A stretch of 64,000 nucleotides of DNA from an uncultured Pelagibacteraceae bacterium (GTDB taxonomy: Bacteria > Pseudomonadota > Alphaproteobacteria > Pelagibacterales > Pelagibacteraceae): the NCBI GenBank assembly GCA_902592675.1, contig CACJFJ010000001.1, positions 1-64,000 of the forward strand, written 5' to 3'. Both the position numbers and the translations under genes were made by a program. Below the pieces are notes generated by a model. It saw nothing but the letters and a program-made list of their open reading frames with translations, was not told the origin of the DNA and did not search any database. Shown here one piece after another: positions 1-64,000 of this stretch; the first letter of the stretch is position 1; each line of letters begins with the position of its first letter.

Positions 1-1800
1 CCTAAAAATTTCCAAGAATTTAATAGAGTAAAATCTTTCGGTTTTTCTGATAAAAAACTATCTGAATTATCGAATACATCTTTAGATATTGTTAGAAAAA
101 AAAGATCAGCACTTAAAGTTTTTCCTGTATACAAAAAAGTAGATACGTGCGCAGCTGAATTTAAATCTTTTACTCCTTACATGTACTCCACTTATCAGAG
201 AAACTTTTCTATAAGCTCAGAGTGCGAGGCAGAACCCTCTAATAAGAAAAAAATAATTATTCTAGGTGGTGGTCCGAATAGAATTGGTCAAGGAATTGAA
301 TTTGATTATTGTTGTTGTCAGGCAAGCTTTGCTTTAAAAAAAGCAGGTTTCGAGACAATAATGATAAATTGTAATCCAGAAACTGTTTCAACAGATTATG
401 ATACAAGTGATAGATTGTACTTTGAGCCTTTAAAAGAGGAGTATGTTTTTAATATAATCAAGAAAGAACAGGAAAATGGAAATCTTGTAGGTATAATAGC
501 TCAATTTGGCGGACAAACACCAATTAAACTAGCAAAATTTTTACACAATAATAATTTCCCAATACTTGGAACTCAATTTTCATCTATTGATTTAGCTGAA
601 GATAGAGATCGATTTAGAAATCTTCTTAATAAACTTAAACTAAAACAAGCCAAAAGTGGAATTGCAAAAACATTTAATCAAGCTATTCAAATTTCAGAAA
701 AAATAGGTTTGCCCTTAATGGTGAGGCCATCTTATGTTTTGGGCGGAAGAGCAATGGAAATTGTACATGATAAAAGCCAGCTTAAAAAATTCGTGCAAGA
801 AGCATTTAAAGCTGCAGAAGATAATCCAATTCTTATAGATAAATTTATTGATAATGCTATGGAAGTAGACGTTGATGCTATTTCTGATGGCAAACAAGTT
901 CATGTCGCCGGAATTATGCAACACATAGAGGAAGCAGGAATTCATTCTGGAGACTCAGCTTGTAGTCTTCCTCCGGTATCTATAAAACCCTATCTTATCA
1001 AAGAAATAGAGAACCAAACAAAAAAACTAGCGTTAGCTTTAAAAGTTAAAGGTTTTATGAATATTCAGTTTGCAATAAAAAAAGATGAGATATTCGTAAT
1101 TGAAGTAAATCCTAGAGCCAGCCGAACAGTACCTTTTGTCTCTAAAGCGAAGGGAATACCTCTTGCAAAAATAGCATCTAGAATAATGGTAGGAGAAAAG
1201 TTGTCAAAATTTAATTTGAAAGATAAATCTAATGGTATGTATGCTGTTAAAGAAGCTGTTTTTCCATTTAATAAATTTCCTAATAGTGATTTGCTTCTAG
1301 GACCAGAGATGAAATCTACTGGAGAAGTAATGGGATTTGATAAAAACTTTGGTATGGCTTATGCAAAAAGCCAAATAGCATCTTCAAATTCTTTACCGGT
1401 TATGGGTCTAGCTTTTTTATCTTTAAAAGACTCACATAAAGATGAAGGAATAGAGCTTGCAAAAGAATTGTTAAATTTAAATTTTACTTTATGTGCAACA
1501 AGGGGAACAGCTGAATATATAAAAAAACATGGAATGAAATGTAAGGTAATAAATAAAGTAAGTAGTGGATCACCGCATATCGTTGATGTTTTAAACTCTA
1601 AAAAAATTGCGCTTGTTGTTAATACTGGGGGTGGGAATAGCGAATATCGTTTGAGCGATGCTATAGCTTTAAGAAGGGCAACTTTAAAAAATAAAGTTCC
1701 CTACTGTACAAATATGTCAACTGCACTAGCCTGTATTAGTGGAATAAAATCCCTTAAAACAATAAAACTAGAAATTAACTCATTACAGGGTTTAAAATAA
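1..1800 (+). CDS. carB: Carbamoyl-phosphate synthase large subunit (3' part, 5' cut by window edge)
   Basis: This is the C-terminal 599 residues of the large chain (about 1,080 residues when complete) that makes carbamoyl phosphate for arginine and pyrimidine synthesis. The track starts it at an internal ATG (181), but frame 1 is open from base 1 and encodes VYKKVDTCAAEF, a typical CarB segment, so the gene enters from the left. The second half-repeat begins at GGGPNRIGQGIEFDY. The second ATP-grasp domain follows (EVNPRASRTVPFVSKAKG), and then an MGS-like allosteric domain (ATRGTAEYIKKHG) near the C-terminus. No frameshift is visible. The only uncertainty is the missing 5' end. Confidence 0.97.
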   Translation, partial: PKNFQEFNRVKSFGFSDKKLSELSNTSLDIVRKKRSALKVFPVYKKVDTCAAEFKSFTPYMYSTYQRNFSISSECEAEPSNKKKIIILGGGPNRIGQGIEFDYCCCQASFALKKAGFETIMINCNPETVSTDYDTSDRLYFEPLKEEYVFNIIKKEQENGNLVGIIAQFGGQTPIKLAKFLHNNNFPILGTQFSSIDLAEDRDRFRNLLNKLKLKQAKSGIAKTFNQAIQISEKIGLPLMVRPSYVLGGRAMEIVHDKSQLKKFVQEAFKAAEDNPILIDKFIDNAMEVDVDAISDGKQVHVAGIMQHIEEAGIHSGDSACSLPPVSIKPYLIKEIENQTKKLALALKVKGFMNIQFAIKKDEIFVIEVNPRASRTVPFVSKAKGIPLAKIASRIMVGEKLSKFNLKDKSNGMYAVKEAVFPFNKFPNSDLLLGPEMKSTGEVMGFDKNFGMAYAKSQIASSNSLPVMGLAFLSLKDSHKDEGIELAKELLNLNFTLCATRGTAEYIKKHGMKCKVINKVSSGSPHIVDVLNSKKIALVVNTGGGNSEYRLSDAIALRRATLKNKVPYCTNMSTALACISGIKSLKTIKLEINSLQGLK

Positions 1801-1924
1801 TTTATTCAATTAAAAGTTGATTTAATTATTACACTTCTAAGTTGAAGAAGGTAAAAAAAAAAAAAAATTTAATTTTCTTTCGACTAAATTGATTAGTAAG
1901 CTATCCGAAATTGTATATAGAAAA

Positions 1925-2182
1925 ATGAGTTCAGAATTACATAAGTTCAAAGATACATCATTGAACAAAAAAGAAAATTTTTTAAACGCTGAGGTTATAG
2001 ATTTTCCACTGGAAAAAAATGAGAGTAATTTACAAAATCTTGATAGTAAAAACTTAAGTTTTTGGAAACTACATGACAAATCTTATATAAATGAAGATGG
2101 TGACCAGCTAAAAGCGGTTGTGGGTATTTGTTTTATGTTAACTGTGCTTGCATTACTAGGACTATATTCAAATCTTCTTTAA
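1925..2182 (+). CDS. Small hypothetical protein with one C-terminal membrane segment
   Basis: I do not recognise a family. The 85-residue product (from the ATG) has a charged, Lys/Asn/Glu-rich N-terminal part. It ends in one hydrophobic stretch, VVGICFMLTVLALLGLYSN, which looks like a C-terminal membrane anchor. The track uses a TTG at 1889 (97 aa). The ATG at 1925 seems the safer start, but neither has a clear Shine-Dalgarno. It lies about 120 bases after carB and converges on the 2OG oxygenase gene. It is kept because the codon use resembles the neighbours and the gap would otherwise be unusually large here. A SAR11-restricted membrane peptide is possible. Confidence 0.55.
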   Translation: MSSELHKFKDTSLNKKENFLNAEVIDFPLEKNESNLQNLDSKNLSFWKLHDKSYINEDGDQLKAVVGICFMLTVLALLGLYSNLL

Positions 2183-2190
2183 GGTAAAAA

Positions 2191-2853
2191 TTATTCTACC
2201 TTCCAATCAGTTTTAAATGTCACGTAATTGACTTGAATACAGCGTCTTTCTTTAACAATTCTTTTTTTTTCCATACCATGCCAAGTATTAGGACCACTTG
2301 TAAAAAAATAACCATAATTATGCTTATATGGAACAGTTTTAACTTTCTCCATTCTATCATTGTAAAAATCTGTTCCCAAATCTTCAGACTCATTAACATT
2401 ATTTACAAAAATTAAACCTGACATTAACTTTTCTTTAATATCACAATGTGGTTTAAGCCAGAATCCTTCCCTATCACAAATAACTTCAACTCTTACATAA
2501 GAATTTGATAAGTCTTTTCCAATCATTTTTGATATTTGGTTATAAGTTTCTTTTGATTGTAGTTCTTTTATAAATTTCACTAAATTTGGGAAATCTTTAG
2601 CATTATCTTTAGTAATGAAGCATCTAAATTTAATTGCTTTACCACCTGAAGCTATTCCTTCTCTAAATTCAGCTGCACCACCGTCTATCGCTCTTGTACC
2701 ATCATAATTCAAATTATGTTTGCTAACATCTGGAATATCAGCATTGATGATTTCCTGAATTGCTTCATCATTGAGAGCGTTTTTATATTCCCAATGACTA
2801 AAAGGAGACTTATATTCTTTTGAATTATTCAAAATTGAGTTAAGAAAAGTCAT
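2191..2853 (-). CDS. 2OG-Fe(II) oxygenase superfamily protein
   Basis: This is a 220-residue putative non-haem iron, 2-oxoglutarate-dependent oxygenase. The iron-binding facial triad can be read as H136-x-D138 (KPHCDIKEK) and H192 (NTWHGMEKKR). An Arg at 203/204 could bind the 2-oxoglutarate carboxylate. The spacing and the short jelly-roll length fit the small prolyl-hydroxylase-like branch. The substrate cannot be inferred. Its start overlaps the end of the ELM1-like gene by 14 bases on the same strand, so the two are almost certainly cotranscribed and translationally coupled. Similar small oxygenases act on sugars or lipids as well as proteins, and the neighbour hints at a surface-glycan context (inference). 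Confidence 0.8.
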   Translation of the reverse strand: MTFLNSILNNSKEYKSPFSHWEYKNALNDEAIQEIINADIPDVSKHNLNYDGTRAIDGGAAEFREGIASGGKAIKFRCFITKDNAKDFPNLVKFIKELQSKETYNQISKMIGKDLSNSYVRVEVICDREGFWLKPHCDIKEKLMSGLIFVNNVNESEDLGTDFYNDRMEKVKTVPYKHNYGYFFTSGPNTWHGMEKKRIVKERRCIQVNYVTFKTDWKVE

Positions 2854-3790
2854 AATTATCTATCTTTTGTTTTATATAGCTTGAAATTTTATCAGTTTCA
2901 TTAAGTTTTTTATAGTCCCATTTATCAATTGTATCCCCCAAATCTTTAATGATATTTAATGAGGTAAATAATTTATAAAAATTTTGAAATCTCGAATTTT
3001 CTCTAATAGCTTTCATCTGCGCAACATATATAGGTTTTCCAGTCATTGCTGCTTCAGAAATCATAGAGGTAGAATCACACGTAACAATTATGTAATTTGA
3101 TAACTTTAAAGCTGATAAATACGCTTTTTTATCTACACTATCAATTATAATTTCATCTTTTGTAAAATATTTTTGTGCTTTATTAATAATTCTTTTAGGA
3201 GTTCTCATGGATGGAATAAATATTAACTGATAATTTTTTTTAACAAAATTATTCTTAATTTTTAAAAAAATTTCATCAATCAATTTTTCATTAAAGTCGT
3301 AGTATTTATTTGGTCCACCAACAATAAAACTCACTACTTTTTGTTTTTTAATTCTATCTTTAAGATAATTTTCATTTGCTTTTAATTCATCATTTCTCAA
3401 GTAATGAATTGCGCCTTTAGTTAATAGTACATTATTACCAATTAAACCATCGTGTTCTGGTGCAACTACAAAATCAAAATTACCTAAAGATACTTTTGGA
3501 TCTTGAATATGTATATTCATAATATTATTTTTATATTTTCTTTTTAAATAAATTGAAGGAATTACACTTTTTCTTCCACAAGAAATAACAATATGGAATT
3601 TTCTATCAATTTCATTTTTAAAAACAAAATTTTGTACAGGCGTAAATTTTGGTGGAATCAGTTTCCAAAAATTATTAAGTTCAATTTTTTCGTGTATAAA
3701 TTCTAAATCTAGTCCCTTAGCAAGCCCCTCTGCTTGACTAATCATTCCGTGTTTTCCCTCGGTCAATAATAAACCTTTTAATTTAGTCAT
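2840..3790 (-). CDS. ELM1/DUF1022-family protein (glycosyltransferase-like fold)
   Basis: The product is 316 residues. It matches the family named after plant mitochondrial ELM1 (elongated mitochondria 1), which is widespread in alphaproteobacteria. The sequence shows the N-terminal TEGKHGMISQAEGLAKGL segment, the IHIQDPKVSLGNFDFVVAPEHD block and a C-terminal VTCDSTSMISEAAMTGKPIYVA. The last resembles the nucleotide-sugar-binding half of GT-B glycosyltransferases. The bacterial function is not established. A glycosyltransferase role at the envelope is one reading. It is the first gene of a two-gene unit with the 2OG oxygenase, and only 21 bases separate its start from the divergent trxB. Confidence 0.82.
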   Translation of the reverse strand: MTKLKGLLLTEGKHGMISQAEGLAKGLDLEFIHEKIELNNFWKLIPPKFTPVQNFVFKNEIDRKFHIVISCGRKSVIPSIYLKRKYKNNIMNIHIQDPKVSLGNFDFVVAPEHDGLIGNNVLLTKGAIHYLRNDELKANENYLKDRIKKQKVVSFIVGGPNKYYDFNEKLIDEIFLKIKNNFVKKNYQLIFIPSMRTPKRIINKAQKYFTKDEIIIDSVDKKAYLSALKLSNYIIVTCDSTSMISEAAMTGKPIYVAQMKAIRENSRFQNFYKLFTSLNIIKDLGDTIDKWDYKKLNETDKISSYIKQKIDNYDFS

Positions 3791-3811
3791 TAATCACTAT
3801 ATAGCTTTCAT

Positions 3812-4756
3812 ATGAGTCAAAATCCAACTAAACACACAAAAGTGTTAATAATTGGGTCTGGTCCGGCCGGATATACTGCAGCTGTTTATGCTGCAAGAGC
3901 AATGCTCAATCCTATTTTAGTATACGGATCAGAGCCAGGTGGACAATTAACAACAACGACTGATGTTGAAAATTTTCCAGGATTTGCTGATGTAATACAG
4001 GGACCATGGTTAATGGATCAAATGAAAGAACAGGCAAAAGCAGTAGGAACTGAAATGATTGAAGATCACATTAGTTCTGTAAATTTAAAATCAACACCAT
4101 TCGAAGCTATTGGAGATAGTGGTCAAAACTATACTGCAGACAGTATTATCATTTCAACTGGTGCTCAAGCTAGATGGTTAAATTTAAAATCCGAGCAAGA
4201 ATTTAGAGGGTTTGGTGTTTCAGCTTGTGCTACTTGTGATGGATTTTTCTTTAAAGATAAAGAAGTAGCAGTTGTTGGTGGAGGAAATGCTGCAGTGGAA
4301 GAAGCGATGTTTTTGACAAAATTTGCTTCAAAAGTAAAACTAATTCACAGAAGAGATAGTTTAAGAGCAGAAAAAATGCTTCAAAAAAAATTAATGGAAA
4401 ATAAAAAAATCGAAATTATTTGGAACTCCATTGTTGAGGATGTTTTAGGGGATAAAGATCCAAAAAATGTTAAAGGTATCAAAATAAAAAATGTTAAAAC
4501 AAATAAAATTGAGGAAATAAAATTAGACGGAGTATTCATAGCCATTGGTCATGACCCTGCAACCCAGTTATTTAAAGATCAGCTTAATATGGATAAAGAA
4601 GGTTATTTGATAACAAAACCAGACTCAACAGAAACTAATGTACCAGGAGTTTATGCAGCTGGAGATGTTAAAGATAAAACATTTAGGCAAGCCGTAACTG
4701 CTGCTGGCATGGGATGCATGGCAGCGCTAGAGGCTGAAAAGTTTTTGTCTCATTAA
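3812..4756 (+). CDS. trxB: Thioredoxin-disulfide reductase
   Basis: This 314-residue FAD/NADPH flavoenzyme reduces thioredoxin in the cytoplasm. It has an FAD dinucleotide-binding motif (IGSGPAGYTAA, residues about 14-24), the redox-active CATC at 139-142, an NADPH motif (VVGGGNAAVEEA) and a C-terminal YAAGDVKDKTFRQAVTAAGMG FAD loop. Length and domain order are standard for the low-molecular-weight bacterial enzyme. It starts 21 bases from the divergent ELM1-like gene, so both promoters must be squeezed into or beyond that gap. The next gene begins one base after its stop. Confidence 0.96.
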   Translation: MSQNPTKHTKVLIIGSGPAGYTAAVYAARAMLNPILVYGSEPGGQLTTTTDVENFPGFADVIQGPWLMDQMKEQAKAVGTEMIEDHISSVNLKSTPFEAIGDSGQNYTADSIIISTGAQARWLNLKSEQEFRGFGVSACATCDGFFFKDKEVAVVGGGNAAVEEAMFLTKFASKVKLIHRRDSLRAEKMLQKKLMENKKIEIIWNSIVEDVLGDKDPKNVKGIKIKNVKTNKIEEIKLDGVFIAIGHDPATQLFKDQLNMDKEGYLITKPDSTETNVPGVYAAGDVKDKTFRQAVTAAGMGCMAALEAEKFLSH

Positions 4757-4757
4757 A

Positions 4758-5705
4758 GTGAAAAATAATCTCCATGTTCTCTTGGGTGCTACAGTAGCTG
4801 ATGCAGCGGCCAGACCATTACATTGGGTGTATGATCAAAAAAAATTAAATAATTATATTAAAGGCAAAAAAGATTTTTCTTTTTTGAAAAAAAATAAAAG
4901 TCCTTTCTATAATATAAAAACTGGAAAAGTTTCTGGTTATAATGAGATTAGCCAAGTAATGTTTAATACATTGCTAGATGGGCACGAAAATATAGAAAAA
5001 CGTTTCAAAAGAAATATCCTTAAAAATTTTGGCCCAGGAAGTAAATATTGGAAAAATTTAAATCTGAGATCAAAATATAGAAAAGTCAAAGATTGGCGCA
5101 GTATGATTAAGGGACCATGGATACACCAAAATATTATTGAGACGGTAAATAACATTAAGTTAAAAAAGAAGATTTCAGGTGGTGTAAAAGTCAATGAGTC
5201 AGATGGTTTCTGTGCTACACTTCCATATTTTCTGTTTGGCTTTGACTTAAAAAATTTAGAAAAAATTTTCAAAATTGTAACAACTTCAAAAACTAGTTAT
5301 AAATATGCTCTGGCAAAATTTTATCTAATAGACTTTGCGTTAAAGGGAGCCAAAGACCCTGTCAAAGAATTCATTAAAAAATTCAACAAAAATTCTTCTA
5401 TGAAAACAATTGTTAATGACATAAAGAAAATAAAAAGATTAAAATCAAAATTTAATCCAATAATTGTAAGGAAGCTGGGTATGGCCTGTAGTTATCCAGG
5501 AACTTTTAATAGTTCAATGTATACAATCATCAATTCAAAAAATTATAAAGATGCTATTTTAAAAACAATTAAGGCGGGTGGCTGCAATTGTTCAAGAGCA
5601 AATTTTACTGGAGCATACTTTGCTGCTTTAAAAGGTGTAAGTTCTATTCCAAATTCTTGGATTAATAAAACTATTCCAGCAAAAAAGATTTTAAATCAAA
5701 AATAA
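4758..5705 (+). CDS. ADP-ribosylglycohydrolase-like (J1-crystallin-type) protein
   Basis: This 315-residue member of the ADP-ribosylglycohydrolase superfamily starts with GTG one base after trxB, so it is probably cotranscribed. The N-terminal LLGATVADAAARPLHWVYD matches the superfamily opening GAxxGDAxxxPxxW. The C-terminal part shows AGGCNCSRANFTGAYFAALKG, followed by IPNSW. The aspartates that hold the two metal ions in active ADP-ribosylhydrolases (TDDT and GGDTD) appear replaced, the second by GGCNC. It may therefore belong to the crystallin-J1-like branch and have altered or no hydrolase activity. Its stop directly abuts the stop of the convergent aminotransferase gene. Confidence 0.8.
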   Translation: MKNNLHVLLGATVADAAARPLHWVYDQKKLNNYIKGKKDFSFLKKNKSPFYNIKTGKVSGYNEISQVMFNTLLDGHENIEKRFKRNILKNFGPGSKYWKNLNLRSKYRKVKDWRSMIKGPWIHQNIIETVNNIKLKKKISGGVKVNESDGFCATLPYFLFGFDLKNLEKIFKIVTTSKTSYKYALAKFYLIDFALKGAKDPVKEFIKKFNKNSSMKTIVNDIKKIKRLKSKFNPIIVRKLGMACSYPGTFNSSMYTIINSKNYKDAILKTIKAGGCNCSRANFTGAYFAALKGVSSIPNSWINKTIPAKKILNQK

Positions 5706-9088
<3,383 letters not shown>

Positions 9089-9107
<19 letters not shown>

Positions 9108-9844
9108 TTATTACAGGGGGAGCTACCAGAATAGGTGCTGCAATAGCTGAAAAATTATCGGGTCAAAATAAGCAAATTGTAATTCAATATCATAAATCTA
9201 AAACAAAAGCTGAAAACCTAAAAAAAAAACTTCAAAATTATGGAACAAAAATTTATTTAGTTAAAGGAGATCTAAGTAAAGAAAAAGATATCATTAAAAT
9301 TATTAAATTCTCAAAATCAAAAATGAAATTTTTTGACTGTTTAGTAAATAATGCCTCGTTATTTGAAAATGATAAATTAGTAAATTTTACTTCAAAAAGC
9401 TGGGAAAAACACATTTCTACAAATCTTAGAGCTCCTGCTTTTTTATCTAAAGAATTTTCAAAAAATACCAGAGGAAAAAATAATAATATTATTAATATAA
9501 TTGATCAAAGAGTATTTAAATTAACCCCATTTTTTTTCTCATATACATTAAGTAAAACGGGTTTGTATACTTTAACTAAAACTAGTGCGATGAGCCTTTC
9601 ACCCAACATAAGAGTTAATGGGATAGCGCCTGGGCCAACAATTAAAAATAAAAGACAATCGGAAAAACATTTTAAAAGTCAATATTTAGCTACACCACTT
9701 AAACAGCAGGTTGATGTGAATGAGATTTGTAATGCAGTTGACTTTTTTATTAAAAACAGTTCTATTACAGGTCAAGTTTTGGGAATAGACAGTGGTCAAA
9801 GCTTAAATTGGCTAACACCTGATATAATTAGAGGAAAAGAGTGA
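9089..9844 (+). CDS. SDR-family oxidoreductase, pteridine-reductase-like
   Basis: This 251-residue short-chain dehydrogenase/reductase has the cofactor motif TGGATRIG at residues 9-16. This is the TGxxxRxG form typical of pteridine reductases and FolM, instead of the usual TGxxxGxG. The catalytic tyrosine and lysine are in [10 protein letters not shown] (about Y152 and K156), followed by [11 protein letters not shown]. The gene overlaps folB (dihydroneopterin aldolase) by four bases. Context and motif together suggest reduction of dihydropteridines such as dihydromonapterin or dihydrofolate. The exact substrate is inference. Confidence 0.82.
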
Positions 9845-10266
9845 AAAAAAATAATTTTAAAATTGTTAAAATAGATAAAAATAAATCGTTATTTAATTAC
9901 GAAAAAAAAATTTTGATCAACGAATTAATTTTAGATTTAAAGCTTGGCTATTATGATTTTGAAAAAGAAAAAGCCCAAAGGGTAAAATTTAGTCTTGAAA
10001 TAGACTATCAAGATAAAAAACCATCAAATGATAAAGATATAAAATCTATTGTTAACTACAGTACTATTGTAAAACTCATCACAAAGTTAGTCAAAAAGAA
10101 ACATTACAATTTTTTGGAAACTCTTGCTGAAGCTGTTTTTGATGAGCTGTTTAAAGATAGAAGAATTGCAAAAATAATGTTGAAAATTGAAAAATTAGAA
10201 ATTCTAAAAGAATGTTCATCTGTTGGTATCCAAATTACCAAAAAAAGAAGTCATGATAAGTTCTGA
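9841..10266 (+). CDS. folB: Dihydroneopterin aldolase (FolB-like)
   Basis: This 141-residue protein has the FolB fold signature [27 protein letters not shown], with the glutamate that binds the pterin ring. It also has the [12 protein letters not shown] and [13 protein letters not shown] helices conserved in the family. The enzyme makes 6-hydroxymethyl-dihydropterin in folate synthesis. The GTG start overlaps the SDR stop codon (GTGA), a translational-coupling arrangement, and the 3' end overlaps uvrC. An N-terminal extension of about 25 residues precedes the usual FolB start (INELILDL). No ATG exists that would remove it cleanly. Confidence 0.85.
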
Positions 10267-12088
10267 GATTGGTAGAGAAGTAATAAAAAAAGAACTACCT
10301 CTAATTCCTAAACTTCCTGGTGTATACAGGATGTTAAATGAAAAAGGGGATATTCTTTATGTAGGTAAAGCAAAAAATTTACCTAACAGACTCAAAAGTT
10401 ATGTAGCAGAAAAAAATCATATTATTAGAACTGAAAGAATGTTGTCTCAAACAAGAAAACTTGAGATTACAACTACATCAAATGAAAGTGAAGCTCTTCT
10501 TCTTGAAGCAAATTTAATCAAAAAATATAAACCAAAATTTAATATTCTTTTAAGAGATGATAAGTCTTTTCCATTTATTTTTATTGGTAATAAAGATAAA
10601 TGGCCACAAATAAAAAGACATAGAGGAAAAAAAACAAAAGAAGGTTTTTATTTTGGTCCATTTGCATCTGCTGGATCTGCTAATTGGACTATAAAAATGA
10701 TCCAAAAAATTTTTCATTTAAGAGTTTGTGATGATACAGTTTTTAAAAATAGAGAGCGCCCTTGCATATTATATCAAATCAAAAGATGTTCTGGTCCATG
10801 TGTTGGGTATATAGAAAAAAATGAATATAAAAAAACAGTCGATGATGCGATTGAATTTGTATCTGGCAAATCAAGAAAAATACAAAAAAGTCTCTCAGAC
10901 CAAATGGAAAAGGCAAGCGATAATTTAGATTTTGAAAAAGCTGTAATCTTAAGAGATAGAATAAAATCTTTAAATATTATCCAATCATCACAAAGAATTA
11001 ACGAAGCAAATTTAATTGAAGCCGATGTAATCGCTGGTTATAAAGAATCTGGTAAAACTTGCATTCAGGTTTTCTTTTATCGATCAAAACAAAATTGGGG
11101 TAATCAGGCTTTTTTTCCAAAGCATGATCCCGATGAAAAACTAAGTGATATATTAAACTCCTTCGTTTCTCAATTTTATGAAAATAAAAGTGTTCCATCA
11201 TCAATTATATTATCTGAAGAAATTAAAGAAAAAATTTTAATTGAAAAAACTCTATCTCAAAAAGAGGAAAAGCAAATCGATATATCCATTGGAAAGAAAG
11301 GGTCAAAGTTAAAAGTAATTAATCAGGCAATTAAAAATGCTAAAGATAGCCTAACTAGAAAACTTTACGAAAGTCAGAATAATAAAGAATTATTTGATGC
11401 AGTATCAAATAAATTTAATCTTGAAATAAATATTAATTTGATAGAGGTTTACGATAATAGTCATATCCAAGGAACAAATAGTGTTGGTGCGTTAATCGCC
11501 TATGGAGATGAGGGATTTATAAAAAAAAGATATAGAAAATTTAACATTAAGATTCAAAAAAATGAACAAGATGACTATGGTATGATGCGTGAAGTACTAA
11601 ATCGAAGGTTTAAAAGAGCCATACAAGAGAAAGATAATTATCTCACTTTCCCTGATTTAGTTTTGATCGACGGTGGCAAAGGTCAATATTCAGTAGCTAG
11701 AGAAACTCTCAATGAATTAGGTCTACACGACTTGCCTATTGTTGCAATAGCAAAAGGAAAGCAAAGAAATAGTGGAAATGAGACCTTTTTTCATAATGGT
11801 AAAGAATTTAAATTTACAAAAAACGATCCTACCCTATTTTTTCTTCAAAGAATCAGAGATGAATCGCATAGATTTGCTATTAGCGCTCATAGAGCCAAAA
11901 GAAAAAAAGGGATTAATAAATCATTACTTGATCAAATTGAAGGTATAGGCTCTATAAGAAAAAGAGCATTATTAAATCATTTTGGCTCAGCAAGAGCTGT
12001 TGAATCTGCGAGCTTAGATGAAATTAAATCTGTGGATGGAGTTGAGGAAAAAGTTGCAAAAAAGATATATAATTTTTTTCATGAATAA
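10253..12088 (+). CDS. uvrC: Excinuclease ABC subunit C
   Basis: UvrC is the dual-incision nuclease of nucleotide excision repair. It has an N-terminal GIY-YIG domain ([22 protein letters not shown]), the cysteine-containing central block [17 protein letters not shown] and a UVR motif. The RNase H-like incision domain follows ([17 protein letters not shown], then [10 protein letters not shown]), with C-terminal helix-hairpin-helix repeats ([15 protein letters not shown] and [14 protein letters not shown]). The track uses a TTG at 10223. The ATG at 10253 is preferred: it has an AAAGAAG purine stretch upstream and gives 611 aa, and it overlaps folB by 14 bases. pgsA follows after five bases. 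Confidence 0.97.
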
Positions 12089-12093
12089 ATAAT

Positions 12094-12678
12094 ATGCTTA
12101 GAAAAATACCTAATATATTAACTGTTGGTCGAATTTTAATTGTTCCTTTTTTTGTTCTTGCATTTTATCTACCAGGATTTTATGGAGATCTTACGGCTCT
12201 AATTTTATTCATAGTCGCATCATTTACAGATTTTTTAGATGGAATGTTGGCTAGATTACTTGGACAAGAGTCAAAACTTGGTGAACTACTTGATCCAATA
12301 GCAGATAAAATAATTGTAGCTGCTGCACTTATCTTATTAGTTATGGATGGAACGATCCGTAATTACGAAGTAATAGCAGCAATAATTATCTTAACGCGAG
12401 AAATCTTGATTTCTGGTCTAAGAGAATTTCTTGCAAAGGGAAAAATTAAATTGCCAGTTTCAAGTCTTGCTAAATTAAAAACTGTTTTACAAATGGTATC
12501 AATCGCACTTTTACTTTCAGGAGAAACAGGAAATAAGATTATTAATTTTCAAGATTATAATGCTCAAACTATAGGAATAATTCTTTTGTGGCTTTCTGCT
12601 GCCTTAACACTTTTTACAGGTTATGACTATATGCGTAAAGGAATCGATCACGCAATATCTGAGGACAGTAAAGACTAA
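12094..12678 (+). CDS. pgsA: CDP-diacylglycerol-glycerol-3-phosphate 3-phosphatidyltransferase
   Basis: This 194-residue integral membrane enzyme makes phosphatidylglycerol phosphate from CDP-diacylglycerol. The CDP-alcohol phosphotransferase motif is complete (DFLDGMLARLLGQESKLGEL, followed by LDPIADK). Hydrophobic segments flank it: RILIVPFFVLAFYLPGF at the start, and IIGIILLWLSAALTLFTGYDY (approximately) at the end. Placement directly after uvrC is the common proteobacterial order. Its TAA overlaps the stop codon of the convergent ilvE in the four bases CTAA. Confidence 0.96.
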   Translation: MLRKIPNILTVGRILIVPFFVLAFYLPGFYGDLTALILFIVASFTDFLDGMLARLLGQESKLGELLDPIADKIIVAAALILLVMDGTIRNYEVIAAIIILTREILISGLREFLAKGKIKLPVSSLAKLKTVLQMVSIALLLSGETGNKIINFQDYNAQTIGIILLWLSAALTLFTGYDYMRKGIDHAISEDSKD

Positions 12679-13556
12679 GCAGCTTTTTTTTTTTTAACAA
12701 TTAATTGATAACTTTCATTTAGATCAATTATCATTTTGCAAACCTTAAACTGATGTTCTGCAATACAAGATACTGGAGTTACCTCTGCAGCTGTTCCAGT
12801 TAAAAAACATCCAACAAAATCTTTTAGTTCCTCAGGTTTGATCTTTCTCTCATGAACTTTTATATTTTTTGATTTAGCAATTTCAATAACAGTTCTTCTT
12901 GTGATTCCATCTAAAAATGAGTCTGGGATAGGTGTGTGTAATTCAGCATTTTTATCTTTAAAAAATATATTTGCTCCAGTTGCTTCAGCAACATTACCTT
13001 CGTGATCAAGCATAAGGGAGTCGGTATAGCCTTGTTTTTCAGCTTCATGTTTTGAGAGTGTACAAATCATATAAAGTCCTGATGCTTTTGTATCCCATGG
13101 TATCGTATTTGGTGCAGGTCTTCTCCAATTCGAAATATTTAATTTTATTCCCTCTACCTTAAGCTTTGGATCAAAATAAGATCCCCATTCCCATGTGGCT
13201 ATAGCAACATGAATTTTTGTTTTTTGTGCTGATATGGCCATCATTTCACTTCCTCTCCAAGCAACTGGTCTTACATATCCATTTTCAACTTTTTGAGTTG
13301 CAATTATTTTTTTACTAGCTGAGTTTATTTCATCCTCACTATAAGGAATTTCAAATCCCATTCTTTTTGCAGAATAAAATAATCTTGATGTGTGTTCTTC
13401 AAGTTTAAAAATAGACCCATCATACACTCTTTCACCCTCGAAAACACAACTTGCGTAATGTAAACCGTGGCTCAGTACATGCACTTTAACGTCCGACCAA
13501 TCTACTAATTCGCCGTTGTACCATATTTTTCCTGATCTCTTATCGTAGGGTATCAT
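12675..13556 (-). CDS. ilvE: Branched-chain amino acid aminotransferase
   Basis: This class IV PLP aminotransferase carries out the last step of Leu/Ile/Val synthesis. Motifs include VLSHGLHYASCVFEGERVYDG near the N-terminus. PWDTKASGLYMICTLSKHEAEKQG carries the PLP lysine. The class IV signature follows: EGNVAEATGANIFF. The start is set at MIPYDKRSGKIWYNG (13556; 293 aa), not the track's 13586, because the extra ten residues (VIIFYNISK) are not family-like. A divergent 74-base gap separates it from the petP-like gene. This ilvE-petP-petR neighbourhood is shared by many alphaproteobacteria. Confidence 0.96.
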   Translation of the reverse strand: MIPYDKRSGKIWYNGELVDWSDVKVHVLSHGLHYASCVFEGERVYDGSIFKLEEHTSRLFYSAKRMGFEIPYSEDEINSASKKIIATQKVENGYVRPVAWRGSEMMAISAQKTKIHVAIATWEWGSYFDPKLKVEGIKLNISNWRRPAPNTIPWDTKASGLYMICTLSKHEAEKQGYTDSLMLDHEGNVAEATGANIFFKDKNAELHTPIPDSFLDGITRRTVIEIAKSKNIKVHERKIKPEELKDFVGCFLTGTAAEVTPVSCIAEHQFKVCKMIIDLNESYQLIVKKKKAA

Positions 13557-13579
13557 CTTTGAAATATTATAAAAAATTA

Positions 13580-13608
13580 TTACCAAAAAATATCTTTGTA
13601 TCTATAAT
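13580..13608 (+). promoter_or_regulatory. Putative sigma70-type promoter of the petP-petR-kinase operon
   Basis: TTACCA (13580-13585) lies 17 bases before a perfect TATAAT (13603-13608). It would start transcription near 13615, about 16 bases before the petP ATG at 13631. Four of six -35 bases match TTGACA. AT-rich DNA gives many chance TATAAT boxes, but the spacing and position in a divergent gap support this one. Another TATAAT on the minus strand (13571-13566) sits just upstream of ilvE, without a convincing -35 box. Confidence 0.4.
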
Positions 13609-13630
13609 ATGTCAATATAACTTACCTATA

Positions 13631-14068
13631 ATGAAAGAACTTTTATATCTTAAAGACGATCAGCTAAAGGAACTGATAGAAAAACTATTTATCAGCTATA
13701 GAGAGACATTTTCGGACTCTAAAAAAGTTCTCTCAAAATATTCTATCGGCCTAGCTCATCAAAAAGTTATACATCTATTATCAATGTATGAAGGTATTTC
13801 AATAACCGAATTGCTTAAAAAACTTAAAATTACGAAACAAAGTCTTAATAGAGTATTGAAAGATTTAATAAAAATTGAAATGGTAGTTTTTAAAAAAGAT
13901 GATCAGGACACTCGTATCAAACACGTTTTTTTGAATGAGAAAGGTAAAAAAATATTCAATGAAATTTTTGAAATTCAAAAAAAAAGAATACACAACGCTC
14001 TTTTAAGCTCTACCTCTGAAGAAGTATTAAGCTTTGATAACGTTTTAAAGAAAATTATAAATGGATAA
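13631..14068 (+). CDS. petP: MarR-family transcriptional regulator, PetP-like
   Basis: This is a 145-residue winged helix-turn-helix protein. The segment GLAHQKVIHLLSMYEGISITELLKKLKITKQSLNRVLKDLI is the MarR DNA-binding core. It closely follows the pattern of PetP, the regulator encoded with PetR in alphaproteobacteria such as Rhodobacter capsulatus (from memory of the family). The track starts at 13559. The ATG at 13631 is preferred because the upstream 24 codons lie in the promoter region and are not family-like. The gene overlaps petR by eight bases. The sensed ligand is unknown. Confidence 0.85.
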   Translation: MKELLYLKDDQLKELIEKLFISYRETFSDSKKVLSKYSIGLAHQKVIHLLSMYEGISITELLKKLKITKQSLNRVLKDLIKIEMVVFKKDDQDTRIKHVFLNEKGKKIFNEIFEIQKKRIHNALLSSTSEEVLSFDNVLKKIING

Positions 14069-14738
14069 GTTAAAAGCACATATTCTAGTTGTTGATGATG
14101 ATGATGGAATTAGAACTTTAGTTAAAAAGTATTTGAATGAAAATAATTACTTAGTAACGTCTGCTAAAAATGCTGAGGATGCATCAGAAAAAGTAAAAAT
14201 TATAAAATTTGATTTAATTATTTTAGATATAATGATGCCAGGTAAAAGTGGATTGGAATTTATAAAAGAAAATATAAAAAAAATTGATACCCCAATAATA
14301 CTTTTAACTGCAAAGGGAGAGGCAACAGATAGAATTGAGGGACTGGAAATTGGTGCTGATGACTACTTACCAAAACCCTTTGAGCCAAAAGAACTTGTTT
14401 TAAGAATTCAAAATATAATCACAAAAACAAAAATTAAAAATCAAAAGAAAATTGTAAATTTTGAAAATATAAAAATAGATTTAAATAAACAATTAATATT
14501 TAAAAACAATATGGAATATAAAATAAATAAAACAGAAAAGATAATTCTTGAAAGAATGATTAATAACCCAGGTAAAACTTTTTCGAGAGAAGAAATAGGT
14601 TTATTAATAGATTTAGATAAAGAGCGATCGATTGATGTTATTATAACAAGATTGAGAAAAAAAATTGAGACTGATCCCAAAAATCCAAAATTTTTGCAAA
14701 CAATAAGAGGAACTGGCTATGTTTTATGGATTGAATAA
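14061..14738 (+). CDS. petR: OmpR/PetR-type response regulator
   Basis: This 225-residue two-component regulator has an N-terminal receiver domain. The acidic pocket reads VVDDDDG, the phosphorylated aspartate is D56 in LIILDIMMPGKSG, and the switch residues are T83 and K105 (ADDYLPKPF). A C-terminal winged-helix DNA-binding domain ends in VDVIITRLRKKIE and IRGTGYVLW, typical of the OmpR/PhoB class. It overlaps both the petP-like gene upstream and the kinase gene downstream, so the three form one coupled operon. In Rhodobacter, PetR is needed for respiratory and photosynthetic growth. A similar envelope or respiratory role here is inference. Confidence 0.93.
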   Translation: MDKLKAHILVVDDDDGIRTLVKKYLNENNYLVTSAKNAEDASEKVKIIKFDLIILDIMMPGKSGLEFIKENIKKIDTPIILLTAKGEATDRIEGLEIGADDYLPKPFEPKELVLRIQNIITKTKIKNQKKIVNFENIKIDLNKQLIFKNNMEYKINKTEKIILERMINNPGKTFSREEIGLLIDLDKERSIDVIITRLRKKIETDPKNPKFLQTIRGTGYVLWIE

Positions 14739-16038
14739 ATTTGTTAAAAATATTCTTCCTAAGAGATTATTTTATAGGGCACTTTTAATTGTTGCAGTAC
14801 CAGTAATCGCTCTTCAAGTTATAATTACAATTGTTTTTTTTGATAGTCTATGGATTAAAACAAATAAAGGAATGACTAAGGCATTAGTAAATGAAATCAA
14901 TACATTTATGGAAGTTTATAATGATGAAATTTACGATAAAAATGAAATTACAAATCTTTTTTCAGTATATCAAAACTTAAATATAGAGTACGTTGAGGAT
15001 AGCAGTTTTATATATGAATATGAAGAAAGATGGTTCAGCCCAATTGACAGAACTCTAAGAAGAGAATTAAAATCAAAATTTGGTACAGGAAAATTTTGGT
15101 TTAATTCAACTAATTATAAAGAATTAATCGATATAAGAATTAAATATCAGTTAGGATACTTTAAATTTTTGATTCCAAAAGATCGCGTAACAAGCTCGTC
15201 GGCTAGAATATTTGCTCTTTGGATAACAGTGCCTGCGCTTATAATGATTTTCATATCTCTTATTTTTTTAAAAAATCAGACAAGACCTATAACTAATCTC
15301 GCAAAAGCTGCTGAAAAATTTGGAAAGGGTGAAGAAATTGAGGAATTCAAACCATCTGGAGCTGCAGAGATAAGGCAAGCAGGATATGAGTTTGATAAGA
15401 TGAGAAAAAGAATAGTTCGTCATTTAAATCAAAGATCTGAGATGTTGTCAGGAATCAGTCACGATTTAAGAACACCGTTAACAAGAATGAAGCTTCAAAT
15501 AGCATTTATAAAAGATAAAGAAATTGAGGAGAAACTGGCTGAGGATATAAATGAAATGGAGAAAATGCTAAATGAATATCTTCAATTCACAAGTTCGTCT
15601 TTTAAAGAGAAAGATGAAAAATTTAATCTTTCAGAACTAATTTCAAAAATAGTAAAAAAATATGAAAATCATAACATCTCAACAAATTTGATGGCAAATA
15701 TCTTCCTTAATGGTCGTAAAAATTTAATTCAAAGAAGTGTTAATAATCTTTTAGAAAATGCAATAAAATATGCTGACAAAATTAATATTGAACTTAGTAA
15801 AAATAATAACAACTTATTTATAAAAATCGAGGATAATGGACCTGGAATACCTGAGAATGAATACGAAAATGTATTTAAACCATTTTATAAAATAGACAAA
15901 GGAAGGGCAGATGCAAAGTCAAGTGTTGGCCTGGGTTTGTCAATAGCTTCAGACATAATTAGATCTCACGGTGGAAATATTAAACTTGAAAAATCTTCTT
16001 TAAATGGATTAAGCGTTAAGATTTTTTTACCCGTTTAA
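14719..16038 (+). CDS. envZ: EnvZ-like sensor histidine kinase
   Basis: This 439-residue membrane kinase is the likely partner of the response regulator it overlaps by 20 bases. The order is a first membrane segment (about residues 19-45), a periplasmic sensor region of about 120 residues and a second membrane segment (about 164-186). Next come a HAMP linker (RPITNLAKAAEKFGKG) and the H-box SGISHDLRTPLTRMK with H248. The ATPase domain shows N, G1 and G2 boxes (LLENAIKYAD, IEDNGPGIPENE, VGLGLSIASDII). The periplasmic domain gives no clue to the signal. Its 3' end overlaps the convergent UbiK-like gene by 23 bases. Confidence 0.93.
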   Translation: MFYGLNKFVKNILPKRLFYRALLIVAVPVIALQVIITIVFFDSLWIKTNKGMTKALVNEINTFMEVYNDEIYDKNEITNLFSVYQNLNIEYVEDSSFIYEYEERWFSPIDRTLRRELKSKFGTGKFWFNSTNYKELIDIRIKYQLGYFKFLIPKDRVTSSSARIFALWITVPALIMIFISLIFLKNQTRPITNLAKAAEKFGKGEEIEEFKPSGAAEIRQAGYEFDKMRKRIVRHLNQRSEMLSGISHDLRTPLTRMKLQIAFIKDKEIEEKLAEDINEMEKMLNEYLQFTSSSFKEKDEKFNLSELISKIVKKYENHNISTNLMANIFLNGRKNLIQRSVNNLLENAIKYADKINIELSKNNNNLFIKIEDNGPGIPENEYENVFKPFYKIDKGRADAKSSVGLGLSIASDIIRSHGGNIKLEKSSLNGLSVKIFLPV

Positions 16039-16267
16039 TTTTATTCTTTTTAATAGTTTTTGATTGATTTATTTTTTTTTCCAAGTTGTCTATACGTTTG
16101 TTCAATATATCAAGCTCTTCTTTGCTTACTATTTTCATTCTAAAGATTATTTCTTCACGCTTAGATTTTAAAATTGTCATTAATTCATTAACCAAATCTT
16201 TAGAAGATACTAAGCCCTGTTCAAATATTTTGGCTAACTTTTCAATAACAAACTTTGAATTTTTCAT
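16016..16267 (-). CDS. ubiK: UbiK/BMFP-family accessory factor
   Basis: This 83-residue, highly charged helical protein includes RMKIVSKEELDILNKRIDNLEKKI. It resembles the C-terminal coiled-coil of the UbiK (YqiC, BMFP) family: RLDLVTREEFDVLxxxLxxLExKL. The N-terminal amphipathic part (EKLAKIFEQGLVSSKDLVNELMTILKSKREE) also fits. Family members help ubiquinone biosynthesis and associate with membranes. It ends in a Lys-rich tail. It converges on the kinase gene with a 23-base overlap and diverges from lgt. The small size makes the call moderate. Confidence 0.7.
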   Translation of the reverse strand: MKNSKFVIEKLAKIFEQGLVSSKDLVNELMTILKSKREEIIFRMKIVSKEELDILNKRIDNLEKKINQSKTIKKNKIKRVKKS

Positions 16268-16305
16268 ATATTTATATAACTATAGCTTATAATTATAATT
16301 TAAAA

Positions 16306-17088
16306 ATGTTCATTAATAATTTTGACCCAGTTGCATTAGAAATTTTCTCTTTAGAAATTAGATGGTATTCTTTATCATATATTGCTGGAATAGTTGGTGG
16401 CTGGATATTGGGAAAAAATATTTTTGTAACAAATGTCAGATTAAAAGAGAAATTTGACGACTACATGACATATTTGATTATTGGTATAATAATTGGAGGT
16501 CGACTAGGATATGTTTTTTTTTATAACCCAAGCTATTATTCAAACAACATAATTGATATTTTGAAGATATGGAATGGGGGAATGTCATTTCACGGAGGTT
16601 TGATTGGGGTTATTGTGGCGAGTATTTTTTTTGCAAAAAAAAACGATTTAAATATTTTCTCTTGCTTAGATATTGTATCTTTAGTTGCTCCAATTGGAAT
16701 TTTTTTTGGAAGGTTGGCCAACTTTATAAACTCAGAGTTATACGGGACCCAAACTAGCGTTTTTTGGGCAGTAAAATTTGTGAAAGTTGATAATATTTAC
16801 AGGCACCCAACACAACTTTATGAAGCTTTTTTTGAGGGTTTAATTTTATTTTTAATATTAATTTATTTTAGACGTAAAAAATTACTTTCCATGCCAGGTT
16901 TAATTTCAGGGTTATTTCTGATATTTTATTCAATTTTTCGAATCGTAATCGAAATTTTTAGAGTGCCAGATGAACAATTAGGTTATTTATTTTTTCAAAT
17001 TACGATGGGGCAAACGATCAGTTTTATTTTTTTGATAATTGGGTTTTATTTAGTAATCACAAAATATGAAACAAAGAAAAATTATTAA
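16306..17088 (+). CDS. lgt: Prolipoprotein diacylglyceryl transferase
   Basis: This inner-membrane enzyme adds diacylglyceryl from phosphatidylglycerol to lipoprotein precursors. Recognisable are IRWYSLSYIAGIVGGW, GGRLGYVFFYN, WNGGMSFHGGLIGVI with the essential His-Gly-Gly, and the Lgt signature GRLANFINSELYG. The start is placed at MFINNFDPVALEI (16306; 260 aa) in place of the track's 16255, whose extra residues overlap the UbiK promoter side. Two overlapping-looking TATAAT boxes (16288 and 16294) lie just before this ATG. The next gene overlaps by 23 bases, giving an lgt-midA-pgeF operon. Confidence 0.95.
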   Translation: MFINNFDPVALEIFSLEIRWYSLSYIAGIVGGWILGKNIFVTNVRLKEKFDDYMTYLIIGIIIGGRLGYVFFYNPSYYSNNIIDILKIWNGGMSFHGGLIGVIVASIFFAKKNDLNIFSCLDIVSLVAPIGIFFGRLANFINSELYGTQTSVFWAVKFVKVDNIYRHPTQLYEAFFEGLILFLILIYFRRKKLLSMPGLISGLFLIFYSIFRIVIEIFRVPDEQLGYLFFQITMGQTISFIFLIIGFYLVITKYETKKNY

Positions 17089-18112
17089 TCTACCTTTAGA
17101 TAAATTTATCAATTTTTCTCTCTATGATAAAAAATTTGGATACTATATGAAAAAAAACCCTTTTGGAAAAAAAGGTGATTTTATTACATCACCAAATATA
17201 TCAAGGCTTTTCTCTGAGATGATTGCTATTTGGGTTTTTAGTTTTTGGCAAAATTTAGGGTGTCCAAAAAAATTTAATCTAATAGAGCTTGGTGCTGGTA
17301 ATGGTGAAATGATGAAAGTAATGATTGAAAGTTTTAAAAAATTTCCAATATTTTATAATTCATGTAATTTTTATATTTTTGAAACAAGCCCGTCTCTTAT
17401 TAAAATTCAAAAAAAAAAATTAAATAATTATAAGATTATATGGTTATCGAAAATAAAAAAAATTCAAAAATTACCAAGTTTATTTATTGCAAATGAATTC
17501 TTTGATGCAATCGCAATTAAACAATTTATTAAAAAAGATAATGCTTGGTTTGAAAAATTTGTTTCACTAAGAAATAAAAGTGACTCCTTCTTTTTTGAAA
17601 AGAAAATTAATATGAAAATATTTGAAAAGAAAATCAATTTCAATGTTTCTAAAAATCAAGATTTTATCGAATATTCAGAGCTTGGTTTTGATTACCTAAG
17701 AAATATTTCAAAGATTATAAAAGAAAATTCAGGAGGTCTTTTATTAATAGATTATGGATACACTAATAAAAAAATGAGGGACACAATACAGTCTGTATCG
17801 AAGCATAAATTTACAAATATTCTAAAAAATATTGGAGACTCTGATATAACTTATCACATTAACTTCCATCTTTTTAAAGAAATAACAAAACAAATTGGAG
17901 GTTTGAAAAGTAATTTAACCAGCCAAAGAGAATTTCTTATTAAAATGGGTATTTTTCAAAGAGCGGAAATAATCTCAAAAAAAGAGAGTTTTTTAAGAAA
18001 AACTGATATTTATTACAGACTAAAAAGACTTGTTGATAAAAATCAAATGGGTGAATTATTTAAGGTCATGTTTATAACAAATAAAAGAAATAAATTTAAA
18101 TTAGGATTTTAA
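17066..18112 (+). CDS. MidA/NDUFAF7-family SAM-dependent methyltransferase
   Basis: This 348-residue member of the DUF185 family has the opening FINFSLYDKKFGYYMKKNPFGKKGDFITSP and LFSEMIAIW. The SAM-binding FNLIELGAGNGEMMKVM follows, then LFIANEFFDAIAIKQF and GGLLLIDYGYTN. In mitochondria NDUFAF7 dimethylates an arginine of a complex I subunit during assembly. A comparable role in bacteria is plausible but not shown. It is the middle gene of the conserved lgt-midA-pgeF order. The next gene starts immediately after its TAA with a non-standard codon. Confidence 0.9.
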   Translation: MKQRKIINLPLDKFINFSLYDKKFGYYMKKNPFGKKGDFITSPNISRLFSEMIAIWVFSFWQNLGCPKKFNLIELGAGNGEMMKVMIESFKKFPIFYNSCNFYIFETSPSLIKIQKKKLNNYKIIWLSKIKKIQKLPSLFIANEFFDAIAIKQFIKKDNAWFEKFVSLRNKSDSFFFEKKINMKIFEKKINFNVSKNQDFIEYSELGFDYLRNISKIIKENSGGLLLIDYGYTNKKMRDTIQSVSKHKFTNILKNIGDSDITYHINFHLFKEITKQIGGLKSNLTSQREFLIKMGIFQRAEIISKKESFLRKTDIYYRLKRLVDKNQMGELFKVMFITNKRNKFKLGF

Positions 18113-18114
18113 AT

Positions 18115-18876
18115 CTGATTATTTCAAAGAAATTATCAAAACACAATAAGATAAGTCATGCTTTCTTTAATAGGAAGGGTGGTAAGTCAAAAGGTATTTA
18201 CAAAAGTTTAAATTGTGGTCTTGGCTCTAATGATAAAAAAAATAAAGTATTAGAAAATTTAGAAATAGTTAAAAATAGACTAAATAAAAAATCAAAAAAT
18301 ATTTTTTTGGTTAATCAAGTACATAGTAATAGGTTCGTTTTTGTAAATAAAAAATTTAAAATTAAAAAAAAAAGAATTATTGCTGATGCTATAATAACTA
18401 ATCAAAGAAATCTTCCAATAGCTGTCCTAACTGCTGATTGTGTACCCATATTGTTATATGACAAAGAGAAAGATATTATAGCGGCAATTCATGCTGGATG
18501 GAGAGGTGCTTATAAGGGTATAATTAAAAACGTTGTAAAGTTTATGATTAAAAAAGGATGTAAAAGTAAAAATATTCTTGCAGCTATTGGTCCTTCTATT
18601 TCAAGTTCAAATTATAATGTAAAAGAAGATTTTAAAAAAAAATTCATAAAAAAAGATAAAAGAAATATAATTTTTTTTAGGACTAGGTTGAATTTTATTT
18701 ATTTCGACCTCCCAAATTATGTAAAATATCAACTTAAATTAAATAAAATTACAAATATTGATATGAAAAATACTGATACTTTTGATAAAAAAAATAACTT
18801 ATTTAGTGCTAGACGATCTTTAAGATTAAAACATGATGATTATGGTAGAAATATTTCGATAATTATGATTAAGTAA
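18115..18876 (+). CDS. pgeF: YfiH/PgeF-family protein (laccase-domain, purine nucleoside phosphorylase-like), CTG start proposed
   Basis: The family domain is clear: SHAFFNRKGGKSKGIYKSLN near the N-terminus, VNQVHSN, a TADCVPILLYD block, AIHAGWRGAYKGI and the C-terminal FSARRSLR. The Cys and His residues of the metal site are present. Members act on purine nucleosides or edit peptidoglycan precursors. The track's start (TTG, 18307) would remove about 64 conserved residues. The frame is open back to 18100, yet it contains no ATG, GTG or TTG before the conserved region. CTG at 18115, three bases after the midA stop, is the best start (253 aa). An ATT at 18118 or 18121 is the alternative. Confidence 0.85.
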   Translation: MIISKKLSKHNKISHAFFNRKGGKSKGIYKSLNCGLGSNDKKNKVLENLEIVKNRLNKKSKNIFLVNQVHSNRFVFVNKKFKIKKKRIIADAIITNQRNLPIAVLTADCVPILLYDKEKDIIAAIHAGWRGAYKGIIKNVVKFMIKKGCKSKNILAAIGPSISSSNYNVKEDFKKKFIKKDKRNIIFFRTRLNFIYFDLPNYVKYQLKLNKITNIDMKNTDTFDKKNNLFSARRSLRLKHDDYGRNISIIMIK

Positions 18877-18885
18877 ATACTTTCA

Positions 18886-19818
18886 ATGAAATTATTAACT
18901 GGAAATAGCAATAAGGTCTTAAGTAAAAATATTGCTAAATATTTAAAAACTAAACTAGTAAATTCAAGTATTAGGAAGTTTGCCGATGGTGAAATTTATG
19001 TTGAGATAAATGAAAATATCAGAGGTAATAGCATATTTATAATACAATCAATTTCATCTCCGGCTAACGATAATTTGATGGAATTATTATTGTGCATTGA
19101 TGCCCTTAAAAGATCTTCGGCAAAAAATATTACTGCTGTTATACCATATTTTGGTTATGCAAGACAGGATAGAAAGGTAGTACCAAGAACATCCATTTCC
19201 GCAAAATTAGTTTCAAACTTAATAACGAAAGCCGGTGCTGATAGAGTGGTGACTGTGGATTTACATGCAGGACAAATCCAGGGATTTTTTGATATACCTG
19301 TAGACAATCTTTTTGCAACTCCAATATTTGCAAGACACATTAAAAAGAAAATTAAAGATAAAAAAATTATTTGTGTTGCACCTGATGTTGGAGGCACTGA
19401 AAGAGCAAGAGCTCTTGGAAAACTTTTAAATGTTGGGCTAGCAATTGTTGATAAACGAAGACCAAAGCCAGGTCAGTCGCAAGTGATGAATGTAATTGGT
19501 GACGTAAAAAATCAAACCTGTATAATTGTTGATGACATAATTGACTCTGGTGGAACGATTATAAATGCAGCAAAAGCATTAAAAAATAGAGGTGCAAAAG
19601 AAGTTTATGTTTATATCACTCACGGTGTATTAAGTGGTGAAGCAGTTAAAAAAATCAAAAATTCCGTTATAAAAAATTTGGTGATTACAGACACAATCGA
19701 TAACAGTCAAAAAACTAAAAGTGCTAAAAACATAGAAGTTTTACCTATTTCAGGCCTAATGGCTGAAGCAATAAAAAGAATATCAAACTCAACCTCAGTT
19801 TCAGATTTATTTAAATAA
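18886..19818 (+). CDS. prs: Ribose-phosphate pyrophosphokinase
   Basis: This 310-residue enzyme makes PRPP from ribose 5-phosphate and ATP for nucleotide, histidine and tryptophan synthesis. It has [29 protein letters not shown] (ATP flexible loop), the divalent-metal/PRPP signature [18 protein letters not shown] and the PRPP loop [13 protein letters not shown]. Length is standard. It follows pgeF after nine bases and precedes rplY by 43 bases. The prs-rplY-pth-ychF order is common in alphaproteobacteria. Confidence 0.97.
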
Positions 19819-19861
19819 TTACCTTGATTATTTACAAACATGGGTTAAAAAACTCTCTTTT

Positions 19862-20599
19862 ATGAATTCACTAGAGGCTAACATTAGAAATAACTCCACT
19901 AAAGGACAACTCAATACTATTAGAAACAATGGTAATGTTCCCGCTATAATTTATGGTGGAAAAGATGAAAATCAAAAAATATATGTCTCAAAAAAGCTTT
20001 TAAAAAATTTAATTGATAAAGAAAATTTTTTATCAAATATTTTAACTCTCAATATTGATGGCAAACCTCAAAATGTTTTACCTAGGGAAGTAAAATATCA
20101 TATAATAAGTGATGAACCGACGCATGTTGATTTTTTAAGAGTGTTACCTGGTGTTAAGATTAAGATTGAAGTTCCTGTGAAATTTATAAATCATGAAAAA
20201 TCACCTGGACTGAAACGAGGTGGAGTTTTAAATATAGTTAGAAGAAAAGTAGAGCTCAAATGCCCAAGTGAAAAAATACCTGAGAGCTTAACAATAAATC
20301 TTGATGGAGTTGATATTGGAGAAAGTTTTAAGATTTCATCTGTTAAACTTGATGATGAAGTCACACCAACAATCCGAGGAAGAGATTTTGTTATAGCTAC
20401 CTTAGCAGCACCAACGGTGATGAAAGAACCTGAAAAACCTGCTGAGGCAGAGACCGCTGAGGGAGAACAAGGAGCTGAGGGCACTGAAGCTGCAGCAACA
20501 GATGGTGATAAACCTCAAGCAGATACCTCTAAAGGTGATAAAAAAGAAGGTGAAGAAAATAAATCTGCCGAAAAAAAACAGGCTGAAGAAAAAAAATAA
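19862..20599 (+). CDS. rplY: 50S ribosomal protein L25 (Ctc/TL5 type, long form)
   Basis: This is a 245-residue protein. The N-terminal 5S rRNA-binding L25 domain (KGQLNTIRNNGNVPAIIYGG) is followed by the beta-rich TL5/Ctc C-terminal domain, with VKFINHEKSPGLKRGGVLNIV and ITIRGRDFVIATL-like segments. The last 50 residues are a low-complexity tail of Glu, Ala and Lys (EKPAEAETAEGEQGAEG, then KKQAEEKK), probably disordered. This tail is longer than in many relatives and changes from acidic to Lys-rich at its end. A ribosomal role is secure. Confidence 0.94.
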   Translation: MNSLEANIRNNSTKGQLNTIRNNGNVPAIIYGGKDENQKIYVSKKLLKNLIDKENFLSNILTLNIDGKPQNVLPREVKYHIISDEPTHVDFLRVLPGVKIKIEVPVKFINHEKSPGLKRGGVLNIVRRKVELKCPSEKIPESLTINLDGVDIGESFKISSVKLDDEVTPTIRGRDFVIATLAAPTVMKEPEKPAEAETAEGEQGAEGTEAAATDGDKPQADTSKGDKKEGEENKSAEKKQAEEKK

Positions 20600-20632
20600 T
20601 CTACTAAATTGCAAATTTTTATAAATTAATTT

Positions 20633-21193
20633 ATGCTTTTACTCGTAGGATTAGGTAATCCCACACCTAACAGTGAAAATAACCGACACAATGTGGGTTT
20701 CAAAATTATTGACTCAATTAATAAAAAATTTGGTCTCTCTAAACAAAAACCAAAATTTAAAGGCCTCTTAACAACAGGTAATATTGAGGGTAAAAAAGTT
20801 TATGCAATTAAACCCTTAACTTTTATGAATAACTCAGGAATTTGTATAAGAGAATTAATTGAATACTTTAAGTTTGATGTAGATAACGTCATTGTTTTTC
20901 ATGATGATCTAGATGTGGAATTTGGAAAAATAAAAGCTAAATTTGGAGGATCAAGTGCAGGCCATAATGGTATAGCCTCAATTGATAAGTTTATAGGAAA
21001 AGACTACTCTAGAGTAAGAATAGGTATAGGTAAACCAAAAGGAAATATTGAAATCTCAGACTATGTTTTACAAAATTTCAGTGAAGATGAAAATATTGAA
21101 ATTGAAAAAATTTCTAAAGATATCACTGACTCTCTTTCAATTCTTGTTGAAAAAAAATTAGATTTATTTTCTAGTACTGTTAATAATAAGTAA
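20633..21193 (+). CDS. pth: Peptidyl-tRNA hydrolase
   Basis: This 186-residue enzyme releases tRNA from prematurely dropped peptidyl-tRNAs. It carries VGLGNPTPNSENNRHNVGF with the catalytic histidine, KPLTFMNNSG and the HDDLDVEFGKIKAKFGGSSAGHNG signature with the catalytic aspartate. Its TAA shares the A of the ychF start (TAATG), so the two are translated as a coupled pair. Length is normal for bacterial Pth. Confidence 0.97.
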   Translation: MLLLVGLGNPTPNSENNRHNVGFKIIDSINKKFGLSKQKPKFKGLLTTGNIEGKKVYAIKPLTFMNNSGICIRELIEYFKFDVDNVIVFHDDLDVEFGKIKAKFGGSSAGHNGIASIDKFIGKDYSRVRIGIGKPKGNIEISDYVLQNFSEDENIEIEKISKDITDSLSILVEKKLDLFSSTVNNK

Positions 21194-22266
21194 TGAGTTT
21201 TAAGTGTGGAATAGTTGGGCTTCCAAATGTTGGTAAGTCGACCTTATTTAATGCTTTAACTAATTCTAGTAAGGCACACGCAGCAAATTTTCCATTTTGT
21301 ACTATTGACCCAAATATCGGTATAGTGCCTGTGCCAGATAGTAGATTAGAAAATTTAGCTAGGATCTCTAAATCAAAAAAAATTATTAACACTACTATAT
21401 CATTTGTAGATATTGCTGGACTTGTAAAAGGTGCCTCGAAAGGCGAAGGTTTAGGAAACAAATTTCTCTCACATATCAGAGAAGTGGATGCAATAATACA
21501 CATGATTAGATGTTTTGACTCAAATGACATTCAAAATGTAAATACTTCAGTAAATCCAATTAGAGATTTAGAAATTATTGAAACGGAGATGATGCTGGCA
21601 GATCTTGAGTCAATAAATAAAAGATTGGAAAAAAATAACAAAAAAAATTTAGAGGAGCTTCAATTAAAAATTCTAGAAACCTCATTAGACTACATTAACA
21701 ATGATAAAGATGTTTCTATTATGAAGACAAAATTTGATAAAAAATCTCTTAATCAAAGTGGCCTTTTATTTCTAAAACCGAAGATTTTTGTTTGTAATGT
21801 GGACGAGCAAAGTATTCAAAATGGCAATAATTATTCTGACGCTTTTATTAAGAAGTACGGCAAAGATAAAACTTTAATAGTCTCTGCTGATATTGAGAAT
21901 CAAATTAATGGATTAGATAAAAAAGAAAGAGAAAATTATATGAAAATCATAGGTTTAAAACAAACCGGTCTAGATATGATTATTCAAAAAGGATATAAAA
22001 TTCTTGAATTAGATACGTACTTTACTTCTGGTCCAGAAGAAACCAGGGCTTGGACAATAGAAAAAAACTGTCCTGCGCCAAAAGCTGCTGGAGAAATTCA
22101 CACTGATTTTGAGAAAGGTTTTATCAGAGCGGAGACAGTATCGTACGAGGACTTTATAACCAATAACGGTTGGATTAACTCAAAAACGAATGGAAAAATG
22201 CGATTAGAGGGAAAAGACTATATTGTTAGAGATGGAGATATTTTAAACTTCCGTTTCAATACGTGA
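21193..22266 (+). CDS. ychF: Redox-regulated ATPase YchF (Obg-family)
   Basis: This 357-residue P-loop protein related to Obg GTPases prefers ATP and binds the ribosome. Motifs are GLPNVGKSTLFNALT (G1), DIAGLVKGASKGEGLGNKFL (G3 region), a G4-equivalent CNVDE in place of NKxD (the basis of ATP preference) and the C-terminal TGS-type domain (GEIHTDFEKGFIRAETVSYEDF). It starts inside the pth stop codon. Its last 24 bases overlap the 3' end of convergent petC, so no terminator fits between them. Confidence 0.97.
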   Translation: MSFKCGIVGLPNVGKSTLFNALTNSSKAHAANFPFCTIDPNIGIVPVPDSRLENLARISKSKKIINTTISFVDIAGLVKGASKGEGLGNKFLSHIREVDAIIHMIRCFDSNDIQNVNTSVNPIRDLEIIETEMMLADLESINKRLEKNNKKNLEELQLKILETSLDYINNDKDVSIMKTKFDKKSLNQSGLLFLKPKIFVCNVDEQSIQNGNNYSDAFIKKYGKDKTLIVSADIENQINGLDKKERENYMKIIGLKQTGLDMIIQKGYKILELDTYFTSGPEETRAWTIEKNCPAPKAAGEIHTDFEKGFIRAETVSYEDFITNNGWINSKTNGKMRLEGKDYIVRDGDILNFRFNT

Positions 22267-23022
22267 CCATATTCTCTTCATACTAAAATAAACTAAAATG
22301 GTCAAAATTATTAAATACACTATAGCTTTAAAACCCATTTGGTGTCTAGATTCTAAATGAGGTTCAGCTGACCACATCAAGAATGTTGTTACATCTTTTG
22401 ACATCTGCTCAACAGTAGCTATTGTGCCATCTGAGTATTCTACTAATCCATCTGATAATTGATTAGCCATTTTAATTTTATTTCCATACATATATTTATT
22501 ATAATAGACACCATCATCTAAAGTAATTCCAGCTGGTGGATCTTCATATCCTTGAAGTAGAGAATATATATAATCTACCCCACCACCTCTTGCTTTAACT
22601 AGAACTGACATATCTGGTGGATAAGCTCCTCCATTTGCAGCTTGAGCTGCTTGAACATTATCATATGGCATTACAAATTTGTCTGATAATCTTCCAGGAC
22701 GAGTAAACATGTCACCATCTGCATTAGGTCCATCTTTAACTTCAAAAGATGCAGCAATTGCTTTTGCTTGATCTATTGAAAATTCTGGCCCTCCTTTTTC
22801 AGCTAAATTTCTATAGCTTAAATATTTCATTGAATGACAAGAAGAACAGACTTCGGTATAGACTTGATATCCTCTTTGAAGTGCAGCCCGATCAAACTTT
22901 CCAAAAAGACCCTTAAAACTCCAATCAGTTTTCAAATACTCGATTTTTTCCGCTGCTTGAATATTCAATAAAAATCCAGAAAATAAGATAACTAATGAAA
23001 ATATCCTAAAAAATTTTTTCAC
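22243..23022 (-). CDS. petC: Cytochrome c1 (bc1 complex)
   Basis: This 259-residue precursor is the haem c subunit of the ubiquinol-cytochrome c reductase. It has a signal peptide (FSLVILFSGFLLNIQAA), haem attachment CSSCH at 59-63, the c1-specific RPGRLSDKFVMPY block with PYDNVQAAQAANGGAYPPD, and a methionine ligand region. A C-terminal membrane anchor (KAIVYLIILTILVYFSM) ends in basic residues. It is the last gene of petA-petB-petC, with petB ending on the base before it. The order matches the classical fbcFBC operon. Confidence 0.97.
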   Translation of the reverse strand: MKKFFRIFSLVILFSGFLLNIQAAEKIEYLKTDWSFKGLFGKFDRAALQRGYQVYTEVCSSCHSMKYLSYRNLAEKGGPEFSIDQAKAIAASFEVKDGPNADGDMFTRPGRLSDKFVMPYDNVQAAQAANGGAYPPDMSVLVKARGGGVDYIYSLLQGYEDPPAGITLDDGVYYNKYMYGNKIKMANQLSDGLVEYSDGTIATVEQMSKDVTTFLMWSAEPHLESRHQMGFKAIVYLIILTILVYFSMKRIWSRIETEV

Positions 23023-24285
23023 TTAATTATTCAAACTTTCTTTATTCTTTGCAGTCGCTAAATTAGGCGAACCTCCTAATATGGGCTCGGTAATACTTAG
23101 TGGAATTGGAAGAGTTTTTTCTTTCCATCCTAAAACTGGCAAAATCACTAAAAAGTGCAAGAAATAATATGCTGTAGCTACTCTAGCTACTAATAAATAT
23201 AATCCCTCAGCTGGCATTGCTCCTACATAACCAAGAATTAAAACGTCAGCAACTAAAATCCAATAAAATTGTTTATACAAAGGTCTAAACACAGCTGACC
23301 TAATCTTTGAAGTATCAAGCCAAGGAAGGGCAGCTAAAATTAAAATAGCTGATAACATTGCAACCACTCCTAAAAGTTTATCTGGAACTGATCTTAAAAT
23401 TGCGTAGAAAGGTAACAAATACCACTCAGGAACGATGTGTGCTGGAGTGACTAACGGATTAGCTTCAATATAATTATCAGCATGACCTAGAATATTTGGT
23501 GTGTAAAAAACAAAAAATGCAAAAACAATCATGAACATTAATAACGCAAATCCGTCTTTAATAACTATGTAAGGATGAAATGGAACTGTATCCTTTGAAG
23601 GTTTTTTTACATCTATACCTACTGGATTGTTATTTCCAGGAACATGTAGTGCCCATATATGAAGAACGACTAAACCTAAAATCAAAAAAGGTATCAAGTA
23701 ATGAAGTGTAAAAAATCTTGTTAAAGTTGGATTGTCAACTGAATAACCTCCCCATAACCAGGTAACTATACCCTCACCAACCAAAGGAATTGCACTAAAT
23801 AAGTTCGTTATTACAGTCGCGCCCCAGAAACTCATTTGTCCCCAAGGAAGCACATAACCTAAAAATGCAGCAGCCATCATTAATAAATATATGATGATAC
23901 CTATTATCCAAATTATTTCTCTAGGGGCTTTATAAGAACCATAAAATAGAGATCTAAAAATATGAATATAAACAGCAAGAAAAAACATTGATGCACCATT
24001 CGCATGAATGTATCTTATTAACCAACCATAATTTACGTCTCTCATAATGTGCTCAACACTGTCAAAGGCCATATCAGCATGAGCAATATAATGCATCGCA
24101 AGAACTAGACCTGTAACAATTTGAGTTATTAAACAAAAAGTTAGTATTCCTCCAAATGTCCACCAATAATTTAAATTTTTAGGTGTTGGATAATCAGTTA
24201 AATGATTGGCTAAAGTTAATAAAGGTAAACGATCATTAAACCATTTTCCGAATTTTGATTTTGGTGTGTATTCGTGATCACTCAT
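23023..24285 (-). CDS. petB: Cytochrome b (bc1 complex)
   Basis: This 420-residue polytopic haem protein is the quinol-oxidising core of complex III. Conserved elements include [21 protein letters not shown], the haem ligand histidines in helices B and D (LAMHYIAH and [23 protein letters not shown]), the Qo-site [16 protein letters not shown] and [19 protein letters not shown]. It starts five bases after petA and abuts petC. Nothing is missing. Confidence 0.98.
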
Positions 24286-24290
24286 AAAAA

Positions 24291-24800
24291 CTATCCAATC
24301 TTAATCGTGTTAGCATTAACAAATTCATATTTAGGAATTTCCATATTTGTTGGAGCTGGTCCTTTTCTGATTCTTCCCGAGATATCATAATGAGAACCGT
24401 GACAAGGACAAAACCATCCATTGTATTCTCCTTTTTGATCTAAAGGAACACAACCTAAATGGGTGCAAACTCCAAGCATTACTAGCCACTCTGGATTCTT
24501 CGCACGATCTTCGTCTTTTTCAGGATGTTTTAATTCTTCCAATTTTACAGATCTTGCCTCTGCTATCTCACTCTGAGTTCTTCTTCGAATAAAGACTGGT
24601 TTGCCTCTCCATAAAACAGTAATAGTTTTTCCTGGATTCAATGCGCTAACGTCTACTTCAGTACTAGCTAACGCCTTAACTGATGCATCAGGGTTCATTT
24701 GATCTATCATTGGCCATACTACTGCTGCTGCCCCTACGGCCCCTACAGCATATGTGGCTGTAAATAAAAAGTCTCTTCTTTTAGTCTCTTTTTCTGCCAT
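24291..24800 (-). CDS. petA: Ubiquinol-cytochrome c reductase Rieske iron-sulfur subunit
   Basis: This 169-residue [2Fe-2S] subunit of the bc1 complex is the first gene of the operon. The two cluster-binding loops are CTHLGCVPL and [10 protein letters not shown] twin-arginine-type N-terminus ([25 protein letters not shown]) both targets and anchors it through one uncleaved helix. Its promoter must lie in the 88-base divergent gap shared with trmL. Length and order are typical. Confidence 0.97.
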
Positions 24801-24854
24801 CTGTAAATACTTATAATTCTATATATTGATTTAGCTTGTTAATATATGATTACA

Positions 24855-24860
24855 TATAAT
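24855..24860 (+). promoter_or_regulatory. Putative -10 box for trmL-hemF-greA
   Basis: A perfect TATAAT sits 28 bases upstream of the trmL ATG, in the 88-base divergent gap between petA and trmL. Seventeen bases upstream is TAGCTT, a poor -35 match. The gap is about 80% A+T, so chance occurrence is quite possible. No convincing minus-strand counterpart for petA was identified. Confidence 0.3.
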
Positions 24861-24888
24861 AAAAAAGTATTATTTTTCTACTGAAAGA

Positions 24889-25362
24889 ATGACACATAAT
24901 CAAATGAATGAGGGGCCTAAAATTGCTTTATTTGAACCAGATATACCACAAAATACAGCTGCTATAGTTAGGACTTGTGCCTGTCTTGGAGCAAAATTAG
25001 AGATCATAGAACCATGTGGTTTTTTTATCAATGACAAGCGTTTTAAAAGGGTCGTAATGGACTATATGAATGAGGAGGATATAAAATTTTACAAAAGTTC
25101 AGAGGAATTTTTCGAGCACAAACAGAATAAAAGGATTGTATTAATGACTACTAAAGCATCATTATCATATACAAAATTTAAATTTGACAAAAAAGATACA
25201 ATTTTATTTGGTAGAGAAAGCGCAGGTGTTCCAGAAAAAATACATAAATCAGTTAAAGATAGGCTTAAAATTCCAATGAAAAATGATAAACGTTCACTTA
25301 ATATAGCTTCATCAGTTGCAATAATTTTAGCTGAAAGCTTTAAACAAACAAACTTAATTTAA
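24889..25362 (+). CDS. trmL: tRNA (cytidine/uridine-2'-O-)-methyltransferase TrmL (SPOUT)
   Basis: This 157-residue SPOUT-class RNA methylase is predicted to modify the wobble base of tRNA-Leu. It shows the family opening IALFEPDIPQNTAAIVRTCACLGA. The knot motifs are TILFGRESAGVPEKIH and RSLNIASSVAIILAE, where SAM binds. Start ATG 24889 is accepted, though a second ATG six residues in is possible. The next gene, hemF, follows its stop with no gap. Confidence 0.93.
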   Translation: MTHNQMNEGPKIALFEPDIPQNTAAIVRTCACLGAKLEIIEPCGFFINDKRFKRVVMDYMNEEDIKFYKSSEEFFEHKQNKRIVLMTTKASLSYTKFKFDKKDTILFGRESAGVPEKIHKSVKDRLKIPMKNDKRSLNIASSVAIILAESFKQTNLI

Positions 25363-26187
25363 ATGGAATTAAATATAAAAAAAGACTTAACAAGTAACTG
25401 GTTTAAAACTCTTCAAAACGCATTTTGTGACGATATAAGCCGAATAGAAAAAAAAAATTTATTCAAATCAACTTCATGGAGAAGAAATTCTGAAAAAGAT
25501 GAGGGTGGAGGTGAATACAGAATATTACAAAATGGTAAAGTTTTTGAAAAAGTTGGTGTTAATTTTTCCAAAGTTTATGGAAAATTTCCAAAAAAATTTC
25601 AGAAAAATATCTTTGGAGCTCAAAAGGATGCAAAATTTTGGGCATCAGGTATATCTGTTGTAATGCATATGAAAAACCCTCTGATACCAGCAATGCATTT
25701 TAACACAAGATACATTTGTACTACTAAAGATTGGTTTGGAGGGGGTATTGATGTAACTCCATCAAAAAATGATTTAAATGAGAAAAAAGAGTTTCATAAA
25801 ATCCTGAAAAATATGTGTGATCGACATAATAAGAATTTTTATAAAAAATACAAAAAATGGTGTGATGAATACTTTTATTTACCTCACCGAAAAGAGCCAA
25901 GGGGAATAGGAGGAATTTTTTTTGATTATAGAAGAGATAATTTTGAAAAAGACTTCAAATTTACAAGAGATGTAGGAATTACATTTCAACATATTTTCAA
26001 TACTATAATTAGAAATAAGATAAATAGAAAGTGGACCAAAAAAGATAAAGAAAAACAATTTATCAAAAGAGGAAGATATGTAGAATTTAATTTACTTTAT
26101 GACAGAGGTACAAAATTTGGATTACAAACAGATGGTAATATTGAAGGAATTTTAATGTCTTTGCCACCACTAGCTAAATGGAAATAA
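25363..26187 (+). CDS. hemF: Oxygen-dependent coproporphyrinogen III oxidase
   Basis: This 274-residue haem-biosynthesis enzyme decarboxylates coproporphyrinogen III using O2. Signatures are SWRRNSEKDEGGGEYRIL, MHMKNPLIPAMHFNTRYI, WFGGGIDVTP and the family pattern KKWCDEYFYLPHRKEPRGIGGIFFDY. A further conserved block near the end is EFNLLYDRGTKFGLQTDGNIEGILMSLPP. The oxygen-dependent form fits an obligately aerobic marine lifestyle and the adjacent respiratory genes. It is packed without spacers between trmL and greA. Confidence 0.97.
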   Translation: MELNIKKDLTSNWFKTLQNAFCDDISRIEKKNLFKSTSWRRNSEKDEGGGEYRILQNGKVFEKVGVNFSKVYGKFPKKFQKNIFGAQKDAKFWASGISVVMHMKNPLIPAMHFNTRYICTTKDWFGGGIDVTPSKNDLNEKKEFHKILKNMCDRHNKNFYKKYKKWCDEYFYLPHRKEPRGIGGIFFDYRRDNFEKDFKFTRDVGITFQHIFNTIIRNKINRKWTKKDKEKQFIKRGRYVEFNLLYDRGTKFGLQTDGNIEGILMSLPPLAKWK

Positions 26188-26664
26188 ATGAATAAAGAAC
26201 CAATCACCTTAAATGGACTTAATAAACTTAAAGAAGAGCTTGTTTATTTAAAAGAAAAAAAAAGACCAGAAATAGTTAATGCGATTGCAGAAGCTAGATC
26301 ACATGGAGATCTAAAAGAAAATGCTGAATATCACGCTGCCAAAGAGGAGCAATCATATAATGAAGGTCGCATTACTGAAATTAATGATATTATTGCTAGA
26401 GCTAATGTGATTGATGTTACAAAACTTAATAATGATGGAAAAGTCATTTTTGGTTCAACTGTATTTTTAGAAAATCTAGATAGTGGAGAGAAAATAAATT
26501 ATAAAATTGTTGGCAAAGATGAGGCCGATCTTAAAAATAAATTAATATTTTTTCAATCGCCTATTGGGAAAGGATTAATTGGAAAAAATAAAAATGACCT
26601 TGTTGAAATCAGTACACCAGCTGGAATTAAAAATTTCGAAATTAAAGATGTTAAGTATATTTAG
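26188..26664 (+). CDS. greA: Transcription elongation factor GreA
   Basis: This 158-residue factor rescues backtracked RNA polymerase. It has the N-terminal coiled coil ([45 protein letters not shown]) with the acidic tip residues, then a C-terminal FKBP-like domain ([21 protein letters not shown] and PIGKGLIGK). It begins directly after hemF. Its TAG overlaps the stop of the convergent CCA-adding enzyme gene in TTAG. Confidence 0.97.
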
Positions 26665-27935
26665 CTTTTAATGATATTGTCAACTTGAGTATCTGATAAC
26701 TGAAAATTATTATTTACCCACTCCTTTTCAATAATTTTTAATTTAACTCCTAGTTGCTTGCCCTCAGGTATATTGTATTTAGAAATTAAAATTTCAGCTT
26801 TTATTGGCATAATAGGTATCTTTTTATTTTTAAAAATTTCAGACAATTCAAAAAGATCTAGGTCAATTTTTTTTGAAGTTATTATCTTAAAATTTATAAT
26901 ATCCATTACGGCTTGATTTCCATAATAATAAAAAATCTTATTTAAGTTTTGTTCTGTAAATATTTTTGAATTAATATTTTCCTTAAAAAAATTATCTATT
27001 ATCTTTATTCTTTTTCGATCTTTTTTTGAAATATTATACTTAAATATAAAATAGTCTGCATTGTCTTTGTTATCTATAACCAATAAAGATATCAAAAAAG
27101 TTAAATCAGAATTTTTTAATATTTCCCTTTTATTTGGATTTAATTTGTTAAAAAGATTTAAATTTTTAACTTCTGGAAAAATAATTAAAAATGTTTCAAG
27201 ACAAAACTTATCTTTTGACAATCTTTCAAGTGTGTTTAGTTGTATAATCTTTTTTAATTCATCTAATAATCTTTCTTTTGATAATTTTGAAACTCCACCT
27301 AAATTTTTTTTAATTTTTTTAATTACTTCAGGTTTATGTGGGTGTTTTGAATAGATCAAAAAAAATCTAAAATATCTTAATATTCTTAGATAATCCTCTT
27401 TAATCCTTTTGTCAGGATCTCCAATAAAAATTACATCACCATTTTCTAAATCAGTCTTCCCATCGTAGGGATCAAAAAGATTACCCTCAACATCTGAATA
27501 AATAGAGTTTATTGTAAAATCTCTTCTTGATGAGTCTTTTTTCCAATCATTTGAGAATCTAACTTCAGCATGTCTTCCATCTGTATTAATATCCTCCCTT
27601 AAAGAAGTAATCTCAAATTTATATTCACCTGATGTGGCTGTTATTGTTCCATGTTCTTTCCCACTTTCATAAAAGCTGATTTCATTTCTTTTTAACGCAT
27701 CACAAGTTTGCTCTGGTTTTAAATTTGTAGCTAAATCAATATCATCGTAAACTTCATTATTTATAATTTTTCTTAGACAGCCACCTACATACATAAGTTC
27801 ACTATTTGAAGAAAAAGAATTAATAGCTTTAAAAATTTTTCCTACAGGTGTTTTTTTTTTAATATCTTTGATTTTTTTACTTAGATCATCAAGATTATTT
27901 GATCTAAAAAAAATTTTATCTAAAAAATTTCTCAT
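26661..27935 (-). CDS. cca: CCA tRNA nucleotidyltransferase (poly(A) polymerase family)
   Basis: This 424-residue class II nucleotidyltransferase adds or repairs the CCA end of tRNAs. It carries [21 protein letters not shown] (the catalytic aspartates), [12 protein letters not shown], the [12 protein letters not shown] motif that selects CTP/ATP, and a helical C-terminal body. The ATG at 27935 is the only usable start. It sits just three bases after the encoded CCA end of tRNA-Gln on the same strand, so the tRNA is part of its leader. A PcnB-type poly(A) polymerase is less likely, because the genome should need this enzyme for tRNAs. Confidence 0.92.
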
Positions 27936-27938
27936 AAT

Positions 27939-28012
27939 TGGCTGGGGCGCTAGGATTCGAACCTAGGATGCAGGTACCAAAAACCCGTGCCTTACCGCTT
28001 GGCTACGCCCCA
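27939..28012 (-). tRNA. tRNA-Gln (anticodon TTG), CCA end encoded
   Basis: On the minus strand the sequence folds as a standard cloverleaf. The acceptor stem is TGGGGCG with CGCCCCA and a G discriminator. The D arm (GCC...GGC) has a short GCGGTAA-type loop. The anticodon stem CGGGT/ACCTG encloses the loop TTTTGGT, giving anticodon TTG. The T arm is CTAGG-TTCGAAT-CCTAG. The 3' CCA is encoded (27941-27939). The unpaired first base T is typical of bacterial tRNA-Gln. It lies between ispE upstream and the CCA-adding enzyme gene downstream. An 11-T run and TATATG are just upstream. Confidence 0.95.
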
Positions 28013-28044
28013 ATAATAAAATCATATAACACAAAAAAAAAAAT

Positions 28045-28890
28045 TTATATAGTTTTTGAGGCTATACACCAGTAATTTTTAAATTTTTTGTTAAACTTTT
28101 TCTTTGCCTCAAGACATTTGTGTTTTGTTTGATAATAAGCCACTAATGCTGACCCTGAACCTGTCATTCTAACAAATATTGGGTCTAATAAATTTTCTAA
28201 ATAAAATTTTATTTTTTTCAGTTTTGAATATTTAGAGAAAGCAATTTTTTCAAGGCTATTATTGGCTTTTTTTAAAAAAAACATATTAAACATTTTTTTT
28301 TGTGGTTGTTTAAAATGAGTCTTATTAAATTTTTTTACTTTTGAATATATATCTTTAGTCGCACAACCAAAGTTTGGTTTTACAATTAAGGTATGAAATT
28401 TTTTACAACCATCAAAATAACGAATATCATTTTTAGAATTTATAATACAGTTTGTTGAATATAGGCCTAAAATAACATCTGATCCAATTGATTTACAAAC
28501 GTTAAGGATCTCATTTTTATTGATTTGAATTATTTTTTTTTTGATAAAAAATTTCAAAATGCTTGCAGCATTCATTGATCCCCCGCCTAATCCTGCTTTA
28601 CTAGGTATTCTTTTAAAAATTTTTATCTTAAACTTTTCATCTCTCAGCAGTTTTTTTTTTTCTAGATTTTCTAGTAACTTAGAAACTGTATTTTTTTTTC
28701 CTATATTCTTAGAAAATTTACCAGTAAATGAAATTTTGTGTTTTTTTGATTTAATTCTTTTAATAAAGATATCATCATGAAGTAAGATAAACCCTACTAA
28801 GCTCTCAATTTTGTGTAATGATGAATTTTTACCAACTATGTTTAGTGCATAATTAATTTTTGCGTGTGATTTTATTTTATAGTACTTCAT
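28045..28890 (-). CDS. ispE: 4-diphosphocytidyl-2-C-methyl-D-erythritol kinase
   Basis: This GHMP kinase of the MEP isoprenoid pathway reads KSHAKINYALNIVGKNS at the start, the ATP loop IPSKAGLGGGSMNAAS, and MTGSGSALVAY near the C-terminus. The track's 28926 start overlaps the TPR gene. MKYYKIKSHAKINYAL at 28890 (281 aa) begins one base past the TPR stop and is family-like. It supplies precursors used by the carotenoid, ubiquinone and IspH steps encoded elsewhere in the window. An 11-base T run follows its stop before the tRNA gene. Confidence 0.95.
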   Translation of the reverse strand: MKYYKIKSHAKINYALNIVGKNSSLHKIESLVGFILLHDDIFIKRIKSKKHKISFTGKFSKNIGKKNTVSKLLENLEKKKLLRDEKFKIKIFKRIPSKAGLGGGSMNAASILKFFIKKKIIQINKNEILNVCKSIGSDVILGLYSTNCIINSKNDIRYFDGCKKFHTLIVKPNFGCATKDIYSKVKKFNKTHFKQPQKKMFNMFFLKKANNSLEKIAFSKYSKLKKIKFYLENLLDPIFVRMTGSGSALVAYYQTKHKCLEAKKKFNKKFKNYWCIASKTI

Positions 28891-28891
28891 T

Positions 28892-30577
28892 CTATAAATT
28901 TTTAAGTCCTTTAACCAGTTTAACATTAATTTTACTGATCATCTCATCATCAGCGTCATCCATATTCAAAACACTAGACCAGAAATATCTTGCTTGTATT
29001 TTTCTATCTAACTTCCACAATATATCTCCATAATGATCGTTAACAATTGGATCGTCTGGCATTAGTTCTACAGCCCTTTTTAAAAATTCTTCAGCTTTGA
29101 GAAAATCGTTTATCAAATAATATGCCCAACCAATAGAGTCTATAATATAAGGATCATCACTTTTGATTGCGTAAGCAGTCTCAAGCATTTTAATTGCATC
29201 ATTTATTTTATAATCTCTCTCAAGCCATGAATAAGCCAAATAATTTAAAACATACGCATCATCAGGTTTTATCTTTAATGAGAGCTTCAAATCTTTATCC
29301 GCTTTATCATAAATTCTAAGACGTTCGAAACTACTGCCTCTTCTGTAAAGTAAATTTGATTTTATTTCAGAATTTTTATCTAATTTTTCTATAACTTTTG
29401 AATAATATTCTATTGCTTGATTATACTTTTTGGCATTTTTATAAAAGTTTCCCATATCATATAAAAACTTTTTATTTGGTTGAGAAATTTTATTAAATTG
29501 AGAATTTAGATAATTGAGAGACTCCTCTTTATTTTTTTGTTTTGCAATAATTTGTGCCTCTTTTTTAACTCTAAACCAAAAATAGAAATCATCACTTTTT
29601 TTAAAATTTTTAAGAGTTTTCCTTGCTTCTTTATATTCACCATTTAAGAGTTGATTTTCGACAGTCAAAGATAAATTAAATAAAAATTTTTGATTTAAAA
29701 AATTTGATACATTTAAATAAAAATTAGATTTTTCAAAATTATCTTGTGATGAATAAAGGTTGGAAATTATAAAAAGAAATTCACTGGTTATATCTTGATG
29801 ATTTTTGCAAGAAAAAACCTGTCTAAATTTTTTGGCGTTTCCACTCTCAATCCAGCTTTTTCCTTGAGATAATAATAATGTACTATTTATAAATTCAATA
29901 TCGTCAGTTATTTTTTTTGCCTCTTCCATTCTCCCATTTTCAATTAAATAACTTAAGTAAAAAAATTTATATCTACTATAATCTGTTTGAGGATCATTAA
30001 ATAAATTTGAAAAATATAAATCAGTTTTTTTGTCGCCCAGATAGCATCTTTGGAACGTTTCAGAAATGATTGAAAGTTTACCAAAATTTTTTTTATTATC
30101 TAAAATTTTATTTTCTTTAAATACATATACATATTGTTTTAAAATTTCAAAAATTGCTAAATTTAATCTATTTTCTTCGGAAATATTTTCTAGTCTATTT
30201 AATCTAGTATATGCGGACTTAAATTCACTCTTTTTTAAATCATCAACAAAAAGCAACAAGTGAGCTTCAAAGAAATTTGAATTATTCTTTTCTTTATTCA
30301 TTTTAATCAAGTTGATAGCTTGAGGAATTTTATTTTCTAAAACTAACGTATAAATATATCTTTTTAAAAAAGGGTCGTGTTTATCTATTAAAATTTTTGA
30401 TAAGCTGAAAAAATTTAATGCATCCGAATTATTTTTATTTTCAGAAGCAACTATTCCAGAAAAATATTTTGACAGACCTGTAAATTTTTCCCCTGAAAAA
30501 CTATTACTTTTAGAATGAATTGGACTCTGGTATAATAAAAATATTAAGAGAATAATTTTTATTTTTTTAAAAGACAT
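28892..30577 (-). CDS. Tetratricopeptide-repeat protein, exported
   Basis: This 561-residue protein has an N-terminal signal-like hydrophobic stretch (IKIILLIFLLYQSPIHS). Its C-terminal half holds several TPR units, for example YNQAIEYYSKVIEKLDKN, YDKADKDLKLSLKIKPDDAYVLNYLAYSW, and DPYIIDSIGWAYYLIND with the following LMPDDPIVNDHYGD. This large periplasmic or envelope-associated TPR type preceding ispE is common in alphaproteobacteria. The molecular role is unknown, and scaffold or protein-complex assembly is the usual assumption. It starts 11 bases from the divergent uracil-DNA glycosylase gene. Confidence 0.9.
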   Translation of the reverse strand: MSFKKIKIILLIFLLYQSPIHSKSNSFSGEKFTGLSKYFSGIVASENKNNSDALNFFSLSKILIDKHDPFLKRYIYTLVLENKIPQAINLIKMNKEKNNSNFFEAHLLLFVDDLKKSEFKSAYTRLNRLENISEENRLNLAIFEILKQYVYVFKENKILDNKKNFGKLSIISETFQRCYLGDKKTDLYFSNLFNDPQTDYSRYKFFYLSYLIENGRMEEAKKITDDIEFINSTLLLSQGKSWIESGNAKKFRQVFSCKNHQDITSEFLFIISNLYSSQDNFEKSNFYLNVSNFLNQKFLFNLSLTVENQLLNGEYKEARKTLKNFKKSDDFYFWFRVKKEAQIIAKQKNKEESLNYLNSQFNKISQPNKKFLYDMGNFYKNAKKYNQAIEYYSKVIEKLDKNSEIKSNLLYRRGSSFERLRIYDKADKDLKLSLKIKPDDAYVLNYLAYSWLERDYKINDAIKMLETAYAIKSDDPYIIDSIGWAYYLINDFLKAEEFLKRAVELMPDDPIVNDHYGDILWKLDRKIQARYFWSSVLNMDDADDEMISKINVKLVKGLKNL

Positions 30578-30588
30578 TAGGACATTTT

Positions 30589-31308
30589 ATGATTAAAAAG
30601 ACTTTAAATCAAAATACAAAATATGTTCGTCAATTAATAAAAATTGTAGAACCAAATTTTAATTTTGGAAGTAAACCTATAAATAGATTCGATTTGGACA
30701 AAAATGCTCAAGTTGAAACTAGCTTAGATAAATCTAAAAAATTAAAACATCTTGAAGAAAGAATTAATGCAATTGAAAATTGTAAATTGAAAGATTTTTC
30801 AAAAAATTTAGTGATGGGAGATGGAAATATCAATAGTCCAATAATGATAGTAGGAGAAAATCCAGGTGAGTTAGAGGATATTGACAATACCCCTTTTTTG
30901 GGTGAAGCGGGTGCTTTATTGGATAAAATGCTATTAGCAATTAACATAAAAAGAAAAAAAATTTATACTACTTATTCAATAAATTTTAGATCTCCAGAGG
31001 ACAGGAAGCCTACAAGCCAGGAGATTAAAAGATACTCAATTTTCCTGAAAGATCACATATCAATTATAGACCCAAAAATTATTATCTTATTAGGTAGTAC
31101 GGCAATGGAAGCTTTAACTGGCTTAACTAACAAAATTTCAGATGAAAGAGGAAAGTGGAAAGAGATAATTATCAAGAATAAATCTTTTATTGTTATTATC
31201 TCTTTTAGCCCATCATACTTAATAAGATTTCCAGAAAATAAAAAATATTCTTGGATAGATTTAAAAAAAATTAGACAAAAAGTAGAAAAACTAAAGATCG
31301 AAATTTGA
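30589..31308 (+). CDS. Uracil-DNA glycosylase family 4-like protein, diverged
   Basis: This 239-residue protein has the family 4/5 UDG fold. Motif 1 is GENPGELED (89-97), then TPFLGEAGALLDKMLL, PEDRKPTSQEI, IILLGSTAMEALTG and RGKWKE. Two features are unusual. Family 4 enzymes hold a [4Fe-4S] cluster with four cysteines, yet only one cysteine (C65) is present, with Phe and Tyr at two of the expected positions. Motif 2, normally HPSYLLR, reads SPSYLIR, so the conserved His is Ser207. It overlaps rnhB by the bases TGATG, so an intact reading frame is maintained. Activity is uncertain. Confidence 0.82.
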   Translation: MIKKTLNQNTKYVRQLIKIVEPNFNFGSKPINRFDLDKNAQVETSLDKSKKLKHLEERINAIENCKLKDFSKNLVMGDGNINSPIMIVGENPGELEDIDNTPFLGEAGALLDKMLLAINIKRKKIYTTYSINFRSPEDRKPTSQEIKRYSIFLKDHISIIDPKIIILLGSTAMEALTGLTNKISDERGKWKEIIIKNKSFIVIISFSPSYLIRFPENKKYSWIDLKKIRQKVEKLKIEI

Positions 31309-31901
31309 TGAAAATAATTGCTGGTGTTGACGAAGTTGGTCGTGGAAGTTTAATAGGACCAGTTTACGCAGCTGCTGTTATCTTGAATAGCACTATTGAT
31401 AAAAAACTATTAAAAGATTCTAAAAGTTTGAATAAATTAAAAAGAATTACTTTAGCAAAATATATCAAAAAAAATTCTATTTGGGCGATTGGTAAAGCGT
31501 CTGTCAAAGAAATTGAGAGGTTTAATATATTAAATGCAAGCTTGTTAGCAATGGAAAGGGCAATTAAAAAACTTAAAAAAAAACCCTCACTTGTTTTAAT
31601 TGATGGTAATAAACTACCAAAAATCAAAAACTATAATTTAAGATCAATTATAAAAGGTGATAAAAAAATACCCTCTATTTCTGCAGCATCAATAATTGCT
31701 AAAGTAGCTCGGGATAAAATGATAACTGCCCTTAGTAAGAAATTTGAAGGCTACTATTGGAGTAAGAATTATGGTTACGGAACAAAAAGACATTTAAAAG
31801 CAATAAAAACTTTAGGGATTACTTCTCATCACAGAAAAACCTTTTCTCCAATTAACAAAATTAGATCCGTTTCACGTAGAAACACAATATCTAGTTGTTA
31901 A
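31308..31901 (+). CDS. rnhB: Ribonuclease HII
   Basis: This 197-residue nuclease removes ribonucleotides from DNA. It shows the family opening IAGVDEVGRGSLIGPVYAAAVIL with the Asp-Glu pair, LIDGNKLPK (third acidic residue), and PSISAASIIAKVARDKMI followed by the fourth. The ATG at 31308 overlaps the UDG stop (ATGA-like TGATG) and is preferred to the track's TTG at 31305. ccrM follows after an 87-base gap that carries its own promoter. Confidence 0.96.
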   Translation: MKIIAGVDEVGRGSLIGPVYAAAVILNSTIDKKLLKDSKSLNKLKRITLAKYIKKNSIWAIGKASVKEIERFNILNASLLAMERAIKKLKKKPSLVLIDGNKLPKIKNYNLRSIIKGDKKIPSISAASIIAKVARDKMITALSKKFEGYYWSKNYGYGTKRHLKAIKTLGITSHHRKTFSPINKIRSVSRRNTISSC

Positions 31902-31946
31902 AAAATAACTTACCACAAATTTAAATCGAAATAATTCAATCGTAGG

Positions 31947-31975
31947 TTGACCCAAGAATCTTTTTGGAGTCTAAT
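31947..31975 (+). promoter_or_regulatory. Putative ccrM promoter with two embedded GANTC methylation sites
   Basis: TTGACC (31947-31952; five of six match TTGACA) is followed after exactly 17 bases by TCTAAT (31970-31975; five of six match TATAAT), placing the start about seven bases before the ATG at 31989. Two GANTC sites, targets of the encoded methylase, lie in it: GAATC (31956-31960) in the spacer and GAGTC (31967-31971) running into the -10 box. TTAC-N7-TTAA (31910-31924) upstream is one base off the CtrA full-site consensus. Confidence 0.6.
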
Positions 31976-31988
31976 TTGATTTTATAAA

Positions 31989-33059
31989 ATGAATTTAAAG
32001 TTAAAAAATAAATTAATCTATGGAGATAGTTTAGAGGAACTTAAAAAAATTCCTGATGAATCTTTTAATTTAATTTTTGCTGATCCACCTTACAACCTGC
32101 AGTTAAAAAGTGAACTTACAAGACCTGATAGGTCAAAAGTTAGCGCAGTCAACGACGAATGGGATAAATTTGAAAATTTTAAAAAATATGATGAGTTTAC
32201 TTATTCATGGTTAAGCGAATGTAAAAGAATTTTAAAAAAAGATGGTGCAATCTGGGTGATTGGTAGTTATCACAATATTTTTAGAGTTGGAACAGCTATT
32301 CAAAATTTAGGTTTTTGGATTTTAAATGACGTAATTTGGAATAAAAAAAACCCCATGCCAAATTTTAGAGGAACACGTTTCACAAATGCACATGAAACTT
32401 TAATTTGGGCATCTAAATCTGAAAAATCAAAATACACTTTTAATTATCAATCCTTAAAATGTTTAAATGATGATCTTCAAATGAGATCTAATTGGGAATT
32501 GCCGATTTGTAATGGTTCTGAAAGATTAAGAAAGAACGGTAAAAAAGTGCATTCTACCCAAAAACCTGAGGCTCTACTTCATAGAATTTTATTAGCAACT
32601 ACAAATAAAAATGATTTTGTTTTAGATCCTTTTTTAGGATCAGGAACAACAGCAACAGTTGCAAAAAAATTAGGTAGAAATTATTACGGAATTGAAAAAG
32701 AAAAAACCTATTTTAAAGCTGCTGAACAAAGACTAAAGAAAGCAAAACCCATAGAAGATGATAATTTAGATACTCTTCAGAACGGAAGATCTAAACCAAG
32801 AATACCTTTTGGTTCTTTGGTTGAATTAGGAATTATAAAACCAGGAACTACTATTTTCGATAACAAAAAGAAAATTAGCGCAAAAATTAGGGCTGATGGC
32901 AGTATCAAACATGCTCAAACTGAGGGCTCTATTCATAAAGTGGCAGCCACAATATTAGGTGCTGAAAGCTGTAATGGATGGACATATTGGCATTATAACT
33001 TGAATGGGAACGCAGTTCCTATCGATCATTTAAGACAAAGATTGATTTCTAATAGCTAG
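31989..33059 (+). CDS. ccrM: Cell-cycle-type DNA adenine methyltransferase CcrM (GANTC)
   Basis: This 356-residue beta-class N6-adenine methyltransferase has motif IV ADPPYNLQLKSEL (DPPY at 32-35) and the SAM motif LDPFLGSGTTATVAKKLGR near residue 212. The C-terminal domain typical of CcrM (LVELGIIKPGTTI, then ESCNGWTYWHYN) distinguishes it from ordinary restriction-type methylases. In alphaproteobacteria it methylates GANTC and couples DNA replication to transcription. No restriction enzyme is nearby, as expected of a solitary methylase. It shares a CTAG stop overlap with the convergent gene. Confidence 0.95.
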   Translation: MNLKLKNKLIYGDSLEELKKIPDESFNLIFADPPYNLQLKSELTRPDRSKVSAVNDEWDKFENFKKYDEFTYSWLSECKRILKKDGAIWVIGSYHNIFRVGTAIQNLGFWILNDVIWNKKNPMPNFRGTRFTNAHETLIWASKSEKSKYTFNYQSLKCLNDDLQMRSNWELPICNGSERLRKNGKKVHSTQKPEALLHRILLATTNKNDFVLDPFLGSGTTATVAKKLGRNYYGIEKEKTYFKAAEQRLKKAKPIEDDNLDTLQNGRSKPRIPFGSLVELGIIKPGTTIFDNKKKISAKIRADGSIKHAQTEGSIHKVAATILGAESCNGWTYWHYNLNGNAVPIDHLRQRLISNS

Positions 33060-34201
33060 TTTTTGTATATTTTACCAAGATAGTTCTCTAAAAACTTTTT
33101 GTTTTTTACTAATCTTTTCAAAAAAATATTTCTTAATAATGTTGATAAAGGATTAGATACATGAAAAGCAAATTGATTAAATTTTGAGCGATAATTAACC
33201 ATTTTTGTTTTATTAACTCTACTTTTAAAAAAACTACTTTCAGTATTATCTTCTATGCTCTTGAATAATTCATATGCACTTTCTATTGACTGAGAGGCAC
33301 CCTGAGCAAATGACGGTGGAAAAGCGAAAAAAGCATCACCTATTAAATGAATATTATTATTTTTAATTTTAAAAAAATCTTGGCTGATAAATACTGGGTA
33401 TATCTTTAGATCCTGAATATTATTAAAAAATTCCCTATTTACGTGAGGAACTGTATCTAAAATCTTATTAATAAAAATATCGTCATTAAACAATGAATAA
33501 TCTTTTTGCTCATCTTCTGAAAGTTGATATTTCATTATAGCTATAAAGTTTAAATCTCCGTCATGAGATAATGGATAAATAACATAGTGAAAATTTGAAC
33601 CTAAAAACAAAGAGATATTTTTTTTATCAGCTATGTTTGAAGAGCTTGGTATTATTCCTCTAATAGCTAACGTATCATTAAATTTTGGTTCAATTTTATT
33701 TTTTGATAACAAATTTTTACTCTTAGAAAAGACACCATCTGAAATAATTAAATAGTCAAATTCATAAATTTCATTATTTTCAAAAGTAATTTTAACAATT
33801 TGATCTTGTTGTTCTATCTTTGAAATAGCGTTGTTAAATTTTATTTTTTTTTCTAAATCTTTTTTCAAAAAATTAATAAGTGATGATCTTTTAAGAGTAG
33901 TGTATTTACAATTTTCAGTATTAAAATCAGATATATTTAACTCACATATCTTATTAGAATTTTTAACTGAGTAAAAATTAATTTTTTCTGGATTGAATTT
34001 GTTACTATTTTCTAATTCATCAAACTGAATTTTATTTAAAAGTTTGATGCTGTTGACTGATAGTTGAATACCGTAACCTTCTTTTAAATTGATAAAGCTA
34101 TTTCTCTCAAAAATAGTTACTTGATACTTTTTGTTCCTATTAAATAAATTTGCAGCGAATAGTCCTGAAATACCAGCGCCAATTACAGCTATTTTTTTCA
34201 T
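33056..34201 (-). CDS. FAD-dependent monooxygenase (UbiH/zeaxanthin-epoxidase-like fold)
   Basis: This 381-residue flavoprotein has the N-terminal FAD motif IAVIGAGISGLFAANLF, the middle DG-type motif DYLIISDGVFSKSKNLL and the C-terminal GD motif IHLIGDAFFAFPPSFAQGASQSIESA. This is the PHBH-type aromatic hydroxylase/epoxidase fold. The substrate cannot be told from sequence. Candidates are ubiquinone ring hydroxylation or a carotenoid or aromatic compound. Its start overlaps the mutY stop by one base, so it is cotranscribed with mutY. Confidence 0.85.
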   Translation of the reverse strand: MKKIAVIGAGISGLFAANLFNRNKKYQVTIFERNSFINLKEGYGIQLSVNSIKLLNKIQFDELENSNKFNPEKINFYSVKNSNKICELNISDFNTENCKYTTLKRSSLINFLKKDLEKKIKFNNAISKIEQQDQIVKITFENNEIYEFDYLIISDGVFSKSKNLLSKNKIEPKFNDTLAIRGIIPSSSNIADKKNISLFLGSNFHYVIYPLSHDGDLNFIAIMKYQLSEDEQKDYSLFNDDIFINKILDTVPHVNREFFNNIQDLKIYPVFISQDFFKIKNNNIHLIGDAFFAFPPSFAQGASQSIESAYELFKSIEDNTESSFFKSRVNKTKMVNYRSKFNQFAFHVSNPLSTLLRNIFLKRLVKNKKFLENYLGKIYKN

Positions 34202-35181
34202 TAATTTTTTTCTAAATATTTAACCACTTTTTTAGTGAATGTTGGAAGTATATAATTATCTAATTTTCTTTTATCAAACCAATAAGATGATGGAAATCTT
34301 TTTACATTTTTGAGATATTGAATTTTTATATTCATATTCATGTTTGACATTTTAAAATTAAGATTTTCATTAAAATCTTTCGGTTTAGACAGTTCTTCCA
34401 TTGGAAAAATTACTAAATTTTTAAGAAAACTAAATTTTGTATTTTTAACTAACAAGTATTTCTGATTTTTTTTATAAACTTTAATAATAAAATATTTTTC
34501 TTTATTCTTTTTTGTAATCTTAACTAAATCAAAATCTTTCTTTTTATAAGACTTGCAACTTTTCAGGATAGGACATCCACCACATTCAGGATTTTTTGGT
34601 TTGCATATTATTGCTCCTAATTCCATCAAAGCTTGAGCATAATCGCTTGCTCTTGATGAAATTCCAAAAATAGTTTTTTTTTGTATTAGATTATCCTTTT
34701 GTATTTCGTTATCTTTTTTTAAATAAAGATATCTTTTTAAAACTCTTTCAATGTTTCCATCTAAAGGAATGTAAGATTTGTTAAAGGCAATAGCTAAGAT
34801 TGCATTAGCAGTGTAATTGCCGATACCAGGTAAAGATATTAAATTCTCGTAATTGTTTGGAATTTTTCCACTATATCTACTCATTATGATTTTGGCAGTT
34901 TTTTTAAGATTTCTTGCTCTTGAATAATATCCAAGACCCTCCCAAAGTTTTATCAATTCTGTATCTTGTATTTTTGAAAGTTTTTTAAGATTTGGAATTT
35001 TATTTATAAATCTATTAAAATAAGGGATTACAGTTACAACCTGTGTCTGTTGCAGCATAAATTCACTCACTAATGTATAATAATGTTTTTTTGATTGTGA
35101 AACATTTTTTCGCCATGGTAATGATCTTTTATTTAAATCATACCAATTAAGAATTTTTTTTGTTATTATTTGATCTTTCAT
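34201..35181 (-). CDS. mutY: A/G-specific adenine DNA glycosylase
   Basis: MutY removes adenine mispaired with 8-oxoguanine. It has NLRSLPWR-like opening (NKRSLPWRKN), FMLQQTQVVTVIPYFNRF, the helix-hairpin-helix LPGIGNYTANAILAIAF with the catalytic Asp region PLDGNIERVLKRY, and four [4Fe-4S] cysteines (CKPKNPECGGCPILKSC). A C-terminal NUDIX-like domain is shortened. The start is taken at MKDQIITKKILNWYD (35181; 326 aa). That ATG abuts, head to head, the ATG of the divergent dciA within CATATG. Confidence 0.94.
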   Translation of the reverse strand: MKDQIITKKILNWYDLNKRSLPWRKNVSQSKKHYYTLVSEFMLQQTQVVTVIPYFNRFINKIPNLKKLSKIQDTELIKLWEGLGYYSRARNLKKTAKIIMSRYSGKIPNNYENLISLPGIGNYTANAILAIAFNKSYIPLDGNIERVLKRYLYLKKDNEIQKDNLIQKKTIFGISSRASDYAQALMELGAIICKPKNPECGGCPILKSCKSYKKKDFDLVKITKKNKEKYFIIKVYKKNQKYLLVKNTKFSFLKNLVIFPMEELSKPKDFNENLNFKMSNMNMNIKIQYLKNVKRFPSSYWFDKRKLDNYILPTFTKKVVKYLEKN

Positions 35182-35664
35182 ATGCAATTTAAAAAATATA
35201 CTAAGCAGAGAAATAGCATTCAAGGCTTAAGATCTTTTAAGGACACTTTGCCAAAAAATGTAAGGAAAGTGATAAACAAAAAAGGACATATATATTCAGA
35301 AACACTAAATAATTGGAAATATATAGTTGGGGATAACTTATTTAAAATTTGTTTTCCAAAGGCTTTCAGGAGTTCAAATAAATTTAGATTGAGCACTTTA
35401 GAGGTAATGGTAAAAAGAGGTCATGAAGTTGATTTAGAATACTCGCGCAAAGAAATAATAGACAGAATGAATAATTTTTTTGGTTATTCAGTAATTGAAA
35501 AACTAAAACCAATTAAATTTGATGATGAAAAAGAGCTTATTTTGAATAAAAATTCAAGTGATAATGTGACAAAAAATAATTTTCATAAAAAAATAGTTGG
35601 CGTTAAAAATGAGAAGATTAAAAAAGCTTTAATAGAGCTTACCAAATCTTTTAAAAAAAAATGA
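35182..35664 (+). CDS. DUF721/DciA-family protein
   Basis: This 160-residue protein has the DUF721 core: WKYIVGDNLFKICFPKAF, then a basic beta-rich part (LEVMVKRGHEVDLEYSRKEIIDRMNNFFGYSVIEKLKP). DciA proteins of this family load the replicative helicase DnaB where DnaC is absent. That role is likely here but not shown. The track's 35170 (TTG) start would invade mutY. The ATG at 35182 has zero bases to mutY's ATG. It is followed by a DsbA-like gene with ATGA overlap, the usual order in alphaproteobacteria. Confidence 0.82.
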   Translation: MQFKKYTKQRNSIQGLRSFKDTLPKNVRKVINKKGHIYSETLNNWKYIVGDNLFKICFPKAFRSSNKFRLSTLEVMVKRGHEVDLEYSRKEIIDRMNNFFGYSVIEKLKPIKFDDEKELILNKNSSDNVTKNNFHKKIVGVKNEKIKKALIELTKSFKKK

Positions 35665-36236
35665 AAAAAATTTTTATAATACTATTTTTATCTTTTGTGT
35701 TTATGAATAATTCATTAGCTGAAATAAATAGAATAATTTCAGGTAATAGAGATGCTAAAATCACTATAATTGCATATGAATCTTTAACCTGTAGTCATTG
35801 TGCTGATTTTCATAAAAATGTTTATCCCTTACTTAAAAATGAGTACATCGATACTGGTATAGTTAAAATTGAGTTTAGGCATTTTCCGTTAGATGCAGCT
35901 GCTTTAAATGCATCTAAAATTGTTCAATGCGACCAAAATGAAAGCTTAGAAATGATGAACATTCTGTATAAAAATCAAAGTTCGTGGGTGAAAGGTTCAT
36001 CTATTGAAGAGGTTAATAATAATCTTAAAAATTTTATAAAAAAAAGAGGATTTAAAATAAATTTTGAAAAATGTATCGAAAATAAAGAAATCGAGGATTT
36101 CGTTTTAAACGATCGAATCGAAGGGGCTAAAAATTTTAAAATAAATGCTACTCCTACGATAATAATTAACAATAAAAAGTTTGAAAAATCCTTAAATTAT
36201 AAAAATTTAAAAAAATCACTTGAAAAACTGATATAA
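35661..36236 (+). CDS. DsbA-family thiol:disulfide protein, periplasmic
   Basis: This 191-residue protein has a signal peptide (IFIILFLSFVFMNNSLA). A thioredoxin fold carries the active CSHC at residues 44-47 (SLTCSHCADFH), and a cis-proline loop reads NATPTIIINNKKF. It belongs to the Thioredoxin_4/DsbA group. It probably forms or shuffles disulfides in exported proteins. Its ATG overlaps the dciA stop, and the SMC gene follows after eight bases. The dciA-dsbA-smc order is common in alphaproteobacteria. Confidence 0.9.
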   Translation: MKKIFIILFLSFVFMNNSLAEINRIISGNRDAKITIIAYESLTCSHCADFHKNVYPLLKNEYIDTGIVKIEFRHFPLDAAALNASKIVQCDQNESLEMMNILYKNQSSWVKGSSIEEVNNNLKNFIKKRGFKINFEKCIENKEIEDFVLNDRIEGAKNFKINATPTIIINNKKFEKSLNYKNLKKSLEKLI

Positions 36237-36244
36237 ATAAACTC

Positions 36245-38641
36245 ATGGAGTTTAAAAAAATCCAATTAAATGGGTTTAAATCCTTTGCTGACAAAACTAG
36301 CTTCTTAATTGAAGATGGGTTGACTGGAATAGTTGGGCCAAACGGCTGTGGTAAGTCTAACATTGTAGAGTCTCTTAGATGGGTCATGGGAGAAACATCA
36401 GCTAAGAGTATGAGAGGTTCTGGAATGGAAGACGTAATATTCTCAGGAACGTCGAATAAAGCATCAAAAAATATCGCGGAAGTTTCCATTACAGTCTCAA
36501 ATCAAAATAATGAGGGACCAGTTCAATTTAGAGAACTTGACGAATTAAATGTTAGAAGAAAAATTGAGAAAGACAAAGGTTCAAAATTTTATTTCAACGA
36601 TAAAGAAGTAAGAGCAAGAGATGCTCAGATGTTTTTTGCTGACCTCTCAACTGGGGCCCATTCTCCCTCCATAATAAGTCAGGGTCGTATAGGTGCTTTA
36701 GTTACAGCCAAACCGACCGATAGAAGGGCAATTTTAGAAGAAGCAGCAGGTATTTCTGGCCTACATGTCAGAAGACATGAAGCTGAACTCAGATTAGCTG
36801 CAGCAGAAAATAATTTAAAAAGAGCCGATGAGCTAAGAAGACAACAAGAAAAACAATTAGCAAATCTTCAAAAACAAGCTGAAGAAGCTACCAAGTATAA
36901 GAAGATTTCAGATGAAATTAAAAAAATTGAAGCTGGATTGTACTATTTAAAATTATTAGAGATTGAAAAAGAAATTAAACTTGAAAATGAAATTAATATT
37001 GAGGCTGAAAGTGAAGTAAGCGGTTTTAATAATAGAATTTCTGAAATAGAAGATTTAATAAAATCTGAGACTGAAAAAGTCTTACCATTACGAGAAAAAA
37101 ATATTGAAAATCTATCTAAAATACAAAGACTTAATTTAGAGCTTAAAAGTCTTGATGAAGAAAATACTAGAATTCAAGATGAGATAGAAAATATAAAAAA
37201 ATCATTACAGACATTTGATGATGATATTAATAGAGAAAAAGGAATTGTTATTGATGCAAATTCCAATGAAAAAAGACTTAAAGAGGAAAAGAATGAATTA
37301 ATTGAAATTGACTCGAAATATTACGAAACTGAAAAACAGTCAAATCAGGATTTAAGCTACATTAAAGAAAAGCTTAAATCAGAAATTAATAAAATAAAAA
37401 AACTAGTTGAATTAAATAAAAATGATGAGGCAATAACTGTCCTTGAGAATTGTCAAATCACTATTGAAGAGTATGCTGAAAGCTACAGCAAAAATCAAAA
37501 TATTAAAAAAGACTCGATAAAAAGAAATGAGAGAATAAGTATCATTGATAATGAGTTTGAAAGTTGGAAAAACTTACTATCGAACTCTGAAAAGATGATT
37601 AAAGAATTAACAGAGAGAAAAACAAAGTTAAACTTACAATTAGAAAAACTGGATAATCAGCCTAAACTTCAAGCAGAAAAAAAAGGCCAAATATCTGAGG
37701 GGTTAAGAATTTCTGAGAAAGAAAAAACTGAAAATGAAAATTTTATTAATGAAACAGATAATAAAATAGAAACCCTTCGAACTCAGTTAAATGAAATCCA
37801 AGAACAATCCATTCAAATTAGAGAAAGGAAAGCAAGTTCTGGGGCAACAATTGAAGGTCTAAAAAAACGTAAGAACGATTTGGTTGATAGAATTAATGCT
37901 GAACTTAGTTTAAATGAGAATAATCTTTTAGAAAACTCCGACCTTTTTGGAAAAGAAGATCTTCCTGACGCTGTAAATCAAGAGGACTTACTTGATAAAA
38001 AAAAACAAGAGAGGGAAAAGTTAGGATCTGTAAATCTTAAAGCTGATGAAGAAACAAATAAGTACGAAGCAGAAATTCAAAAGATGGAACAAGATCGAGC
38101 AGATTTAGTGACTGCTATCATAAAATTGAAAGATAGTATTAATGAACTTAATCAAAAAGGAAGAGAGAGATTGATAGAGGCTTTTGGAAAAGTAAATAGA
38201 AAATTCAACGAGGTTTATACAAAATTATTTAATGGTGGAAACGCAAAACTAGAATTAGTAGACTCTGAAGATCCTCTTGAAGCAGGTTTAGAAATGTTGG
38301 TAAGTCCTCCTGGCAAAAGATTGCAGTCTATAACTTTATTATCTGGTGGTGAACAAGCTTTAACTGCTCTATCTTTGATTTTTGCTGTTTTTTTAACCAA
38401 TCCATCTCCAATCTGTGTACTTGATGAGGTCGATGCTCCCTTAGATGATGCTAATGTAACAAGATTTTGTGGTTTGCTCGAAGAACTAACGGAAATTACA
38501 AATACTAAATTTATAATTGTTACTCACCATGCTTTAACCATGTCGAAGATGAACAGACTTTATGGTGTTACTATGCCAGAAAAAGGGATTAGCCAATTAG
38601 TAGCTGTTGATTTACAAAAAGCAGAAAGTATGGTTGCATAA
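36245..38641 (+). CDS. smc: Chromosome-segregation SMC-family ATPase, short form without obvious hinge
   Basis: SMC proteins organise the chromosome as ATP-driven clamps. The N-terminal head is complete (LNGFKSFADKT, Walker A GPNGCGKSNIV at residues 31-41, then ARDAQMFFADL). The C-terminal head has LLSGGEQALTALSLIFAV (about 698) and the Walker B ICVLDEVDAPLDD. Between them are about 480 residues of coiled coil. At 798 residues the protein is about one third shorter than usual bacterial SMC (about 1,150). The glycine-rich hinge domain cannot be seen at the middle. No frameshift is evident. Function as a shortened SMC is inferred. Confidence 0.9.
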   Translation: MEFKKIQLNGFKSFADKTSFLIEDGLTGIVGPNGCGKSNIVESLRWVMGETSAKSMRGSGMEDVIFSGTSNKASKNIAEVSITVSNQNNEGPVQFRELDELNVRRKIEKDKGSKFYFNDKEVRARDAQMFFADLSTGAHSPSIISQGRIGALVTAKPTDRRAILEEAAGISGLHVRRHEAELRLAAAENNLKRADELRRQQEKQLANLQKQAEEATKYKKISDEIKKIEAGLYYLKLLEIEKEIKLENEINIEAESEVSGFNNRISEIEDLIKSETEKVLPLREKNIENLSKIQRLNLELKSLDEENTRIQDEIENIKKSLQTFDDDINREKGIVIDANSNEKRLKEEKNELIEIDSKYYETEKQSNQDLSYIKEKLKSEINKIKKLVELNKNDEAITVLENCQITIEEYAESYSKNQNIKKDSIKRNERISIIDNEFESWKNLLSNSEKMIKELTERKTKLNLQLEKLDNQPKLQAEKKGQISEGLRISEKEKTENENFINETDNKIETLRTQLNEIQEQSIQIRERKASSGATIEGLKKRKNDLVDRINAELSLNENNLLENSDLFGKEDLPDAVNQEDLLDKKKQEREKLGSVNLKADEETNKYEAEIQKMEQDRADLVTAIIKLKDSINELNQKGRERLIEAFGKVNRKFNEVYTKLFNGGNAKLELVDSEDPLEAGLEMLVSPPGKRLQSITLLSGGEQALTALSLIFAVFLTNPSPICVLDEVDAPLDDANVTRFCGLLEELTEITNTKFIIVTHHALTMSKMNRLYGVTMPEKGISQLVAVDLQKAESMVA

Positions 38642-38655
38642 TTAAATCTATTATT

Positions 38656-38934
38656 ATGTCCAAAGATCCTTTCAAAACTCGCTTAGAGATTGCAAAAAAA
38701 AAGGTCTCTAAAAGAAATTTAGATGGCCAAAAGCATAATCCGTCCCCTATTGGCACAGCTTTTAAGCTAAGTACAGAGTTAGTATCTGCTGTTGCGGTAG
38801 GGACAATTATTGGGTTTATTTTAGACAAGACCTTTGGTACTAAACCATGGTTAATTTTAATATTTTTTTTTGTAGGTGTAATCGCAGGAATAATGAATGT
38901 GATAAAATCTGCAAAAAAAATGCAAAATAAATAA
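38656..38934 (+). CDS. atpI: AtpI/AtpZ-family ATP synthase accessory protein
   Basis: This 92-residue protein has two hydrophobic helices: STELVSAVAVGTIIGFILDKTFG, and PWLILIFFFVGVIAGIMNVI. A basic, cytoplasmic N-terminus (KTRLEIAKKKVSKRNLDG) precedes them. This is the AtpI/AtpZ pattern of the first gene in F0 operons, thought to assist c-ring assembly or ion supply. It starts 14 bases after smc, with atpB two bases downstream. No separate promoter is visible, although the operon could be read from within smc. Confidence 0.88.
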   Translation: MSKDPFKTRLEIAKKKVSKRNLDGQKHNPSPIGTAFKLSTELVSAVAVGTIIGFILDKTFGTKPWLILIFFFVGVIAGIMNVIKSAKKMQNK

Positions 38935-38936
38935 TT

Positions 38937-39671
38937 ATGGCTGCAAATCCAATGACACAATTTGAGGTTTATAGAATTGGTCCTGAAATAAAAATTGGAA
39001 ACTTTGATATATCGTTTACGAACGCAAGCTTATTTATGGTTTTAAGCACTTTAGCTATTTTAATAATTTTTAATTTAGGTTCTAAAAAAAATTCTGTGCT
39101 ACCTAATAAGGTTCAGCTTTTAGCTGAACTAAGTTATTCATTTGTATCAAAAATGATTAGCGATACTGCTGGGTCAAAAGCAAAACCCTATTTTTCATTT
39201 ATATTTTCATTATTTATGTTTGTTCTTTTTTGTAACATGTTTGGTATGATTCCATATACTTTTACTGTTACAAGTCACATTATTGTGACATTTGTCCTTG
39301 CGTCTTTTATTTTTGTCGGAGTAACAATAATAGGATTTATTAAACATGGTATAGGGTATTTAAAGTTGTTTGTTCCTAGTGGAGTGCCAATGATATTACT
39401 TCCTTTAATTGTAATAATAGAAATTATTTCATATTTAAGTAGACCAATAAGCTTATCAGTTAGACTTTTTGCAAACATGATGGCGGGTCATACTATGATG
39501 AAAGTTTTCGGAGGCTTTGTAATAAGTCTCGGAATAGTCGGTGGATGGCTTCCACTGAGTTTTTCGGTTGCCTTAACTGGTTTGGAGATATTAGTTGCTT
39601 TTCTTCAAGCTTATGTTTTTGCAATCTTAACCTGCATCTATTTAAATGATGCATTAAACTTACACCATTAA
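38937..39671 (+). CDS. atpB: F0F1 ATP synthase subunit a
   Basis: This 244-residue polytopic F0 subunit forms the proton half-channels. It has the conserved RLFANMMAGH motif (LSVRLFANMMAGHTMM) with the essential arginine, and a C-terminal LEILVAFLQAYVFAILTCIYLNDAL helix. A GMIPYTFTVTSHI segment is also typical of the family. It follows atpI closely and precedes atpE by 14-17 bases containing a strong Shine-Dalgarno. Confidence 0.98.
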   Translation: MAANPMTQFEVYRIGPEIKIGNFDISFTNASLFMVLSTLAILIIFNLGSKKNSVLPNKVQLLAELSYSFVSKMISDTAGSKAKPYFSFIFSLFMFVLFCNMFGMIPYTFTVTSHIIVTFVLASFIFVGVTIIGFIKHGIGYLKLFVPSGVPMILLPLIVIIEIISYLSRPISLSVRLFANMMAGHTMMKVFGGFVISLGIVGGWLPLSFSVALTGLEILVAFLQAYVFAILTCIYLNDALNLHH

Positions 39672-39676
39672 TTAAC

Positions 39677-39683
39677 AAGGAGG
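39677..39683 (+). promoter_or_regulatory. Strong ribosome binding site (AAGGAGG) for atpE
   Basis: AAGGAGG ends five bases before the ATG at 39689 and only two bases before the ATG at 39686. The spacing therefore decides for 39689 (MELEAAKMIG), and not the track's MMELEAAK. This is the most canonical Shine-Dalgarno noticed in the window, consistent with the need for many copies of subunit c per synthase. Confidence 0.75.
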
Positions 39684-39688
39684 ATATG

Positions 39689-39916
39689 ATGGAATTAGAA
39701 GCAGCAAAAATGATCGGGGCAGGCTTAGCAGCAATTGCTTTAGCAGGCGCTGGTGTTGGTATTGGAATAATCTTTGGTAACTATTTATCAGGAGCTATGA
39801 GAAATCCATCAGCAGCACAAAAACAATTTCCAAATTTGCTTTTAGGCTTCGCGTTAGCTGAGGCAACTGGATTATTTGGATTGGTTGTTGCGTTAATCAT
39901 TCTTTTTGCATTTTAA
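39689..39916 (+). CDS. atpE: F0F1 ATP synthase subunit c
   Basis: This 75-residue hairpin of two membrane helices is the c-ring subunit. MELEAAKMIGAGLAAIALAGAGVGIG is nearly the family consensus for alphaproteobacteria. The proton-carrying glutamate lies in LGFALAEATGLFGLVVAL. The sequence lacks the extra polar residues of sodium-binding c subunits, so proton coupling is expected. The start follows from the strong Shine-Dalgarno upstream. Confidence 0.97.
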   Translation: MELEAAKMIGAGLAAIALAGAGVGIGIIFGNYLSGAMRNPSAAQKQFPNLLLGFALAEATGLFGLVVALIILFAF

Positions 39917-39921
39917 AACTA

Positions 39922-40512
39922 ATGATTAAAAAAATATTTTTTCAGTCAATATTTTTTAATTTCTTTTTCTTAAGAGAAGTTTTTTCAGCTGAAAGCGGAG
40001 GTATGCCACAATTAAATCCCGAGTTTTGGATATCACAAATATTTTGGCTTACAATTACTTTTGGTATTTTATACATAGTTTTATCAAAACTTATATTGCC
40101 TAAAATAAGTGCTAATTTAGAGTTGAGAAAATCGCAAATACAAGAAAATATTGAAGCTGCAGAAAAACAAAGGCAAGGTAGCGAAGCAAAACTTAAAGAA
40201 TATGAAGAAATAGTGCTAAAGAGTAAAATAGAAGCAAAAAATATTTTAAAAGATGCTAGAGAAAAAGCTTTAAAAAATATTAATTCTAAAAAGGAAACCT
40301 TAGATCAACAAATAGATGAAGAAATAAAAAAAGTCGAAAAAGAAATTGACGTGCTAAAAAAGAATGCTCCAGAAAAAATCAATAAAATTGCGATTGAAAC
40401 TTCCTCTGAAATATTAAAAAAATTGATTGGAGCTGATGTCAACAATAGTAGTATCTCTGCTATAGTGGATGACTTATCAAAAAGGGGTGGAGATAAGTAC
40501 TATGGAAATTGA
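39922..40512 (+). CDS. atpG: F0F1 ATP synthase subunit b'
   Basis: This 196-residue second-stalk subunit is paired with atpF. It has one membrane segment (EFWISQIFWLTITFGILYIVLSKLILPKI). A long charged coiled coil follows, predicted to dimerise with b: KSQIQENIEAAEKQRQGSEAKLKEYEEIV. A possible cleavable leader (SIFFNFFFLREVFSAESGG) precedes the anchor. Alphaproteobacteria and phototrophs have split b/b' genes, and this is the first. It overlaps the atpF gene slightly. Confidence 0.93.
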   Translation: MIKKIFFQSIFFNFFFLREVFSAESGGMPQLNPEFWISQIFWLTITFGILYIVLSKLILPKISANLELRKSQIQENIEAAEKQRQGSEAKLKEYEEIVLKSKIEAKNILKDAREKALKNINSKKETLDQQIDEEIKKVEKEIDVLKKNAPEKINKIAIETSSEILKKLIGADVNNSSISAIVDDLSKRGGDKYYGN

Positions 40513-40999
40513 TTCAACATTCTGGGTAGCAGTTTCATTTTTTATTTTTTTTGGAGCACTTATATACTTAAAAGTCCCTAAAAAAGTAAACGAAACCCTA
40601 AACAAGCTAATTTCGGATATCAAAAATGAAATTGATGAAAGTGAAAAACTTAGAACTGAAGCAAAAAAGTTATTAGATAATGCTCAAAGCAAATTAGATA
40701 CTGCTCAATCGGTAAGTAACGAGATACTTGAACAAGCAAAAAAAGATAGTGATAAAATGATAATTGAACTCAATGATAAATTTCATAAATCTTCAGAAAT
40801 TAAAAAGAATTTAGCTGAAAATAAAATTAATCAAATGAAGGAAGCAGCTATCAAGGATATTAAAAAAGCCTCAATCAAAATAGCAATGGACTCTGTAAAA
40901 AAAATTATTACTACATCGGTAGATAAATCAAAACTTGATACATTGTTTCAAAAAAATTTAGATGAAACAAAAGAAGAGTTAAAAAAAATTAATTCATAA
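40502..40999 (+). CDS. atpF: F0F1 ATP synthase subunit b
   Basis: This 165-residue subunit has one N-terminal membrane helix (STFWVAVSFFIFFGALIYL) and a long coiled coil (KNEIDESEKLRTEAKKLLDNAQ), completing the peripheral stalk. The track's TTG-type start at 40469 would overlap b' by 44 bases. MEIDSTFWVAVSFF at 40502 is the normal start, overlapping b' by 11 bases. The F1 genes are not in this window, matching the separated F0 and F1 operons of alphaproteobacteria. Confidence 0.94.
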   Translation: MEIDSTFWVAVSFFIFFGALIYLKVPKKVNETLNKLISDIKNEIDESEKLRTEAKKLLDNAQSKLDTAQSVSNEILEQAKKDSDKMIIELNDKFHKSSEIKKNLAENKINQMKEAAIKDIKKASIKIAMDSVKKIITTSVDKSKLDTLFQKNLDETKEELKKINS

Positions 41000-41038
41000 T
41001 ACTCTTACAATTTTTCAAAAAAACTATAGATTATGATA

Positions 41039-42499
41039 ATGAACTCTATTGTAATTGGGTCTGGATTTGGTGGTATAGCTGCGGCACTCCGGCTAAAAGC
41101 TAAAGGGCACAAAGTTACATTAATCGAGAAACATCCAGACCTTGGTGGGAGAGCGCGTGTTTTTAAGAAGAATGGGTTTATATATGATGGTGGCCCAACA
41201 GTAATTACTGCTCCATATCTTATTAATGAATTATTTGAGCTATTTAAAAAAGACCCAAAAAATTACATTGAACTAACACCTCTTAAAGTTTGGTACCAGT
41301 TTATCTTTGAGGACAAAACTAAGTTTAATTATTCAGGCGATGAGCAAGAAATGAAAAGACAAATTGAGAAATTAAATAAGAATGATGTTGAGGGCTACGA
41401 AAAATTAGTAAATTTTACTAAAAAAATTTTTGATAAAGGTTTTACTGAACTAGCTGATGTGCCATTCGATAGACCATTAGTAATGGCGCAACAATTACCA
41501 GCTCTTTTAAAACTAAAAAGCTACAAGTCAGTTTATTCATTGGTTTCATCATATGTAAAAAATGAAAAATTGAGAAGAATGTTAAGTATGCACCCATTAC
41601 TTGTTGGGGGCAATCCTTTTACAACAACATCAATTTATGGATTAATTTTATATTTAGAAAAAAAATGGGGAATACATTATTCGATGGGAGGAACTGGAAA
41701 TATCATAAAAGGGTTTGAAAGATTAATGGATGAGGAGGGAATAAAAATAATCAAAGGTCATGAAGTAACAAAAATAATTTCAGATAAAAAAAGAATAACT
41801 GGTGTTAAACTTAACGATCAAACTATACTACAATCTAATTATGTCATTTGTAATGCAGACCCACCTGCTGTTTATGAAAAAATGTTGAATGGAAATACAA
41901 ATAACTCTTTTCTTTTTAAATGGAAAAAAAATCGAATGGAATATTCAATGGGATTATTTGTTTATTACTTTGGCACTAAAGTAAAATATGAAAATGTAGA
42001 GCATCATACAATTAAGTTTGGCAACAAATATAAAGAACATCTAGATGATATATTTAATAATAAAAAGTTAAATGATGATATTAGTTATTATCTACACAGA
42101 CCATCTTCAACTGATAAATCTATGGCACCTGAAGGAAACGATTGTTTTTATGTTCTTGTGCCTGTTCCAAATAACCAATCCAAAATTAATTGGTCTGTAG
42201 AGGGAGAAAAAATGAAAAATTTAGTAATCAATAAAATGCAAAATGATTTAATGCCTAATCTTAAAGAAAATATTGTTGAGGATTTTTATTTAACCCCGGA
42301 TTACTTTGAAAAAGATTTAAACACCAAGTATGGTTCGGGTTTTTCAATTCAACCAAAATTTTCTCAATCAGCTTATTTTAGATTCCATAACAAATCTGAG
42401 ATTTATAAAGGGCTTTATTTTGTAGGTGCAGGTACTCATCCAGGTGCTGGTGTGCCCGGCGTTCTCTCATCAGCAAAAGTATTAGATAAAATCTTATAA
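41039..42499 (+). CDS. crtI: Phytoene desaturase (CrtI-type)
   Basis: This FAD enzyme converts phytoene to lycopene. It has the N-terminal FAD motif VIGSGFGGIAAALRLKAKGH, GGRARVFKKNGFIYDGGPTVI, and the CrtI C-terminal signature YFVGAGTHPGAGVPGVLSSAKVL. Either ATG (41033 or 41039) gives a normal length, and 41039 is chosen for the family-like opening MNSIVIGSG. The gene starts about 35-40 bases after atpF and leads a packed crtI-crtB-crtY-blh run. The lycopene it makes would be cyclised by CrtY. Confidence 0.96.
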   Translation: MNSIVIGSGFGGIAAALRLKAKGHKVTLIEKHPDLGGRARVFKKNGFIYDGGPTVITAPYLINELFELFKKDPKNYIELTPLKVWYQFIFEDKTKFNYSGDEQEMKRQIEKLNKNDVEGYEKLVNFTKKIFDKGFTELADVPFDRPLVMAQQLPALLKLKSYKSVYSLVSSYVKNEKLRRMLSMHPLLVGGNPFTTTSIYGLILYLEKKWGIHYSMGGTGNIIKGFERLMDEEGIKIIKGHEVTKIISDKKRITGVKLNDQTILQSNYVICNADPPAVYEKMLNGNTNNSFLFKWKKNRMEYSMGLFVYYFGTKVKYENVEHHTIKFGNKYKEHLDDIFNNKKLNDDISYYLHRPSSTDKSMAPEGNDCFYVLVPVPNNQSKINWSVEGEKMKNLVINKMQNDLMPNLKENIVEDFYLTPDYFEKDLNTKYGSGFSIQPKFSQSAYFRFHNKSEIYKGLYFVGAGTHPGAGVPGVLSSAKVLDKIL

Positions 42500-43350
42500 T
42501 GTCTAATAATAGTTACTTGTCTGTTTATGCTAAATCATTTAGTTGGGCTGGTTTTTTTTTACCAAAAAAAACACTTAATAAATGCTCAGCTTTATACGAT
42601 TTTTGCAGAGTTGCAGACAACTTAGCCGATGATGAAGAGAAGATTGAAAATAAAGAAAAAAAATTTAATCAATTTGAGAAAGATTTTAATCAAAAAAAAT
42701 TTGATAATCCTATTATCAAAAATATGTGGGATCTCATTGATGAATTCAATATATCTTTGAAGATTGTTCACGATTTATTGATTGGGATTAAATCAGACAT
42801 AAAAGAAAGTGTTAAATTAAATTCAAAAAAAGATTTGCTAATTTATTCATACAGAGTGGCTGGAACAGTTGGGTTAATGATGGCAAAAATTTTAAGAGTA
42901 AGTAAGAAAAGTTCACTAAAATCGGCTATCGATCTTGGAATAGCAATGCAACTTACAAATATATCAAGAGATGTGATAGAGGATTATAAAAATAATCGTT
43001 CTTACATAAACAAAAATTTCGAAGAAATTACATCAACTGTTAATTTGGCTGAAACTTTCTATGAAAATTCTTTTTATTCAATTAAGGATATACCAATAAG
43101 TTTTCGTTTTTCAATTTTAGTTGCAAGAAGAGTTTATAGAAAAATAGGACATAAAATTCTTAATAAAAAAAACTTAAATAACTATCAAAATTCAGGAAAA
43201 ATATATGTTTCTAATGCAGAAAAGGTCTTGGAGACTTTCCTTTCAATTATTGACTTAATTAAACTATCATTCGTTTATAAAAAAGATGAACAAATAAAAC
43301 ATGATCATAATTTGATAAATGAAGAAATTAATTTAGATGAAAGAATTTGA
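42499..43350 (+). CDS. crtB: Phytoene synthase
   Basis: This 283-residue prenyltransferase condenses two GGPP molecules to phytoene. It shows the two Asp-rich regions, YDFCRVADNLADDEEKI and LTNISRDVIEDYKNNRSY, plus YRVAGTVGLMMAKIL. Its start sits on the last base of the crtI stop. crtE, the supplier of GGPP, is not in the window, so GGPP must come from an enzyme encoded elsewhere. Length is normal for CrtB. Confidence 0.95.
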   Translation: MSNNSYLSVYAKSFSWAGFFLPKKTLNKCSALYDFCRVADNLADDEEKIENKEKKFNQFEKDFNQKKFDNPIIKNMWDLIDEFNISLKIVHDLLIGIKSDIKESVKLNSKKDLLIYSYRVAGTVGLMMAKILRVSKKSSLKSAIDLGIAMQLTNISRDVIEDYKNNRSYINKNFEEITSTVNLAETFYENSFYSIKDIPISFRFSILVARRVYRKIGHKILNKKNLNNYQNSGKIYVSNAEKVLETFLSIIDLIKLSFVYKKDEQIKHDHNLINEEINLDERI

Positions 43351-44404
43351 TTATATTATTATTGGTGGTGGTTGTGCCGGTTTATCACTTGCATATGAAT
43401 TAGAAATCAATGAAAAATTAAAAGATAAAACTTTGGCTATTATTGAACCAAGACTAGAATATAAAAGGGATAAAACATGGTCTTTCTGGAAAGTAGTGCC
43501 CCACAATTTTGATGATTGCGTTAAAAAAAATTGGCAAAATTTTTCAATTAACATTCCAGGTAAAACCAATCATCTAGAATGTAAAGATTATCCATACCAA
43601 AGTATTGATAGTGGTTTATTTTATGAAAAAATAAATAATAAACTAAAAAAGAATAAAAATATTTATTTCTATAAAGATACAAAAGAGATCAATACAGTAA
43701 ATTCATTTATCTTCAATAGCGTACCAAATATAAAAAAAAATCATCTTAATCTTTGGCAACATTTTTGTGGTGTAGAAATTGAAACCAAAACGAATTATTT
43801 TGACAATGAAATTTTTAATTTGATGGACTTTGATTGCGAACAAAGAGATAGTGTTCATTTTTTTTATACACTTCCCTATTCAAAAAATAAGGCTCTAGTT
43901 GAGACAACTTGGCTATCAAAAATGAATGACAACTCTCAAAAAGACTATGATAAACAAATTAAAGATTACATTGATAAGAACCTAAAAATTAAAGATTATG
44001 AAATTACATACAGAGAGGAAGGTGCAATTCCCCTCTTCTATCCATTGTATGAAAAAGAAAAAAATAAAATGAATATTGGAACTGCTGGTGGTATGACAAG
44101 ACTAAGTACTGGATATACTTTTTTAAATATACAAGAACATAGTAAATTTATTAGAAAAAATATTGAAAGTATTCATAATACTAAAAAATTTGAAATTAAT
44201 AAAAAATATCAATTTTTGGATGAAATATTTTTACGAGTTCTTGAAAAACACCCAAAAAAAATGTCAGAAATTTTTTTTAAAATGTTTCAAAGCTCACCTA
44301 AAACAATTATCAAATTTTTGTCCAATAAGAGTAATTTTCTTGAAGATTTGACTATAATTTTAAAAATGCCAAAATGGATTTTTATTAAAGCTTTATTTTA
44401 TTAA
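43337..44404 (+). CDS. crtY: Lycopene beta-cyclase (CrtY-type)
   Basis: This 355-residue FAD-dependent cyclase turns lycopene into beta-carotene. It opens with FDYIIIGGGCAGLSLAYELE. KTWSFWKVVPHNFDDCVKKNW is typical of the CrtY family, as is GTAGGMTRLSTGYTFLNIQEHS near the end. It overlaps crtB by 14 bases. A small ORF (44163-44351) inside it is a shadow. The enzyme provides the substrate for the Blh cleavage step. Confidence 0.93.
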   Translation: MKEFDYIIIGGGCAGLSLAYELEINEKLKDKTLAIIEPRLEYKRDKTWSFWKVVPHNFDDCVKKNWQNFSINIPGKTNHLECKDYPYQSIDSGLFYEKINNKLKKNKNIYFYKDTKEINTVNSFIFNSVPNIKKNHLNLWQHFCGVEIETKTNYFDNEIFNLMDFDCEQRDSVHFFYTLPYSKNKALVETTWLSKMNDNSQKDYDKQIKDYIDKNLKIKDYEITYREEGAIPLFYPLYEKEKNKMNIGTAGGMTRLSTGYTFLNIQEHSKFIRKNIESIHNTKKFEINKKYQFLDEIFLRVLEKHPKKMSEIFFKMFQSSPKTIIKFLSNKSNFLEDLTIILKMPKWIFIKALFY

Positions 44405-44410
44405 GCCCAA

Positions 44411-45355
44411 ATGAATATGAACCTAAAAAAACTAAATCTTAATCATTCTTTTATTTTTTTTTTATTCTGTAACATCTTTTCTTTAATACTATTTAAATTT
44501 AATAACTTTATGTTGTCGCCATTGTTTTGTTTATTTTTGATTTTAATCATTGGTGTATCACATGGATCTTTGGATCATGTCAAAGGAGGGGAACTTTTAA
44601 AGATTTTTAAAATTGAAAATATAACTTTATTTTATATTTCATATATTTTAATAGCTGTAATTGTTATAACACTTTGGGTTTTAACACCATCTATCTTGTT
44701 AATAATATTTCTATTGGTTGCCTCGTATCATTTTGGTAAAGAGGATACACAATTTTTACATAATCATAATTCAAATTTTATAGGTATATTGTATTTTCTA
44801 AAAGGATCTCTTGTTATTTTGGCACCATTGTATTTTCATTTTGAAGAAACCATTGAAATATTTAAATTATTATTAATTGATAATGAAAATTTTTATTTAA
44901 GTTTAAGTTTTATTGAAAATAATAGATTAATAGATTTAGGGATAATCTTAAGCTCTATTTCGAGTATTATTTTGTTTGTCAAAAAATTTAATTTAAAAAA
45001 TTTTTCTATTTTTTTTGATTATTTTTCAATATTAATTTTAAATTACTATCTCTCTCCTTTGATTGCATTTACTGCTTATTTTTGCTTTTTACATTCTGTA
45101 AGACATAGCATGACATTAATTTATGAATTAGATAACAATAATATGAAAAATGGTTTGTTTATTTTTATTAAAAAGGCTATGCCACTTACTGTATTAACTG
45201 CTGTTATTTGTTTAATTGGTATTTATTTGCTCAATTTTAAATATGAATTTAACGATTCAATTATTAAAGTCATATTTATAGGTTTGGCGTCTTTAACATT
45301 TCCACATATATTACTCGAGTATCTTTTAGATAAAAATGAAAAACAAAGAACTTAA
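44411..45355 (+). CDS. blh: Brp/Blh-family beta-carotene 15,15'-dioxygenase
   Basis: This 314-residue, very hydrophobic protein has about seven to eight membrane segments. It includes the family pattern LIIGVSHGSLDHVKGGELLK, with histidines that hold iron, LVASYHFGKEDTQFLH and AYFCFLHSVRHSMTLIYE. Blh splits beta-carotene into two retinals, the chromophore of proteorhodopsin. Its place after crtI-B-Y completes a retinal pathway. No opsin gene is in this window. It overlaps ispH by 20 bases. Confidence 0.94.
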   Translation: MNMNLKKLNLNHSFIFFLFCNIFSLILFKFNNFMLSPLFCLFLILIIGVSHGSLDHVKGGELLKIFKIENITLFYISYILIAVIVITLWVLTPSILLIIFLLVASYHFGKEDTQFLHNHNSNFIGILYFLKGSLVILAPLYFHFEETIEIFKLLLIDNENFYLSLSFIENNRLIDLGIILSSISSIILFVKKFNLKNFSIFFDYFSILILNYYLSPLIAFTAYFCFLHSVRHSMTLIYELDNNNMKNGLFIFIKKAMPLTVLTAVICLIGIYLLNFKYEFNDSIIKVIFIGLASLTFPHILLEYLLDKNEKQRT

Positions 45356-46280
45356 AATATTGTTATCTGCTCCCCGAGGATTTTGTGCTGGTGTAGAAAG
45401 GGCAATTGAAATTGTTGAAAAGTCAATTCAAAAGTATGGTTCCCCAGTTTATGTTAGACATGAAATAGTACATAATAAATTTGTTGTTGATGACTTAAAA
45501 AATAAAGGTGCAATATTTGTAGAAGAGCTTGAAGAAATTGAAGATAAATCAAGACCAGTTATTTTTTCTGCGCATGGTGTCCCAAAAAAAATTCCTCAAG
45601 ATGCGAAAAACTACAACATGACTTATGTTGATGCAACATGTCCCTTGGTTTCTAAAGTTCATAGAGAGGCTGAAAATCTTCATAAGGCTGGATACCATTT
45701 AATCTTAATAGGACATGAAAATCATCCTGAGGTAATTGGAACAATGGGACAACTGCCTAAAGGATCTATAGACCTTATTCAAAATGAGGATGAAGCAAAG
45801 AATTATGACATAAAAAATTTTGAAAAGATTGCCTACGTTACTCAAACAACCTTATCTGTTGATGATACAAAAGAAATAATATCAATTCTTAGAGAAAAAT
45901 TTTCAAATATTAAAGAACCTGCAAAAGAAGATATTTGTTACGCGACAACCAATAGACAAATGGCTGTTAAAAATATTGCAAAAAAGTGTGATCTATTTTT
46001 TGTTATCGGTAGCCGAAACTCATCTAACTCGGTAAGACTTGTTGAGGTTGCTAAAAAATCAGGGTGTGAGAACTCAGTACTGATCCATTCACAAAGTGAA
46101 ATTCCATTCAACTTAATTGAAAATTCAAATATAATAGGAATTTCATCCGGTGCTTCTGCCCCTGAGATACTTGTTGATAATTTCATTAAAGAATTGAAAA
46201 ATAAATTTACAGTCACTATAGAAGAAGTGGAAATTATAAAAGAAAACGTTGTTTTTCGTGTTCCAAAGAAATTAAATTAA
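45336..46280 (+). CDS. ispH: 4-hydroxy-3-methylbut-2-enyl diphosphate reductase
   Basis: This 314-residue iron-sulfur enzyme (LytB) makes IPP and DMAPP in the last MEP step. It begins LLSAPRGFCAGVERAIEIVE, with the first cluster cysteine, then VYVRHEIVHNKFVVDDLKNKGA, DATCPLVSKVHREAE and CYATTNRQMAVKNIAKKCD with the other cluster cysteines. It is overlapped by blh upstream, which links isoprenoid precursor supply with carotenoid synthesis. It leads directly into thrB without spacer. Confidence 0.97.
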   Translation: MKNKELKILLSAPRGFCAGVERAIEIVEKSIQKYGSPVYVRHEIVHNKFVVDDLKNKGAIFVEELEEIEDKSRPVIFSAHGVPKKIPQDAKNYNMTYVDATCPLVSKVHREAENLHKAGYHLILIGHENHPEVIGTMGQLPKGSIDLIQNEDEAKNYDIKNFEKIAYVTQTTLSVDDTKEIISILREKFSNIKEPAKEDICYATTNRQMAVKNIAKKCDLFFVIGSRNSSNSVRLVEVAKKSGCENSVLIHSQSEIPFNLIENSNIIGISSGASAPEILVDNFIKELKNKFTVTIEEVEIIKENVVFRVPKKLN

Positions 46281-47246
46281 ATGGCTGTTTATACAAAGAT
46301 AAATAAGAAAGACATTTCATATATTAATAAAAAATTTGAGAACCAAAAATTTTTAAGTTTTAAAGGTATAAAACAAGGAATTGAAAATACTAATTATCTA
46401 TTAAAATCAAAAAATAATAAATTCATATTAACTATTTTTGAAAAAAGAGTTCAAAAAAATGAAATACCTTTTTTTATGAAATTAATGGATCAACTAAATC
46501 ACCTTAAAATAAGATGTCCAAAACCATTAAAAAAACGTGATGGAAAATATATATTTAAGATAAAGAATAAGGTTGCTTGTGTTGTTTCATTTCTTAATGG
46601 AAAAGATAAAAAAAAACTCACCTTGAAAAATTGTTATGATATTGGAAAAACTGTTGCTCAAATGCACTCTTCATCAAAAAAAATTAAACTATTTAGAAAA
46701 AACTCAATGAATATCAAAAATTTAAATCCTTTGTTAAAAAGTATTAAATTTAAATCAAAAAAATTCATTAATTTAGAAAAATTTTTAAAAAGTAATTTTA
46801 TAGAAATCAAAAATAAATGGCCAAAAAAATTACCAAATGGAATAATACATGGTGATCTTTTTATAGATAATATATTTTTTAAAAATAATAAAATCTCTGG
46901 AATTATTGATTTTTATTTTGCTGCGAACGATTATTTTATTTATGAAATAGCAATATGTATCAATGCTCTTTGTTTTGATAAGAAAAAATCACAATTTAAA
47001 TTAAATAAAAAAAAGGTTAAAAATTTAATTAAAGGATACGAGAGCATTAAAAAGTTCTCAGGTATTGAGAAAAAATCATTAAATATTTTATGCCGAGCTG
47101 CTGCGATGAGATATTTTCTTACAAGGCTTTACGACTACACAAATACTCCAAAAACTGCTTTAATAAAAATTAAAGATCCAAGAGAATATTATCAAAAACT
47201 GATAATTCATAACAATTTAAAAAGATATAAAGATTATTTAGTTTAA
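46281..47246 (+). CDS. thrB: Homoserine kinase (ThrB, aminoglycoside-phosphotransferase fold)
   Basis: This 321-residue kinase phosphorylates homoserine for threonine synthesis and belongs to the APH-fold (type II) ThrB group, not the GHMP type. Motifs are GIENTNYLLKSKNNKFILTIFE, GIIHGDLFIDNIFF (Brenner motif) and GIIDFYFAANDYFIYEIAICIN (metal aspartate). Three genes downstream and convergent lies thrC, the next step in the pathway. The order ispH-thrB-rnhA is conserved in alphaproteobacteria. Confidence 0.92.
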   Translation: MAVYTKINKKDISYINKKFENQKFLSFKGIKQGIENTNYLLKSKNNKFILTIFEKRVQKNEIPFFMKLMDQLNHLKIRCPKPLKKRDGKYIFKIKNKVACVVSFLNGKDKKKLTLKNCYDIGKTVAQMHSSSKKIKLFRKNSMNIKNLNPLLKSIKFKSKKFINLEKFLKSNFIEIKNKWPKKLPNGIIHGDLFIDNIFFKNNKISGIIDFYFAANDYFIYEIAICINALCFDKKKSQFKLNKKKVKNLIKGYESIKKFSGIEKKSLNILCRAAAMRYFLTRLYDYTNTPKTALIKIKDPREYYQKLIIHNNLKRYKDYLV

Positions 47247-47668
47247 TGATTAAAATTTATACTGATGGTTCATGTCTTGGCAATCCAGGCAAAGGTGGTT
47301 GGGCAGCAATTATTATAAATAATGGAAAAAAAACTGAAATAAAAGGAAGTAAAAACGATACTACAAATAATCAGATGGAATTATTAGCGCCTATTAAAGC
47401 TCTTAAAGAAATTCCAAAAGGTAGTAAAGTTCAAATTTTTACAGACTCTAAATACGTTAAGTCTGGGATAACAGAATGGATATTTAATTGGAAAAAGAAT
47501 GGATGGAAAACAGCAAACAAAAAAGAGGTAAGTAACAAAGAACTTTGGACAGAATTAGATCTACTAAATAGTGAATTTGAAATAAGTTGGAATTGGGTAA
47601 AAGCACATTCATCAGATAAATTAAATAATGAAGTAGATTTACTTGCTAGAAATGCTGCTAACTTATAA
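47246..47668 (+). CDS. rnhA: Ribonuclease HI
   Basis: This 140-residue endonuclease cuts RNA in RNA-DNA hybrids. It has IYTDGSCLGNPGKGGWAAII (first Asp), NNQMELLAPIKAL (Glu), IFTDSKYVKSGI (Asp) and NWVKAHSSDKLNNEVDLLAR (fourth acidic residue). It begins on the thrB stop (TAATG). The last six bases overlap the convergent peroxiredoxin gene. Since rnhB is also in the window, both RNase H types are retained. Confidence 0.96.
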   Translation: MIKIYTDGSCLGNPGKGGWAAIIINNGKKTEIKGSKNDTTNNQMELLAPIKALKEIPKGSKVQIFTDSKYVKSGITEWIFNWKKNGWKTANKKEVSNKELWTELDLLNSEFEISWNWVKAHSSDKLNNEVDLLARNAANL

Positions 47669-48151
47669 TAGATTATTTATTAAATTTTCTGCTGAAGTTA
47701 ATCCACATTCTTTAGTCTCTTTTTCAACATGAATATTTACAACTTCAAAATTTTCAATCACCATTAAATAGCGATTTGATCTAATACCCATACCTTTTGA
47801 ATTTCGATCAACTTCTGCTCCAATTGCTTTCGTGAACAACAAATAAGGATCAGATAACATTTTTATTTTATTACCGGTATTATTCATCTCTCCCCAACCA
47901 TTCATTACATAAGGGTCATTTACTGATAAACAAAATATATTTTCTATTCCTTTTGCTTTGATCTTATCTGCATTAGCTACAAAACCTGGTAAGTGAAGTT
48001 TGGAGCAAGTAGATGTAAATGCCCCAGGTAAACCAAACAAAACAACTTTACCATTACCAATAGTTTCTCTTAATTTACTTTTTTGAGGTTCTCCATCAAC
48101 AAGTTGAAAAATCTCTGTGTCTGGTAGTTGATCTTTTATTCTAAGTTTCAT
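47663..48151 (-). CDS. Peroxiredoxin (Prx5-like, redoxin family)
   Basis: This 162-residue thiol peroxidase has the peroxidatic cysteine in LPGAFTSTCSKLHLPGFV. NDPYVMNGWGEM and KMLSDPYLLFTKAIGAEVDRN are typical of the Prx5/AhpE-like glutaredoxin-dependent group. It reduces H2O2 and organic peroxides. It starts four bases before the end of thrC on the minus strand and is probably the last gene of that operon. A second cysteine (KECGLTSAENL) near the C-terminus could be the resolving residue. Confidence 0.92.
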   Translation of the reverse strand: MKLRIKDQLPDTEIFQLVDGEPQKSKLRETIGNGKVVLFGLPGAFTSTCSKLHLPGFVANADKIKAKGIENIFCLSVNDPYVMNGWGEMNNTGNKIKMLSDPYLLFTKAIGAEVDRNSKGMGIRSNRYLMVIENFEVVNIHVEKETKECGLTSAENLINNLL

Positions 48152-49521
48152 ATGGAATTCATTACATATTTTTTAACTTTTTCAATATCATTTGAAAGAA
48201 GTTCAAATTTTTCTTTTCTGTCATTAACATATTTAAGACTTTCTGGTAAATTTTCAGTTTTTGAAATTGCATCTTTTATTGCTTTTGGAAATTTAGATGG
48301 GTGTGCAGTTGATAAAACAACACAATTTTTTTCCAATCCTAATTTTCTCACAGCACCAATACCTACTGCAGTATGCGGATCAACTACCATCTGATGCTCC
48401 TCATTAATAGTTTTTATCATTTCAACAGTTTCGTTTTCATCGAGCATTTCAGATATAAAATTCTTTTTAATTTTATCTAGATCATCTTTATCAATTTTAT
48501 AGGTATTATTTTTAATTTTAGCCATTACATCTTTTGTAACCTCTGAGTTACAATCTTTCACGTCGTATAAAAGTCTTTCAAAATTACTTGCAATTTGTAT
48601 ATCCATACTTGGAGTGTTTGTTTCCTCAACTTTCTTTTGACTATAATCACCTCCAGATATTGCTCTGTGTAGTATGTCATTTTTATTTGTAGCTACGATT
48701 AATTTATCAATTGGAAGACCTAGTTTTTTTGCTAAATAGCCAGCGTAAATATCACCAAAGTTTCCTGTTGGAACAGAAAAGGATAAAGGTTGGCCGTTTC
48801 CAATTTTAAAGTAAGCGTAAAAATAATACACCGATTGAGCAATAATTCTTGCCCAATTAATTGAATTTACACCCGACATATTAATTGCTTTAGAAAATTT
48901 TTCGTCATTAAACATTGCTTTAACTAAATTTTGGCAATCATCAAAATTACCCTCTACCGCAATGTTAAATACATTGCTCTCTTCATGTATTGTCATTAGT
49001 CTTCTTTGCACTGGTGAAATTTTATTGTTTGGATGTAATACAAAAACATTTAAATTATTTTTTCCTTTTAAAGCATCTATAGCAGCTGCACCCGTATCGC
49101 CTGAAGTTGCAACAATTATATTAATTTTTTTTTGATCACGGCCTAAATGATATTGATAAAAATTACCTATTAGTTGCATTGCGATATCTTTAAAAGCAAG
49201 TGTAGGTCCATGAAATAATTCTAATACTTTTAAATTTCCTAGGTCTGATATTTTTACAACATCGTCGGATCTGAAATTTGAATATGATTTTGAAATCAAA
49301 GAGATTAGATCATCTTTAGACATGAAATCTCCTATGAATGGGTAAATTATTTCAGCCGCTAAATCATTGTAACTAAGGTTTTTTAAATTATCTAATTCTT
49401 CCTTTTTAAAGGGGTTAATTGATTTTGGAACGAATAGTCCCCCATCATCTGCCAATCCTTTGAGGAAGACATCTTTAAAAGTAAAGTTTTTCTGATTATT
49501 TCTTGTACTAATATAATTCAT
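48148..49521 (-). CDS. thrC: Threonine synthase
   Basis: This 457-residue PLP enzyme converts phosphohomoserine to threonine. It shows MNYISTRNNQKNFTFKDVFLKGLADDGGLFVP at the start, FHGPTLAFKDIAMQ (PLP-binding lysine), VATSGDTGAAAIDAL and FSVPTGNFGDIYAGYLAKKLG. It starts one base downstream of surf1's stop and ends in the peroxiredoxin gene. Its pathway partner thrB is convergent, so the two steps are regulated from different strands. Confidence 0.96.
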   Translation of the reverse strand: MNYISTRNNQKNFTFKDVFLKGLADDGGLFVPKSINPFKKEELDNLKNLSYNDLAAEIIYPFIGDFMSKDDLISLISKSYSNFRSDDVVKISDLGNLKVLELFHGPTLAFKDIAMQLIGNFYQYHLGRDQKKINIIVATSGDTGAAAIDALKGKNNLNVFVLHPNNKISPVQRRLMTIHEESNVFNIAVEGNFDDCQNLVKAMFNDEKFSKAINMSGVNSINWARIIAQSVYYFYAYFKIGNGQPLSFSVPTGNFGDIYAGYLAKKLGLPIDKLIVATNKNDILHRAISGGDYSQKKVEETNTPSMDIQIASNFERLLYDVKDCNSEVTKDVMAKIKNNTYKIDKDDLDKIKKNFISEMLDENETVEMIKTINEEHQMVVDPHTAVGIGAVRKLGLEKNCVVLSTAHPSKFPKAIKDAISKTENLPESLKYVNDRKEKFELLSNDIEKVKKYVMNSI

Positions 49522-50175
49522 TTAATAATTCTTTTTTCTAAAATATAGATATAGCAAAAATATTGAAATCGCTAACGAAAACCATGTCATTGCATATTTT
49601 TTATGATTATTAGAAATATTAGCAGTAATTTTTTTTGGTTTAGGAATTTGATAATTGCCGTCCAAATAAATTATGTATTTAGAAAATTTTTTACCAGTAA
49701 ATTTTGAAATATCTTCTCTATTTAGACTGAACCAGTAATTTTCTTTAATATTATTATCTGGTTTAAATATATTTTTTCTTCCCTGTGTTTTAAGAGTTCC
49801 TTCTATATTATTTTGATCCAATATATTTATCTCTGGTGTATTTTTTTTTTCAAATGGTATCCATCCTCTGTTGAGTAAATAATTTTCACCATCTATTAGG
49901 ATAGGATTTAAAACTTCAAACCCTGGTGTTCCAGAGTCATTTAAATTATATAAGTAAATTTGTTTCTCAAAATCAACGCGACCTGATGTTTTGATTTTGA
50001 GATAATTTTTTTGATTAGATTGTGAAAGTTGAACTGGAGGATTTTTCAATGAGTTTTCGATTTCTAAAATGAGATTATTCTTCCAATTTAAACGAATTAT
50101 CTGCCAAGTGCCTAAAGCGATAAAAACAAATATAAAAAATATGATAAAAACTGAAAATAAAAATTTATGTTTCAA
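49522..50175 (-). CDS. SURF1-family cytochrome oxidase assembly protein
   Basis: This 217-residue inner-membrane protein has a helix at each end: FLFSVFIIFFIFVFIALGTWQIIRL and YAMTWFSLAISIFLLYLYF. The family motifs between them include LLNRGWIPFEKKN. SURF1 helps insert haem a into cytochrome c oxidase. It is the last cta-operon gene before thrC, nine bases from ctaE. All features are standard. Confidence 0.93.
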   Translation of the reverse strand: MKHKFLFSVFIIFFIFVFIALGTWQIIRLNWKNNLILEIENSLKNPPVQLSQSNQKNYLKIKTSGRVDFEKQIYLYNLNDSGTPGFEVLNPILIDGENYLLNRGWIPFEKKNTPEINILDQNNIEGTLKTQGRKNIFKPDNNIKENYWFSLNREDISKFTGKKFSKYIIYLDGNYQIPKPKKITANISNNHKKYAMTWFSLAISIFLLYLYFRKKNY

Positions 50176-50184
50176 GGTTCAAAA

Positions 50185-50973
50185 TTAGCTTCCCCAAATA
50201 TAGATCGCAGCAAATAAGAATAGCCAAACTACATCAACAAAATGCCAATACCATGCTGCCGCCTCAAAACCAAAATGATGATCTTTATTAAAATGACCTA
50301 GTTTTCCTCGCCACAAACATACTGCTAAAAAAATTGTTCCAACGATTACATGAAAACCATGAAATCCTGTTGCCATATAAAACACTGATCCATAAATATG
50401 GTCTGAGAAGGCAAATGTAGCATGATGATACTCATAAGCTTGTAGAGCAGTAAAACATACTCCAAGTATTACTGTTAAGATCAACCCATTGATAAAACCT
50501 TTTCTATCATCCTCTAAAAGAGCATGATGGGACCAGGTTACAGTTGTACCAGACAACAATAATACCAAAGTATTAATTAATGGAATATCCCAAGGATCAA
50601 AAGTTTGAATATCTTTTGGCGGCCATACATTTCCAACAAATTCATTTGGAAAAAGACTTACATCAAAGTATGCCCAAAACCAAGCAACAAAAAACATCAC
50701 CTCTGAGGCAATAAACAATGTCATTCCATAACGATGATGAATTTGAACTACTGGAGTATGATGTCCTTGATGCTCAGCTTCAATCACAACATCTCTAAAC
50801 CACATATATGCTCCATAAATTAATAGAGCAAAACCTAAATACATTCCCCATGATACATCTGAGTGCATATAATAAACGGCCCCCAGTGCTAAAACTAAAC
50901 AAGAAAAAGAAACATAGATTGGCCAAGGACTTGGGTCTACTAGATGATAATCATGTTTTTTTTCAGCTGACAT
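50185..50973 (-). CDS. ctaE: Cytochrome c oxidase subunit III
   Basis: This 262-residue subunit has seven predicted membrane helices. The family blocks are HHTPVVQIHHRYGMTLFIASEVMFFVAWFWAYF, WPPKDIQTFDPWDIPLINTLVLLLSGTTVTWSHH, GFHGFHVIVGTIFLAVCL and HFGFEAAAWYWHFVDVVWLFLF. It is part of an aa3-type haem-copper oxidase. It follows ctaG by nine bases in the operon. Confidence 0.97.
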   Translation of the reverse strand: MSAEKKHDYHLVDPSPWPIYVSFSCLVLALGAVYYMHSDVSWGMYLGFALLIYGAYMWFRDVVIEAEHQGHHTPVVQIHHRYGMTLFIASEVMFFVAWFWAYFDVSLFPNEFVGNVWPPKDIQTFDPWDIPLINTLVLLLSGTTVTWSHHALLEDDRKGFINGLILTVILGVCFTALQAYEYHHATFAFSDHIYGSVFYMATGFHGFHVIVGTIFLAVCLWRGKLGHFNKDHHFGFEAAAWYWHFVDVVWLFLFAAIYIWGS

Positions 50974-50982
50974 TTTTTTGGA

Positions 50983-51516
50983 TTATGATTGTTTATAGTA
51001 ATCTGTCGAGAAAAAAGTGTACGACATAGTTACATCTTCCAAGTTTTTTACAGTTGGATCATTGATCATTTCGGGGTCTAAATAAAAAGTCATTACATAA
51101 GTTGCTTTTTCACCGGCCTTTAATTCCTGTTTTTCAAAACAAAAACATCCTAATTTACTATAATATTTTCCAAAACTAGCAGGTGAAACATTGAAGCTTG
51201 CCACCCCTGCAGTTGGCTCATTACCGTAATTTGTCACTTCAAACTCTATTTTGTTGACTTGGCCAACTTTTACATCAATAACATTTGACTTAGCCTTAAA
51301 ATCCCACGGTAAATTATTTACATTTGTGTCAAACCTCACACTCACCACTTTGTCTAAAACTATTTTCGGAGCATTATTTGATACTTGAGTAGTTCCACCA
51401 AACCCTGTAACTCTACAAAAAAGATCATACAAAGGTACAGCCGCATAAGACAATCCTAGCATTAAAACAAATATGCCGGCTAGGACTAATGGAGTTAATT
51501 TTTTTCTCTCGATCAT
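50983..51516 (-). CDS. ctaG: Cytochrome c oxidase assembly protein CtaG (Cox11)
   Basis: This 177-residue copper chaperone delivers copper to the CuB site. It has one N-terminal membrane anchor (LVLAGIFVLMLGLSYAAVPLYDLFCRVTGFGGTTQ) and a periplasmic beta domain with KLGCFCFEKQ, whose CxC binds copper. Its ATG overlaps the stop of a 41-codon ORF upstream (ATGA). Length is slightly short but normal for alphas. Confidence 0.95.
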   Translation of the reverse strand: MIERKKLTPLVLAGIFVLMLGLSYAAVPLYDLFCRVTGFGGTTQVSNNAPKIVLDKVVSVRFDTNVNNLPWDFKAKSNVIDVKVGQVNKIEFEVTNYGNEPTAGVASFNVSPASFGKYYSKLGCFCFEKQELKAGEKATYVMTFYLDPEMINDPTVKNLEDVTMSYTFFSTDYYKQS

Positions 51517-51638
51517 AAAGCTCTGTCAAATACTCCAGTGTTATATAAGGTAAAAAAGAAAAGAAAAACCATAAAAGCAATTATTGCTAAAGCTGTAATT
51601 ATATTTTTTCTTTTTGTTTTTTTATCAGGTGTTATCAT
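51513..51638 (-). CDS. Small membrane protein between ctaB and ctaG (CoxF-like position)
   Basis: This 41-codon ORF, absent from the supplied track, fills the interval between ctaB and ctaG. It starts MITPDKKTKRKN and has a single membrane helix IITALAIIAFMVFLFFFTLYNTG, then VFDRAL. Its ATG overlaps the ctaB stop (ATGA), and its TGA overlaps the ctaG start in the same way. This is the pattern of a real, coupled operon member. Alphaproteobacterial cta operons often carry a tiny, poorly conserved membrane ORF (coxF) at this exact place. Function is unknown, and a cytochrome-oxidase assembly role is inferred from position. Confidence 0.8.
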   Translation of the reverse strand: MITPDKKTKRKNIITALAIIAFMVFLFFFTLYNTGVFDRAL

Positions 51639-52546
51639 AAAATCTTATCTATCAAAAAAAGAACAAAAATTAAAAATAGATACAGTATAGAGTATCCAAA
51701 TATCGATTTTGCTTTTTTTGGATTAAACTTATTTTTCTTATAATTGTAAAGTTCATAACACAAAAAATTATAATAAATAGTTAATAACAATGATGGAACT
51801 AAAAAGGTCAATCCAACAAAGTTAATTAAATATGGAAAAATAATAATTGGTAACATTAATAAAGAATAAACAAATATGTTTATTTTGGTGCTCTCAATTC
51901 CGTTAGTTAAAGGAAGCATTGGTATATTTGCTTTTTTATAATCATCAGATTTATACAAACTCAAAGCCCAAAAATGTGAAGGTGTCCAAAAAAATATAAT
52001 CAAAAAAAAAGCTAATGGTTCAACAGAAAGTGAACCAGTCGCAATAGTCCATCCAATTACAGGAGGAAATGCACCTGCCGCTCCACCAATTACAATATTT
52101 TGAGGGGTTCGTCTCTTCAGCCAAATTGTATAAACAAAAACATAAAACAAAATTGTTAAAGATAGTATTGCAGCTGAAATTCTATTCGTAAAATAATCTA
52201 GTGCTACCACTGAAACAATCGATAGAGTAACTCCAAATATAAGAGCCTGATTTTTATTAACTTTTCCTGTTGGAATGGGTCTTAGACAAGTTCTTGTCAT
52301 CAAAGCATCAAGATCAGACTCATACCACATATTTAATGCTCCAGCAGCGCCAGCTCCCAAAGAGACTAATAAAATTCCAATTATAGCATCTTTTGTTGAA
52401 ACAAGATTTGGTGCAGTTAATAAACCGACCGCACACGTAAAAATCACTAAAGACATAACTCTTGGCTTCATCAATTTAAATAACTCAGATAAATTAAATA
52501 AATCTTCTTGTGATAAGCTTCTTTTTTTTATTTTTGAATTATCCAT
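51635..52546 (-). CDS. ctaB: Protohaem IX farnesyltransferase (haem O synthase)
   Basis: This 303-residue UbiA-superfamily membrane enzyme farnesylates haem b to haem o, on the way to haem a. It has LMKPRVMSLVIFTCAVGLLTAP, the Asp-rich NMWYESDLDALMTRTCLRPIPTGKV, and FFWTPSHFWALSLYKSDDYKKANIPMLP. The ATG at 52546 is chosen over the track's TTG one codon upstream. It lies 20 bases after ctaD. The product is needed for the oxidase in the same operon. Confidence 0.96.
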   Translation of the reverse strand: MDNSKIKKRSLSQEDLFNLSELFKLMKPRVMSLVIFTCAVGLLTAPNLVSTKDAIIGILLVSLGAGAAGALNMWYESDLDALMTRTCLRPIPTGKVNKNQALIFGVTLSIVSVVALDYFTNRISAAILSLTILFYVFVYTIWLKRRTPQNIVIGGAAGAFPPVIGWTIATGSLSVEPLAFFLIIFFWTPSHFWALSLYKSDDYKKANIPMLPLTNGIESTKINIFVYSLLMLPIIIFPYLINFVGLTFLVPSLLLTIYYNFLCYELYNYKKNKFNPKKAKSIFGYSILYLFLIFVLFLIDKIL

Positions 52547-52566
52547 CAATTTTTTCAGCTTTTATT

Positions 52567-55016
<2,450 letters not shown>

Positions 55017-55076
55017 TTTAAATAGCTATATAAAGCTCTTTTATAAAAATTACACTTTAGTTTTCGCGACAATTTA

Positions 55077-55778
55077 TCAATTAATCACATAATTTATGAT
55101 CGAAATAGTAGATATGACTGCTGTTTCTGATCTTAAAATATTCTCACTAATTTTTAAAGCCTGAACACCTTTAAAAGAGAGAATCTCCTGTCTTTCCATC
55201 TCCGAAAAGTCACCTTCTGGACCTACCATAATACAAATAGGTTTGTCTGTGAACTTCGATTTTTCAATTTTTTTATTATTAGAATTTAAATCTGTAAAAA
55301 TTAAATCCATAGAATTTGAACTTAAGAAGCTTTTCAAATCTTTAGTATTTTCAATTTTTGGTACATTAAGACGATTTGATTGTTCACTTGCCTCAATAAC
55401 TATTTTTTTGAATCGTTCTTTATTAATCTTTCTAACAACTGTTCGGTCAAAAATAATTGGTAAAAATTTTGTTACTCCAAGTTCTGTTGCTTTTTGAATC
55501 ATAAAATTCTGATAGTTTGATTTGATTGGAGAAAAAGCTAGCCATAATTCTCTAATGTTTTCTTTTTGTCTTAGTCGTTTTGTGACCTTAAATTCAACAA
55601 TATTTTTATATTTTTTTAAAATTTTAGCTTCCCATTCTCCTTCTTTGTTAAATAAAGAAAAAATTTGATTTTCTTTTACTCTCATTACTTTAGTTAAATA
55701 ATGTGATTTAGTTTTATCTAATTTACCAGTCATGTCGGCTGATAAAGAATTTGAAAAAAATAATCTAATATTGCTCAT
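55077..55778 (-). CDS. rsmE: 16S rRNA (uracil1498-N3)-methyltransferase
   Basis: This 233-residue SPOUT methyltransferase modifies U1498 in the decoding site of 16S rRNA. It has an N-terminal PUA-like part (HYLTKVMRVKENQIFSLFN), the block LAFSPIKSNYQNFMIQKATELGVTKFLPI, and the knot motif ICIMVGPEGDFSEMERQEI with LKISENILRSETAVI. It is probably transcribed alone or ahead of the cta operon on the minus strand. The divergent dehalogenase gene starts 17 bases away. Confidence 0.95.
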   Translation of the reverse strand: MSNIRLFFSNSLSADMTGKLDKTKSHYLTKVMRVKENQIFSLFNKEGEWEAKILKKYKNIVEFKVTKRLRQKENIRELWLAFSPIKSNYQNFMIQKATELGVTKFLPIIFDRTVVRKINKERFKKIVIEASEQSNRLNVPKIENTKDLKSFLSSNSMDLIFTDLNSNNKKIEKSKFTDKPICIMVGPEGDFSEMERQEILSFKGVQALKISENILRSETAVISTISIINYVIN

Positions 55779-55795
55779 TTGTGTTAAGTTAGTTT

Positions 55796-56458
55796 ATGAA
55801 AAATATTAAAGCAATAATTTTTGACGCTTATGGCACACTGTTTGATGTAAATTCTGCAGCTGAAAAATGTAAAGATAAAATTGGAGATAAATGGGAAGGA
55901 TTTGCAAACTTTTGGAGAACTACTCAGCTAGAATACACGTGGCTTAGAAGTTTAATGAAAAGACATAAAGATTTTTGGCAAATTACTGAAGATAGCTTGG
56001 ATAAGTCAATGAAAGTTTTTAATATTGATCCCTCAATGAAAAATGAGTTACTGAATTTATATAGATTTCTTTCACCCTTTGAAGAAGTTCCTGAAACTTT
56101 AAAGAAATTAAGAAAAAGAGATTTTAAATTAGCCATACTTTCTAATGGAACTCCATCTCTCTTGAATGAATTAGTCAAAAATAACAAATTAGAAAATTTA
56201 TTTGATGATATTTTTTCTATCGAAGAGGTGGGAACTTATAAACCAGACTCAAAAGTTTACGATCTACCTATTAAAAAATATGAAATTAAAAGTAATCAAG
56301 TTGTTTTCTTAAGCGCAAATACCTGGGATGTCTCTGGAGGAGGAAATTATGGATATCAATCTATTTGGGTAAATAGGAATAATAATATTTTTGATAATCT
56401 TGATTACAAAACAAAAAATGAAGTTAGAAATTTAAACGAATTACTCAATTTGATCTAA
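55796..56458 (+). CDS. Haloacid dehalogenase, type II (L-2-haloacid dehalogenase-like)
   Basis: This 220-residue HAD-superfamily hydrolase has the nucleophile D10 in IIFDAYGTLFDV. The type II-specific arginine is in EYTWLRSLM. Other conserved parts are AILSNGTP, the lysine in GTYKPDSKVYD, and LSANTWDVSGGGNYGY, close to the SSNxWD motif of L-2-haloacid dehalogenases. It probably removes halide from 2-haloalkanoic acids, such as marine halogenated acetates, but other HAD phosphatase activities cannot be excluded. It is followed by a 50-base gap and a pirin gene. Confidence 0.88.
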   Translation: MKNIKAIIFDAYGTLFDVNSAAEKCKDKIGDKWEGFANFWRTTQLEYTWLRSLMKRHKDFWQITEDSLDKSMKVFNIDPSMKNELLNLYRFLSPFEEVPETLKKLRKRDFKLAILSNGTPSLLNELVKNNKLENLFDDIFSIEEVGTYKPDSKVYDLPIKKYEIKSNQVVFLSANTWDVSGGGNYGYQSIWVNRNNNIFDNLDYKTKNEVRNLNELLNLI

Positions 56459-56508
56459 TTAAAAAAAAATGTAATATTGAAATATCTGAGTATAATAAGT
56501 ATTTAAGT

Positions 56509-57348
56509 ATGATGAAAAATATTGAGGTAAGTAGAATTATTGACCCTACCCCAGCTTCAGATGGTGCTGGAGTTAAGTTAAAAAGAAGCATTGGTATTGA
56601 ACCAAATTATTTTGATCCTTTTCTAATGTTAGATGAGTTTGGTTCTGAAAATAGTGAAGATTATATTGCTGGCTTTCCTCCACATCCTCATAGAGGAATT
56701 GAAACTGTAACTTACATGCTTGCTGGTGACTTTGAACATAAAGATAGTACTGGTGGTCAAGGTAAAATGACTGCCGGTGATGTTCAATGGATGAAAACAG
56801 GAAGTGGTATCATTCATTCAGAAATGCCCGCCATGAAAGAGGGTAAACTTCATGGATTCCAATTATGGATCAATATGCCTGCAAGATTAAAAATGAGCAA
56901 ACCGGAGTATATTTATATCGACTCGGATAAAATGAGTTTACATAAAGATCAAGATAAACAAATCAAAGTTATTGCTGGCAAATTTTTAGATACAGAGGGT
57001 CCTGTAAAAGGTCATAACGTTGAACCTATTTATTTTGATGTTGAATTAAATAAGGATAAAAAGTTTAATTTTAAAATTCCATCTACCCATAATACGTTTA
57101 TTTATTTAATTAATGGTGAAATAGAGATTGGAAGTAAAAAACACGATGATGTAAGAAACAGTACTTTAATATTACTAACTAAAGGTGAAGAATTAATTGT
57201 AAAAGCAAAATCAAAATCTAAGTTTTTAGTAATATCTGGTAAACCGATAAATGAAGAAATAGCAAGAGGTGGTCCTTTTGTAATGAATACAAAAGCAGAA
57301 ATTTTGCAAGCTGTTCAAGATTACCACAATGGTACTTTTGTTAAATGA
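56509..57348 (+). CDS. Pirin family protein
   Basis: This 279-residue double-cupin protein has its metal site in the first cupin: H59 and H61 (PPHPHRGIETVTYM), with H103 and E105 (GIIHSEMP). The second cupin is the less conserved C-terminal half. Bacterial pirins include quercetinases and regulators of pyruvate metabolism, so the function here is open. ATGATG offers two starts three bases apart. A TATAAT lies at 56491, only 18 bases upstream. It overlaps the next gene by ATGA. Confidence 0.9.
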   Translation: MMKNIEVSRIIDPTPASDGAGVKLKRSIGIEPNYFDPFLMLDEFGSENSEDYIAGFPPHPHRGIETVTYMLAGDFEHKDSTGGQGKMTAGDVQWMKTGSGIIHSEMPAMKEGKLHGFQLWINMPARLKMSKPEYIYIDSDKMSLHKDQDKQIKVIAGKFLDTEGPVKGHNVEPIYFDVELNKDKKFNFKIPSTHNTFIYLINGEIEIGSKKHDDVRNSTLILLTKGEELIVKAKSKSKFLVISGKPINEEIARGGPFVMNTKAEILQAVQDYHNGTFVK

Positions 57349-58316
57349 AAGCAGTTACAATATCAAAAAATGGTGGTCCAGAAGTATTAAAGTTACAGGA
57401 AATTAAATTAGCTGACCCAGATTCTGGTGAAGTTTTAATTAAGAATGTCGCTATTGGTCTAAATTATATAGATACCTATCATAGATCTGGTCTCTACCCT
57501 ATTGAATTGCCCTCAAATATTGGAATTGAGGGAGCTGGAATTATTGAAAAAATTGGTCCAGATGTAAGAGAATTTAAAATTGGTGATAAAGTAGCTTATG
57601 CGTCTATGCCCATTGGTTCGTATGCAACTCATAGAATTTTTCCAGTAAAAAAATTAGTCAAGGTTCCTGAAGAAATTGAATTAGAAAATGTTGTAACTTT
57701 AATGACAAAAGGTTTCACAGTTTTTTATCTTCTTCATAAAACTTATCCAGTTAAATCCGGTGAAACTATTTTATTCCATGCTGCTGCTGGGGGTGTGGGG
57801 CAAATATTTTGTCAGTGGGCTAAAAGTTTAGGCTGTAATGTAATTGGAACAGTTGGATCTGATGAAAAAATTGAAATTGCAAAAGCTAATGGTTGCGCGC
57901 ATGTAATAAATTATTCAAAAACAAACTTTGCAGATGAAGTAAACAAAATCACTAATGGTGTAGGCGTTCCTGTTGTGTATGATGGAGTTGGAAAAAAAAC
58001 ATTTGATGGTTCCATCAAATGTTTAAAAATAAGAGGAATGATGGTTTCTTTTGGAAATGCATCAGGTCCTTTGGATCCCTGTAATGTTGCAAAATCTTTA
58101 GCTCCAAAAGGTTTATACCTTACAAGACCCAGTATAGCTCACTACACATCTACGAGAGAAGAACTTGAAGAAGCTGCAAATAAAGTTTTTGAAATGTATA
58201 TTTCAAAAAAATTCAAACTAAATATTTTTAAGAAATATCCTTTAAGTGAAATTGTAAAGGCTCATCAAGATTTAGAAAATAGAAAAATTTTAGGACCAGC
58301 AGTAATTATTCCTTAA
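57345..58316 (+). CDS. NADPH:quinone oxidoreductase (zeta-crystallin type MDR)
   Basis: This 323-residue zinc-free medium-chain reductase shows the family opening MKAVTISKNGGPEVLKLQEI, NYIDTYHRSGLYPIELPSNIGIEGAG and the NADPH motif FHAAAGGVGQIFCQWAKSLGC. It reduces quinones, probably as detoxification. The start overlaps the pirin stop (ATGA), making a pirin-quinone reductase pair. Its stop is shared with the convergent DUF2721 gene (TTAA). Confidence 0.93.
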   Translation: MKAVTISKNGGPEVLKLQEIKLADPDSGEVLIKNVAIGLNYIDTYHRSGLYPIELPSNIGIEGAGIIEKIGPDVREFKIGDKVAYASMPIGSYATHRIFPVKKLVKVPEEIELENVVTLMTKGFTVFYLLHKTYPVKSGETILFHAAAGGVGQIFCQWAKSLGCNVIGTVGSDEKIEIAKANGCAHVINYSKTNFADEVNKITNGVGVPVVYDGVGKKTFDGSIKCLKIRGMMVSFGNASGPLDPCNVAKSLAPKGLYLTRPSIAHYTSTREELEEAANKVFEMYISKKFKLNIFKKYPLSEIVKAHQDLENRKILGPAVIIP

Positions 58317-58717
58317 TCAACTTTTACATCCATATCTGACATGTGAAGTCTTAGAGCGTTAGTTGAAATATGAATCTCTCTTATGAAGAAAAGTATTGAA
58401 ATCATCATTGATAAACAACAAGATCCAAAAATTACTCTTGCTATAAAAATCTCATTTAAATAAAGCCCCAGAACAGTTAACATATTAAATAAAAAGCCAA
58501 ATGCTCCAAACATAATTGACCATCTTAATAAAGTTATTCTTCCACTTAAGTTCATAAACTGTTTTTTCCATTCAGGGGGGACATGTTTTTCATAAACATG
58601 TTCATCATGCAATTCTCTTATCAAGGCACTTAAAGAATGAAATCTATTGCTATAAACTCCCATTATTAAAGGAATAGCTGGGAACATTAACGCTGTGACT
58701 GTGTAATCTATATTCAT
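58313..58717 (-). CDS. DUF2721 membrane protein
   Basis: This protein of about 134 residues (start at MNIDYTVTALMFPAIPLIM; the track uses 58738) has three hydrophobic segments: ALMFPAIPLIMGVYSN, WSIMFGAFGFLFNMLTVLGLYL and VIFGSCCLSMMISILFFI. The central motif SNRFHSLSALIRELHDE is characteristic of DUF2721. No function is known for the family. It diverges from ubiA with a 51-base gap and shares its stop codon bases with the convergent quinone reductase. Confidence 0.88.
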   Translation of the reverse strand: MNIDYTVTALMFPAIPLIMGVYSNRFHSLSALIRELHDEHVYEKHVPPEWKKQFMNLSGRITLLRWSIMFGAFGFLFNMLTVLGLYLNEIFIARVIFGSCCLSMMISILFFIREIHISTNALRLHMSDMDVKVD

Positions 58718-58768
58718 ACGAATCAATTTGATTATCAATCTTGCCTGCGTTATTTACAAGTAAAATCT

Positions 58769-59641
58769 ATGAACCAAATTAATCTTTTTATAAAATTGAC
58801 TAGGCTTAAAAAGCCTATTGGATACATGTTGCTATTTTGGCCTTGTGTTTGGGGATTAACTCTTGTTTATGATTTTTCCGGTGATTTAAAAAAATATATT
58901 TTTTATTTTATACTTTTTTTTATGGGATCTATTCTAATGAGATCGGCGGGTTGTATCGTTAATGATATATTAGATCGAAAGTTTGATAAAAAAGTTTATA
59001 GAACAAGAGATAGACCTATTGCATCGGGAAAAATATCAGTAAGACTTGCTTGGGTTTATGCTGCTGTATTATGTATATTGGCCTTTTTTGTTTTAATAAA
59101 CTTTAACTACTTTACAATTTTTATTGCATTAGCATCAATGCCTTTGGCATTTTCATATCCTTTGATGAAAAGATTTACATATTGGCCACAACTGTTTTTA
59201 GGAGTCACATTTAATTATGGTCTAATTCTTGGGTGGACGTCAGTTAGTAATGAGATTGTTTTAATACCATTAATATTTTATTTTGGAGCCATATTTTGGA
59301 CACTTGGTTACGACACTATATATGGGTTTCAAGATATAAAAGACGATGAAATAATAGGATTAAAATCGACATCAATAAAATTTAAATCAAACCCATATAT
59401 ATTTTTAAAAATATGTTACACGACTTTTTATCTTACTTTAATTATAATTGGTATTTTAATGGAATTCGATAAATATTACTTTTTATTTTCTTTATTAATA
59501 TTTTTACACTTATTTATTTTACAAATTCATAAGCTTAATATTAAAAAAGCTTCAAGTTGTTTAGATGTTTTTAAATCAAATAATTTTTTAGGTCTTTTAG
59601 TTTTTAGCAATATCTTATTGGGTAAAATATTAAATGGGTGA
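58769..59641 (+). CDS. ubiA: 4-hydroxybenzoate polyprenyltransferase
   Basis: This 290-residue membrane prenyltransferase performs the first ring-prenylation step of ubiquinone synthesis. The UbiA motifs are RSAGCIVNDILDRKFDKKVYRTRDRPIASG (first Asp-rich) and LGYDTIYGFQDIKDDEIIGLKSTSI (second). The PIGYMLLFWPCVWGLT opening matches too. It supplies the quinone used by the bc1 genes in the window. It overlaps msbA by eight bases and probably reads on into the LPS operon. Confidence 0.95.
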   Translation: MNQINLFIKLTRLKKPIGYMLLFWPCVWGLTLVYDFSGDLKKYIFYFILFFMGSILMRSAGCIVNDILDRKFDKKVYRTRDRPIASGKISVRLAWVYAAVLCILAFFVLINFNYFTIFIALASMPLAFSYPLMKRFTYWPQLFLGVTFNYGLILGWTSVSNEIVLIPLIFYFGAIFWTLGYDTIYGFQDIKDDEIIGLKSTSIKFKSNPYIFLKICYTTFYLTLIIIGILMEFDKYYFLFSLLIFLHLFILQIHKLNIKKASSCLDVFKSNNFLGLLVFSNILLGKILNG

Positions 59642-61373
59642 TATAGATATTCTTAAACGACTTTATAAAGATTACACTAAAAAATATTTAAATAATATTT
59701 TAATCTCAGTTTTTTTTACAATTCTATTAGCCGCTAGTACTTCATCTGTTGCATATCTACTAGATCCTGCAATAAAACAATTATTTATAGAACAAAAAAA
59801 ATCTTTAGTTTACGTAATACCTGGACTAATTGTACTAGCTTTTACAGTAAAAGGCGCCTCTTTATACACAGCAAAAGTAATTATGATCAGGGTATCAGAG
59901 GAAGTAAGAAAAGACATTCAAATTGATATGTTTAAATCTCTTATTGTTGCCGATACAAAACTAGTTGACAACAAACATTCAGGTAAATTCGTAACAAACC
60001 TTACTAATGATGTTGGAATGATAACAAACCTAGTAAGTACTGCAATACTTAATCTTTTTAAAGATAGCTTAACATTAATTGGTTTACTCTCGGTAATGTT
60101 TTATCAAAACTGGAAATTATCACTAGTTGCGATTATCATGATACCTCTTGCAAGCACGGCTGCAAAAACACTTGGTAAAAGAATAGGCAAAGTAACAACT
60201 CAACAAATGAGTAAGGCGGGTGTTTTAAACTCTTACTTAATTGAGATTTTTAAAAATCATAAAATAACTAAAATTTTTCAAAAAGAAGATTTTGAAAAAA
60301 AAAGAGCCAACGAATACATTCACAATTTGAAAGAGACGTCAAAAAAAATTCATGAAATTTTTGTCAGAGCATCTCCGATAATGGAATTTTTGACAGGAAT
60401 TATGATAGCTGTCCTAATCTTTATTTCAGCAAAATTAATTTCAAATGGCGAACTAGAAGTAAGTAACTTTTTTTCATTTCTCGCAGCAATGATGTTGGCT
60501 TATCAGCCAGTAAGATCTCTAGCAACTTTAAACATTGCAGTTCAACAAGGTTTATCTGGTGCTAGAAGAGTATTACCAATTATTGATGATATTCCAGAAA
60601 TTAAAGAAAAAGAAAATGCAAAGGATTTGATATTGGATGAAGGTCAGATTAATTTTGAAAAAGTTAATTTTGAGTATATTGGTGATCAAAAACAGATTTT
60701 AAAATCAATTGATTTAAAAATTGAAGGAAAAAAAATGACTGCATTAGTTGGTCACAGTGGTGCTGGAAAATCAACAATTCTAAATCTTATTCCTAGATTT
60801 TATAATATCAATAATGGAGATATTAAAATTGATAACCAATCAATTTATAACTCAACTATTTTTTCTTTAAGAAAAAATATATCATTAGTAAGCCAAGACA
60901 CTACTTTATTTGATGACACAATTAAAAATAATATTGCTTATGCAAATCCAGATGCCAGTCAAAAAGAAATTGAAGAAGCCGCAAGATACTCTTACGCAGA
61001 GGAATTTATAGAAAAATTACCAGATAAATATGAAACTTTGATTGGAGAGAATGGGGTTAAACTTTCTGGTGGTGAAAAACAAAGATTATCAATTGCAAGA
61101 GCTATATTAAAAAAAACTCCAATAATTTTGTTAGATGAGGCCACATCCTCATTGGATGCTGATACAGAGGACAAAATACAAAAAGCCATTAATTTTCTGA
61201 CAAAAGGTAGAACTACGATTGTTATAGCTCATAGACTTTCAACTATTTTGAATTCAGACAAAATTTATGTAATTGATAAGGGTGAAGTAATAGGAGAAGG
61301 TAAGCATGATGAATTACTTAAATCTTCTCAAATTTATAAAAATTTTTATGAAAAACAGATTAAAAGAATGTAA
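59634..61373 (+). CDS. msbA: Lipid A/lipid ABC transporter (MsbA-type)
   Basis: This 579-residue half-transporter combines a six-helix permease domain (about residues 20-310) with an ATPase. Walker A is GHSGAGKST near 372, the signature LSGGEKQRLSIARAIL near 473, and Walker B IILLDEATSSLD near 498. MsbA flips lipid A-core across the inner membrane. The call rests on the fold plus the next genes waaA, lpxK and lpxL, which build the Kdo-lipid A. Other type I exporters cannot be strictly excluded. Confidence 0.93.
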   Translation: MGDIDILKRLYKDYTKKYLNNILISVFFTILLAASTSSVAYLLDPAIKQLFIEQKKSLVYVIPGLIVLAFTVKGASLYTAKVIMIRVSEEVRKDIQIDMFKSLIVADTKLVDNKHSGKFVTNLTNDVGMITNLVSTAILNLFKDSLTLIGLLSVMFYQNWKLSLVAIIMIPLASTAAKTLGKRIGKVTTQQMSKAGVLNSYLIEIFKNHKITKIFQKEDFEKKRANEYIHNLKETSKKIHEIFVRASPIMEFLTGIMIAVLIFISAKLISNGELEVSNFFSFLAAMMLAYQPVRSLATLNIAVQQGLSGARRVLPIIDDIPEIKEKENAKDLILDEGQINFEKVNFEYIGDQKQILKSIDLKIEGKKMTALVGHSGAGKSTILNLIPRFYNINNGDIKIDNQSIYNSTIFSLRKNISLVSQDTTLFDDTIKNNIAYANPDASQKEIEEAARYSYAEEFIEKLPDKYETLIGENGVKLSGGEKQRLSIARAILKKTPIILLDEATSSLDADTEDKIQKAINFLTKGRTTIVIAHRLSTILNSDKIYVIDKGEVIGEGKHDELLKSSQIYKNFYEKQIKRM

Positions 61374-62626
61374 TGATTATTATCTATAGATTAATAATTA
61401 ATATTATTTTTATTATTTCACCATTTATTATAATTTTTCGATTAATTAAAAAAAAAGAGGATCCTAAAAGATTTAAAGAAAAATTTTGTTTTTTTTCTAA
61501 AAAAAGAGGCAATGGAAAGCTAATTTGGTTTCATGGTGCAAGTGTTGGAGAATTACAAAGTATCGTTCCTCTTTTAGAAATACTTCAAAAAGATAAAAAA
61601 ATAAGTAAAATACTGGTTACATCTAATACACTGAGTTCCTCAAAAATTATCGATAAAATTAAGTTAAACAAAGTTATACATCAATTTTTTCCTATCGATA
61701 CAAACTTTTATAATTTTAAATTTCTAAATTATTGGAATCCATCAGCTTCATTTTTCATAGATTCTGAAATTTGGCCTAATATGTATTTAAGTCTTAAAAA
61801 AAAGGGTATTCCAATAATTCTTTTAAATGGACGAATAACAAAAAAAAGTTTTTTAAGATGGAAATTTTTCTCTACTTTCTCAAAAAAAATTTTTGGAAAC
61901 TTTAATTTATGCCTATCTTCTGATGAAAAATCAAAAAAATATTTAAAAATACTTGGGGGAAATAATATCAAATTTTTTGGAAATTTGAAATTTTCACAGT
62001 CTGAAAAAGAAAAAATAGATATAGAAAATAAATTGAAAGGCTTTTTTTCTAAAAAAAATATATGGTGTGCATCAAGCACACACGATGGCGAAGAAAAATT
62101 TTTGGGACTAGTACATAAGGAGCTTAAAAAAAAATATAAAAATCTCCTTACTATTTTAATTCCAAGACATGTTGAAAGGGTAAAAAAAATAAGTAGCGAC
62201 TTAAAATTACTTAATCTCAAAATACATTTACACCATACCAAAGGTAAGATACCTAGTGATACTGATATATATATAGTTAACGCTTATGGGAAAAATAAGT
62301 CTTTTTATAATATTTGTAAAAATGTTTTTCTAGGAGGATCTTTAATAAATCACGGAGGACAAAATCCTTTAGAAGCTGTTAGATATGGATGTAATATATT
62401 GCATGGTCCTCAAACTTATAATTTCACCGAAATTTATAGTTTCTTAAAAAGAAAAAATATATCTAAAAAAATAAACTCTCAAAAACAAATGGTTTCTCAT
62501 TTGGAAAAGCTTTTCTCAAAAAGATCCAGTCAAAAAAAAATACAAAAAAAATTAAATTTTATAGGTCAAAATATTCTAAATAAAACTTATAATGAAGTTA
62601 AATTAATTTTAAAAAATGAAATTTAA
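61373..62626 (+). CDS. waaA: 3-deoxy-D-manno-octulosonic acid transferase (Kdo transferase)
   Basis: This 417-residue membrane-anchored glycosyltransferase attaches Kdo to lipid IVA. It has an N-terminal anchor (IINIIFIISPFIIIFRL), the conserved WFHGASVGELQSIVPLLE, a DSEIWPNMYLSLKKKGIPIILLNGRI block, and FLGGSLINHGGQNPLEAVRYGCNILHGPQTYNF near the C-terminus. Its ATG is within the msbA stop (TAATG). It overlaps lpxK by 11 bases. Confidence 0.95.
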   Translation: MIIIYRLIINIIFIISPFIIIFRLIKKKEDPKRFKEKFCFFSKKRGNGKLIWFHGASVGELQSIVPLLEILQKDKKISKILVTSNTLSSSKIIDKIKLNKVIHQFFPIDTNFYNFKFLNYWNPSASFFIDSEIWPNMYLSLKKKGIPIILLNGRITKKSFLRWKFFSTFSKKIFGNFNLCLSSDEKSKKYLKILGGNNIKFFGNLKFSQSEKEKIDIENKLKGFFSKKNIWCASSTHDGEEKFLGLVHKELKKKYKNLLTILIPRHVERVKKISSDLKLLNLKIHLHHTKGKIPSDTDIYIVNAYGKNKSFYNICKNVFLGGSLINHGGQNPLEAVRYGCNILHGPQTYNFTEIYSFLKRKNISKKINSQKQMVSHLEKLFSKRSSQKKIQKKLNFIGQNILNKTYNEVKLILKNEI

Positions 62627-63563
62627 AAAGCCCAAATTTTGGGATAAAAAACATCCTAATCTAATATCATACATTTTATTTCCACTCACTTTTCTTTTAG
62701 AAGCAAATAATTTTTTGTTAAAATTCAAGTCAAAAAAAAAAATTAAAATCAAAACAATATGTATTGGTAATATTTATTTAGGTGGCACTGGTAAAACTCC
62801 AACCACTATAAAAATATATGAAATATTGAAAGAGATGAAATTTAATATTGTTGTTGGAAAAAAATTTTATGCCTCACACCTAGATGAACAGAAACTTTTA
62901 CAAAAGAAAACTAATTTAATACAAGACAAAGAAAGAGAAAAAATAATCAAAGAAGCTATAAAAAATGGTTATGATACTTTAGTTTTTGATGACGGTCTTC
63001 AAGATCAAAAAGTCGTCTATGATTTAAATTTAGTTTGTTTTGATTCCCAAAACTTTATAGGAAATGGTCTTTTAATTCCCTCGGGACCTCTTAGAGAAAA
63101 ATTAAATAGTTTGAAGAAATATGATGTGGTAATTTTCAAAGATTCAAATGATAATTTAAAAAATTATATTAATATCATAAAAAAAATAAATCCAAATATT
63201 AAAGTCTTTCAATCCTATCTTAAAATTAAAAACATAAAAGACTTCAACTTAAATAAAGATTATATAATTTTTTCAGGCATAGGAAATTCAAAAAGCTTTA
63301 AAGAAACCTTAATAAATAATAAATTTAATATAATAAAAGAAATTAATTTTCCTGATCATTATCAATATAAAAAAGTAGATCTAATTAAAATTATCAATGA
63401 GGCCAAAAAAATTAATGCTGATATACTTACTACAGAAAAAGATTTTATGAAAATATCAGAATATAATCTTAATAGTATTCATTCTATTAATGTAGATTTA
63501 GTTATTGAGAAAGAAAACATCTTAAGGGAAATCCTAAAAAATAAATTAAATGAAAAATCTTAA
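62616..63563 (+). CDS. lpxK: Tetraacyldisaccharide 4'-kinase
   Basis: This 315-residue kinase phosphorylates the 4' position of lipid A precursor. The P-loop GGTGKTPTTIKIYE (about 56-62 for the core) follows an N-terminal membrane-contact helix, then FDDGLQDQKVVYDLNLVCFDS and LIPSGPLREKLNSLKKYDVV, which are family-defining. It overlaps waaA by 11 bases and the acyltransferase by 14 bases, so the whole operon is translationally linked. Confidence 0.95.
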   Translation: MKFKKPKFWDKKHPNLISYILFPLTFLLEANNFLLKFKSKKKIKIKTICIGNIYLGGTGKTPTTIKIYEILKEMKFNIVVGKKFYASHLDEQKLLQKKTNLIQDKEREKIIKEAIKNGYDTLVFDDGLQDQKVVYDLNLVCFDSQNFIGNGLLIPSGPLREKLNSLKKYDVVIFKDSNDNLKNYINIIKKINPNIKVFQSYLKIKNIKDFNLNKDYIIFSGIGNSKSFKETLINNKFNIIKEINFPDHYQYKKVDLIKIINEAKKINADILTTEKDFMKISEYNLNSIHSINVDLVIEKENILREILKNKLNEKS

Positions 63564-64000
63564 ATATTTAATTCAGTTTTTAGGAATTTTTTTTCTATTT
63601 ATAATTTTCAAAATTCTAGGATTAAAATATTCAATTTTTTTATCTGGAAAATTTTTTAGACTTGTAGGGCCTTTTTTTAGATCAAGAGATTTATGCTTTA
63701 AAAATTTATCAAAGGCTTTTCCTAATAAAGATGATGATCAAAAGAAACGAATTATCGAAAAGATGTGGAACAATTATGGAAAAATTTTTGCGGAATATGT
63801 TTTTATTGAAAATTTTAGGAATGATAAAAGTTTTGCGAATAAAATTAAAATAGAAAATCAAGAACTTTTAAAAAAAATAAAAAGTAAAAGTAAACCTGTA
63901 ATTTTTATATCAGGTCATTTTAATAATTTTGAACTTATGGCGATGCAAATTGAAAAGTCTGGAATTCAATTAGCAGCAATTTATAGACCATTAAATAATA
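63550..64000 (+). CDS. Lipid A biosynthesis acyltransferase (LpxL/HtrB family), 3' cut by window edge
   Basis: The ORF opens with MKNLKYLIQFLGIFFLF and runs on in frame to the window end, about 150 residues. It is missing from the track because no stop falls in the window. It shows an N-terminal membrane helix, then NLSKAFPNKDDDQKKRIIEKMWNNYG, EYVF, and VIFISGHFNNFELMA, where the catalytic H-x4-E motif of the LpxL/LpxM family lies. It adds a secondary acyl chain to Kdo-lipid A. The overlap with lpxK fits the pathway. Confidence 0.9.
   Translation, partial: MKNLKYLIQFLGIFFLFIIFKILGLKYSIFLSGKFFRLVGPFFRSRDLCFKNLSKAFPNKDDDQKKRIIEKMWNNYGKIFAEYVFIENFRNDKSFANKIKIENQELLKKIKSKSKPVIFISGHFNNFELMAMQIEKSGIQLAAIYRPLNN

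Follow-up and report, generated by a model that had tools for sequence, protein, structure and literature searches.

The window analysed, a 64,000-nucleotide stretch of contig CACJFJ010000001.1 from an uncultured Pelagibacteraceae bacterium, carries on its minus strand a tRNA-Gln gene (anticodon TTG) with an encoded GCCA at its 3' end, followed after only three bases by the start codon of a reading frame for a CCA-adding enzyme (Table 1). The ARAGORN and reading-frame coordinates confirmed as exact the tRNA-Gln-CCA, ATT and cca ATG adjacency reported in a preliminary description of this DNA. In the complete genomes of two relatives (G012 and G109), the equivalent tRNA-Gln(UUG) is the sole tRNA-Gln. 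The cca product scored 91 bits with the Pfam PolyA_pol model (PF01743) against a cut-off of 23, and residues G51 G52 and D65 I66 D67, the GG and DxD motifs of the PolyA_pol head domain, were invariant in alignment; on these sequence features the 424-aa protein qualifies as a class II CCA tRNA nucleotidyltransferase. For most of the genus's loci the tblastn matches extended from residue 1, additional in-frame start codons upstream of the catalytic VGG motif were sporadic, and the ATG at 27935 is a credible true start. Downstream, greA is convergent with cca, the two stop codons overlapping by 4 bases (26661-26664).

Table 1. Features of the tRNA-Gln and cca region, numbered from the first base of the window.
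Feature	Position	Strand	Basis
ispE, upstream neighbour of tRNA-Gln	28045..28890	-	ORF; ispE - tRNA-Gln order common to sister family
Putative extended -10 of tRNA-Gln promoter, TG-T-TATATG	28023..28031	-	By-eye comparison of upstream regions
tRNA-Gln(UUG), encoded 3' CCA	27939..28012	-	ARAGORN
Gap ATT between encoded CCA and cca start codon	27936..27938	-	Sequence; NNT conserved across genus
cca, class II tRNA nucleotidyltransferase, 424 aa, ATG at 27935	26661..27935	-	ORF; PF01743 above cut-off

The tRNA and cca genes share a strand, with neither a promoter nor a terminator between them. The sequence preceding the cca ATG consists of the conserved tRNA end plus NNT and contains no Shine-Dalgarno motif, and a promoter scan revealed no site on the cca strand for transcription starting at the ATG, the three matches recorded in the region comparing with 2.4 expected by chance. 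These results bear out the earlier proposals that no promoter or ribosome-binding site fits in the gap and that, since neither is present there, the cca mRNA must include, or be cut from, the tRNA. Across Pelagibacteraceae genes as a whole, Shine-Dalgarno motifs were found near background levels (5-16% versus 2-10% in controls), as measured on longest-ATG reading frames, which blur the true starts. Upstream of the tRNA, most relatives retain the putative extended -10 element as TGTTATAC/TATATG (TG-T-TATAYG), which is consistent with a tRNA promoter; the element went undetected in the consensus promoter scan.

PolyA_pol searches at the levels of genus, family, order and class yielded 160 loci, each of which was scanned for tRNAs. 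In 12 of the 13 family genera represented, every locus whose gene start could be read had tRNA-Gln(UUG)-CCA followed, 3-8 nt on, by an ATG; these loci include 135 distinct examples, and all 135 of these cca genes start with ATG; retention of such spacing by so many distinct loci rules out a chance adjacency. Named GTDB Pelagibacteraceae genomes had the same layout, 38 loci with a gap of 3 nt and 13 with one of 4-7 nt. The sole exception among the 13 genera was the one containing Fonsibacter (g5), in which tRNA-Gln and cca are separated by an acetyltransferase gene. The intervening reading frame in this genus (L118-L120) resembles GNAT acetyltransferases and encodes 86 aa from its first ATG; a named Fonsibacter locus (L343) is likewise without close tRNA-cca spacing.

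No tRNA was found next to cca in the sister family of the same order, where the sequence of genes is upstream ORF - NUDIX - cca, nor directly upstream of cca in the other Alphaproteobacteria sampled. An ancestral alphaproteobacterial arrangement was therefore rejected, given that the tRNA-Gln-cca pair is absent outside the family and that cca there lies behind a NUDIX gene or other neighbours. Assignment of the DNA to SAR11 was supported. The conservation across SAR11 that the preliminary description had put forward as a check held for 12 of the 13 Pelagibacteraceae genera and failed for the Fonsibacter-containing genus and the sister family: the layout is real, conserved and lineage-specific. 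The sister family has nevertheless kept the ispE - tRNA-Gln order, followed by an unrelated 183-aa gene after a spacer of 15 nt that contains AGGG, compared with 3-8 nt lacking it in Pelagibacteraceae. Because the tRNA-Gln locus persists with another gene behind it, the locus itself is old, and what changes between lineages is the gene occupying the slot behind it.

Examination of every tRNA in three family genomes, one sister-family genome (G244) and one AT-rich outgroup alphaproteobacterium placed the cca locus in a wider setting. A same-strand ATG reading frame began within 12 nt of the CCA for 7/32, 11/32 and 6/22 tRNAs of the three family genomes, all of these close pairs starting with ATG; the sister-family genome had 5 of 26 tRNAs closely trailed in this way, with spacers of 9-15 nt, and the outgroup 1 of 30. 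Within the first 14 nt past CCA, ATG was several-fold more frequent than GTA, AGT or GAT in the family, and not in the outgroup. When whole genomes were searched for a T-arm followed by CCA and, no more than 8 nt on, an ATG, the mean number of matches per genome was 8.0 for the family (66 genomes), 4.3 for the sister family (12 genomes) and 3.0 for other alphaproteobacteria of up to about 2 Mb (41 genomes), values of which only the between-group contrast is informative, as the pattern also picks up chance ATGs and the genomes are phylogenetically non-independent.

The genes so placed are functionally unrelated, and include, in addition to cca, hisS (behind tRNA-His), tig (tRNA-Leu), a pterin dehydratase gene (tRNA-Gly), NDUS4 (tRNA-Pro) and a gene for a GIY-YIG protein (tRNA-Glu). 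With several unrelated genes per genome positioned likewise, a control circuit specific to cca is disfavoured, and on comparison of these genomes the cca layout looks like an example of a tRNA punctuation that is general in Pelagibacteraceae and driven by streamlining. The spacer between tRNA-Leu(tag) and tig measures 21 nt in the sister family versus 9-12 nt in Pelagibacteraceae. Intergenic regions in Ca. P. ubique have a median length of 3 nt (PMC2704228), and a 3-nt spacer between tRNA-Gln and cca, being equal to this lineage median, needs no selection for processing.

In two loci (L205 166-1636 and L214 7495-8887), tRNA-His lies 4-5 nt ahead of hisS, so that the synthetase is apparently co-transcribed with the tRNA that it charges; the genome-wide pattern search repeatedly gave, in different genera, T-arm matches resembling tRNA-His with an ATG 4-6 nt further on.

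The 5' end of a tRNA is generated by RNase P, and release of an mRNA located downstream requires a cut at the tRNA 3' end. The preliminary description had suggested that RNase P plus 3' processing would leave a near-leaderless mRNA; of this, the 3' cut stands as the best reading, whereas RNase P can make only the 5' end of the tRNA. Folding of the uncut transcript left about 7 nt between the closed acceptor stem and the AUG, a distance at which the intact stem should, on this model, obstruct the 30S subunit, and translation would for that reason most likely follow an endonucleolytic 3' cut.

As to the nuclease, RNase E was found in all 19 Pelagibacterales genomes tested, while canonical RNase Z (TIGR02651) gave no match over the cut-off in the same number, a divergent enzyme being conceivable. 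On this basis RNase E is the likelier agent of cleavage at the tRNA 3' end. RNase Z was rejected as the cutter: its matches to TIGR02651 were all sub-cut-off, those from Pelagibacteraceae being a better fit to PhnP-like MBL models, and the match from the sister family has a hydrophobic N-terminus. That sister-family protein (L244 1102-2169) is an RNase Z-related metallo-hydrolase whose hydrophobic segment is N-terminal and whose score falls far under the RNase Z cut-off. CCA is encoded in 85 of the 86 tRNA genes of three genomes. In P. acnes, cuts occur a few nucleotides 3' of the encoded CCA (PMC3848588), and RNase E favours RN|WUU sites, in which position +2 is a uridine (PMC5222698).

The base immediately before the cca ATG (window 27936) was T in all 77 loci with a 3-nt gap. 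When base changes in the gap were mapped by parsimony on a tree of 135 distinct proteins, this position had undergone none, as against 12 and 17 at the other two, and no more than about 35% of all starts in these genomes are preceded by T; in other genera the corresponding base was A or T, never C or G. Such invariance is not accounted for by packing. Two readings fit: the residue may be the uridine at +2 in an RNase E site whose R is A76, or U(-1) may provide an extra contact with the initiator tRNA. The sequence A76-N-W-U matches nearly all loci with a 3-nt gap, and the RNase E motif can be suggested as the reason for the invariant T; it stays a suggestion because genera with A before the ATG match the motif only if cut directly at the AUG.

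The best explanation of these data, and in our judgement a probable one, is that tRNA-Gln and cca form a joint unit which a nuclease cuts to give a near-leaderless cca mRNA, as part of a general tRNA punctuation. Transcription of both genes as one unit would proceed from the tRNA promoter just downstream of ispE, so that cca is likely coupled to the promoter of an essential tRNA-Gln. The precursor would be opened endonucleolytically within or beside the 3-nt AU-rich gap, most likely by RNase E, after which RNase P and 3' exonucleases would finish the tRNA, and the other product would be a cca mRNA with a leader of 0-3 nt and an AUG start, translated as leaderless on the assumption that SAR11 ribosomes accept such short leaders. 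At roughly a fifth to a third of tRNAs, streamlining would have left only 1-12 nt between the CCA and the next start codon, and at such genes tRNA processing would stand in for a 5' untranslated region.

Passive packing alone could in principle produce much of the same picture, deletion bias having shrunk the spacers until cca lay behind tRNA-Gln by accident, with a little Cca made by read-through or from tRNAs opened by ribosomes and no defined processing product of any importance. The 3-nt lineage median, the longer spacers of the sister family at the same synteny (for both tig and tRNA-Gln), and the encoding of CCA everywhere, such that little enzyme would be needed, all accord with such an origin. 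It does not, however, explain a T that is unchanged in 77 loci beside neighbours that changed 12 and 17 times, nor the presence of the essential and highly needed hisS and tig in the same position, and an intact tRNA some 7 nt before the AUG should block the 30S subunit; we consider packing as the whole explanation unlikely, while giving it appreciable weight. A promoter for cca within tRNA-Gln or at the start of the reading frame, yielding an mRNA that is leaderless or begins internally and needs no processing, is very improbable. The weak promoter-like match at 27922-27894 is on the right strand but lies inside cca and would place the transcription start beyond the ATG, a start at the ATG itself would have as its -10 the sequence CCCCAG, part of the conserved tRNA, and, with regional matches at the number expected by chance, a promoter inside the tRNA was rejected.

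The feedback between tRNA maturation and CCA-enzyme synthesis envisaged in the preliminary description, by which the state of the tRNA 3' end would set cca expression, might seem to be favoured by the pairing of cca with a tRNA throughout one family and by the invariant T at -1 in one clade. With CCA already encoded, however, the enzyme would have no substrate in the precursor; unrelated genes have the same layout; an acetyltransferase gene intervenes in the Fonsibacter lineage, and in the sister family NUDIX-cca lies far from any tRNA. The proposal found no support and was rejected as the main reading, its probability being minimal.

The closest parallel to the favoured joint-transcript reading is the tRNA punctuation of animal mitochondria (Ojala, Montoya and Attardi 1980-81, as cited in PMC10941002), in which start codons likewise fall a few nucleotides or less past tRNA genes at several genes per genome, and in which tRNA excision makes the 5' ends of near-leaderless mRNAs, as it would here. 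Unlike mitochondria, Pelagibacteraceae are free-living, show this arrangement at no more than roughly a fifth to a third of their tRNAs, encode CCA and likely possess individual promoters; moreover, the mitochondrial 3' cutter is RNase Z, whereas in Pelagibacteraceae the canonical enzyme was not found and RNase E was. More tentatively, and as a conjecture less likely than not to hold, Pelagibacteraceae could have evolved tRNA punctuation independently of mitochondria, at some 6-11 genes per genome (hisS, tig and cca among them), with RNase E-dependent 3' processing replacing the 5' UTR to yield leaderless mRNAs and with the invariant U before the cca AUG either providing uridine +2 for RNase E or making an additional contact with the initiator tRNA.

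Among bacteria, the E. coli tRNA-tufB operon is a tRNA-mRNA dicistronic unit from which the mRNA is separated by tRNA processing, and the arrangement proposed here would resemble it in both co-transcription and mode of release. Known tRNA-mRNA operons, however, keep a spacer bearing a ribosome-binding site, whereas the Pelagibacteraceae spacers are 1-12 nt without one; a tRNA-tuf-like order, tRNA-Tyr - tRNA-Gly - 397-aa ORF with spacers of 29-43 nt, is also present here. Leaderless mRNAs of mycobacteria (PMC4633059) and P. acnes (PMC3848588) similarly have their AUG no more than 10 nt from the 5' end, as predicted for cca, and no Shine-Dalgarno sequence, but their short leaders arise at the transcription start and that of cca would arise by tRNA processing. 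A literature search found no account, for SAR11, of genes abutting tRNAs, of leaderless mRNAs or of mapped 3' processing of tRNAs; start sites of HTCC7211 are mapped in a Red Sea dRNA-seq paper (PMC5069720), and the passages of its main text consulted do not treat the tRNA-Gln/cca locus.

If tRNA processing does generate leaderless mRNAs in these organisms, a free-living bacterium would have a gene layout so far associated with mitochondria, and genome streamlining alone could yield it. SAR11 are among the most abundant cell groups in the ocean, and the question bears on how they make and translate mRNAs given median spacers of 3 nt and almost no Shine-Dalgarno signals; the tRNA-abutting genes provide a short list for direct tests of leaderless translation in SAR11.

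One Pelagibacteraceae genus (g12) differed in the enzyme itself: the CCA-adding enzyme recorded there (L124 911-1669 and L125) is of about 252 aa and is without the C-terminal part of its relatives, and the open frames for it in all six g12 genomes are of 269-282 aa, possibly representing a minimal version.

Follow-up and report, generated by a model that had tools for sequence, protein, structure and literature searches.

Two conserved GANTC sites in the SAR11 ccrM promoter and a proposed old autoregulatory switch coupled to replication

The window, the whole 64,000-nucleotide stretch of Pelagibacteraceae DNA analysed here, carries ccrM on the + strand (31989..33059, ATG at 31989). The gene follows rnhB, which encodes ribonuclease HII (31308..31901, + strand, stop at 31901; Pfam RNase_HII, 1.2e-41), after a gap of 87 bases (31902-31988, read directly). 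Structure and Pfam matches mark the ccrM product as a GANTC adenine methyltransferase: it aligns with Caulobacter CcrM (6pbd) over residues 8-351 with an E-value of 2.7e-142 and contains N6_N4_Mtase and RAMA domains. Its score against the NCBIfam CcrM equivalog, a model whose name points to Caulobacter, is 579.7 bits, below the cut-off of 830. Judged from these homologies, its identity as a CcrM-family GANTC methyltransferase is secure.

Within the gap, a -35 element, TTGACC (31947..31952, + strand), is separated by a 17-base spacing from a putative -10 element, TCTAAT (31970..31975, + strand, in its inferred register), and a stretch of 13 bases (31976..31988, + strand) leads from there to the ATG. 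Two GANTC sites lie inside this promoter, both read on the + strand: GAATC in the spacer (31956..31960), 9 bases past the start of TTGAC, and GAGTC (31967..31971), 20 bases past it, whose overlap with TCTAAT consists of the T and C common to both. This layout is, exact to the base, the one claimed in the initial annotation, and the TTAC-N7-TTAA reported there is also present as described (31910..31924, + strand). A generic sigma-70 scan of the window did not have the ccrM promoter among its predictions, because TCTAAT has no A at position 2, which the scan demands. With C at -11, the register of the SAR11 -10 at ccrM is uncertain. The transcript is predicted from these letters to be probably leaderless or nearly so, its start being expected at about 31981-31984, and no Shine-Dalgarno sequence was seen in the window upstream of the ccrM ATG.

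The window has fewer GANTC than expected, 82 versus 175 from dinucleotide shuffles, and the probability of finding two in 87 bases is about 0.006-0.024, which agrees with the few per cent estimated earlier. Small as this probability is by itself, it is conservation that excludes chance: a chance origin of the pair is rejected on its conservation in SAR11, on genome-wide counts of the composite and on class-wide shuffles. The only other pair of sites at 8-13 bases in the window is formed by two GAATC, 11 bases apart (11850-11865), with no TTGAC at the corresponding distance.

We found ccrM in 262 of 297 genomes of the family (Pelagibacteraceae), and upstream regions were drawn from the ccrM-bearing SAR11 genomes together with 80 named GTDB records. 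Among 172 distinct SAR11 loci, 151 contain TTGAC-N15-NNNNN-TAAT, with GAGTC in 147. Site counts and Fitch changes on the ccrM tree refer to a slightly wider set, 155 SAR11 loci. In this set the spacer GANTC is found at +7 to +9 in 146 loci and the +20 GANTC is kept in 151, with 0-4 changes per column; 142 loci have both sites and all 155 have at least one. The GTTGAC columns and columns +23 to +28 show 0-1 changes, and the distance from the -10 to the ATG is 12-13 bases in 144 loci. The columns of GAGTCTAAT have 0-4 Fitch changes each, whereas third codon positions of ccrM average 18. In the alignment of SAR11 ccrM upstream regions that had been proposed as a check, the two GANTC sites and the spacing of -35 and -10 are therefore more conserved than expected under neutrality.

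Two details of this alignment bear on what is being conserved. G20, which only GANTC requires, changed 4 times versus 24 times at the adjoining G19, and GANTC itself is therefore selected. At the spacer site, N may be A, C, G or T and the site slides by one base with no change in the distance between -35 and -10, so here too GANTC itself is what selection keeps. On this comparative evidence, selection maintains the GANTC sites as part of the ccrM promoter. Of the 155 loci, 90 have a third GANTC, located at -24, versus 52 expected from column shuffles; the window has none there.

The layout is common, not universal, in the SAR11 family. GAGTC at +20 is kept in genera g3, g6, g7, g8, g11, g13 and part of g12. 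Genera g2, g4 and g10 have GANTC mostly at +9, g4 with a further one at +25 within a dyad, GATTCAA-N7-TTGAATC, and g5 has a single GANTC, at +8 or +10. The +20 site is lost in g9 (4/4 loci) and in 3/5 g12 loci (TAGTC or AAGTT), with the rest of the promoter kept; g9 and part of g12 thus offer a natural comparison, the promoter minus its -10 GANTC mark.

At the scale of whole genomes the composite TTGAC-N2..5-GANTC-N4..7-GANTC occurs once each in 35 of 40 Pelagibacter genomes, and in 34 of the 40 it lies at ccrM, judged by coordinates and sequence; the reversed pattern, used as a control, gave 4 matches in total over the same genomes. A general type of GANTC promoter used by many genes was considered and rejected, composites being nearly ccrM-only. 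A looser single-site pattern showed no excess over its backward control in SAR11.

The layout extends well beyond SAR11. With one genome per family across the alphaproteobacteria, 80 non-SAR11 ccrM loci were read. A GANTC pair after TTGAC lies upstream of ccrM in 29 of these 80 families versus a mean of 0.005 in shuffles, and none was found in 332 kb of control sequence. In an unselected count, GANTC stands at exactly +19 for 29 of 74 upstream TTGAC versus 0 of 97 in the background. It is also enriched at -15 and at about +8 to +10, where the counterpart of the spacer site lies (background about 0.001 per position). When loci are anchored on TTGAC and the +19 GANTC only, +24 is A and +28 is T, that is A(-11) and T(-7), in 29/29; the final C of GANTC is therefore the first base of a -10 hexamer C-A-n-n-n-T at 17-base spacing. 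The N of the +19 site is C or A only in the 29 families. TTGAC-N14-GANTCA-N3-T was found 1-3 times in 12 of 15 genomes, with a match at ccrM in 12/12, and the strict layout is absent in 46 of the 80 families. As far as such sequence comparison goes, the site in the window is the SAR11 version, shifted by one base and with GAGTC rather than GA[C/A]TC, of an old ccrM promoter design. The suggestion that it belongs to a streamlined genome did not hold up, as the same layout occurs at ccrM in many alphaproteobacterial families with large genomes.

We propose that the SAR11 ccrM core promoter is a CtrA-free form of this alphaproteobacteria-wide design and works as a replication-coupled autoregulatory switch, a reading that we rank first and to which we would give about as much credence as doubt. 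One GANTC sits in the -35/-10 spacer; the other, roughly a turn of the helix further downstream, runs into the -10. Under full methylation, N6-methyladenines at about -14/-12 (-15/-13 in other families) would lower promoter firing; passage of the replication fork would leave the promoter hemimethylated and let it fire, so that CcrM is made; CcrM would then re-methylate the chromosome, including its own promoter, and shut itself off, the outcome being one burst of CcrM per replication. We infer the methylation of these particular sites, its negative sign, its direct effect on polymerase and its timing. GANTC is methylated in Pelagibacter (PMC9516812), and a methyl mark overlapping the -10 directly inhibits the IS10 transposase promoter (reviewed in PMC3701705). 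By analogy with MamA marks over the -10 (PMC3701705) and with activation by GcrA (PMC3667746), the sign could also be positive. GcrA, where present, would probably also read the sites through sigma-70, and the direct-switch and GcrA-activated versions may coexist. The breadth of conservation of the layout suggests that such a self-regulating, replication-coupled switch is ancient. More tentatively, the ancient class-wide design might have been a methylase site fused to the -10 and read directly by polymerase, a self-limiting thermostat without CtrA or GcrA, both regulators having been gained or lost later by lineage.

In Caulobacter, ccrM has its GANTC sites in the leader and is switched on by CtrA, whereas in SAR11, which has no CtrA, the ccrM sites fall within the -35/-10 spacer and on the -10 itself. 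C. crescentus ccrM resembles the proposed SAR11 switch in that hemimethylated DNA is described as its only template for expression, which ceases on methylation (PMC2217572); elsewhere it is called 'most probably' methylation-controlled (PMC3973325). The IS10 transposase promoter of E. coli likewise has an adenine-methylation site over its -10, and polymerase can read that mark (PMC3701705); however, IS10 uses Dam and GATC, not CcrM and GANTC, and its promoter does not make the methylase. The same overlap of site and -10 is found at ccrM by position and conservation, with the -10 putative. At the MamA-controlled promoters of Mycobacterium tuberculosis, too, the methylation site has a set position on the -10 (PMC3701705). 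They differ in that the mark increases expression, in that the overlap is with the 3' end of the -10, and in that none of the genes served is that of the methylase. Promoters of the GcrA/CcrM type (mipZ, ftsN, ctrA P1) likewise contain methylated GANTC, and Caulobacter has a promoter class with a site between -35 and -10 (PMC4287350). Unlike these, the -35/two GANTC/-10 composite is found almost only at ccrM, and some genomes in which no GcrA is detectable retain it.

Methylation-sensitive expression of ccrM is thus already known in Caulobacter, in combination with CtrA control, and the openly accessible papers searched describe GANTC sites in ccrM promoters in general terms. None of those papers was found to report the composite, how closely it is confined to ccrM, or that it is retained where CtrA, and apparently also GcrA, is missing. 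SAR11 cells, which rank with the most abundant in the sea, keep the fixed -35/GANTC/GANTC/-10 composite without CtrA, so that it would be a minimal version of the circuit, and many other families have it too. It also gives a prediction exact to the base, with the marks beside the -10.

As to the presumed reader of the GANTC marks at the ccrM promoter, a rival explanation is that GcrA with sigma-70 recognises methylated GANTC and helps to open a weak promoter, so that the methylated or hemimethylated state activates ccrM; we consider this possible, though rather doubtful. GcrA (PF07750) is present in 56 of 60 SAR11 genomes, covering all 14 genera, and its DNA-binding domain is recognisable, aligning to the solved domain 5yiu and to 7ye1. 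GcrA binds methylated GANTC preferentially, recruits polymerase and activates methylated promoters (PMC3667746), and the SAR11 -10, without A(-11), suggests a need for help. The restriction of the +19 N to C or A in the 29 families amounts to GAKTC on the opposite strand, which may be compared with the reported GcrA motif YGAKTCK (PMC7987155). In SAR11, GAGTCT agrees with GAKTCK, though what stands before it is mostly G or A rather than Y (155 loci), and GAGTC is on the top strand, reversed relative to other families. Co-occurrence in the 80 families spoke against GcrA as the sole reader: layout and GcrA show no positive association (25 with both, 9 with the layout and no GcrA; Fisher P 0.08, on the side of a negative association). 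Rechecking these nine genomes for GcrA at E 10 returned background-level matches only, although a diverged GcrA may have been missed. Seven of the nine have the exact +19 layout and are scattered over the CcrM tree, and the preference for C or A at N is unchanged in layout genomes without detectable GcrA. Such lineages call into question GcrA as the only reader of the marks, and the seven scattered genomes would favour, suggestively only, a reader beyond GcrA alone.

We think it unlikely that the GANTC sites are by-products, with AGTCTAAT merely the -10 region that the promoter needs and methylation without regulatory effect. Genus g9 behaves as this explanation expects, retaining AGTCTATT and losing only the G that completes GANTC; however, G20 is strongly conserved elsewhere (4 versus 24 changes) though the g9 promoter is without it. 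Also against by-products are the second, sequence-variable GANTC kept in the spacer (146/155), the depletion of GANTC in the window, and the families with other -10 sequences that hold GANTC at the same position.

Just upstream of the -35, TTCAATC (31935..31941, + strand) shows 0-2 changes per column in the 155 loci, and TTCAATC-N4-GTTGAC is invariant or nearly so among them. TTCAATC and GTTGAC together form an imperfect dyad, TTCAA-N7-TTGAC (31935-31951). In Pelagibacter, the dyad TTCAA-N7-TTGA(A/C) at the -35 is nearly invariant, and other SAR11 genera have TTCAA-N7-TTGAA or a variant adjoining the start codon. It is nonetheless quite improbable that a DNA-binding protein acting through this dyad has the main control of ccrM, leaving no more than fine-tuning to the GANTC sites: the strict form TTCAAC-N5-GTTGAA is found barely anywhere else in 18 genomes, with no regulon visible, and outside SAR11 the dyad is not a rule.

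A CtrA-dependent promoter as in Caulobacter, with the GANTC sites as modifiers, is hardly tenable and CtrA control was rejected: TTAC-N7-TTAA does exist at 31910-31924, but none of 25 SAR11 genomes has a CtrA match that exceeds the cut-off (148 bits at best, versus 350), Pelagibacter is reported to have no ctrA (PMC2877005), and TTAM-N7-TTAA lies 5' of the -35 in only 5 of 155 loci, so that the link to CtrA drawn in the initial annotation is not borne out and its unconserved site is probably there by chance.

Two observations concern the gcrA gene itself. In the genome of the window, gcrA (G000:C8:35602-36083) is split over two frames with a stop, unlike in nearly all relatives; in this partial genome the split is probably an assembly error. 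In several SAR11 genera, a gene for an OmpR-type response regulator lies near gcrA, convergent by coordinates (G001:C1, G004:C13, G005:C1).
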